A program made the translations under genes and the position numbers. The notes under the pieces are model-generated. The model worked only from the letters and a program-made list of their open reading frames with translations. It searched no databases and was not told where the DNA came from. Below, in pieces: positions 1 to 28,950 of a stretch of 28,950 bases of DNA (position 1 is its first letter; each line of letters begins with the position of its first letter). Source of the DNA: a virus; IMG/VR virus record IMGVR_UViG_3300012351_000024, positions 1 through 28,950 of that record; one strand, 5' to 3'.

Positions 1-867
1 GCCGAAGAAGTGATCCAGGCCGTAGTTGACGGCATAAATCGATGTATAGGTGCCGCCCGTATCGGCCAGACCCGTCGCCAGTTCCGTATTGGTGATAATG
101 CGCGTGGACTGGTCGGCTTTGTAGCCAATATCGCGGATGGTCGCGCCCTTATACTGCTGAATCTTGCGGTTGAACTGGTCCTGGGTGATATCGAAACCGC
201 CGCTTGTGCCCATCAGGCGGATGAGGAAGGGAATACGGCGCATGAGGACCTCATTCATGTACAGCGTTACACCTTCACCGCTTGGCGAGTCTACCGACCA
301 CAACAGTTGATCGAGAAACTCAAGCAGCGTGTTGGCCGTGGCCTGGGTTGCGCCTGCCTGGGTGAGTAGGGTACCAGCGCCGTCAATCTTGTTTTCAGGT
401 CGCACGCCATACGTGCCGCCGTTGAGAATGCGGTACTTGAGACCGACTGGCGCATTGGCGTCACCCGTGACGTGATCGTTGGCGATGAACTTAAAGTTCA
501 TATCGTAGGTAAGTGCCTTCAGATAGGCGCCGACTTGCGCCGAGCGTGGGTCCACAATGGCGTTCTCTTCGCGCACAAGAAGCTTATCAATGTCGATATA
601 GTTGGTCAGCGCAAAGACTTGCTCCTGGTAGGCGGAAGGCGTGCCTTTGGTGGTGACGCCTTCCGCGTTGAGTGGGCGCCAACTGACCGTCGGCAGGTTG
701 CCTTCAAAGCGCACGCCGGAGGCGACCAGGCTGGCCTTGTTGATGAGCGGCACATCTTGCATGATATTGCCGCTCTGGATGAGGGAATAGGTCACATTTC
801 GCACAAGGGGACTATTGCTATTCAACGCATAGTCGGCGAGATTGACCGCGTTGGCGGATACTGCCAT
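1..867 (-). CDS. Major capsid protein, C-terminus beyond window
   Basis: The reverse complement encodes at least 289 residues beginning MAVSANAVNLADYALNSN, open to the window edge. The ATG at 867 follows an AAGGACAAGACGAC ribosome site. The protein begins with a stretch about freeing from a native state (NPLVRNVTYSLI-type text, then QDVPLINKASLVASGVRFEG) and continues with NYIDIDKLLVREENA and a GFDITQDQFNRKIQQYKG segment. This layout is typical of HK97-fold major capsid proteins in portal/scaffold-type phages. It lies directly downstream of the scaffold gene, the usual order for coat genes. It would form the icosahedral shell. Family recognition is from sequence style and gene order; the C-terminal half of the fold is not visible. 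Confidence 0.82.
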   Translation of the reverse strand, partial: MAVSANAVNLADYALNSNSPLVRNVTYSLIQSGNIMQDVPLINKASLVASGVRFEGNLPTVSWRPLNAEGVTTKGTPSAYQEQVFALTNYIDIDKLLVREENAIVDPRSAQVGAYLKALTYDMNFKFIANDHVTGDANAPVGLKYRILNGGTYGVRPENKIDGAGTLLTQAGATQATANTLLEFLDQLLWSVDSPSGEGVTLYMNEVLMRRIPFLIRLMGTSGGFDITQDQFNRKIQQYKGATIRDIGYKADQSTRIITNTELATGLADTGGTYTSIYAVNYGLDHFFG

Positions 868-943
868 GTCGTCTTGTCCTTCCCCGCTTGTAGAGAGCGG
901 TCAAAAGGTAGTGTTTTTATGTACTTGCGTTATTGAGCGTCGG

Positions 944-1606
944 TTAGCGCGACCACTGCACTTCTTGCCAACTTGGCGGCTGGCCCGTCGGATTGGTCGT
1001 GCGTGCAAAGCTACTGCGCCCGGCGTTATCTGGATTCATCGCAGGCACGGCAGGAGCAGTAGGCGCAGGCGCGGTCTGTGCTGGCGGCGTGGAAGGTTCA
1101 GCGGGTTTGACAAGATAGGGATTGCCCTTGATGAGTTCATCAAGAACGGCTTCCAGGTTGGTCGGTTCCCCGTCTTTGTCGTATTCCAGCTTGCGCTCCA
1201 CGACCGGCGCAATCAGTTCAGGATTGATAATGCCCTTATCCTTCGCCAACAGTTTGACTTGTGCCATGACGAGTTGCTGTTGTTGCTGCTTGATACGGGC
1301 TTCTGCGTCCTGGTGCTGTTTCTTGACACGCTCTATCTCTGAACGTTCCGCGTCTTCCGCCGCTTGCTTTAATGCTTCGCGCTCTTTCTCTGCTTTTTCA
1401 TAGGCAGAGAGTTTCTTACGGTGGCGTTCCACTTCCTCCGTGGCATTTTTATGGGAATGTTCGAGATCGCTTATCCTCTTGAGCAACTCCTCAGTTGTCA
1501 GAGCAGGCGTAGTAGCAGGCGTCGCGCCTGACTGCGCAGGGGTACCCGTCGCGGGCTCTGGTGTGGGCGTCGCGCCCGTTCCAGGGGAGGTATTTGGTTC
1601 TGACAT
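944..1606 (-). CDS. Capsid scaffold protein
   Basis: This gene encodes 220 residues. Residues 1-38 are Pro/Thr/Ala-rich, about 40-125 form a long charged coiled coil (LLKRISDLEHSHKN through the KQQQQQ run), and the tail is again Pro/Ala-rich. That composition and the position between portal-side genes and the capsid gene are characteristic of phage scaffolding proteins (Gp20-like), which guide coat assembly and then leave the procapsid. The ATG at 1606 has only a weak ribosome site (AGAAAG, 13 bases upstream), and a promoter -10 box sits one base before it, so expression of this gene and of the capsid gene may be unequal. No internal ATG offers a better start. Confidence 0.8.
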   Translation of the reverse strand: MSEPNTSPGTGATPTPEPATGTPAQSGATPATTPALTTEELLKRISDLEHSHKNATEEVERHRKKLSAYEKAEKEREALKQAAEDAERSEIERVKKQHQDAEARIKQQQQQLVMAQVKLLAKDKGIINPELIAPVVERKLEYDKDGEPTNLEAVLDELIKGNPYLVKPAEPSTPPAQTAPAPTAPAVPAMNPDNAGRSSFARTTNPTGQPPSWQEVQWSR

Positions 1607-1607
1607 T

Positions 1608-1637
1608 AGTATAGCTTGCTTTCTACTATATTGTCAA
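1608..1637 (-). promoter_or_regulatory. Sigma-70-like promoter at scaffold start
   Basis: On the minus strand TTGACA (1637-1632) and TATACT (1613-1608) are 18 bases apart. The -10 box ends one base before the scaffold ATG, so a transcript from it would start inside the scaffold gene and could serve mainly the capsid gene. It may be chance. Confidence 0.4.
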
Positions 1638-1646
1638 GACATCGAT

Positions 1647-1727
1647 TCATCCTGACAAAGTGACAACATTACGTAGATGTGGTATAAAGCGGCCGTTAGT
1701 CGGGTGTCGCGGTTGTGCTCGTTTCAT
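1647..1727 (-). CDS. Predicted 26-residue peptide
   Basis: A short frame, MKRAQPRHPTNGRF and onward, starts at an ATG preceded by AAGGTGAGCTAACC, a good ribosome site that lies inside the end of the upstream 48-residue gene. The peptide is basic (several Arg and Lys) and has no recognisable motif. The support is the ribosome site and the tight spacing in the late operon; a chance frame of this length is quite possible. Confidence 0.35.
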   Translation of the reverse strand: MKRAQPRHPTNGRFIPHLRNVVTLSG

Positions 1728-1729
1728 GG

Positions 1730-1876
1730 TTAGCTCACCTTCCATCGTGGATCACGGTTCGTATGGTTGTGGTCAATCATCGTTTGAAATGCCCATGACC
1801 ATAATCGACCGCGCTGACGCAGGTCATGTGAACTGAAGAAGTTACACACAAATCTTGCTATGCGATATTTCAGCAT
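1730..1876 (-). CDS. Small basic late-operon protein
   Basis: This frame encodes 48 residues, MLKYRIARFVCNFFSSHDLR then a Trp- and His-containing basic tail ending DPRWKVS. The ATG at 1876 lies three bases after the stop of the preceding gene, with AAAGGA 12-17 bases upstream. It fills most of the otherwise empty gap before the scaffold gene. No family is recognised. The aromatic and basic composition would suit a nucleic-acid or structural partner, but that is speculation. Confidence 0.5.
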   Translation of the reverse strand: MLKYRIARFVCNFFSSHDLRQRGRLWSWAFQTMIDHNHTNRDPRWKVS

Positions 1877-1878
1877 GC

Positions 1879-2289
1879 TTATAATAGTCCTTTCATGTGC
1901 GCTATTTCTGCGTTCGCTTCCGCCGTGTGTATACGTTCACGCTTTACCGCTTCCTCTACAGGCTCATAAGTAGCCTGGAAAATCGCATCTTTGCACGGAT
2001 ATTTTTCATTGGCTATTCCTGTGATAATCCAGTCACCGGGGCAAACGATGTGACCGCCTTCGAGGGTATCAATCCAGCCGTGAACATGCATCATCTTTCC
2101 GCACTTCTCGCATGAACGATCACCTGAGTCTTGAGGGTGACGGTAATACCGAACAATCTTCCCTTCAGTCAGAAAAGAACCGCTCCCATCGGTATAGTCA
2201 AACTGCTGACAGTCATCTTGTGAATGATCACCATTTTTAAACCACTGTTCAGCCTCGATAATAATTGGCTTCTTTTTGTACTTTGCCAT
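1879..2289 (-). CDS. Phage protein of the PGDWI type
   Basis: The product is 136 residues starting MAKYKKKPIIIEAEQWF; this start was preferred over an in-frame upstream one because AAAGGACTATAGC precedes it and it follows the upstream stop by one base. The C-terminal half carries HGWIDTLEGGHIVCPGDWII followed by a NEKYPCKDAIFQATYE tail. Small proteins with this opening (KKKP.V.EA.QW) and this ending (PGDWI.G..GE.YPC....F..TYE) are widespread in tailed phages and prophages, with no established function. A CEKC pair near residue 80 could bind a metal. It is co-transcribed with the head genes. Confidence 0.8.
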   Translation of the reverse strand: MAKYKKKPIIIEAEQWFKNGDHSQDDCQQFDYTDGSGSFLTEGKIVRYYRHPQDSGDRSCEKCGKMMHVHGWIDTLEGGHIVCPGDWIITGIANEKYPCKDAIFQATYEPVEEAVKRERIHTAEANAEIAHMKGLL

Positions 2290-2290
2290 G

Positions 2291-2533
2291 CTATAGTCCT
2301 TTCGAGCGTGCGATTTCTTGTCCGTTCGCATCACGGATTATGTGTGGATGCGAGAGTTGCCACTTCGCACGCTCAAGTCCTATCACATTCTGCACATGTT
2401 CATTGATACCCTGAAGCAATGCTTTTGCTACTTTGTCAGCTTCAGCGCTGTCAAACTCACCTTTAGGCCGTTCTTTCCAACACATCGAAGCATGACCTAT
2501 TGAGATATAAACCAACTCTTCTAATTTATCCAT
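2291..2533 (-). CDS. Small phage protein, function unknown
   Basis: This encodes 80 residues beginning MDKLEELVYISIGHASMCWK and rich in charged helices (SAEADKVAKALLQGINEHVQ). The text around residues 10-30 resembles small phage proteins that monitor or bind other late products, but I cannot name a family. Its ATG overlaps the last eight bases of the glycosyltransferase gene, and its stop is one base before the next start, so it is translationally coupled within the late operon. Confidence 0.68.
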   Translation of the reverse strand: MDKLEELVYISIGHASMCWKERPKGEFDSAEADKVAKALLQGINEHVQNVIGLERAKWQLSHPHIIRDANGQEIARSKGL

Positions 2534-3236
2534 GCTCTAGTTCCTTTCTCAGTTGCGCGTAAAATGCCCGGTCTTCATTAAACATAAAGTCGGAAAGCCG
2601 CTCCTCGCGCCAACCCTCGCCTTGCATGGTGATATCCGCCGTGTCATTGCCACCGTGCCTAATACAGATATAGCTGAACGGGTCTACCAGGCGAGCGAGT
2701 TTGGCACCCTTCGCAATCAGGCCACACAGGAAGCGCGCATCCTCACCGACGTTGGTGGAGGGGTAGTACTGGCCGTCTTGCCACAGAGACGCCCGGTACA
2801 TGAGCGTGCCACCGCGTACACTCTCTGCAAAGAGGAAAGCGTGCAGCCACTCAGCGCACTCCCATAGGCGCATATCGCGAATATCCAGAAGATGCGACAT
2901 GCGAAAAGCACTGACCTGAGCCTGCCCTGCCAGGAGAGGCTTCACCTGCGTTGATAAGCGTTTCGGCCCGTAGTAGTCGTCATCGTCCCAGTGACAAATC
3001 ACCTCTCCCTTAGCCAGCGAGACCGCGATGTTGCGCTTCATACCAAGCGTACAGCGTTCTGAGAGCATGATGTAAGTGATAGGCAGGTGAGTTGGAAGCA
3101 GGTCAATGATCGTGTCCGTCCCGTCATCGACGATCACCAACTCTTTGTACGGGTAGTCCTGCCGCTCGAAGTACGAGAGTGCCTGCGGGATAAACTCGCG
3201 CCGGTTGTAGGTCGGCATGATGGCTGAGATGAGCAT
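2526..3236 (-). CDS. Family 2 glycosyltransferase
   Basis: The 236-residue product opens MLISAIMPTYNRREFIPQAL and shows the GT-A fold signatures: VDDG at residues 36-39 for nucleotide binding and HWDDDDYY at 82-89, containing the DXD metal/sugar-nucleotide site. A GED segment near residue 165 fits the catalytic-base region of inverting GT2 enzymes. It should transfer a sugar from a nucleotide donor. It sits inside the head operon (start overlaps the preceding stop as TAATG), so a virion protein, the phage DNA or a host surface glycan are possible acceptors; which one cannot be told from sequence. The enzyme class is secure. Confidence 0.88.
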   Translation of the reverse strand: MLISAIMPTYNRREFIPQALSYFERQDYPYKELVIVDDGTDTIIDLLPTHLPITYIMLSERCTLGMKRNIAVSLAKGEVICHWDDDDYYGPKRLSTQVKPLLAGQAQVSAFRMSHLLDIRDMRLWECAEWLHAFLFAESVRGGTLMYRASLWQDGQYYPSTNVGEDARFLCGLIAKGAKLARLVDPFSYICIRHGGNDTADITMQGEGWREERLSDFMFNEDRAFYAQLRKELEHG

Positions 3237-3463
3237 TAGTCCTCTTCCTCACGCTGGTATTCTTCGCGTCCAATCTCACCAAGAGCGTCTTTAAGTGCGA
3301 TTCCGGCATTGACTACGCTCATTGAAGCTTTGCCTACCTCTTTCCTGCCAGTCGTGCCCTCATCCATACGCTTCATGAGATTTCCAATATCAGTATTGAT
3401 ATTGCGCAACTCTTTGCGTAGTGCCCTAATAAGCTCCACATTCTTTTGCTGAGCTGGTGTCAT
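3236..3463 (-). CDS. Small helical head-operon protein
   Basis: The 75-residue product begins MTPAQQKNVELIRALRKELR and is largely helical with heptad-like spacing, then a Gly-containing hinge (DEGTTGRKEVGKAS) and a second helix, ending in an acidic REEYQREEED tail. It is coupled on both sides: ATGA overlap with the upstream gene and TAATG overlap with the glycosyltransferase. No named family is recognised; a small structural or accessory head protein is the simplest guess. Confidence 0.65.
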   Translation of the reverse strand: MTPAQQKNVELIRALRKELRNINTDIGNLMKRMDEGTTGRKEVGKASMSVVNAGIALKDALGEIGREEYQREEED

Positions 3464-4236
3464 CTCTCTCCTTTGGCTGCCGTTTCTGGCTGCCAGTTCT
3501 TGCCACCGTAGCGCTCACGTCGCTTATTTACCCTCGTAGTAGCATCTTGTACCGCTTCCTCAACAGTACCTGCCGATGTGCCGATGGACATATAGGCATC
3601 CTCATCACAATCCCAACTACTTTCCCCCTTCCCAGGAATGGGAATGCCACCTTCAATATCGACATCAGCGCCGGTTTGCGACTTCGGCCAGGGAAGCCGT
3701 GGCCGTTTCCAGGTCTGCGTAAAGAAGGTCACCGTTGCTGGATAGTCGCCTTCAGGCATGGGAATAACGGTAGGAATGGGCTTGAAGGCGACTTTGGTGT
3801 ATGTGTTCCGACCAAAGAGGAAATCGGGAATAGCGAAGTAGCCATGCCGCCATCGTGGAACACGCGGAGCCCACCCGGTATCGTCATTCCAGATATCCCA
3901 GGAAAACGACCAGTGAAAGAGACTCCATCCAATTTTGCGCGGGTAATATGGTTTCATGACGGGGAGGCGCGCAAGTAAGCGCGACCCTTCGATATGCACC
4001 CATAGCGCGAACAGCCCACAGGCGAAGGACATCATTATCTGATGGTCGCCGCCGTTGAACTCAATATAGCCATGCAGATGCGTTGTCGGTATTGACCAAT
4101 CCGCGCCAAGGACTACACGGCTCTTACGATGATGAATCCATCCACGCCCGTAGAGCAACTTCCCGCGTACATGATCCTCTTTCTTCAGGTTTTGCCAATG
4201 CCAAAAGAAACCGGACTCTTCTCCCTTTCGATACAT
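3460..4236 (-). CDS. Trp-rich phage protein, function unknown
   Basis: The product is 258 residues starting MYRKGEESGFFWHWQNLKKE. The start at 4236 was chosen because GAAGGGA lies just upstream and the previous gene ends two bases before. It is unusually rich in Trp, His and Tyr (FHWSFSWDIWNDDTGWAP), with an HHRKSR segment near residue 40 and a C-terminal helix (TVEEAVQDATTRVNKRRERY). The middle reads like a beta-rich fold. It stands between the portal-side genes and the glycosyltransferase. I do not recognise a characterised family. Confidence 0.72.
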   Translation of the reverse strand: MYRKGEESGFFWHWQNLKKEDHVRGKLLYGRGWIHHRKSRVVLGADWSIPTTHLHGYIEFNGGDHQIMMSFACGLFALWVHIEGSRLLARLPVMKPYYPRKIGWSLFHWSFSWDIWNDDTGWAPRVPRWRHGYFAIPDFLFGRNTYTKVAFKPIPTVIPMPEGDYPATVTFFTQTWKRPRLPWPKSQTGADVDIEGGIPIPGKGESSWDCDEDAYMSIGTSAGTVEEAVQDATTRVNKRRERYGGKNWQPETAAKGER

Positions 4237-4237
4237 A

Positions 4238-4420
4238 CTATCCCTTCCCCTTCTTGCCGCCATGATAATTGGCTTGTCCCGGCGCGGCCTTCTTCTTCCT
4301 GGCAATTGCGCCAATCACGCCACCTGGCACGCCCTTTGCTTTCAGTTGCGCGGCACGTCCACCATGCCCGAGTTTGTTCGATTTCCCCTTGAATGTGCCA
4401 GTTTTCTTCGTGTCAGCCAT
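4238..4420 (-). CDS. Small Lys/Gly-rich phage protein
   Basis: The 60-residue product starts MADTKKTGTFKGKSNKLGHG, using the ATG at 4420 with GGAAAGGAG 10-18 bases upstream. It continues with GGRAAQLKAKGVPGGVIGAI and ends AAPGQANYHGGKKGKG. Short proteins with this KLGHGGRAAQLKAKG...APGQANYHGGKK pattern occur beside portal genes in many tailed phages and are usually left uncharacterised. High positive charge suggests contact with DNA or with acidic head proteins. Confidence 0.75.
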   Translation of the reverse strand: MADTKKTGTFKGKSNKLGHGGRAAQLKAKGVPGGVIGAIARKKKAAPGQANYHGGKKGKG

Positions 4421-4443
4421 TGGTGCTCGGCTCCTTTCCTTTC

Positions 4444-4683
4444 TTATCGTCTCGTATGCTCTGCCAGCCACTGCTGCTTATAACTGATCTCATCCGCTAC
4501 GATCTGGCGTTTCTCCAATAACTCGGCGATCACATCGCCAAAGACGGCCAGCGGGTCATCATCATCTGGCAGCAGGTCAAGATGCTCCTTGACCGCGCGC
4601 AATCGCCTGAAGGCCAACTCCATCTCATCCTGAGTATGCGCGCGTGGGATCGCTTTCTGTTGTGGTTGGCTTGACTTGACCAT
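4444..4683 (-). CDS. Small acidic phage protein
   Basis: The product has 79 residues from MVKSSQPQQKAIPRAHTQDE. An in-frame GTG at 4707 would add eight residues, but the ATG at 4683 has AGGAG five bases upstream and is preferred. The body is helical (MELAFRRLRAVKEHLDLLPD, then an acidic DDDDPLAVFGDVIAELLEKR) and ends basic. It follows the portal gene after about 40 bases. No family is recognised. Confidence 0.62.
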   Translation of the reverse strand: MVKSSQPQQKAIPRAHTQDEMELAFRRLRAVKEHLDLLPDDDDPLAVFGDVIAELLEKRQIVADEISYKQQWLAEHTRR

Positions 4684-4724
4684 GGGTACTCCTTTCTGCG
4701 TAGACACTGAAGTTCAGCACTCAA

Positions 4725-6251
4725 TCATGGCTTGCCTCCCTGCTGTGGCGCTGCTTGCGGTGCAGGCGTGCCAGGAATAGGGTATTTTTGGCCTGGCAGC
4801 GCGGGCGCGCCTAGTTGGGCCGGTGGGAACGTGTCCGCCATGGCCTGCGCTTTCGCTAGTTTTCTCGCATCCTCTGCATCCGAGAGTCGGGCTTCTTCAT
4901 CAGGATCATAGCCAAGTTCTCTTTGCAACGTTGTTTCTGAAATGTTGAGTTCCCTCTTGCTAATCGCTGTCTGCACTGAAGAAAGATCATCATGCGGGAG
5001 AGGCGATTGCCATGCCAGGGTAATATCAATATTCGCTGAGAAGCCCGCGAGAACAAGCAAAGCCTTGCTTACTTCGATAATGAGATTGCCATAAAGTTGC
5101 TGTTTTTTCTCAATCAGCTTCAACAGCGACATGAACAGCAGTTCTATGGCAATGCCGCTGAGATTGCCGCGTGGCATGGTGGCAATGCGCCCGGTAGCGA
5201 CGCCCGGCACGCTCGACCGCTCGTCCATCGAAGAGCGCAAGTCGGCCGCCACTTTCAGCATGTTGGCGATATCGGTCGTGAAGTTGACCGCGACGATCTT
5301 GCCGTCCAGGGTCGGCAGGTTGGTAATGGTGCCGGGAGCCCGATCTATGCGTGTATTGCCCATGCCCACGCTATAGATAAGCGGGTTGCCCAGGATCTTG
5401 CCCGTTCTGTTGATACAGGACATGACCAAATTGAGCGCGTTGTTCAGGCCGATCAGGTCTGCCGTGACGTCAGGCGTGGCCCAAAACTTGTTGGGCCGGG
5501 GCAGGTTCTTACAACTGAAGAGCGGTGCGAAAGGATAGGGCCAGATGTAGGGCGCGCCCGCCGGTGTCCAATTGCTATTCTTTGGTTGCATACCAGGACT
5601 ACCAACCTGCGTCCAATGCTGGATACGCCACGTGTCGTCATCGTCTGCCATGTCACGCGAGGCGTTGCCGTCCGGGTCAATGCGCGTGATCTCTTCACGG
5701 TAGTAGACCTGTAGCGGCCGACCGTTGTCCTGTTTGGAGGGAGCGCTGTACTGCGTGCAATACAAAAGCACGGTATCGCAGTCCTGCGGCGCGGTCTCGA
5801 CATAGACGATGGAGGGATCAGGAGCGATCAGGCGGTATTTCTTCTTCTTTAAAGGATTGCGCGGGTTGTCCTTCGAGGGCACAATACGCATAAAGCCCCG
5901 GCCCGCTATAGAGCCGTTCATACCCACATCTTGCAAGAGTGGCAGGCGGGTTTCCTTCTTGCCCCACACCGTATTGAGAAAGTCCTGAGCGGCTTGTGGC
6001 GCGCCCGCCTCTACGCTGATTTCCAGTTCCTTGCCGAAGAGGAAGTCATCGATGGTGTTAACGACGGGCGCGCAACAATTGTCGAGGATATTGTCGTCGG
6101 CCTCGTCCTCCATCGGTTTAAGCGGCTTGGGCAGGTCACCGTCGTATGCTTGCCAGGCGTCGGCAATGCGCTTCTGCCTCTCCCTATCCTCATCCGTGAT
6201 TTCGTATTGTGGTTGAGCCTGAACTTCAACCAGCGTAGGGGTCTGTGTCAT
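4725..6251 (-). CDS. Portal protein, SPP1 gp6-like
   Basis: The product has 508 residues. The N-terminal half shows the portal pattern: a helical start (EDRERQKRIADAWQAYDGDL), then NILDNCCAPVVNTIDDFLFG, the KDVGMNGSIAGRGFMRI-like core and a LIAPDPSIVYV wing strand. A long helix region (LIEKKQQLYGNLIIEVSKAL) and SPLPHDDLSSVQTAISKREL correspond to the C-terminal stem and crown; the tail is Pro/Ala-rich. Portal rings form the DNA channel at one capsid vertex and dock the terminase, whose genes are immediately upstream. Length matches the family (about 450-550). Identification is strong. Confidence 0.9.
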   Translation of the reverse strand: MTQTPTLVEVQAQPQYEITDEDRERQKRIADAWQAYDGDLPKPLKPMEDEADDNILDNCCAPVVNTIDDFLFGKELEISVEAGAPQAAQDFLNTVWGKKETRLPLLQDVGMNGSIAGRGFMRIVPSKDNPRNPLKKKKYRLIAPDPSIVYVETAPQDCDTVLLYCTQYSAPSKQDNGRPLQVYYREEITRIDPDGNASRDMADDDDTWRIQHWTQVGSPGMQPKNSNWTPAGAPYIWPYPFAPLFSCKNLPRPNKFWATPDVTADLIGLNNALNLVMSCINRTGKILGNPLIYSVGMGNTRIDRAPGTITNLPTLDGKIVAVNFTTDIANMLKVAADLRSSMDERSSVPGVATGRIATMPRGNLSGIAIELLFMSLLKLIEKKQQLYGNLIIEVSKALLVLAGFSANIDITLAWQSPLPHDDLSSVQTAISKRELNISETTLQRELGYDPDEEARLSDAEDARKLAKAQAMADTFPPAQLGAPALPGQKYPIPGTPAPQAAPQQGGKP

Positions 6252-6260
6252 AGCGACTCC

Positions 6261-6503
6261 TTAGAATATCCTCTGGCTATAACTCACCGTTGACGGGCTA
6301 GCGGTCACTGTCTGATAGACCTCAGCCTGGAAGCGGAACTGGATGCGCAGATGTGGGTAGTGCAACTGGAAATCATTGCTTGCTCGCATCAAGAGTTGCA
6401 CCATACGCTCCTGCATGGCGTGGAACTCCTCTCGCTCGCGCTTGTCCAGCTTGTCGAAGTCCCCAGCAGGGAGCATCGCGGTCGTATCCTGCGTAACATC
6501 CAT
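6261..6503 (-). CDS. Small protein between terminase and portal
   Basis: This encodes 80 residues starting MDVTQDTTAMLPAGDFDKLD, with a predicted amphipathic helix (KREREEFHAMQERMVQLLMR) followed by an aromatic beta-type segment (LHYPHLRIQFRFQAEVYQTV). The ATG at 6503 comes directly after the terminase-nuclease TGA; a TTG at 6509 is the only alternative and overlaps that stop. No family is recognised. Confidence 0.62.
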   Translation of the reverse strand: MDVTQDTTAMLPAGDFDKLDKREREEFHAMQERMVQLLMRASNDFQLHYPHLRIQFRFQAEVYQTVTASPSTVSYSQRIF

Positions 6504-6505
6504 AA

Positions 6506-7294
6506 TCAATACACCCTTTTCGAGTACGTAACTCTTTCATCGAACGGATTTTCCAAAACCGCTAGCGCCATGGCAGTGGCCAGATCGTCATGTTTGCCAG
6601 TGCTTGCGCCATAACTGTCTTTGCCGTCATCCGTTACTTTGATCTCATATACCCGCAATTCCTCAATGGTCGCTTTCATCTCAGCCGTATCCGGGCCATG
6701 CACGCGCCCGCCTTGCAGCAGAGATTGCAGCCTGCTCACAAGGTACGCTTTGGCCAGCACGCCGGTCGAACGGTTGTACTTCTCACCGGCGGAGAAGGTG
6801 ATGGGCTTCAGCAAGAGGCTGCGCATCTCCCCTTGACCCGGTTGAAACGTCCCATCTCTGTTCCAGATCCCATACTTGCGAGTCTCAATTTCCTTCTGTA
6901 AATCTTCGTAGACCGGGCGTCCTACCCCTGTGACATCAATCAGTACACGCACGTCGCGGTCAGCAAAGAGCGGGCTACACAGCATATCCGCGAGATGGAT
7001 CGCTACATCAGGGTAGCCGGTACCTAGCGGCAAGCGGCGGATGTGACGGATCGTGTACTCACTCACCAGAATGGGGTAGACATCTTTGGCCGGGACGAAT
7101 ATACCCATGTCGGTGTAGTGCGACGGCTGTGGCTTCTCTCCATAACGCCACTTGCCGGTGTCATGCTGGCTGACCTCAGCCACAGCAATAGCAGTCGGGT
7201 CGTGGATTTGCCCCACGTCAATCCCGACGCAAACGGGGTTGTAAAGTTGCTTGTGAATTTGATCAAGCACCCAATCACGGGTTACAGTTCCCAT
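6506..7294 (-). CDS. Terminase large subunit, nuclease half
   Basis: The 262-residue product carries the RNase H-fold nuclease of phage terminases: GIDVGQIHDPTAIAV with Asp26, LIDVTGVG with Asp120 and GKHDDLATAMAL with Asp236/237, the expected three acidic metal ligands. It cuts concatemeric DNA to start and end packaging. The ATPase half is encoded by the gene before it, overlapping by 13 bases in the -1 frame, so the usual single protein of about 500 residues is here split in two. The ATG at 7294 has AAGGA nine bases upstream, so independent translation is possible. Confidence 0.86.
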   Translation of the reverse strand: MGTVTRDWVLDQIHKQLYNPVCVGIDVGQIHDPTAIAVAEVSQHDTGKWRYGEKPQPSHYTDMGIFVPAKDVYPILVSEYTIRHIRRLPLGTGYPDVAIHLADMLCSPLFADRDVRVLIDVTGVGRPVYEDLQKEIETRKYGIWNRDGTFQPGQGEMRSLLLKPITFSAGEKYNRSTGVLAKAYLVSRLQSLLQGGRVHGPDTAEMKATIEELRVYEIKVTDDGKDSYGASTGKHDDLATAMALAVLENPFDERVTYSKRVY

Positions 7295-8034
7295 GTGGTG
7301 ATGTCCTTTTTCACGATCCTGTCTATATCTTCACTGCGAAAAGCGGCACCGGCAGCGTCGAGAAACTTGCAATGGTACTCCTGTTCAAAGAAAAATTCTC
7401 CCATGGTTTCCTCCTCTTCTTCTAAGAACTCTTTGCTGATACGCGGACACTCTTCAGCCGGTACTTCGTAGTAATCCCACTGCAAGCGATGCTTCCACGC
7501 TTCCCAGTAAAAGCCGCGTGTACCAAATGGACTCGATAATAAAAGTATGCGCCCGCCAGATACTGCCAGCATGGGCCGGACTGCCATGTAGAGCCCATCT
7601 TCCACCCGGCTGGCCTCATCGATAATCAGCAGTCGCACACCAGAAAACGAGCGTACCGTAGCCTCTTTACCAGGCAGGCTAATGATGCGCGAACTGTTTT
7701 CCAGTTCCAGACGGAGCGCACTCTCAGCCTCCGGTGCAACCGGCCTATCGAGTGCGCGGTAGACATCTAAGCACTTCCTGAACAACTCTTGCGATTGCCG
7801 CTGTGACGGTGACAAGAGCAAGATGGGCGCGCCTGGCTCGTAGATCGCGGTATGCATCGCCAGCGCCGCCGCGACTGTGCTCTTGCCTGATTGCCGCGAA
7901 CAGTTCAGTAGGATACGCTGTGCCTGACTTCTCAACAGGTCGCACTGCCACGGGTCGGGCTCGATACCTGCTGCGCGGGCCATTTGTACCGGGTCCAGGG
8001 CCATAGCCAGGTCAGTTGAGGCCAGCACGCCCAA
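7282..8034 (-). CDS. Terminase large subunit, ATPase half
   Basis: The 250-residue product is the packaging motor domain: Walker A CSRQSGKST at residues 45-53, Walker B LLIIDEAS with the catalytic DE at 139-140, and LLLSSPFGT at 164-172 as the coupling motif. The N-terminus (DPWQCDLLRS) matches the adenine-binding Q-motif region. It ends FLDAAGAAFRSEDIDRIVKK and a stop where single-chain terminases would run on into the nuclease. It overlaps the small-subunit gene by 23 bases. Confidence 0.88.
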   Translation of the reverse strand: MGVLASTDLAMALDPVQMARAAGIEPDPWQCDLLRSQAQRILLNCSRQSGKSTVAAALAMHTAIYEPGAPILLLSPSQRQSQELFRKCLDVYRALDRPVAPEAESALRLELENSSRIISLPGKEATVRSFSGVRLLIIDEASRVEDGLYMAVRPMLAVSGGRILLLSSPFGTRGFYWEAWKHRLQWDYYEVPAEECPRISKEFLEEEEETMGEFFFEQEYHCKFLDAAGAAFRSEDIDRIVKKDITTWEL

Positions 8035-8506
8035 CCTCCATCTGAGTCAATGCGCCCGCGACCGCTACACGCGCATCAGGGAAGGGCACTAGCGCGGCAA
8101 TGATCGTTTGGCGGAGCGTGTGCCATTCCGGTGTGACATAGATATTGACCTGTGGTGTATCGATAGCGCCCAGGAGCTTGGCTTGCAGTTCCAACTGCTT
8201 GCACACGCGGTCAATGGCAAAGAGGGCCATGCCGTTCCTCTTCTCAGCCCGCGCCTCTTGCAAGATAGCCAGCGTCACCGCGTTGATGGTCTTTAGTTGC
8301 TTGACCACATCCAGGCCCTGCATCTCTTCCTTGGCTGCCTGCGACTGCTTGACCTCTTGCGCGATATGCTCAGCAGCATGACGAGTGATCGCTGGTGGGG
8401 ATGTACCGTATCGTTCCGCTATGTTCCGATACGAGGTACCCGCAACAATTGCAGCCTCGATCTCAGCGCGTTTCTCACTAGAGCATATGGTGCAAGTTCT
8501 AGGCAT
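8012..8506 (-). CDS. Terminase small subunit-like HTH protein
   Basis: The 164-residue product starts MPRTCTICSSEKRAEIEAAI; the ATG at 8506 was preferred to an upstream GTG because GAGGTG lies nine bases before it. Residues 26-45 form a helix-turn-helix (YRNIAERYGTSPPAITRHAA), followed by helical oligomerisation segments. Such small HTH proteins next to the large subunit recognise the packaging start site. Position and motif agree; the CTIC pair at the N-terminus may bind metal. It overlaps the methyltransferase stop. Confidence 0.74.
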   Translation of the reverse strand: MPRTCTICSSEKRAEIEAAIVAGTSYRNIAERYGTSPPAITRHAAEHIAQEVKQSQAAKEEMQGLDVVKQLKTINAVTLAILQEARAEKRNGMALFAIDRVCKQLELQAKLLGAIDTPQVNIYVTPEWHTLRQTIIAALVPFPDARVAVAGALTQMEVGRAGLN

Positions 8507-9800
8507 GGGCTGGCACCTCGACACGTTCTAGGAGTTGGGCAGTTTGCCCTGTTTCGGCTTCCCATCGCACTAAGCAAACGGTTGCATACTTTTCGTCTAA
8601 CTCCATCGCGTAACACCGGCGCCCTAAACGCTCTGCACTGATAATCTGGGTGCCAGAGCCTGCAAAGGGTTCATAGCAAATCTCACCCTCTTTGGCGTGG
8701 TTCAGAAGGGGAATATCGAATAATTTGAGCGGCTTTTGCGTTGGATGTATCTTATCGTTCTCACGGTCTACTTCCCATACGTCCGACTGGTTACGCTCAC
8801 CATAGAAGGGACATTTACCGTTACCTTGACGCCAGCCATGCAGTGCCCATTCACAACGAGGGTGATAGTGTAACCGACCAATCACAAAGCCAGGCTTTAT
8901 CCACACAACAGGCTGATGAACGAAGTAACCCGACTCGAGGAGGGATTGTTCAAACACAATACGTTTGGCACGGTGCCAAACGTAAAAGGGCATAGGTGGA
9001 TCGCCTGCAGCCTTTGCCGCTTCCAAGAAGGTGATGAGGAATGCCTTGAGGTCGGTTACGTTCAGATCATCGCTTTCAATGGAGCCGTGCAGTCCTGCAC
9101 GGCTATGGACATAGCCGTGCGCTTGCATATCTTTGGCTTTCTGTACCCAAGAGTCACCGTAAGGAGGGTCGGTAGCCATCAGCACGGCTTTCTCCCCTTG
9201 CATCAATCGCTTGACGTTCTCAGGCACCGTCGAGTCGTCTACCAATAACCTATGTTTTCCTAATGCCCATAGCTCGCCACGTTTGCAGCGTACTTCTACC
9301 TCATCGGGATTAACCTCGAACTCATCACCGCCAGCACCTGCACCAAAGCCAGCGCCACCGCCCGGGTAACCATCCCCCAAACTTTCCAGCATCTGACGCA
9401 ACGTCTCATCATCACCGCCCAGACTGGCCAGGTCATAGCCCGCGTCCTGCTGCTCTTGTAAGAGCATCACCAACAACTCTTCATTGTCCACTGCGCCAAG
9501 GGGCAAGTTATTGTCAGCTATAAGGATGCCCTCAATATCCTCCTCTGGCGTATCCTCTGGCAAAATGTCAGCACGCACATGGGTTACACCGCGCTCTTTC
9601 ATCGCCTCAAGGATGCCATGCCCCGCTACCTGGACATACGCATTATTGGGGCGTTGCCAGATCACGACAGAGCGATATTGAGAGAAGCGCTTATGTGACA
9701 CCTTTAAGCCAGCAATCTGGGTAGGAGGATGTATTTTATAGTTGCGCGGATGTGGCTGAATAGCTTCTATTGGCACAATGGCATTGATAATTTCGCTCAT
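8499..9800 (-). CDS. ParB-domain/DNA methyltransferase fusion
   Basis: The 433-residue protein has an N-terminal ParB-like domain (about residues 7-105: VPIEAIQPHPRNYKIHPPTQ, then VAGHGILEAMKERGV), a Gly-rich linker (146-158) and a C-terminal amino-methyltransferase. The latter has DPPY at 211-214 (catalytic), HPTQKP at 352-357 and the AdoMet-binding FAGSGT at 379-384; this order marks the beta class acting on N6-adenine or N4-cytosine. Fusions of this kind are common beside phage terminases and are thought to modify phage DNA against host restriction or to mark packaging. No cognate restriction enzyme is visible. The gene is coupled to its neighbours by ATGA-type overlaps. Confidence 0.9.
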   Translation of the reverse strand: MSEIINAIVPIEAIQPHPRNYKIHPPTQIAGLKVSHKRFSQYRSVVIWQRPNNAYVQVAGHGILEAMKERGVTHVRADILPEDTPEEDIEGILIADNNLPLGAVDNEELLVMLLQEQQDAGYDLASLGGDDETLRQMLESLGDGYPGGGAGFGAGAGGDEFEVNPDEVEVRCKRGELWALGKHRLLVDDSTVPENVKRLMQGEKAVLMATDPPYGDSWVQKAKDMQAHGYVHSRAGLHGSIESDDLNVTDLKAFLITFLEAAKAAGDPPMPFYVWHRAKRIVFEQSLLESGYFVHQPVVWIKPGFVIGRLHYHPRCEWALHGWRQGNGKCPFYGERNQSDVWEVDRENDKIHPTQKPLKLFDIPLLNHAKEGEICYEPFAGSGTQIISAERLGRRCYAMELDEKYATVCLVRWEAETGQTAQLLERVEVPAHA

Positions 9801-10183
9801 GATTCCACCACCACCTTTGCCAGCATGCGCTTGATGGACTGCATATCTTGTGTAAGCGCGTCCACTTTGGCCTCAGCCTGCCGGTTAATCGCCGCGTCAT
9901 GCTCATTCAGGCGGCGGTCATAGGCGGCTTGCCGGTTCTGACTGATGAGCACCAGGATGGAGAGGAAGATGGCTTCAAGGGAAACGGAGAGCGTGAGGAA
10001 GGCAAAAGGGAAGGGATCAAAGTGGAGCGTAGTGGGGAGAAGCGTGTTGGCAGCAATCCAGACGGCAAAGAGGGCGGCGTTGATGACAAAGAAGGTCATG
10101 GTACCACTGAACTGGGTGCTCACCTCAGCAATGCGCTCGCCCAGCGTCGGTTCTTGCTCTTCTTGTGTAACAAAGTCAGTCAT
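9797..10183 (-). CDS. DUF1003 membrane protein
   Basis: The 128-residue product starts MTDFVTQEEQEPTLGERIAE (ATG at 10183 after GAGGTAGCG). It has two membrane helices: about residues 28-47 (TMTFFVINAALFAVWIAANT) and 57-78 (FAFLTLSVSLEAIFLSILVL), then SQNRQAAYDRR and a coiled-coil tail. The GERIAE...SGTMTFF...FDPFPFAFLTL...SQNRQA pattern is that of the DUF1003 family of small inner-membrane proteins. Function is not established; in this phage setting, among two tiny membrane proteins, a role in lysis or membrane exclusion is conceivable. Confidence 0.82.
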   Translation of the reverse strand: MTDFVTQEEQEPTLGERIAEVSTQFSGTMTFFVINAALFAVWIAANTLLPTTLHFDPFPFAFLTLSVSLEAIFLSILVLISQNRQAAYDRRLNEHDAAINRQAEAKVDALTQDMQSIKRMLAKVVVES

Positions 10184-10185
10184 CG

Positions 10186-10362
10186 CTACCTCACCATTGC
10201 GTGCATGACCATCAGCGCCATGAGAACGTGCCATGCTTCATAGGCGAGCACCCAGGCGAGCAGGCTCACCAGGGCCACAACCCAGGCGAGCAGCATACGA
10301 CGGCGTATATCGCGTATCTGTTCCGCCTCCAGATAATCAGGAGGTCTCGCTGTTGTACTCAT
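10186..10362 (-). CDS. Small single-helix membrane protein
   Basis: The 58-residue frame begins MSTTARPPDYLEAEQIRDIR and has a hydrophobic helix at about residues 23-43 (MLLAWVVALVSLLAWVLAYE) plus a weaker hydrophobic end. Its start overlaps the preceding stop as ATGA and its TAG is two bases before the DUF1003 ATG, which strongly supports translation. With the 33-residue neighbour it may form a holin or spanin-like lysis group, though no endolysin is seen nearby. Confidence 0.68.
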   Translation of the reverse strand: MSTTARPPDYLEAEQIRDIRRRMLLAWVVALVSLLAWVLAYEAWHVLMALMVMHAMVR

Positions 10363-10571
10363 GCACTCATCACCGCCTTCTGTTCTTGACGGGGCTCACA
10401 ACTTTCATGCTCTTGGAGCCAATCATTGAGACCTTTCACGAGGCGCTTGATGCCCCAGGTGAAATCAAAAAAGTGACGCTTGCCACACCAGCACTCCACA
10501 TACGCGCCCTGCTTGTCAGTCACGGCCCGAAACTTGTGCAGCCCACTTTCTTGTGTAAATGAGAGTGCCAT
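10359..10571 (-). CDS. Small Cys/His protein, function unknown
   Basis: The product has 70 residues beginning MALSFTQESGLHKFRAVTDK. Residues 27-33 (ECWCGKRHFF) contain a CxC plus His and could bind zinc. The ATG at 10571 is preceded by GAGGTAGT, which overlaps the stop of the 33-residue gene, and its own stop overlaps the next start. It is therefore a well-embedded member of the late operon. No family is recognised. Confidence 0.62.
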   Translation of the reverse strand: MALSFTQESGLHKFRAVTDKQGAYVECWCGKRHFFDFTWGIKRLVKGLNDWLQEHESCEPRQEQKAVMSA

Positions 10572-10572
10572 A

Positions 10573-10674
10573 CTACCTCACAAAGACATACCAGGCAAAA
10601 GCGGCCCAACCTGCGCACCAGAGAAGCGTGCTTGACAGTACCAGGTAGAACAGGACGCGATATCGCAGGCTCAT
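10573..10674 (-). CDS. 33-residue membrane peptide, first late gene
   Basis: The frame MSLRYRVLFYLVLSSTLLWC followed by AGWAAFAWYVFVR is almost entirely one membrane helix with basic ends. The ribosome site TTTTGGAG lies eight to fifteen bases upstream, in the U-tract of the preceding terminator. The stop is one base before the next ATG. Its small size and its position as the first gene of the late operon suit a holin-like or regulatory membrane peptide, but this is inferred. Confidence 0.5.
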   Translation of the reverse strand: MSLRYRVLFYLVLSSTLLWCAGWAAFAWYVFVR

Positions 10675-10695
10675 GGCATGCTCCAAAACACAAAA

Positions 10696-10728
10696 AGTGC
10701 TGGATCCCCTTTGTAGGGATCCAGCACT
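10696..10728 (-). terminator. Strong terminator just upstream of late operon
   Basis: A perfect 13-bp stem (10696-10708 with 10716-10728) and a 7-base loop are followed on the minus strand by TTTTTGTGTTTT. It lies between the 70-residue gene at 10914-11126 and the first late gene, so it ends transcripts from the promoter at 11161-11189 unless they are made resistant. Too little space remains after it for a separate late promoter. Confidence 0.82.
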
Positions 10729-10913
10729 CGATACTGCTCGCAAGCCTCTTGTCAGTGCTTTCCTAACCTGAGAAGTTTACCAGGGTTGATCACCCTGTAT
10801 ACTAAGCGGCTGTACCGTACTTCCCAGGCGCTACGCTTTTACGGAAAGCATAGCCCAACCGACACATGTCAAGGTGATGTGCTGCACCTACGTCCCGATA
10901 TCAGAACGTCTGC
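10729..10913. other. Untranslated leader before late terminator
   Basis: This stretch has no convincing gene on either strand. On the minus strand it would be the 3' untranslated part of the 10914-11126 transcript, leading into the terminator. Confidence 0.4.
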
Positions 10914-11126
10914 TCAATGTATCGTCTTTTTGCTCTGCCTGCCGCGATGCGCGGTAATCGCGATGCGTATGCGATCAAACAGGCCATTCACCAGGGGAAT
11001 GCACACCTCGCCATTGCCCTGGCCATGCCCACGCACGGCAGAGAGAGCCTTGGCGATATCCTCAGCCTCGGCAACGCTCATAGGCACTCTGACGGCCTCC
11101 AGATTGCCGGTATCGGAACAGAGCAT
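10914..11126 (-). CDS. Small protein upstream of late terminator
   Basis: The 70-residue frame contains SVAEAEDIAKALSAVRGHGQ and ends with a basic tail (ITAHRGRQSKKTIH). A sigma-70-like promoter at 11161-11189 reads directly into it, and a terminator follows 186 bases after its stop. AAAGGCGG lies 10-17 bases before the ATG. No family is recognised. Its place, between a promoter and a terminator that guards the late operon, is where Q- or N-type antiterminators sit in other phages; that role is only a positional inference. Confidence 0.5.
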   Translation of the reverse strand: MLCSDTGNLEAVRVPMSVAEAEDIAKALSAVRGHGQGNGEVCIPLVNGLFDRIRIAITAHRGRQSKKTIH

Positions 11127-11160
11127 ACATACACACCGCCTTTGATCAATTCTTGCTTAA

Positions 11161-11189
11161 AGTATAGAGGAAACATCGGCAAATTGCAA
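11161..11189 (-). promoter_or_regulatory. Promoter for 10914-11126 and perhaps late genes
   Basis: The minus strand reads TTGCAA (11189-11184), 17 bases, TATACT (11166-11161). Spacing is ideal and the -10 box matches five of six consensus bases. It is the only good minus-strand promoter seen upstream of the late operon. Confidence 0.62.
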
Positions 11190-11213
11190 ACAATAGTCTC
11201 GTGCGCCATTCCA

Positions 11214-11222
11214 TGCTATACT
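11214..11222 (+). promoter_or_regulatory. Extended -10 promoter for secreted-protein gene
   Basis: TGC followed by TATACT (11217-11222) forms an extended -10 element; no clear -35 is seen. A transcript from here would carry a leader of about 115 bases containing a CGGGC/GCCCG hairpin and the terminator at 11288-11327. Confidence 0.5.
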
Positions 11223-11287
11223 AGAGCTAGATCATCGGGCTCTTTTGCCCGGGTCTGGCGTTGCACTAGAGGCCTGCGGGCAGTATC

Positions 11288-11327
11288 GGACGCTAGGGAG
11301 TGATTCCCTAGCGTCCTTTTGTTTTTT
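11288..11327 (+). terminator. Leader terminator abutting a ribosome site
   Basis: A perfect 12-bp stem (11288-11299 with 11305-11316), 5-base loop and TTTTGTTTTTT make a textbook intrinsic terminator. The ribosome site AAGGAG begins at 11330 and the ATG is at 11343, so no promoter fits between. The downstream gene must be transcribed through it, implying attenuation or antitermination. Confidence 0.82.
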
Positions 11328-11342
11328 GGAAGGAGTATTTCA

Positions 11343-12149
11343 ATGCGCAAGGTTGTTTTCAGTGTTTTCATGACCGTACTGTGCACTCTCACGTTACTAG
11401 GAAACCTGGGTGCACAGGAAGCCTTCGCTTCATCAGCGCGTCCGGCATCATTTAACTGTTCGACGCAGTGTTCCTCGTGGACGTACTGGAATGGAACCAC
11501 GTACGGGGGTGCCGTCACGATGACCGTCTCTGACCCCAGTTTCCATAGCTCGCCTGCGACGTGGGATCGGTTTCTCATGGTGGCATCACCTGCCAATCCA
11601 AAAATCCTGGCCGGTCTTTTTAAGTCGGTTGGTGGTGGATTTGGGAATTATTGTGCCGGTGCTGGAACGGGGCTTCATTACGGGGTGTATGGCTATGACG
11701 CATCTGGCTTCAATGACTTTAATCTCTGCCTTCCCGTACCCGCATCTGATGTGAATTATACGGCAACGTTTCTTATTTCCATTAATGAAGCGGTGTGCCA
11801 TGATAGCGACGGGCTACTCGATGAGTACCTTGTACAGTTCAGCTTCCACGATTTCTCTAACAGCGCCTGTGTTGATAACGAGGCCACATCTTACAGTAGG
11901 ATGCGTCTGAATGAAGATATTACCGATAGCGCGGTAACAGGCCATCAAGTTTGGGGAAGCCAGTGGACAGGTTCGAGCTATGCGACTCAAGCTGGCTCTT
12001 TTGTTGCCCAGTCTCGCGCAGTAGATTTCTTGACAGCGCGCAACCCCCCACAGATGTACTGGCACACCAATCCCGTGCCGGGCAATAACGGGGGCGACCT
12101 CTACTCCTGCGTCTACGATACCGGGACAACCTGTACACCAGGGAGTTGA
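11343..12149 (+). CDS. Secreted Cys-containing protein, unknown
   Basis: The 268-residue product starts MRKVVFSVFMTVLCTLTLLG (ATG at 11343 with AAGGAGT upstream), a clear Sec signal peptide with likely cleavage after AFA near residue 30. The mature part is rich in Ser, Thr, Tyr, Trp and Asn and has about ten cysteines, suggesting disulfides (FNCSTQCSSWTYWNGTTYGG; a final YSCVYDTGTTCTPGS). It looks like an extracellular beta-rich protein. No family is recognised. As an independently promoted gene on the opposite strand beside the late operon, it fits the pattern of a lysogenic-conversion (moron) gene. The following hairpin at 12178-12213 ends its transcript. Confidence 0.7.
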   Translation: MRKVVFSVFMTVLCTLTLLGNLGAQEAFASSARPASFNCSTQCSSWTYWNGTTYGGAVTMTVSDPSFHSSPATWDRFLMVASPANPKILAGLFKSVGGGFGNYCAGAGTGLHYGVYGYDASGFNDFNLCLPVPASDVNYTATFLISINEAVCHDSDGLLDEYLVQFSFHDFSNSACVDNEATSYSRMRLNEDITDSAVTGHQVWGSQWTGSSYATQAGSFVAQSRAVDFLTARNPPQMYWHTNPVPGNNGGDLYSCVYDTGTTCTPGS

Positions 12150-12177
12150 CCGGTCGTTTGCCAGTATGATGTATAGT

Positions 12178-12213
12178 AAAGGGAAGTGCATTCGTTTTGC
12201 ACTTCCCTTTTGT
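12178..12213 (+). terminator. Terminator between two plus-strand genes
   Basis: A 13-bp perfect stem (12178-12190 with 12198-12210) and 7-base loop are followed by TTTTGT. It closes the secreted-protein transcript. The next ribosome site (GAGGAGG, 12223-12229) follows within ten bases, so that gene too is preceded directly by a terminator. TATAGT at 12172-12177 could be a -10 box but lacks a well-spaced -35. Confidence 0.78.
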
Positions 12214-12232
12214 ATGTGAAGCGAGGAGGAAT

Positions 12233-12652
12233 ATGATGGCCTTCACGCCACTTGACGATGAGATTCGGTCTCTCTTAGAGCGACTCGCCGGCGGTTTTTT
12301 CCAAGATGACGTCTGTATGTGCTGTGAAGCACGGCGGATTACTATGAACCAGGAGGCGATAACCAACATCCATGTTGCCAACTGTCCCGTCCTGCGGGCC
12401 CGCAGGACATTGGCGGCACAGGGAACGCCGGTGAAACTGTTCCATATCACCTATACAGTGCGCAGCCAGGCTTTGAAAGAGGTCATGATGGGCCAGCATG
12501 TAATCCGAGGCCTTCTTTCCGAGGATGAGGCGCTAGACCTCGCACTCCTTCACCTGGCACGAGACCCGCGAAAATGGCACCTTGAACCCGCGAGTGTGGC
12601 CATACAGGAGATCTCAGTTGTTCCATGCGAGGAGATTATCTTCCGTCGCTGA
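12233..12652 (+). CDS. Small protein with Cys motif, unknown
   Basis: The product has 139 residues starting MMAFTPLDDEIRSLLERLAG, chosen for the strong GAGGAGG four bases upstream. CMCC near residue 29 with a later Cys (VANCPVLRARR) could form a zinc site. A central segment (LFHITYTVRSQALKEVMMGQ) and the acidic SEDEALDLALLHLARDPRKW follow. No family is recognised. It converges on the minus-strand operon that ends at 12679. With the secreted protein it forms a plus-strand island between minus-strand operons. Confidence 0.62.
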   Translation: MMAFTPLDDEIRSLLERLAGGFFQDDVCMCCEARRITMNQEAITNIHVANCPVLRARRTLAAQGTPVKLFHITYTVRSQALKEVMMGQHVIRGLLSEDEALDLALLHLARDPRKWHLEPASVAIQEISVVPCEEIIFRR

Positions 12653-12678
12653 TCGAATTTACCCATCGCTCACTCCTG

Positions 12679-13164
12679 CTAAAAAATATTCCGTTCAACT
12701 TCTGCCACGCGATACGAGTCAATATGTCTCAATCGCTGCCAGAACTCAGCAGGGGTCATGCTACGTAGTTGCTTCACCGACACAATACGCCGCTCTCTCT
12801 TCCATATATCAGCCACAAGATAGGCGATGCCATGTGAGTTGCCGATATATGGCTTCCAGCGCATACGACGGACAATGGCACTCACTTCTTTCCAGGCGAT
12901 GAAGCGGGAGGTCTCATCGCGCAAAGAGAGCAGGCGTTGCTGCTCTCGTCCTGCTCCCAACTTCTCTAATTCCTTGTGGCGTTCCCAGTAGTCGTATATC
13001 TCCTCGTCATCGAGAACTTTACCACTGGCCGTCCTTATAGACTCAGGAGAGGCAAGGCCATATCCTACGTCGTTATCAGCGCGCTCAAGCGCATCGACCA
13101 AATTCTTCTCTTCTTCTGAGTACTTACTGAAATGCCGCCAGTACGTATAGGTGACCTTTGCCAT
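12679..13164 (-). CDS. Helical phage protein, unknown
   Basis: The 161-residue product begins MAKVTYTYWRHFSKYSEEEK with GAAGGG 9-14 bases before the ATG. It is charged and helical throughout (VDALERADNDVGYGLASPES, then DYWERHKELEKLGAGREQQR) and ends with a basic-aromatic part. No family is recognised. It is the last gene of the accessory operon before the strand switch at 12653-12678. Confidence 0.6.
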   Translation of the reverse strand: MAKVTYTYWRHFSKYSEEEKNLVDALERADNDVGYGLASPESIRTASGKVLDDEEIYDYWERHKELEKLGAGREQQRLLSLRDETSRFIAWKEVSAIVRRMRWKPYIGNSHGIAYLVADIWKRERRIVSVKQLRSMTPAEFWQRLRHIDSYRVAEVERNIF

Positions 13165-13250
13165 ATTTTCTACCCTTCATGTGAAACACGCTGAAAAACC
13201 ATGACATCCTATGCATCTATTGCATGTTTTTCAACCACACCTATGATGTA

Positions 13251-13472
13251 TTACTTCACGTCGGTTCTACAGGCCATTCCGTTAAGCTTTAGATCATAGA
13301 GGCGCTTTCTCTTGATAGCCGTCATTGCTTCCAGCCTGCTAGCATTGCCCAACAGAACTTCTTTGTTGATATCAGGATGCTCTTTCAACTGATCTAATGG
13401 TACAGCATAATAGTTTCCACCAAACCGATAACGAGCAGCATAGCCGTATGGCTGTAATTCATCGTTTAGCAT
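13251..13472 (-). CDS. Small phage protein, unknown
   Basis: The 73-residue product is MLNDELQPYGYAARYRFGGN and onward, with a Tyr/Gly-rich first half and a basic second half (AIKRKRLYDLKLNGMACR). Its ATG overlaps the end of the upstream gene by seven bases. Its 3' end overlaps one copy of a dispersed repeat (13266-13284) that is read in a different frame in the gene at 17314-17622, so the last dozen residues may be of recombinant origin. Confidence 0.55.
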   Translation of the reverse strand: MLNDELQPYGYAARYRFGGNYYAVPLDQLKEHPDINKEVLLGNASRLEAMTAIKRKRLYDLKLNGMACRTDVK

Positions 13473-13927
13473 AGTTGTTTCACCTTTCCCAATAAATCTT
13501 GAATAATCCGTTTATCACGAGCGTCTTTTTGTCGCTTGACATCCTTTGCCAGCAGATCAGCCATGTAGGAAAGTTCAGAGCGGGTAAGTTCATCAGGAAC
13601 TTGACGAAACTTGATACTACGATCTGTATACTCTTTCTCCAAGATGGCTATTTGCTTGTAGCGTTCCTCATCTAATTCAAAACAGGTTGGATAGCGTGAA
13701 GGTCTATTCTCCCGTTTAGCGGCAAGGCGTTCTTTTTGCGCTAGCGTGCCTGCATCACTCTCTGCCATAAACTCATCAACTTCTAGCAGTGCCTCTTCTA
13801 CCATGTCCCATTGACCATCTTCACAACTTGACGATAACTCATCCATGACCGATGTGTACTCAGGCGCATCCGTCAGATAGTAAGCAACTGCTTTGCGTAG
13901 TAGTTTGTGAAACTCGACTGTGTTCAT
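13466..13927 (-). CDS. Acidic helical phage protein, unknown
   Basis: The 153-residue product begins MNTVEFHKLLRKAVAYYLTD, with AGGATGAAATC before the ATG. The N-terminal half is acidic and helical (SSCEDGQWDMVEEALLEVDE), the second half charged with LTRSELSYMADLLAKDVKRQ. No family is recognised. It heads a three-gene set that follows the terminator at 14002-14038; no good promoter was found in the 70 bases between. Confidence 0.6.
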   Translation of the reverse strand: MNTVEFHKLLRKAVAYYLTDAPEYTSVMDELSSSCEDGQWDMVEEALLEVDEFMAESDAGTLAQKERLAAKRENRPSRYPTCFELDEERYKQIAILEKEYTDRSIKFRQVPDELTRSELSYMADLLAKDVKRQKDARDKRIIQDLLGKVKQLC

Positions 13928-14001
13928 GATTTCATCCTTTTCCTGTGTAAACCCAGGCTACAAGCCGACGTAAGCTATTGGGCAGTTGGTTTCCCTAAAA
14001 C

Positions 14002-14038
14002 TTTAGCCCTCCCTAGCACATCGTCGGGGAGGGCTAAA
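14002..14038 (-). terminator. Intrinsic terminator, minus strand
   Basis: A perfect 12-bp stem (14002-14013 with 14027-14038) and a 13-base loop are followed on the minus strand by GTTTTAG. It lies just beyond the amber-split gene at 14042-14302. Confidence 0.65.
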
Positions 14039-14041
14039 AGA

Positions 14042-14302
14042 CTATACTCGACTGCCCGTATCGCGCTCACGCAAGTCACGCAAACGCAACGTCTCCTGAG
14101 TGAGCTGCGCAAGTTCAACCTGCTCACCGGAGTCCAGAGAGCCAAGGACATCATCCATCGCAAAGAGTTCGTCCTTGCGAGCTTCCAATTTCGTAAGGTG
14201 CTCTTCATCGAGAGAAGACTACCGTGGTCTTTCCTGTCCACAATCCCAACAACTCCCATCGGGACTGTAGAGACCCCCGCATTCGGGGCAATACTCATCC
14301 AT
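14042..14302 (-). pseudogene. Zinc-ribbon/coiled-coil gene split by amber codon
   Basis: From the ATG at 14302 (GAAAGGAAAGATC upstream) the frame encodes MDEYCPECGGLYSPDGSCWD plus CGQERPR, a 27-residue zinc ribbon with paired CPEC and CWDC. A TAG at 14221-14219 follows, and the same frame then runs on for 58 codons (LDEEHLTKLEARKDELFAMD and so on) as a plausible coiled coil to a TAG at 14042. No good internal start precedes the second part. The coding quality on both sides of the amber suggests one 86-residue protein interrupted by nonsense mutation or served by readthrough. TAG ends other genes in the window, so general reassignment is unlikely. Confidence 0.55.
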
Positions 14303-14354
14303 GATCTTTCCTTTCGTGTGCCTCCCCATTGCCAGGGAGGCGTGATGCGAGAGG

Positions 14355-14717
14355 TTACTTTACCCTTTTCCATGAAGAGCCCCTCAGCTCAAACACTGCA
14401 ATGCAATTCCCCTCCGATGAGAGAAAATGCGTGAATATCCCAACGAGGGAGCCGTATTTCTCCCCTAGATCCACATTAAAAGCCGCTTCATTCGGTGCGA
14501 CACCATCAATCCATCCCCGCAAGACGGATGTCTGATGCCAATTTTCCTCATTGATATCAGATGCCGTTTTGATGGATAAATGAGGGACAGCCTTTCTGGC
14601 TGTTTCCGGTAAAGCGAGGGCGCATTTGATACGCCCATCTGACTGACTGCGAATGAGGAGGTGTACAGGTATTTCCTCCCCATTCGGGAGGAAAATCATA
14701 AATTCAGTGGCTGCCAT
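14355..14717 (-). CDS. Small phage protein, unknown
   Basis: The 120-residue product begins MAATEFMIFLPNGEEIPVHL; AAGGTGAAGAGACA precedes the ATG. It reads as a beta-rich domain (IKCALALPETARKAVPHLSI; a final FELRGSSWKRVK) with an acidic middle. No family is recognised. It follows the RHH regulator in the same operon. Confidence 0.62.
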   Translation of the reverse strand: MAATEFMIFLPNGEEIPVHLLIRSQSDGRIKCALALPETARKAVPHLSIKTASDINEENWHQTSVLRGWIDGVAPNEAAFNVDLGEKYGSLVGIFTHFLSSEGNCIAVFELRGSSWKRVK

Positions 14718-14775
14718 TGTCTCTTCACCTTTCTCGCCCTTGCGGGCCTGTCGCTCGGGCAGCGCTGTGCTTTAC

Positions 14776-15147
14776 TTATTCATCTTTCACGAATACATTG
14801 CGCTCACCAAACAAAGCTTGGAAAAGCTTGATTGCTTCCTCTTTGTCTCCTAGTTGGTTACGCTCTACCAAATCCCTAGCGTGCTCTAAAATGCGCCAAT
14901 CATTGTTAGAATCGTCAAAGCCTGTCGAGTGCTCACTAACAAAGCCGTCCATGTAGCGGATATCAGCATAGCGCTGATGGTCATCGCTATAGGCTTTGAT
15001 CGTGTAATACTCTTCTTCTGGCTTCTCAGTATACCGAGCCAGCACCTGAGAGATGAGCGTTTGACGGCTCATCCCCTGCTCTTCTGCCATCTGATCAAGC
15101 TTTTCTAAAAGCTGATCATCAAGGCGCGTGGTAAAACTTCCCACCAT
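14776..15147 (-). CDS. Ribbon-helix-helix regulator
   Basis: The 123-residue product opens GSFTTRLDDQLLEKLDQMAE then EQGMSRQTLISQVLARYTEK: a beta strand with TTRL, helix, turn and second helix over residues 3-45, the standard RHH/CopG fold that binds DNA as dimers in the major groove. The C-terminal part (FVSEHSTGFDDSNNDWRILE and further) is an effector or partner domain of unknown kind. It is coupled (TAATG) to the gene before it. The promoter of this operon carries four TGATACCA boxes in pairs 11 bp apart, the spacing expected for RHH tetramers, so autoregulation is likely. An antitoxin role was considered; the companion gene shows no known toxin motif. Confidence 0.8.
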   Translation of the reverse strand: MVGSFTTRLDDQLLEKLDQMAEEQGMSRQTLISQVLARYTEKPEEEYYTIKAYSDDHQRYADIRYMDGFVSEHSTGFDDSNNDWRILEHARDLVERNQLGDKEEAIKLFQALFGERNVFVKDE

Positions 15148-15578
15148 TAGAAACCTTCTTCCTGGGATGCTTTCAAGCTATCCTCAGCACTCTTGACCAA
15201 ATCACGCACAAGCACCCAGCGACCCTTCACAGTGTAGGTACGAAGTCGGCTTGTTCCGACTTCAATCTCCTGGACTTCCTGACTCTCATCGAGTTCAATT
15301 ATGAACTTCTCAGGACCTTCATAGCCTTTGTAGTCGATCAGGATTTTAGTTCCTTGCGGAAGGTCAAAAACTGTCTTGACAACTTTTGCATTCGTTTTCG
15401 GTGTGAGCCATTCCTGAGATACAATAGCTGGCTTATTCTGATAGAGGAACTTACCGTCGTTTGAACCACCGACAAACTTTGCTTGCATGGACTGCCATGA
15501 GGTGGTGTGGCTCTCAGAGCCAGTTTCGATTAAAAACTTCATTTCTTTGATGTCCTTTCCTGTATTCAGGTCTTTCAT
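15147..15578 (-). CDS. Operon-leading protein next to RHH regulator
   Basis: The 143-residue product starts MKDLNTGKDIKEMKFLIETG at 15578. An upstream in-frame ATG at 15620 lies before the likely transcription start (about 15604) and is rejected. The body is beta-rich (GKFLYQNKPAIVSQEWLTPK; GTKILIDYKGYEGPEKFIIE) with an acidic end. No family is recognised. Being coupled to an RHH gene it could be the partner of a two-gene regulatory or toxin-antitoxin-like unit, but nothing in its sequence shows a toxin. Confidence 0.62.
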   Translation of the reverse strand: MKDLNTGKDIKEMKFLIETGSESHTTSWQSMQAKFVGGSNDGKFLYQNKPAIVSQEWLTPKTNAKVVKTVFDLPQGTKILIDYKGYEGPEKFIIELDESQEVQEIEVGTSRLRTYTVKGRWVLVRDLVKSAEDSLKASQEEGF

Positions 15579-15610
15579 CGTTTCTCTCAAGTACTTCACT
15601 TGATATCTAT

Positions 15611-15666
15611 ATGATACCATCGTGATACCAGAATGTCAAGAGGAAAAAGATACCAATTTGATACCA
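15611..15666 (-). promoter_or_regulatory. Promoter with four TGATACCA operator boxes
   Basis: Minus-strand TTGACA (15639-15634), 17 bases, TATCAT (15616-15611) forms a near-consensus promoter. Copies of GATACCA lie at 15613-15619, 15624-15630, 15649-15655 and 15660-15666. Each pair is 11 bp apart; one pair covers the spacer and -10, the other lies upstream of -35. The product of the RHH gene at 14776-15147 is the obvious candidate ligand. Confidence 0.75.
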
Positions 15667-15716
15667 ATTTCTGAAACTCGTAAAAACTCGTTCGACCTCC
15701 ATGATGCCCACTTACC

Positions 15717-15745
15717 TTACTCAGGCTCTACAGGCCATTCTGTTA
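15717..15745 (-). repeat. Copy of dispersed repeat; C-terminal gene remnant
   Basis: The minus strand encodes TEWPVEPE and a stop without any start codon (a TAG lies 15 codons upstream). The DNA matches the 3' end of the gene at 17314-17622 (20 identical bases, 15721-15740 versus 17342-17361) and resembles 13266-13284. It looks like the leftover end of a duplicated gene. Confidence 0.55.
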
Positions 15746-15800
15746 CCTTATTCTCGATGCATCTCTACTAAAGCAACGACTTGAAACCCCTGCTCAACCT

Positions 15801-16061
15801 TCATAGGCCCTTTCGCACAGCTTCATCGATTAGTAACCAGGTTTCAGTCGGTTGTGGCCCAAATCGCTCCCATGTCTCAAAAAGCGCACGATAGTACGGT
15901 AAACGCGTTTCCGGCGTGAGTTCTTGCCAGCATTGCTCACAAAGAGGGAAGCAGGTCGCCACCTGAATATGCCCCACGAACTTGTACGGCGTCTCATGAA
16001 GCGAAACCTCGCTCCAAAACCGATGGCAGCGAGAACAGGTACTAAGCTCTTCTAATCTCAT
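15801..16061 (-). CDS. Small zinc-ribbon protein
   Basis: The 86-residue product starts MRLEELSTCSRCHRFWSEVS; the ATG at 16061 overlaps the previous stop as ATGA. Two Cys pairs, CSRC near residue 8-12 and CEQC near residue 40, should bind one zinc. The rest is helical with Trp residues (YYRALFETWERFGPQPTETW). It is one of several such proteins in this operon. Function unknown; DNA or protein binding is likely. Confidence 0.66.
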   Translation of the reverse strand: MRLEELSTCSRCHRFWSEVSLHETPYKFVGHIQVATCFPLCEQCWQELTPETRLPYYRALFETWERFGPQPTETWLLIDEAVRKGL

Positions 16062-16336
16062 TCTCCCTCTAAAGTCTCTGCCGCTGATTGCAGCAGGTTT
16101 GCCCGTTCTCTTGCCCATTGCCGATGATGAGCTTCTGATGCAACCTTTGGGAGCGTTGCATCCCAACTGAGAAGAAATAGACGGAAGTCACTAATCAGCT
16201 TGTCCCTCAGTCGTACCTCTTCCAAGAGCGTCATTGCCAAATCACGCGGCACCACCCGGGAAAACGGGAGAGCATTAAGTCGATGTAAAAGTATATCGTA
16301 TCGCTCCATGTTTGGTGGCTTGGGTTGAGTTTCCAT
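16058..16336 (-). CDS. Small protein, intact paralog of split fragment
   Basis: The 92-residue product begins METQPKPPNMERYDILLHRL, with AGGAG 11-15 bases before the ATG at 16336. It is helical (AMTLLEEVRLRDKLISDFRL; ARERANLLQSAAETLEGE). Residues 10-31 match, at 15 of 22 positions, the fragment encoded at 16654-16589 on the other side of the RNA-like element. No family is recognised. It is coupled to the zinc-ribbon gene that follows. Confidence 0.65.
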   Translation of the reverse strand: METQPKPPNMERYDILLHRLNALPFSRVVPRDLAMTLLEEVRLRDKLISDFRLFLLSWDATLPKVASEAHHRQWARERANLLQSAAETLEGE

Positions 16337-16355
16337 TACCGCTTTTCTCCTGTTG

Positions 16356-16364
16356 TGTTAGAAT
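16356..16364 (+). promoter_or_regulatory. Extended -10 element before RNA-like region
   Basis: TGTTAGAAT (TGn followed by TAGAAT at 16359-16364) is an extended -10 element on the plus strand; a -35 box is not clear. It would start an RNA near 16371, antisense to the surrounding operon. Confidence 0.42.
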
Positions 16365-16370
16365 ATATAA

Positions 16371-16590
16371 GTGCTTAGGCACTCCCTGGAAGCGGGGAGC
16401 AACGGCTTGCACCTGAACAGTAACATATGGGTTATGGCAACTAATGGCCTTGCCGTGTAAAAATGTTAGGCCAGCTTCCAACGCGCTATGTCAAGAAGCG
16501 CATGGTGGGACTTGAGAACTGCCAGGATAATTGTCAGTTCGGTCAAAGGTTACTACAAGCTCATCCCTTGAAGGGGATTGAGTGCTTGAC
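16371..16590 (+). ncRNA. Standalone omega-RNA-like element (IS200/IS605 style)
   Basis: No gene on either strand explains this 220-base block within a dense operon. It folds locally: CTCCC/GGGGAG near 16381-16400, GGCAA/TTGCC, GCGCT/AGCGC, and a last hairpin CTCATCCC with GGGATTGAG (16560-16582, one bulged base) followed by TGCTTGAC. A terminal GC hairpin followed by a TTGAC-type end after GTTACTACAAG resembles, as I know them, the right ends of IS200/IS605 elements whose tnpB makes guide (omega) RNAs. No tnpB or tnpA is present. The sequence right after 16590 is a gene fragment whose paralog lies at 16336, so an insertion boundary is well marked. In such elements the 3' flank is used as the guide. 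The RNA class is an inference from layout. Confidence 0.5.
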
Positions 16591-16654
16591 GCGGCACGGT
16601 TTTCCCAAATGGGAGTGTATTGATCCGGTGTAAAAGGTTATCGTATCGTTGCAT
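16589..16654 (-). pseudogene. Truncated 5' fragment of duplicated gene
   Basis: An ATG at 16654 behind GAGGTAGG opens MQRYDNLLHRINTLPFGKTV followed by PR, matching MERYDILLHRLNALPFSRVV-PR of the intact gene at 16058-16336 (15 of 22 identical). Homology stops exactly where the RNA-like element begins. It keeps a good ribosome site, so a short aberrant peptide may be made. Confidence 0.72.
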
Positions 16655-16677
16655 ATTCCTACCTCACGTATGGCCCG

Positions 16678-17097
16678 TTAGTTCTTGTCAGGCTCTGCCC
16701 CTAATTTGGCCTGTAACTCAGCAACCTTAGTCTCATATTCTTTGAGCCGCCCCTCATCGTGAGCGATTGCTTGTTGATACTCCTCAATCTCCTTACGGTA
16801 TTCCTCAAGGCGCTCTTGCGCTTGCTTCAGTTTGCGCCACTCATCAGAGGAATGTGCAATGTACTTCTCTACCCATTCCTCCGGGTCTTTCATGTAGGCT
16901 ATAATATCTTGCGCGGCACGGCGGATAAACGTATCAAGCGTACCAGGAGAATGGGTATAATCGACGGTAATTGGCTCTTGAGAGCCAAAGGCGGGATAGG
17001 TCACCTGACAATAGTGCTCAATGTCATCAGGCCAACTCCGATAACCGCAATAAATCTTTAGCGTGAAATCATGCAGTTCTTCTATTGGCTCGCTCAT
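16678..17097 (-). CDS. Coiled-coil small protein
   Basis: The 139-residue product begins MSEPIEELHDFTLKIYCGYR; residues 1-60 read as a beta-rich domain, and about 70-135 form a long coiled coil (WRKLKQAQERLEEYRKEIEE and on). The start overlaps the preceding stop (ATGA). No family is recognised; the coiled coil suggests oligomerisation. Confidence 0.66.
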   Translation of the reverse strand: MSEPIEELHDFTLKIYCGYRSWPDDIEHYCQVTYPAFGSQEPITVDYTHSPGTLDTFIRRAAQDIIAYMKDPEEWVEKYIAHSSDEWRKLKQAQERLEEYRKEIEEYQQAIAHDEGRLKEYETKVAELQAKLGAEPDKN

Positions 17098-17291
17098 GAT
17101 TTCTTTTCCTCTACGAGACGCTTTGTCCCCTGTACTTTCATCAAGATTGCTCCATCATCAGGATGGACTGAACGTTCAAGAATGTTCTTGATCTTCACGA
17201 GATAGATACCCGCAAAGCCCTCAAATTGAACACTCTCTCCTGCTCTAGGAACATAATGCCCTGGCTCAATACGTAAATGGATTGTCTGCAT
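17094..17291 (-). CDS. Small beta-type protein, unknown
   Basis: The 65-residue product starts MQTIHLRIEPGHYVPRAGES at 17291, where AAAGGAGG stands seven bases upstream; an in-frame ATG at 17342 has no ribosome site. Short strands (QFEGFAGIYLVKIKNILERS) dominate, suggesting a small barrel-like fold. Coupled to the coiled-coil gene. Confidence 0.6.
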   Translation of the reverse strand: MQTIHLRIEPGHYVPRAGESVQFEGFAGIYLVKIKNILERSVHPDDGAILMKVQGTKRLVEEKKS

Positions 17292-17313
17292 AAGCCCCTC
17301 CTTTCTAGTACAG

Positions 17314-17622
17314 CTATGCGGGATTACCTTCACTAGCCTCATCAGGCTCTACAGGCCATTCCGTGAGGTCGGGAATATCATCTATCGAAGGAAAGGTAAG
17401 GGAATACGCACACGAACGTATGTCGTCTCTAACGTGCTGTGCCAGGTCATAGGCACGGCGGGCGATAACCAGCCGATAATTAGTTGGGTCAATGCCGTCG
17501 TCATCAGTATTCACATCGATATAGTGATATTCGTTCGCTCGTACCAACTCATCCCACAACAGTTTGGCAAAGCCCGCGAAATGGGTATCACGGTCAGTCA
17601 TGAAACCAAATTGATTAGCCAT
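17314..17622 (-). CDS. Small acidic protein ending in dispersed-repeat motif
   Basis: The 102-residue product begins MANQFGFMTDRDTHFAGFAK and contains an acidic IDVNTDDDGIDPTNYRLVIA segment. Its C-terminus TEWPVEPDEASEGNPA is encoded by the dispersed repeat found again at 15727-15745 and 13266-13284. It follows the 97-residue gene with a one-base overlap. No family is recognised. Confidence 0.63.
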   Translation of the reverse strand: MANQFGFMTDRDTHFAGFAKLLWDELVRANEYHYIDVNTDDDGIDPTNYRLVIARRAYDLAQHVRDDIRSCAYSLTFPSIDDIPDLTEWPVEPDEASEGNPA

Positions 17623-17915
17623 TATTCTTGCTCCTTTGACTGTTCGTTCACTTCCAACAAACTACGAAGGTATTCTCTGACTTCATTAACGATGGTTTGC
17701 GAGAGATCACGCCCAAGTCCAGGGAAAACCAGGTCAATACTGAGGATATTATCATCCATGATCGTTGCTTTATAGGGCACACCAGGAAAATGCACAGCCA
17801 CATAGAGTTCTACGAGGGTCTTCCTCGCTTCCGCTGCTTCTCTGGCTTTCGCATGTAATTCCCGGTGGAGAACAACGAACCGCTCTTCTTGTAGAATCAG
17901 GACTTCTTTTCTCAT
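17622..17915 (-). CDS. Small helical protein after recombinase 1
   Basis: The 97-residue product starts MRKEVLILQEERFVVLHREL; residues 10-40 are helical and charged, the middle has VHFPGVPYKATIMDDNILSI and the end is acidic. It overlaps the recombinase stop as ATGA, so its synthesis is tied to that of the recombinase. No family is recognised; a small recombination directionality or accessory protein is possible by position only. Confidence 0.6.
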   Translation of the reverse strand: MRKEVLILQEERFVVLHRELHAKAREAAEARKTLVELYVAVHFPGVPYKATIMDDNILSIDLVFPGLGRDLSQTIVNEVREYLRSLLEVNEQSKEQE

Positions 17916-18874
17916 TCTTCCTTTTCCTTCAGGCCGTACGACTCAGCCAACGCCCGAGCGAACGGGTTCTCGCCCTGGTGCAAACTCTCCAGGTAGGTAC
18001 TTGTGGTCGCTTGATTTGAGTGCCCCAGTAACTTACTAATCAGGCTCAGCGGTGCGCCCAACTCTTGAAGCTTGCGAGCTGCCGTATGCCTCGTGCTATG
18101 GACTTTGGTGGTTCCCAGATACTTCAGACACACCCCTGCTATCGCCCTATAGCCAATCGGTTCGCGTTTGCCATGATTGGAGCAGGAAAGCCATACTGGA
18201 TCAGTGGACTTCCATCCCTCCGGGTAAGCAGCTTTCAGGTACTCGAAGATCGCGTGGGCGACGAGCAGATCAATGTTATCATACATGACTTTCCCGCCCT
18301 TGCACCTCTGCCAGGTGACGGTGACGGTTCCGCCGGTGAGCATAATATCCCCACACTTCAAGTTTTTGACCTCGCTTACCCGCCGGCCAGTGTTGAGCAG
18401 TAGGTTAAGCATGGCAAAGTCGCGCTTGCCGAGAAGAGTAGAACGGTCGATGGAGGCGAGGGCTTTTTCAACCATGTCCTTATCCAGTGGGTGAGCTGCG
18501 TGCGGATGGGAGACCTTACGCTTCTCAACCATCTCCATGGGGTTCGTGGGCAAGTAACGCATTTTGCGAGCGTAGACATAAAAGCTCGAGATGGTATGGA
18601 TCCTTTGATTATGCGTTGAGGATGAAATTGGGTTGCCAAGAGAACTATACTCAGCCCACCATTGGGCGTACTCAGCAATCACGGTCTCTTCGCTATCGAG
18701 ATCCAGACCATATTGGTGGAGCAGAGCGCGGAAAGCGGCCATGTAGTCTGTGTAGGCGTCCAGCGTCATCTGGCTATGGGAAAGTGAGGTCTTGGCGTGC
18801 AACCAGCCTGCGACCATTTGATCGACAGTGGGCTTGTCTCTGCCATGCGAGATGATAAGTGCTTGATTGTTCAT
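17912..18874 (-). CDS. Tyrosine recombinase 1
   Basis: The 320-residue product has an N-terminal SAM-like core-binding domain (about 15-115) and a catalytic domain with all expected residues: Arg165 in TGRRVSEV, Lys192/195 in QRCKGGK, His259-x-x-Arg262 in HSTRH, His285 in LLGHSN and the nucleophile Tyr294 in STYLE. It cuts and rejoins DNA at a paired core site. It belongs to the operon started at 19876, so it is expressed with regulatory small proteins, unlike the second recombinase at 26275. It could be a phage integrase, or act in dimer resolution or inversion; no attachment site is obvious beside it. Confidence 0.9.
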   Translation of the reverse strand: MNNQALIISHGRDKPTVDQMVAGWLHAKTSLSHSQMTLDAYTDYMAAFRALLHQYGLDLDSEETVIAEYAQWWAEYSSLGNPISSSTHNQRIHTISSFYVYARKMRYLPTNPMEMVEKRKVSHPHAAHPLDKDMVEKALASIDRSTLLGKRDFAMLNLLLNTGRRVSEVKNLKCGDIMLTGGTVTVTWQRCKGGKVMYDNIDLLVAHAIFEYLKAAYPEGWKSTDPVWLSCSNHGKREPIGYRAIAGVCLKYLGTTKVHSTRHTAARKLQELGAPLSLISKLLGHSNQATTSTYLESLHQGENPFARALAESYGLKEKEE

Positions 18875-18920
18875 AGGTGACTACACTTTCTAGGGCCCTT
18901 GTACGGGCATTCACCGACGC

Positions 18921-19124
18921 TTATCCAACTGAAAGGCTCTTCTTGAGTATGGCTTCTATCTCATCCACCTTCTTGTTGAGATGTGCGAGACGTTTCTTAT
19001 CTGCCGCAAGTAGAAAGCAATTGTTGTTGCTATACCTCATCACAATCCGTTCCGCTACCTCACGGTATTCTCGCAGCAAAGTTGCCAGGCCTTTCATGAC
19101 TTCAATCTCTGCCTGCTCACTCAT
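18921..19124 (-). CDS. Small helical protein, unknown
   Basis: The 67-residue product begins MSEQAEIEVMKGLATLLREY and is nearly all helix (RLAHLNKKVDEIEAILKKSL). Its start overlaps the upstream stop as ATGA. No family is recognised. Confidence 0.6.
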   Translation of the reverse strand: MSEQAEIEVMKGLATLLREYREVAERIVMRYSNNNCFLLAADKKRLAHLNKKVDEIEAILKKSLSVG

Positions 19125-19465
19125 CGCCTGCTCCTCTTCTTTGACTTGGGAAAGGGCAGTTCCCAGTTATCATGCACGCTCTGCCAGTTGATTTCCTCCG
19201 GTTTGGCGTCGGCATGCCCCGCTTGCATGAGACTCGCAAACTGCTGCTGCATCGCATCCCACAGGAGCAGCTCCCGCTTGCCGTCGATGGACTGCTTGAT
19301 GTGCTCGATGCTGTACAGAAAGAGCGTTGCCGCACAACTGGCACACAGGCCCTCGCCCGTCTCGCTGTGTTGCATCAAGAGCGCATCAGGGTTACCAGAC
19401 CGCACACGGACGCGCATGGAGAGGTTACAGCGCTGGCAGCGGGCAAAACGAATCTCTTCACTCAT
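19121..19465 (-). CDS. Zinc-ribbon protein in RHH operon
   Basis: The 114-residue product starts MSEEIRFARCQRCNLSMRVR, with AAGGAG before the ATG at 19465, inside the end of the 59-residue gene. CQRC at residues 10-13 and CASC near 41-44 give a four-Cys zinc site with a basic loop between, a likely DNA- or RNA-binding ribbon. The C-terminal half is helical and ends in a basic KSKKRSRR tail. Function unknown. Confidence 0.67.
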   Translation of the reverse strand: MSEEIRFARCQRCNLSMRVRVRSGNPDALLMQHSETGEGLCASCAATLFLYSIEHIKQSIDGKRELLLWDAMQQQFASLMQAGHADAKPEEINWQSVHDNWELPFPKSKKRSRR

Positions 19466-19637
19466 CACCGGCTCCTTGCTGCTCTCGTTTGGGAGGTGAG
19501 TCTCTATAGAGACCGTCCCTCCCATGATCGATGCAAAAGGTACAGAATCCCCGCTCATCAAGATCACCACACACGCTTATACCTCGATTGCAGTGGCGAC
19601 AACAGCCGCGCCACCCTGTCCAATCGTCAAAGATCAT
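19458..19637 (-). CDS. 59-residue zinc-ribbon protein
   Basis: The frame MIFDDWTGWRGCCRHCNRGI then SVCGDLDERGFCTFCIDHGR has two Cys pairs (CRHC and CTFC) plus a further CG, a compact zinc ribbon. The ATG overlaps the RHH stop (ATGA), AAGGATGAG precedes it, and its stop overlaps the next start. Coupling on both sides supports translation. It would be made in step with the RHH regulator. No specific family. Confidence 0.66.
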   Translation of the reverse strand: MIFDDWTGWRGCCRHCNRGISVCGDLDERGFCTFCIDHGRDGLYRDSPPKREQQGAGDE

Positions 19638-19876
19638 AGCTCATCCTTTCTACCCCTAACCGCCTTTGAGTGCCCATGACTGAAGTCATGGGGGTGAAAA
19701 AGGCGTTCCTTTTGGGGCATGATGGGTGGGGCTTGCTCTTGCCTTGCCACAATTTGCAAAGCTAAGCGCACTGCCGCCGTATCTGAGTTACACCCATACA
19801 ACCCCCTGATCTTTTTAATTGCTTGCATATCTTGCGGAGTAAACCGCATCGTTGTGTTTTTCGATTTCTTTTCCAT
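19634..19876 (-). CDS. RHH regulator divergent from structured RNA
   Basis: The 80-residue product starts KKSKNTTMRFTPQDMQAIKK after Met-Glu; TTMRF (strand), two helices and the AAVRLALQIVARQ segment fit a ribbon-helix-helix domain (residues 8-48). The tail (LFHPHDFSHGHSKAVRG) is encoded by a hairpin of IS200/IS605 style (19673-19692). Its promoter leaves only about six bases between the -10 box and the ATG, so the transcript should be nearly leaderless. The -35 boxes of this gene and of the facing RNA overlap in a palindrome, a natural autoregulation site. It is first in an operon of zinc ribbons and recombinase 1. Confidence 0.74.
   Translation of the reverse strand: MEKKSKNTTMRFTPQDMQAIKKIRGLYGCNSDTAAVRLALQIVARQEQAPPIMPQKERLFHPHDFSHGHSKAVRGRKDEL
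19673..19692. repeat. IS200/IS605-style hairpin inside RHH gene
   Basis: CCCATGAC, loop TGAA, GTCATGGG is a perfect 8-bp stem. Such CATGAC/GTCATG hairpins are frequent at ends of IS200/IS605 elements. Here it encodes HDFSHGH in the RHH tail and may mark the far end of a small inserted unit reaching to 20212. Confidence 0.45.
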
Positions 19877-19882
19877 GTAACC

Positions 19883-19922
19883 AGTATATTCATTTGACAG
19901 GTGTCTGTCAATGTGCTATACT
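19883..19922. promoter_or_regulatory. Overlapping divergent promoters with palindromic operator
   Basis: Plus strand: TTGACA (19894-19899), 17 bases, TATACT (19917-19922). Minus strand: TTGACA (19911-19906), 17 bases, TATACT (19888-19883). Both are near-perfect. The shared centre, TTGACAG-GTGT-CTGTCAA (19894-19911), is a palindrome covering both -35 boxes, so one bound regulator would control both directions. Confidence 0.85.
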
Positions 19923-19928
19923 ATGGTT

Positions 19929-20212
19929 GTCTCTCGAGAAGACGTAAGACGGTAAGGCGTAAGCCCCAGTGCAGACTTCTCGATGCACATGGATAACCGA
20001 ATAGTGTTTCGCTGGGTTCCAGGCTAAAACGTTCGCCTGGGTAAAAGCACTAGCGTAAAATTGTCAATGTGCCAATCGTTGAGCAGGTCAGGCGATACAA
20101 AGTCGCTTGTGAGATTGCAACGGACAAACGGGCCAGGGCATGGCCTTCAGGGACGGTCACGAAAACCGGTTGAACTGAGAAGCCCCTGCATAAATGCAGG
20201 GGGAGTTGTCAC
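19929..20212 (+). ncRNA. Strongly promoted structured RNA with IS605-type end
   Basis: A near-consensus promoter starts transcription around 19929. The next 280 bases have no convincing gene but many helices: TCGAGAAG (19934-19941) with CTTCTCGA (19976-19983); CCAGGC/GCCTGG (20019-20024, 20035-20040) inside a larger stem; and a terminal hairpin CCCCTGCA-TAAA-TGCAGGGG (20183-20202) clasped by AACT/AGTT and ending GTTGTCAC at 20212. That end is of the kind I know from right ends of IS200/IS605 elements and their omega RNAs. No tnpB or iscB is in the window, so it would be a trans-acting or co-opted RNA. If so, the guide would follow at 20213. It converges on the cytosine methyltransferase gene. 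A HEARO/IscB-type RNA or another phage RNA are alternatives. Confidence 0.55.
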
Positions 20213-20243
20213 ATACATGAACCCGACATAGATGTACTAAAAC

Positions 20244-20777
20244 CTATCTGTTTGCTTCAAAGAACGCCCGCGCAAAACCTTGTGGCGTGATACCACGCTT
20301 TGCCGAATCGCGTACCATCGTATGCATCATACTTCCCATGGTAGCCGGGACAGGCGCTCTTTGTGGAATAGCAAACTTACCCCACAACGCTGTTTTCTTC
20401 GTGTACGGGTCGCCATACTCATAGGGGTCAAATACCCATTGAGGCTTGCCCAGGTAATGAAAGAGTTTTCCTACCGGGTTCTCTAACGCCCAAAACACGG
20501 GGTTACACACCACGACCATACGCAAGCAGGCATCGATGATTGACAGTGCCTGGAGTATCTCTTCCTCTGTCCGCTCCCATCTATTTCTTGCGAGAGAGAA
20601 CAGGGTACAGGGAGGAGCTGCCAGAATACCATAGACGTTTTCCGGTGGTTCGTAGAGACGCACATCTTGGGGCAGAGTCACCAGGCGCACATCATAGCCA
20701 TGTTCTGTATATGGCCTGCTCCATGCGCCACTGCCACCGCACAAATCCAGGATGATTTTTGTATTATCGAACAACAT
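20244..20777 (-). CDS. Small cytosine-C5 DNA methyltransferase
   Basis: The 177-residue product shows motif I LDLCGGSG (10-17), the catalytic PPC of motif IV (55-57) and ENP of motif VI (99-101), the hallmarks of DNA cytosine-C5 methyltransferases. At 177 residues it is about half the usual length and lacks a clear target-recognition domain and motif IX/X region, as is seen in some phage enzymes. GAGGTAGAG precedes the ATG. It ends the early operon and is the second methyltransferase of this phage; it may protect the DNA from host restriction. Confidence 0.82.
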   Translation of the reverse strand: MLFDNTKIILDLCGGSGAWSRPYTEHGYDVRLVTLPQDVRLYEPPENVYGILAAPPCTLFSLARNRWERTEEEILQALSIIDACLRMVVVCNPVFWALENPVGKLFHYLGKPQWVFDPYEYGDPYTKKTALWGKFAIPQRAPVPATMGSMMHTMVRDSAKRGITPQGFARAFFEANR

Positions 20778-20808
20778 ATCTCTACCTCAGCTATGCGCCC
20801 TTACTTTA

Positions 20809-21404
20809 CTAAGATGGCTTGACAGCCTCATCCAGACTACTTGCTACGCGGACAATCCCGAAGTCTCCACCGTCGGGGTAAGCATCGAGAATGGCTTGCC
20901 GATTGGCTACCTCGTCATCGATGAATAGAAGTTCATCGGCTTCAAACAAGCGGTGAAGCATCTGCACGGTACCTGCTTTCCATGTCACTGTCTTTACAAC
21001 TGGAAAGCTGGCGGCTTCATCACGATTTCCCAGGACATCAATGATTCATCAAGGTATTTAAGAAGCCATTCTCGCGTGGCTTGTCGCATCGACTCAGGAC
21101 GGCTTGTCAGGAAAACGATATGATACCCCAACTCCTCCTCTAAATGGTAAAGAGCTTCATCTACGCCTTCAATCAGCGTATCGAGTTGCACGAGATCAGG
21201 TTCAAAAGCCGTTTGCCAGAAGAGGTTTTCTAGCAGGTCATCAAGTCCCTTTTCAATAAAGGCTTGATTAGTCGGATTGGCTAGCGGCTCCTTTAGTTTA
21301 TCGGTGAGTTGTCCATGCCAATAGCCGCGCATAAATGCAGCATGTTCAAATCGCTTCGTGTTGTCGGCTACGACCATAGCCAGATCAACAATTGCGAGTT
21401 CCAA
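20809..21404 (-). pseudogene. HAD phosphatase gene with -1 frameshift
   Basis: A TTG at 21404 (AGGGAG upstream) opens a 136-residue frame with HAD motif I-like VDLAMVVADNTKRF and motif II LTSR (99-102), then a cap-like helix, ending MKPPAFQL-stop at 20994. The -1 frame continues without a start as PVVKTVTWKAGTVQMLHRLF and then LLFIDDEVANRQAILDAY, the acidic motif IV, to 20809. Joined, they make about 197 residues of a 3'-phosphatase/5'-nucleotidase-like HAD protein, similar to phosphatase halves of phage end-healing enzymes. Motif I has Ala where the second catalytic Asp (D-x-D) is expected. Mutation, recoding or sequence error are all possible. Confidence 0.7.
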
Positions 21405-21625
21405 CTCTTGCTCCCTTCTAACTGTGTGCGGCGTGTCTCATCCGTGATCTGCCAATCCCCGCGCTGTATAGTGTGCTGGACTTCGAGGTGCTGGGTCTGC
21501 ATACGTTTCGAGTGCGACCCCCAGTTCACATCAGCCCAACTTCCATCACGCGCTACACGCTGCACAACGCCAACCAGTGTACTATCTTTGCATGTCACCC
21601 AGTCTGCTCGCTGTATCTCTGCCAT
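21368..21625 (-). CDS. Small protein of early operon
   Basis: The 85-residue product starts MAEIQRADWVTCKDSTLVGV then RVARDGSWADVNWGSHSKRM, a compact beta-rich (SH3-like) text; GAGGTAGACT precedes the ATG. Its 3' end overlaps the HAD frame by 37 bases, so the last residues (GSKSWNSQLLIWLWS) may be less conserved. Small proteins with this VTCKDSTLVGVV...VNWG style occur in phages; no function is known. Confidence 0.6.
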   Translation of the reverse strand: MAEIQRADWVTCKDSTLVGVVQRVARDGSWADVNWGSHSKRMQTQHLEVQHTIQRGDWQITDETRRTQLEGSKSWNSQLLIWLWS

Positions 21626-21628
21626 AGT

Positions 21629-21808
21629 CTACCTCGCTCCAAATGACTTGTTGACGACTTGGACAGCCACCAAATCGTATGACGGCACTTCCCAGTACTG
21701 GCTTGCCTTATGTAACGCCTCGCCCATCGTATCGGCCTGGATAGTCCCAAGGAACCGGCGTGGCTCGTCGGTATCGGCGGGCTCCAGGTATATTTCAAAG
21801 GTATACAT
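21629..21808 (-). CDS. 59-residue protein of early operon
   Basis: The frame MYTFEIYLEPADTDEPRRFL then GTIQADTMGEALHKASQYWE and ends VVNKSFGAR. Strand-strand-helix-strand order and coding style are convincing (EIYLEP; EALHKASQYW; YDLVAVQVV), resembling small DUF proteins of phages. Its TAG overlaps the ribosome site of the next gene. A longer frame in another register (21595-21798) is rejected in its favour. Confidence 0.62.
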   Translation of the reverse strand: MYTFEIYLEPADTDEPRRFLGTIQADTMGEALHKASQYWEVPSYDLVAVQVVNKSFGAR

Positions 21809-21813
21809 CCGCG

Positions 21814-22020
21814 TTAACTCGCTTTCTGGAATGGATTAGCAGGCAGTCTAAACGAGAGCCCGCATGCATCACACGTCAGAGGAGCGCTCGCCATCTTGTC
21901 CCAAATCTCTGACCGATCAGCATGGATCGACGCCTCCCTGCCTTTCGGGTCCTTCATCGTCTCGTGACAATGCGGGCATTCTAGCTGGACTACGCGCACA
22001 ATAAGCCTGGCTACTTGCAT
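21814..22020 (-). CDS. Zinc-ribbon protein of early operon
   Basis: The 68-residue product has CPHC at residues 15-18 and CDAC near 50-53, a two-knuckle zinc ribbon, with basic and hydrophobic flanks (MQVARLIVRVVQLE; GLSFRLPANPFQKAS). Coupled by close spacing to the genes on both sides. Likely binds DNA or a protein partner. Confidence 0.65.
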   Translation of the reverse strand: MQVARLIVRVVQLECPHCHETMKDPKGREASIHADRSEIWDKMASAPLTCDACGLSFRLPANPFQKAS

Positions 22021-22022
22021 GA

Positions 22023-22253
22023 CTAACTCGCTTTCAGTCCGCGCCTCATATAGAGACGCAAGAGGCGCTGCATCTCTGGGTCAGACACCTGTTCGATGAT
22101 TGATGCTATGACCGCACTGAATAACTCAGGCTGGTCATCGAGCGTCAGCGCGACGCCGTACACAATTTCTAGTGCCAGACGCTGGCGGGCCGTCGCCTCG
22201 CCACGGTCATTCTGTGCCTGGATTTCCCAGGCCAATTTCTGTGCAATGCTCAT
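22023..22253 (-). CDS. Small helical protein of early operon
   Basis: The 76-residue product starts MSIAQKLAWEIQAQNDRGEA and is almost all helix (RQRLALEIVYGVALTLDDQP; IIEQVSDPEMQRLLRLYMRR). It lies three bases after the annealing-protein gene and two before the zinc ribbon. No family recognised; a recombination accessory role is possible by position. Confidence 0.6.
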   Translation of the reverse strand: MSIAQKLAWEIQAQNDRGEATARQRLALEIVYGVALTLDDQPELFSAVIASIIEQVSDPEMQRLLRLYMRRGLKAS

Positions 22254-22256
22254 TTC

Positions 22257-22931
22257 CTAACTCGCTTTCTCTGCCTGGTATCGTTCGACATCGCGTTGCA
22301 GCTTCTGGAGCTGCTCCTGTGTCAGTGCCTTGACATTATTGGCATTGACCGGGAAACCATTAAGGATGCTAGAGGCTGTCGCGTAGAACGTCTCACGCGT
22401 CCACGCGCCCCTCTTCACGCCCTCGTCATAGATAGCCCTATAAGGGAGTTGCGCCGTCTGTTGGGCTGCTGGTAGCGATCTAGGGGCATTTGCCGCTGGC
22501 CGAACGGTACGCGGCCTGCTGCCATTCTGATTGCCCTGACTTTCCTCTTTCAACAGACCCAGGTAAGCACGATTGCCGATACTGAAGTAACTGAGCGCCT
22601 TTTTGATGGCATCGGTCTGAGCGCCTTTTTTCGCGTCTCCGACATTGCCACTGGTGACGCGGTTTTGTCCCCAGGAGGTCGGCTTGAACTCAATGCCGGC
22701 TAGCCACACCTGAACTTGGGATACAGCAAGCACTCCTTTATCACCAGGGACAATCTCGCTCCCTACTTCTGAGAAGCCCCATTCTCCAAAGAACACTTCA
22801 TTCATAGCGTCGATTACATACTGAGGCTTATAGCCCGTACTTGCGTAGCTAGCATGGTCATCCGTACTGATATTTCCGGGCTCCCCCTCTAATAATAGCC
22901 GATTGACGGCTTCAACTTTTGTGTGTGGCAT
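22257..22931 (-). CDS. Rad52-like single-strand annealing protein
   Basis: The 224-residue product contains SYASTGYKPQYVIDAMNEVF, a VQVWLAGIEFKPTSWGQNRV strand pair and GDAKKGAQTDAIKKALSYFS followed by IGNRAYLGLL. This order (strand-rich core then A.K.A.TDA.K.AL..FGIG...Y) is the signature of the Rad52/Sak annealing family. Its role is to anneal complementary single strands during phage recombination and replication repair. A helical, Pro/Gln-rich tail likely recruits SSB or partners. No exonuclease partner is seen within the window. Confidence 0.85.
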   Translation of the reverse strand: MPHTKVEAVNRLLLEGEPGNISTDDHASYASTGYKPQYVIDAMNEVFFGEWGFSEVGSEIVPGDKGVLAVSQVQVWLAGIEFKPTSWGQNRVTSGNVGDAKKGAQTDAIKKALSYFSIGNRAYLGLLKEESQGNQNGSRPRTVRPAANAPRSLPAAQQTAQLPYRAIYDEGVKRGAWTRETFYATASSILNGFPVNANNVKALTQEQLQKLQRDVERYQAEKAS

Positions 22932-22940
22932 TATGACCTC

Positions 22941-23465
22941 CTATGCTACTCTACTATACTCGACACTAGCCTCTTCCACATGGAGAGACGCACTACTCAG
23001 ATTCTCATACTCCCGTTCCTGCTTGGCTTGCCGCAGCTCGTCCTCCACATGCGCGCGCCCTGCGGGATCGATGAAGTGCTCAGTCTCAATCCGCCGTGCG
23101 TAGCGATGACCAACAAAAGTCATCGCGTGCTGCGAATGTCCGCAAACTTTATGAAAGTGATACGATTTGGGACACGAGCAAGTGAAGGCGAAACGTGCTT
23201 CCTGGTAAGTCAACACGTAGTACCAGCCGGGAAAGCCGTCCGACTGGCAGAAGTAGAGCCGATGTCCGGCCTTAACGTTGACTGGGGCATCGTGGAGAGG
23301 TGTGTACTCATCGTGGAGCACCTTGACCGTGTGAGCGGCCATCGTGAAATCTTTGCGAGCTTCGATGCGAACGACTTTGGCGTCTGTCCAGTCGATATGT
23401 ACCATGAGCGCTTCTACGCTTTTGGAGTGGCCGATATGCGTGCGTCTGAGTGTTCGAGTTGTCAT
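22941..23465 (-). CDS. SWIM-type zinc-finger protein
   Basis: The 174-residue product is the first gene of the early operon. FTCSCPKSYHFHKVCGH has Cys96, Cys98, Cys108 and His110 in the CxCx(n)CxH arrangement of SWIM zinc fingers, which occur in DNA-repair and recombination proteins. The N-terminal 90 residues are beta-rich; the C-terminal part is a charged helix (HVEDELRQAKQEREYENLSS). Placement directly before a Rad52-like protein supports a recombination role. A strong promoter precedes it at 23509-23538. Confidence 0.72.
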   Translation of the reverse strand: MTTRTLRRTHIGHSKSVEALMVHIDWTDAKVVRIEARKDFTMAAHTVKVLHDEYTPLHDAPVNVKAGHRLYFCQSDGFPGWYYVLTYQEARFAFTCSCPKSYHFHKVCGHSQHAMTFVGHRYARRIETEHFIDPAGRAHVEDELRQAKQEREYENLSSASLHVEEASVEYSRVA

Positions 23466-23508
23466 GAGTGTTATCTCCCGAGGCGGTTTGTTCTCACCTC
23501 TTGAGTAT

Positions 23509-23559
23509 ATTATAGCGCATATGTAGTGCCTATGTCAAGGGAAAACAGGCCAATATTGA
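23509..23559 (-). promoter_or_regulatory. Early minus promoter/operator module, copy 1
   Basis: TTGACA (23538-23533), 18 bases, TATAAT (23514-23509): both boxes perfect. TTGACATAGGCACTACATAT and an upstream TCAATATTGG (23559-23550, 11 bases before the -35) recur identically spaced in the plus-strand promoter at 23954-24004. It drives the 23465-20244 operon. Confidence 0.85.
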
Positions 23560-23573
23560 GCAATTCTGAGGGA

Positions 23574-23602
23574 TTGCAAAAACTCGTATGACGTGCTATA
23601 CT
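23574..23602 (+). promoter_or_regulatory. Promoter of the HTH regulator
   Basis: TTGCAA (23574-23579), 17 bases, TATACT (23597-23602), with TGC giving an extended -10. It leads to the gene at 23633 and lies back-to-back with copy 1 of the operator module. Confidence 0.72.
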
Positions 23603-23632
23603 TGCTACATATCACACAACTACGAGGTAGCT

Positions 23633-23938
23633 ATGGCAGTATTATACACACAGAAGAAAATACAAGAGGCACTGCGAGAACTGGCAATTAAGCCGGTCAA
23701 TGGCAATGTCACCACAAAAGAAGCCGCTCGCATCCTCTCCTGGCGTGCCAGGTATGAAGAGGGTATTGATCACGTCTATCCTGAGTCAGCCGTGAGGCGT
23801 CACGTAGAGAGCGAGAACTTGAAGATTGCCGAGCGGAGGAATAAGCGCTTCAACCTGTACAAGGCTGAGGATGTATTTGAACTGCCGCTCGTGCCCAAGC
23901 GCGGGCTCGCCCAACAGAAGCACAACGAGTTTTCCTGA
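23633..23938 (+). CDS. HTH regulator between two operator modules
   Basis: The 101-residue product starts MAVLYTQKKIQEALRELAIK (GAGGTAG before the ATG; an earlier ATG at 23588 would precede the transcription start). TTKEAARILSWRA, ESAVRRHVESENLKIAER and KRFNLYKAEDVFEL have the layout of an MerR/excisionase-type winged HTH: helix, turn, recognition helix, then a wing read as F-N-L-Y-K-AEDV. It stands between two nearly identical promoter-operators facing away in both directions, so it is the likely lysis/lysogeny or early-gene switch protein of this phage. Confidence 0.72.
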   Translation: MAVLYTQKKIQEALRELAIKPVNGNVTTKEAARILSWRARYEEGIDHVYPESAVRRHVESENLKIAERRNKRFNLYKAEDVFELPLVPKRGLAQQKHNEFS

Positions 23939-23953
23939 CTTTCCCCAGATTGG

Positions 23954-24004
23954 TCAATATTGGTGTATATAGGCTTGACATAGGCACTACATATGTGGTA
24001 TACT
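23954..24004 (+). promoter_or_regulatory. Plus promoter/operator module, copy 2
   Basis: TCAATATTGG (23954-23963), 11 bases, TTGACA (23975-23980), 18 bases, TATACT (23999-24004, with TGG as extended -10). It shares its core of 21 bases from the -35 onward with copy 1 on the other strand. It drives 24047-24477. Confidence 0.85.
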
Positions 24005-24046
24005 TAGTATGTAAGATGAAACACGAGAGAGCGGAAGGAAACGACA

Positions 24047-24232
24047 ATGGCAAGAAGATTTAACCCCTACCGCGCATGGGCCAATGATGGCAAGGCCCTC
24101 AGCCAGTGGACGGACGTTCCATTGACGATCTGGCAGCAGTGCAAGACCTGCCACCAGCAGTTCAGTACGGCAACGATGACCTTCGTACAAAATGAGTGCG
24201 AGGGCTGCCAGGCGAAACACAATAGCAAGTAA
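24047..24232 (+). CDS. Small zinc-ribbon protein
   Basis: The 61-residue product begins MARRFNPYRAWANDGKALSQ, ribosome site GGAAGG upstream. CKTC at residues 32-35 and CEGC near 51-54 form a zinc ribbon. It is the first gene behind promoter copy 2, so it is co-regulated with the early operon. Function unknown; a small regulator is likely. Confidence 0.66.
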   Translation: MARRFNPYRAWANDGKALSQWTDVPLTIWQQCKTCHQQFSTATMTFVQNECEGCQAKHNSK

Positions 24233-24252
24233 GTTCTGAAAGGAGCAAGGAA

Positions 24253-24477
24253 ATGGCACAAATTTACAAGTTCTCGTATGTTCCCGTAGCACGGGCCTGG
24301 ACTGATTTACAAGGCAACGAATATCCTCCTCGTGAGTTGGGTAGAACCTGGATGACAATTGTTGCTGATAGTCCAATTGAGGCAAAGCGGCAATTGGAGT
24401 CCAATGTTGCCGACGATGAAAAGGGCATGATTGTCAAGGACGTGGTGCTAGAGGAAGTTTCTCCCTGGGTAAGTTAA
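24253..24477 (+). CDS. Small beta-rich protein, unknown
   Basis: The 74-residue product starts MAQIYKFSYVPVARAWTDLQ and contains RTWMTIVADSPIEAKRQLES; the alternation of strands and one helix suggests a small alpha/beta fold. GGAGCAAGG precedes the ATG. It follows the zinc ribbon by 20 bases and ends before the bidirectional hairpin at 24521-24561. Confidence 0.62.
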   Translation: MAQIYKFSYVPVARAWTDLQGNEYPPRELGRTWMTIVADSPIEAKRQLESNVADDEKGMIVKDVVLEEVSPWVS

Positions 24478-24520
24478 TCTTGCCCCGCTGTGCTACCATG
24501 AAAGTGGTTGCCATGAGCAC

Positions 24521-24561
24521 GATACCCCGGCTTCCTGTTCGTCGCAGGAAGCCGGGGTATC
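24521..24561. terminator. Hairpin between convergent genes
   Basis: A perfect 17-bp stem (24521-24537 with 24545-24561) and 7-base loop separate the ends of convergent genes 24253-24477 and 24579-25181. It lacks a strong U-tract on either strand, but position and stability favour a bidirectional terminator. Confidence 0.65.
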
Positions 24562-24578
24562 TTCGTGTGCGAGGAAGC

Positions 24579-25181
24579 CTACTTGAGTTCCTGTACCTGG
24601 ATACTCCAATCACTGAGGGCTGAGATGTCCAGATAGATGTTGCCTGCCTGGTGCTCTTCTGTCGTGTCACTGACCGTCTTGCCGGCAGCACATGTCGTAT
24701 TGATGGGCAAGTCAACATAGGCATTGCCTGAGCCATAGATCGTCACGGTCAGATTGCCGCCGAACTCGCCGCCGCGGCACGTCCAGTGGAGCCGCCAGTC
24801 ATCAGGAACGGTGAAGAAAGGCGTCTTCTTACTGCTACTACCTGAGAAAGTACGTACCGTTGTCCATTTCTGCCCTGCTTGCGGCGTGGTAGCTGATTGG
24901 GTTTTCGCGGAGGTGGGAATAGACGTGGCGATGGTTGTTGCAAGGGTGCTTGTGCCCGTCTTAGATGCTTGCGAGGCGAGCGCCACGACACCGATGCATC
25001 CGAGGAGGAGGACGGCCAGGACACCCAGGACAATCCAGAGCCAGGTTCTACGCCTCTTCTTCGGTGGCTGCCCTGGTGGCGGGTACATGGGCTGTTGTGG
25101 GTACTGAGGCCCGTACTGCTGACCGGGCGACTGATAATACGGTGGTTGCGGTGGCTGCTCGTGGCCTTCTGGTGGTTGCAT
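24579..25181 (-). CDS. Proline-rich membrane-anchored protein
   Basis: The 200-residue product has a Pro/Gln/Tyr-rich cytoplasmic N-terminus (residues 1-40), a basic KKRRR stop, one membrane helix (about 46-69) and an extracellular Ser/Thr-rich linker followed by a small beta-domain with two Cys (WTCRGGEFGGNLTVTIYGSG; TTCAAGKT). This layout is common for cell-surface proteins of Gram-positive-type Chloroflexi and actinobacteria. Within a phage it fits a lysogenic-conversion or superinfection-exclusion gene. A TATCTACAC palindrome at 25203-25227 precedes it. Confidence 0.68.
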   Translation of the reverse strand: MQPPEGHEQPPQPPYYQSPGQQYGPQYPQQPMYPPPGQPPKKRRRTWLWIVLGVLAVLLLGCIGVVALASQASKTGTSTLATTIATSIPTSAKTQSATTPQAGQKWTTVRTFSGSSSKKTPFFTVPDDWRLHWTCRGGEFGGNLTVTIYGSGNAYVDLPINTTCAAGKTVSDTTEEHQAGNIYLDISALSDWSIQVQELK

Positions 25182-25202
25182 GAGATATTCCTTTCTTGTG
25201 TA

Positions 25203-25227
25203 TATCTACACATTTAACGTGTAGATA
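25203..25227. promoter_or_regulatory. Palindrome upstream of membrane-protein gene
   Basis: TATCTACAC and GTGTAGATA (9 bp each) flank ATTTAAC. It lies 22 bases before the ATG of the minus-strand gene at 25181 and could be an operator or leader hairpin. Confidence 0.5.
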
Positions 25228-25275
25228 ACCGCTACAAGGATATCATGCATGTGAAGATACAAATGTTCTAGTACG

Positions 25276-25296
25276 CACAAAGCCCCTGGCTACTTC
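25276..25296 (+). repeat. Direct repeat left of HNH cassette
   Basis: These 21 bases recur at 26030-26050 with one mismatch, bracketing the endonuclease gene together with its promoter. Confidence 0.68.
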
Positions 25297-25301
25297 TGAA
25301 C

Positions 25302-25330
25302 TTGCTTCTCAAGCGGGCTTGTGGTATAAT
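25302..25330 (+). promoter_or_regulatory. Promoter of endonuclease VII-like gene
   Basis: TTGCTT (25302-25307), 17 bases, TATAAT (25325-25330) with TGG as extended -10. It gives the HNH gene its own transcription unit. Confidence 0.75.
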
Positions 25331-25350
25331 GAAGACCTAAGATATTGGTG

Positions 25351-25381
25351 AGTCCTGGTCTGTTGAGACCAGACCAGGACT
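25351..25381 (+). promoter_or_regulatory. Leader hairpin before endonuclease gene
   Basis: A 12-bp perfect stem (25351-25362 with 25370-25381) stands seven bases before the ribosome site AAGGAG, without a U-tract. An alternative inner hairpin TGGTCT-GTTG-AGACCA uses the same bases, so the leader can switch structure. Confidence 0.55.
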
Positions 25382-25405
25382 AGATAGAAGGAGTAAGCTT
25401 CTACC

Positions 25406-26017
25406 ATGCAAGATATTATACCTCAAAAACACTGCTCCACATGCAAAGCATTGAGATCCCCCGACGAGTTTTATAGAAATCCAAAGAACAAAGATGGATA
25501 TTCCTACGAATGCAAGTCTTGTTTCAATGAAAGATCACGCAATAGAAAAAGGCGCAAACGCCTTGAACACGTGCCTCTGCTCAATTTGCCCCCCAAATTA
25601 TGCAAAGGGTGCAATGAAATAAAACCTGTAGAACTTTTCCGAAAAGACGGATCTTACCGTACAGGCTATGGTTCTATGTGTAAGTCCTGCATCAGGAAAC
25701 AAGGAAAAGGCAGAAAGTATAATGAGGTATCGCAACACAATATCCACCTGAAAAGGAAGTATCACATGACTTCTGAACAGTATGCTTCCATGCTTGAGTC
25801 ACAAAATGGTGTATGCGCTGCATGTGGATGCAAAGAGACAGCTACAACCCGACGCAAAGATCAAAAAATTCGACGCCTGGCAGTAGATCACAACCACAAA
25901 ACAGGAGAAATCAGAGGCTTACTCTGTGTAGGATGTAACAGAGCATTAGGACAATTGGCAGATGATCCAGAACGTATCGAGGCCCTTCTAAAGTATATCC
26001 GTAAGTTTACCGCATAA
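25406..26017 (+). CDS. Endonuclease VII-like HNH nuclease with zinc ribbons
   Basis: The 203-residue product has two N-terminal zinc ribbons (CSTC/CKSC at 10-13 and 36-39; CKGC/CKSC at 66-69 and 92-95), a basic linker, then the recombination endonuclease VII domain: CAAC (137-140), LAVDHNHKTGEIRGLLC with catalytic DHNH at 161-164, and CVGC (174-177), ending ERIEALLKYIRKF. Endonuclease VII-type enzymes resolve branched DNA or act as homing nucleases. It has its own promoter and is bracketed by direct repeats, more like a mobile cassette than part of an operon. Confidence 0.86.
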   Translation: MQDIIPQKHCSTCKALRSPDEFYRNPKNKDGYSYECKSCFNERSRNRKRRKRLEHVPLLNLPPKLCKGCNEIKPVELFRKDGSYRTGYGSMCKSCIRKQGKGRKYNEVSQHNIHLKRKYHMTSEQYASMLESQNGVCAACGCKETATTRRKDQKIRRLAVDHNHKTGEIRGLLCVGCNRALGQLADDPERIEALLKYIRKFTA

Positions 26018-26029
26018 CCACATCATAAA

Positions 26030-26065
26030 CACAAAGCTCCTGGCTACTTCCATTTCACCAGGAGC
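26030..26065 (-). terminator. Direct repeat copy 2 and likely recombinase terminator
   Basis: The second 21-base repeat copy (26030-26050) contributes to a hairpin GCTCCTGG/CCAGGAGC (26036-26043 with 26058-26065). On the minus strand TTTGTGTTTATG follows, so it may end the recombinase 2 transcript. Confidence 0.5.
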
Positions 26066-26274
26066 GAATGCGTTGCCTCTTCTCATGGATGGAGACTCAA
26101 GACAACATCGCACGAGAAGAACTGCGTCTGGACTTCCATCTTAGCACAGCAACATGGGAAAGCGGTACAGGATAGGACTACTGGGGTGTGCTACGATTTC
26201 TCACTTCTATCTACTAAGACGCTCGCCATAAGGAATTATAAATTTTCCGTGTGAAAAACTCGTGAAGGAGCGTG
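26066..26274. other. Gap downstream of recombinase 2
   Basis: No gene, strong hairpin or convincing promoter was seen here. As DNA next to an integrase gene it is one of the places an attachment site could lie, but no tRNA-like sequence is present. Confidence 0.3.
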
Positions 26275-27234
26275 CTACAAATGGCGGTACTTCTCCTCAA
26301 GAAGTTTTGCACCAGGGTCTTCTGTTCCAACAAGCGAACGGAGATACACATCAGTCGTCGAAAGATTCTGATGGCGCAAAAGATGCTGGATGCTTCTGAT
26401 ATCCTCACCACTTTCATATCTGGCTTTTGCTGATGTATGCCTGAGTGTGTGGAGAGAGGCATGGATTCCTGCGCGCTTTGCATAGTAAGTAATCCGGTTT
26501 ACTATGCCTCTAGCTGAGAGCCTGCGTACCTCGCCACGTTTGACATTGCCGCCTTCAATAGCCGTAAACAATGGGTCACCTGACTGTATCGTTTGAATAC
26601 GCCCGCTCGCGATCAAGTACCAATCTATAGCATTTTTCGCCGGTTGCGGTAATTCCTGGCTATCACGTTCAGATTTATGACCCTTGCTTCTAAATGAGTA
26701 TGTCCAGCCTTGGCGCATCCCACCATGCCCATCAGGAAATGATGCCGATTGAATATCGCCATAAAGCAATTCAGAAATCTCTGAACGCCTGCGTGCTGAC
26801 CAAAACACCAGAAGTAGCACAGCCCTATCCCTGATTCCGATGAGAGAATCTTGAGGTATCACTGAGAACAGCCGTGTAAGCTCTTCAAACGTAAGCCCTT
26901 TGGGCGAGTATTCTGGCTTACCACGCACAATACCAAGAGTGGGGTTAGCCAGTTTCCAGAGGGGTTCCGTCTTCCCCGCAGGAACATACATTGAGGCGTA
27001 CCGGTAAAAACTGGAGATAGCTGAGAGGCGGAGATTGATAGTGGCGATGGAGGGAGCGCCATGAGCATGATGGGCATAAGCAAACGCCTCTACATCACGG
27101 CGGGTCACGGTGTCGGGCGTATGCTGTGCAAAGAAGCGTCTCAGGGTACCACCGTAGCTAGCGCTGGTATCCTGGCTGCACACCGCCATTGTTCTTAGAA
27201 AGTCGCGGAGACACTGTTCCCAGGCAGTTTCCAT
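26275..27234 (-). CDS. Tyrosine recombinase 2 (likely phage integrase)
   Basis: The 319-residue product has a core-binding domain (about 5-95) and a catalytic domain with Arg149 (SARRRSEIS), Lys184 (RSKGHK), His262-x-x-Arg265 (HTLRH), His288 (LLRHQN, where LGH is usual) and Tyr297 (DVYL). It catalyses site-specific recombination. It is alone on its transcript, reads away from an excisionase-like HTH gene (27561), and has inverted repeats just upstream (27238-27274 and 27327-27381). That layout is typical of an integrase/excisionase module, so this one is the better candidate for prophage integration than recombinase 1. Start: ATG 27234, with a weak AGGTG site. Confidence 0.9.
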   Translation of the reverse strand: METAWEQCLRDFLRTMAVCSQDTSASYGGTLRRFFAQHTPDTVTRRDVEAFAYAHHAHGAPSIATINLRLSAISSFYRYASMYVPAGKTEPLWKLANPTLGIVRGKPEYSPKGLTFEELTRLFSVIPQDSLIGIRDRAVLLLVFWSARRRSEISELLYGDIQSASFPDGHGGMRQGWTYSFRSKGHKSERDSQELPQPAKNAIDWYLIASGRIQTIQSGDPLFTAIEGGNVKRGEVRRLSARGIVNRITYYAKRAGIHASLHTLRHTSAKARYESGEDIRSIQHLLRHQNLSTTDVYLRSLVGTEDPGAKLLEEKYRHL

Positions 27235-27237
27235 ACA

Positions 27238-27274
27238 CCTGCTTGTCTAGTCGTCTATCCTTCCTACAAGCAGG
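27238..27274. repeat. Inverted repeat at recombinase 2 start
   Basis: CCTGCTTGT (27238-27246) and ACAAGCAGG (27266-27274) are perfect 9-bp arms 19 bases apart, beginning four bases upstream of the integrase ATG. Operator or recombinase arm site are possible. Confidence 0.45.
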
Positions 27275-27326
27275 CAATACAAGTATTGATCCATCTACAA
27301 TTTTACACGAGATTGTTGAGTTTTTC

Positions 27327-27381
27327 AAGGGGAAGTTGCGATTCCTCAACATACCTGGTGAAGGAATCGCAACTTCCCCTT
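27327..27381. repeat. Perfect 20-bp inverted repeat
   Basis: The arms 27327-27346 and 27362-27381 are perfect complements separated by 15 bases. No U-tract follows on either strand, and the site lies between divergent genes, where a terminator is not needed. A recombination, attachment or operator site is more likely than a terminator. Confidence 0.6.
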
Positions 27382-27560
27382 TCTGAGAGAGAGGGGTTAC
27401 AATAATAGAGAGAGAGAGGGAAAATGACAATTCTTTCATAATTATAAGGAGATGGTAATATTCGTCTCCTAACCCCTTGTATTTCCCGTAGGGATATGGT
27501 ATGTTTAGTTGCGTGTCATTATGAAACAGTACGTATCTACCTAAAGGGGGTTGAGCGCGT
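27382..27560. other. Leader region of excisionase-like gene
   Basis: No gene was seen here. TTGTAT (27477-27482), 17 bases, TATGTT (27500-27505, TGG extension) is a possible plus promoter for 27561. A purine-rich GAGAGA stretch (27386-27420) precedes it. Confidence 0.4.
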
Positions 27561-27764
27561 ATGAGCGCGATGCTAATGGAACAAAGCCAGGAAGATAAGG
27601 AATTGACGCTCGATGAAGTAGCTCGCCGTCTCAGCATTAGCTACGATACGGCACTGAAACGAGTACGCACAAAAAGGATACGCGCGCGCAAAGAAGGGCA
27701 GGAGTGGAGGGTCAAGGAAAGTGACTTGCAGAAGTATATCGAGAGCACCTACCTTGACGGGTGA
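27561..27764 (+). CDS. Excisionase-like HTH protein
   Basis: The 67-residue product contains LTLDEVARRLSISYDTALKR then RIRARKEGQEWRVKESDLQK: helix-turn-helix plus a short wing, the HTH_17/excisionase family. Such proteins bind and bend DNA beside att sites and push recombination toward excision. It lies divergent from the integrase at 26275. The ATG at 27561 (AAAGGGGG upstream) is used; an ATG at 27570 is an alternative. Confidence 0.8.
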   Translation: MSAMLMEQSQEDKELTLDEVARRLSISYDTALKRVRTKRIRARKEGQEWRVKESDLQKYIESTYLDG

Positions 27765-27888
27765 TGAAGGGGAGTAGAGAGTGGGCGGCTTTTAGGGTCC
27801 ATAATGCTTATTATGTTCCCTTCGTCAAGTGGAGAAATGTCAGTTACTACAGAACATTTCACAGAACAGTATAACACAAGGGGGGAGT
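27765..27888. promoter_or_regulatory. Intergenic palindromes
   Basis: CATAAT-GCTT-ATTATG (27800-27815) and GAAATGT/ACATTTC (27834-27840 and 27854-27860) are palindromes; TATAAC at 27871 may be a -10. They look like control sites for the genes that follow. Confidence 0.4.
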
Positions 27889-27978
27889 ATGCACAATCAG
27901 CAGTTCTTAGAGTCTATTGGCGTCACTGATCCAGAGATACGCCAGAAGTGTTTGGCGGCCATGGAAAAGTATGAATGA
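27889..27978 (+). pseudogene. Truncated paralog of 28444 gene
   Basis: From an ATG behind GGGGGAG the frame encodes 29 residues, MHNQQFLESIGVTDPEIRQK then CLAAMEKYE-stop, matching the first 29 residues of the gene at 28444 at 20 positions. It breaks off where the HNH gene begins (its ATG at 27971 lies within this fragment). It is the 5' end of a duplicated gene cut by the HNH gene. Confidence 0.76.
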
Positions 27979-28441
27979 TAAACAATTGCAGCGGTTCATA
28001 TCCAGATATGAAGTAGATGCAACTGGGTGCTGGCTATGGACTTGGAGAAAAACAAACAAGGGCTATGGAATATTCTATTGCAAAGGTGAACGGTCAGCGC
28101 ATAGGATATCCTATCTTCACTACAAGGGCTTAATACCAGAAGGATTAGAATTAGATCATCTTTGCCGTAAGCCAGCTTGCGTAAACCCAGATCATCTTGA
28201 GGCAGTAACTCATAGAGAGAATATTCTTCGCAGTCCTATTGTCCCAATGGCAATAAATGCAACCGTTACACACTGCCCTAAAGGACATCCCTATGAAGGG
28301 TACAACCTCAAAGTTGAGCACGGTAGTCGCCTTTGTAGAGAATGCCGCAAGGAAGTAGACAGAAAACGTTACAAAAGGAACCCTCGGAAACGCCTGCAGC
28401 GACAAAAAGTATACAAGCAGAGAATAAGGGAAGGGGCGTAA
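27971..28441 (+). CDS. HNH homing-type endonuclease
   Basis: The 156-residue product starts MNDKQLQRFISRYEVDATGC and carries the HNH_3 core LELDHLCRKPACVNPDHLEA followed by VTHRENILR, with the DH and the downstream N-x-x-H. The C-terminus has a CPKGHP...CRECRK zinc site and a very basic tail. Such free-standing HNH nucleases spread by cutting uninvaded alleles. Its start lies inside the truncated gene (27889-27978) and an intact paralog of that gene follows three bases after its stop, so it appears to have inserted into or between duplicated genes. Confidence 0.85.
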   Translation: MNDKQLQRFISRYEVDATGCWLWTWRKTNKGYGIFYCKGERSAHRISYLHYKGLIPEGLELDHLCRKPACVNPDHLEAVTHRENILRSPIVPMAINATVTHCPKGHPYEGYNLKVEHGSRLCRECRKEVDRKRYKRNPRKRLQRQKVYKQRIREGA

Positions 28442-28443
28442 CT

Positions 28444-28767
28444 ATGGAAAATCTTGCTTACTTACAATCAATTGGAGTAACAGACCCAGAAGTGCAGCAA
28501 AAATGCCTAACTGCAATGGAGAAATATACTGACCACTGGTGGGAACCGGACGTTGACCCGCGCAAGTTTGCCTACTATCAACTCAATGAAGATTTGATGC
28601 TGTGTGCAAAATTCAGTCAGCTTCACGAGGCGGTAGAACTTCTGCTCGGGCGTCCTGTTTTCACTCACGAGTTTGGAAGCATTGGAAATGAAGCCTTACG
28701 TCAAGAGGCAGAGCGAGCCTGGGTCTATCAGGTAGGTTGCACTTCTGAGGCAGAACGCCAGGAGTGA
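28444..28767 (+). CDS. Phage protein with in-frame stop before its end
   Basis: The 107-residue product starts MENLAYLQSIGVTDPEVQQK (GGAAGGGG upstream) and continues TDHWWEPDVDPRKFAYYQLN and LHEAVELLLGRPVFTHEFGS. After the TGA at 28765-28767 the same frame stays open for 27 codons (VIESIDKLRDWAKKNNKQII and so on) to a TAA at 28849, just before the next ribosome site, and no start codon lies between. The original protein was probably about 135 residues; the TGA is a nonsense change or readthrough point. Family unknown. Its N-terminus is shared with the fragment at 27889. Confidence 0.7.
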   Translation: MENLAYLQSIGVTDPEVQQKCLTAMEKYTDHWWEPDVDPRKFAYYQLNEDLMLCAKFSQLHEAVELLLGRPVFTHEFGSIGNEALRQEAERAWVYQVGCTSEAERQE

Positions 28768-28862
28768 GTTATTGAGTCCATCGACAAGCTACGAGACTGG
28801 GCAAAGAAAAACAATAAGCAGATCATCGATATCCAATTGCCCATGCAATAAAGGAGAAAATC

Positions 28863-28950
28863 ATGCAGCAAGCGTCCATAGAGCAGGTAACGGCTGCCTA
28901 TCAGCAAGCAGAAGAGTGGCGTAAGTTCAATCAGTGGGCGAACGAGTCCA
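28863..28950 (+). CDS. Start of a gene running off the window
   Basis: Behind AGGAGAAAATC an ATG opens MQQASIEQVTAAYQQAEEWR then KFNQWANES, 29 residues to the edge. The opening is helical and Gln/Ala-rich. Nothing more can be said of it. Confidence 0.6.
   Translation, partial: MQQASIEQVTAAYQQAEEWRKFNQWANES

Follow-up and report, generated by a model that had tools for sequence, protein, structure and literature searches.

Orphan omega-RNAs of IscB, in which the guide RNA lies apart from its nuclease, have been reported for Ktedonobacter racemifer, and TldR proteins are nuclease-dead TnpB repressors that act with a guide RNA. In ISDra2, TnpB uses an RNA derived from the right end (RE) whose guide is the flanking sequence, and cuts the donor joint beside the target motif (PMC8612924). 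As a rule the RNA comes from TnpB's own mRNA, out of which the protein can cut it, and in almost all TnpB RNAs the RE hairpin is found within ~10 nt of the guide (PMC10278001). Palindrome-associated transposable elements (PATEs) are derivatives of IS605 that consist of ends only and are presumably moved in trans (PMC7290912).

The locus considered here lies in a virus fragment of 28,950 bases, the whole of which was analysed and is called the window below. Comparison with its relatives suggests an IS200/IS605-type element, non-autonomous and carried by the phage, that chiefly yields a predicted stand-alone guide RNA. It shares with the orphan IscB omega-RNAs the separation of guide RNA and nuclease and the bacterial class in which they occur, but its scaffold is of the TnpB type, its predicted guide is at the 3′ end and HEARO is not matched. 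The likeness to TldR is a TnpB-type guide RNA possibly working in a phage setting; in contrast, the window has no tldR, the guides are not conserved and the RuvC motifs are retained in the alignment of the nearest TnpB. The ISDra2-type omega-RNA (reRNA) has in common with the window RNA an RE-derived 3′ scaffold, a hairpin near the end, a guide in the flank and a motif before the left end (LE), whereas the latter is unlinked to tnpB and has its own promoter, an extra conserved 5′ domain and an RHH gene aboard. As in PATEs, IS605 ends are found with no transposase and in many copies in relatives, presumably moved in trans (PMC7290912), but elements of the window type have, in addition, a promoter, a structured RNA that is conserved and sometimes an RHH gene. 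In a literature search of incomplete coverage, no TnpB-scaffold RNA element that combines a promoter of its own with a conserved 5′ domain and an RHH gene was found, nor any account of RHH together with tnpB. New here are an RNA domain that is not in Rfam and the RHH-tnpB gene pair.

The element and its TnpB-type ends

The fragment carries portal, terminase and integrase genes, and its resemblances suggest that the host of the phage belongs to the Ktedonobacteria, which are soil bacteria. Two tyrosine integrase/recombinase genes are present, at 17912-18874 and 26275-27234. The element, of 559 bp (19654-20212, + strand), is situated between two phage genes; neither transposase nor TnpB is encoded inside it, and a search of the whole 28,950-base record found no TnpB, and the record contains no tnpA. 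Just behind CTAC it comprises, in order, the LE hairpin, a leaderless RHH gene, back-to-back promoters, a predicted RNA of ~284 nt and an RE with GTTGTCAC. CTAC (19650-19653, + strand), the predicted insertion target and TAM, stands directly 5′ of the LE, and reading of the flanks by eye located it in the same place in L093 and in the tnpB elements L078, L079, L080, L081 and L086. The coordinates of the sequence-only reading are to be widened to CTAC 19650-19653 plus the element 19654-20212.

Both IS-type hairpins which that reading had described are present. The LE hairpin (CCCATGACT-GA-AGTCATGGG, 19673-19692), which read on the − strand gives the C-terminal tail of the RHH protein, has equivalents in L081, L093 and others. 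The RE hairpin (20183-20203, + strand) is followed by GTTGTCAC, ends 9 nt from the end of the element and corresponds to helix 6 of the RNA fold. The LE is homologous to that of the tnpB element L081 and the RE to that of L078. Since LE, RE and CTAC all match tnpB elements, the window holds a 559-bp element with the ends of a TnpB family of Ktedonobacteria, and the view of the locus as a unit with IS605 bounds that lacks tnpA, tnpB and iscB is supported.

The RE was first placed beside a tnpB gene by a weak plasmid match. The RE pattern then matched nine genome contigs, all from Ktedonobacteria. Exact matches to GGGGGAGTTGTCAC among viral contigs were for the most part due to chance and lay in coding sequence. 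The final ~82 nt of the RNA (20131-20212, + strand) proved homologous to the 3′ end of Ktedonobacteria tnpB genes and the adjoining RE, with 79-81% identity to loci of G001 and G003. In L078 the matching stretch (80% over query positions 6-87) is the 3′ end of a gene for a 383-aa TnpB together with its RE, and the reading frame of tnpB continues through it. This TnpB contains the domains OrfB_IS605 and TNB, and most of its length, RuvC motifs included, can be aligned with solved TnpBs. The window RNA ends at the element boundary as TnpB scaffolds do, and the 9 nt that separate its stem-loop from the boundary are within the ~10 nt usual for TnpB RNAs; it differs from a TnpB omega-RNA made in cis in being located at no tnpB 3′ end, and its relatives likewise stand alone. 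By analogy with the anatomy of TnpB omega-RNA (PMC8612924), the predicted guide is the flank ATACATGAACCCGACA... at 20213-20228 (+ strand). The proposal of an omega-RNA-like RNA that would require a nuclease in trans is supported, and the scaffold shared with tnpB 3′ ends narrows it to the TnpB type; for the IscB/HEARO type there was no match.

The RNA and its conserved 5′ domain

The predicted stand-alone omega-like RNA extends from 19929, a start deduced from the promoter, to 20212 (+ strand, ~284 nt). The RNA strand is more stably folded than its shuffles (z -2.5, with 3 of 200 shuffles as good), which, together with the covariation in the family, agrees with the structured RNA of roughly 280 nt that had been proposed. 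In the alignment A3 of 18 full-length members, 34 pairs were predicted, 20 of them with changes on both sides, a result that was reached by none of 500 shuffles. Of the cells, 96.2% paired; the figure was 82.9% for shuffles and did not exceed 56.3% once the partners were slid, although the structure was derived from A3 itself, which biases the sliding control in its favour. Helix 6, the RE hairpin, was paired in 96.5% of cells.

For the 5′ domain a covariance model, R1, was built from 26 training sequences, and the window domain (19978-20084, + strand), itself a member of the training set, matched it with 91.4 bits (E 1.5e-18). The viral contig L213, which is outside the training set, gave 72.7 bits. 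Matches to the RNA body were found by blastn in 10 of the 47 genomes of the Ktedonobacteria class. R1 matched 14 of them, in one case weakly; G040 has 19 copies, G041 has 14 and G003 has 9. In a sample of 400 Chloroflexota genomes 13 were positive for the RNA, all among the class genomes already found. Homologs with conserved structure, the absence of which the sequence-only reading had named as a refutation, exist. Most RNA copies examined have no ORF but have their own ends. The family is also present on three viral contigs, the third being L213, where the 5′ domain (8087-8192) adjoins a lysin-like gene; in this phage copy the right end is shortened, and neither an LE nor an RHH gene is recognised.

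No Rfam family was matched on 19600-20300 up to E 10, HEARO included, so that HEARO, introns and other known RNA families are not recognised, and the readings as IscB RNA, group I intron or IStron were dropped. Neither did the tnpB elements L078 and L081 match R1, even with the filters off. Without a counterpart in these tnpB elements, the 5′ domain may serve something else.

The divergent promoters and the RHH gene

The RNA promoter (19894-19922, + strand) and the RHH promoter (19911-19883, − strand) both read TTGACA-17-TATACT, as had been noticed before, each with 11 of 12 consensus positions and a 17-nt spacer; the latter is located 6 nt before the ATG. A -35/-10 pair of this type was found upstream of 11 of the 18 full-length family members. 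The inverted repeat TTGACAG-N4-CTGTCAA at 19894-19911 is made by the two -35 boxes and is a candidate RHH operator. The palindrome of the sequence-only reading is therefore present, but it consists of the two facing -35 hexamers (TTGACA N6 TGTCAA) and is not independent evidence of an operator. The N6 spacing recurs in L093 and, weaker, in L180. Repression of the divergent promoter by the RHH protein is plausible.

A strong promoter of the RNA's own, together with the extra conserved 5′ domain that the tnpB elements L078 and L081 lack, would also agree with a decoy or inhibitor, whose TnpB scaffold would titrate TnpB (or TnpA, via the ends) and shield the element or the phage from a resident TnpB. 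We regard this as unlikely, since the exact scaffold-guide boundary is kept at the element end and every copy has a different flank, as a guide requires.

The RHH gene (19634-19876, − strand) encodes 80 aa, with a predicted RHH domain in the first ~50 residues, as assigned from the families A2 and A4, homologues and a fold model. Its last codons traverse the LE and exit into the flank; these two stretches, read through, make up the tail. The gene is indeed nearly leaderless, its ATG (19876) lying 6 nt after its -10 box, and the same distance was found in all seven RHH or RHH-like genes compared. The fold model contains two confident helices, placed as in the RHH arrangement, and RHH proteins such as ParD were among its best matches in the structural comparison, but these were weak (Z <5). 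The ORF had no Pfam RHH match, and an RHH profile search by sequence found no RHH chain in the PDB.

A peptide pattern revealed no RHH relatives in viral and genome contigs, whereas searches of genomes by protein and by profile succeeded. The profile search of the Ktedonobacteria class gave four homologues in all. The first, L180/L125, has the divergent arrangement with the RNA that is also seen in the window and in the viral contig L093; the other three (L181, L182, L183) immediately precede tnpB, are co-directional with it and overlap it. These RHH-tnpB pairs, with a leaderless RHH gene overlapping the tnpB start, occupy 1752-3151 in L181, 3-633 in L182 and 344-1669 in L183; the tnpB of L183 is split over two frames and that of L182 is cut by the contig end. 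In all cases found, the RHH family occurs only beside a stand-alone RNA or in an operon with tnpB, and just a few of the RNA units have it. In L172 (1580-2011) a different RHH-like ORF diverges from an RNA that is a distant member of the family; the inverted repeat GTACCA-N7-TGGTAC lies between the two.

Comparison of the window RHH gene with that of L093 gave a pN of 0.27, below the pS of 0.56, values that come from few sites at high divergence. This result, and the same divergent layout of RHH in L093 and L180, argue against a decayed tnpB element in which the RNA region would be the remnant of a broken protein gene. Such an origin would account for the last ~82 nt, which resemble a tnpB 3′ end; the 5′ domain, however, covaries as RNA and recurs across the class, which disfavours the decayed protein gene that the sequence-only reading had named as its refutation, and we hold this origin to be extremely improbable.

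Mobility of the relatives and the proposed mode of action

Five near-identical copies of 355 bp in G041 start directly after TTAT, end at GTCGTCAC and have flanks that are all different. When the flanks are joined an open frame results, most clearly for an AsnC-like regulator in L120. Insertion 3′ of a short fixed motif without target duplication was therefore found for the TTAT relatives, and the window shows the CTAC motif alone. A search for the empty allele of the window site gave three matches, all in one unrelated coding context, and the neighbouring methyltransferase-like gene has relatives with only ~50% identity, none of them with a match to R1. The tnpB elements in G041, G040 and G003 have the same scaffold type as the stand-alone RNAs there (GGCTCGGACGGAGCC...GGGGAGTCGTCAC for the G041 tnpB). 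In G017, LE and RE are of one type in the stand-alone elements and in the RHH-tnpB element L183. The ORF upstream in L257, a tnpB element of the GTCGTCAC type in G003, resembles TnpA. The 5′ domain is retained across sub-lineages that differ in scaffold and end type, and each copy has a different flank as its predicted guide, the guides not being conserved between copies.

These data bear on a domesticated phage RNA, that is, an immobile unit which, by itself or together with TnpB as binder, would regulate genes of the phage or of the host. The position between two phage genes and the second phage copy, L213, with a shortened RE and no recognised LE, would fit it. Nevertheless, the ends and the target motif of the window copy look intact, the guides differ between copies and the cellular relatives are mobile and multicopy, so that domestication appears quite unlikely, and the earlier suggestions of co-option or of a regulator of phage genes are not upheld.

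The reading that we consider probable is that of a mobile element with a guide RNA only. This RNA, acting in trans, would direct a resident TnpB to the empty site of the element, and RHH would be the autoregulator. From sequence we infer transcription, binding of the RNA to TnpB and repression by RHH; the function of the RNA as a TnpB guide in trans would be a step from anatomy to function, against which the production of RNA in cis as the norm for TnpB (PMC10278001) counts. TnpA supplied in trans would move the element. After excision or replication, the resident TnpB loaded with the RNA would cut the empty site, recognised by CTAC as motif and by the flank from 20213 onwards as guide, and repair of the cut site would restore the element. 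By repressing the two back-to-back promoters, and in the operon form tnpB as well, RHH would control how much RNA is made. The same cut, made in a phage, would also strike co-infecting sibling genomes without the insertion, a homing-like advantage.

It is tempting to speculate further that one conserved 5′ RNA module was repeatedly joined to 3′ scaffolds of different TnpB lineages (those with GTTGTCAC, GTCGTCAC, GTGTCAA and TACTTCAC ends). These elements would then form a selfish class with only guide RNAs which parasitises resident TnpB, is checked by an RHH shared with the RHH-tnpB operons and acts in phages as a homing or marker-exclusion drive; this wider view is possible though doubtful. 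If the trans-acting mode is true, TnpB guide RNAs can exist separately from tnpB, as mobile elements that possess a promoter and a regulator of their own, analogous to a guide RNA that lacks its nuclease gene, and a selfish element borrows an RNA-guided nuclease of the host to keep its place. The persistence of elements without nuclease, and the use of host TnpB by phages against sibling phages, become testable.

Lone ends were also seen in other phages. The contig L020 carries a single IS605 RE of the GTTGTCAC type (6685-6717) between two genes, with no tnpB nearby. Three IS605 inserts of ~170 bp that consist of ends only, with an RE of the same type as the window, occur in the phage contig L088 around 2200-2400, 5790-5975 and 12900-13136, one of them in frame and free of stops inside an ssb-like gene.
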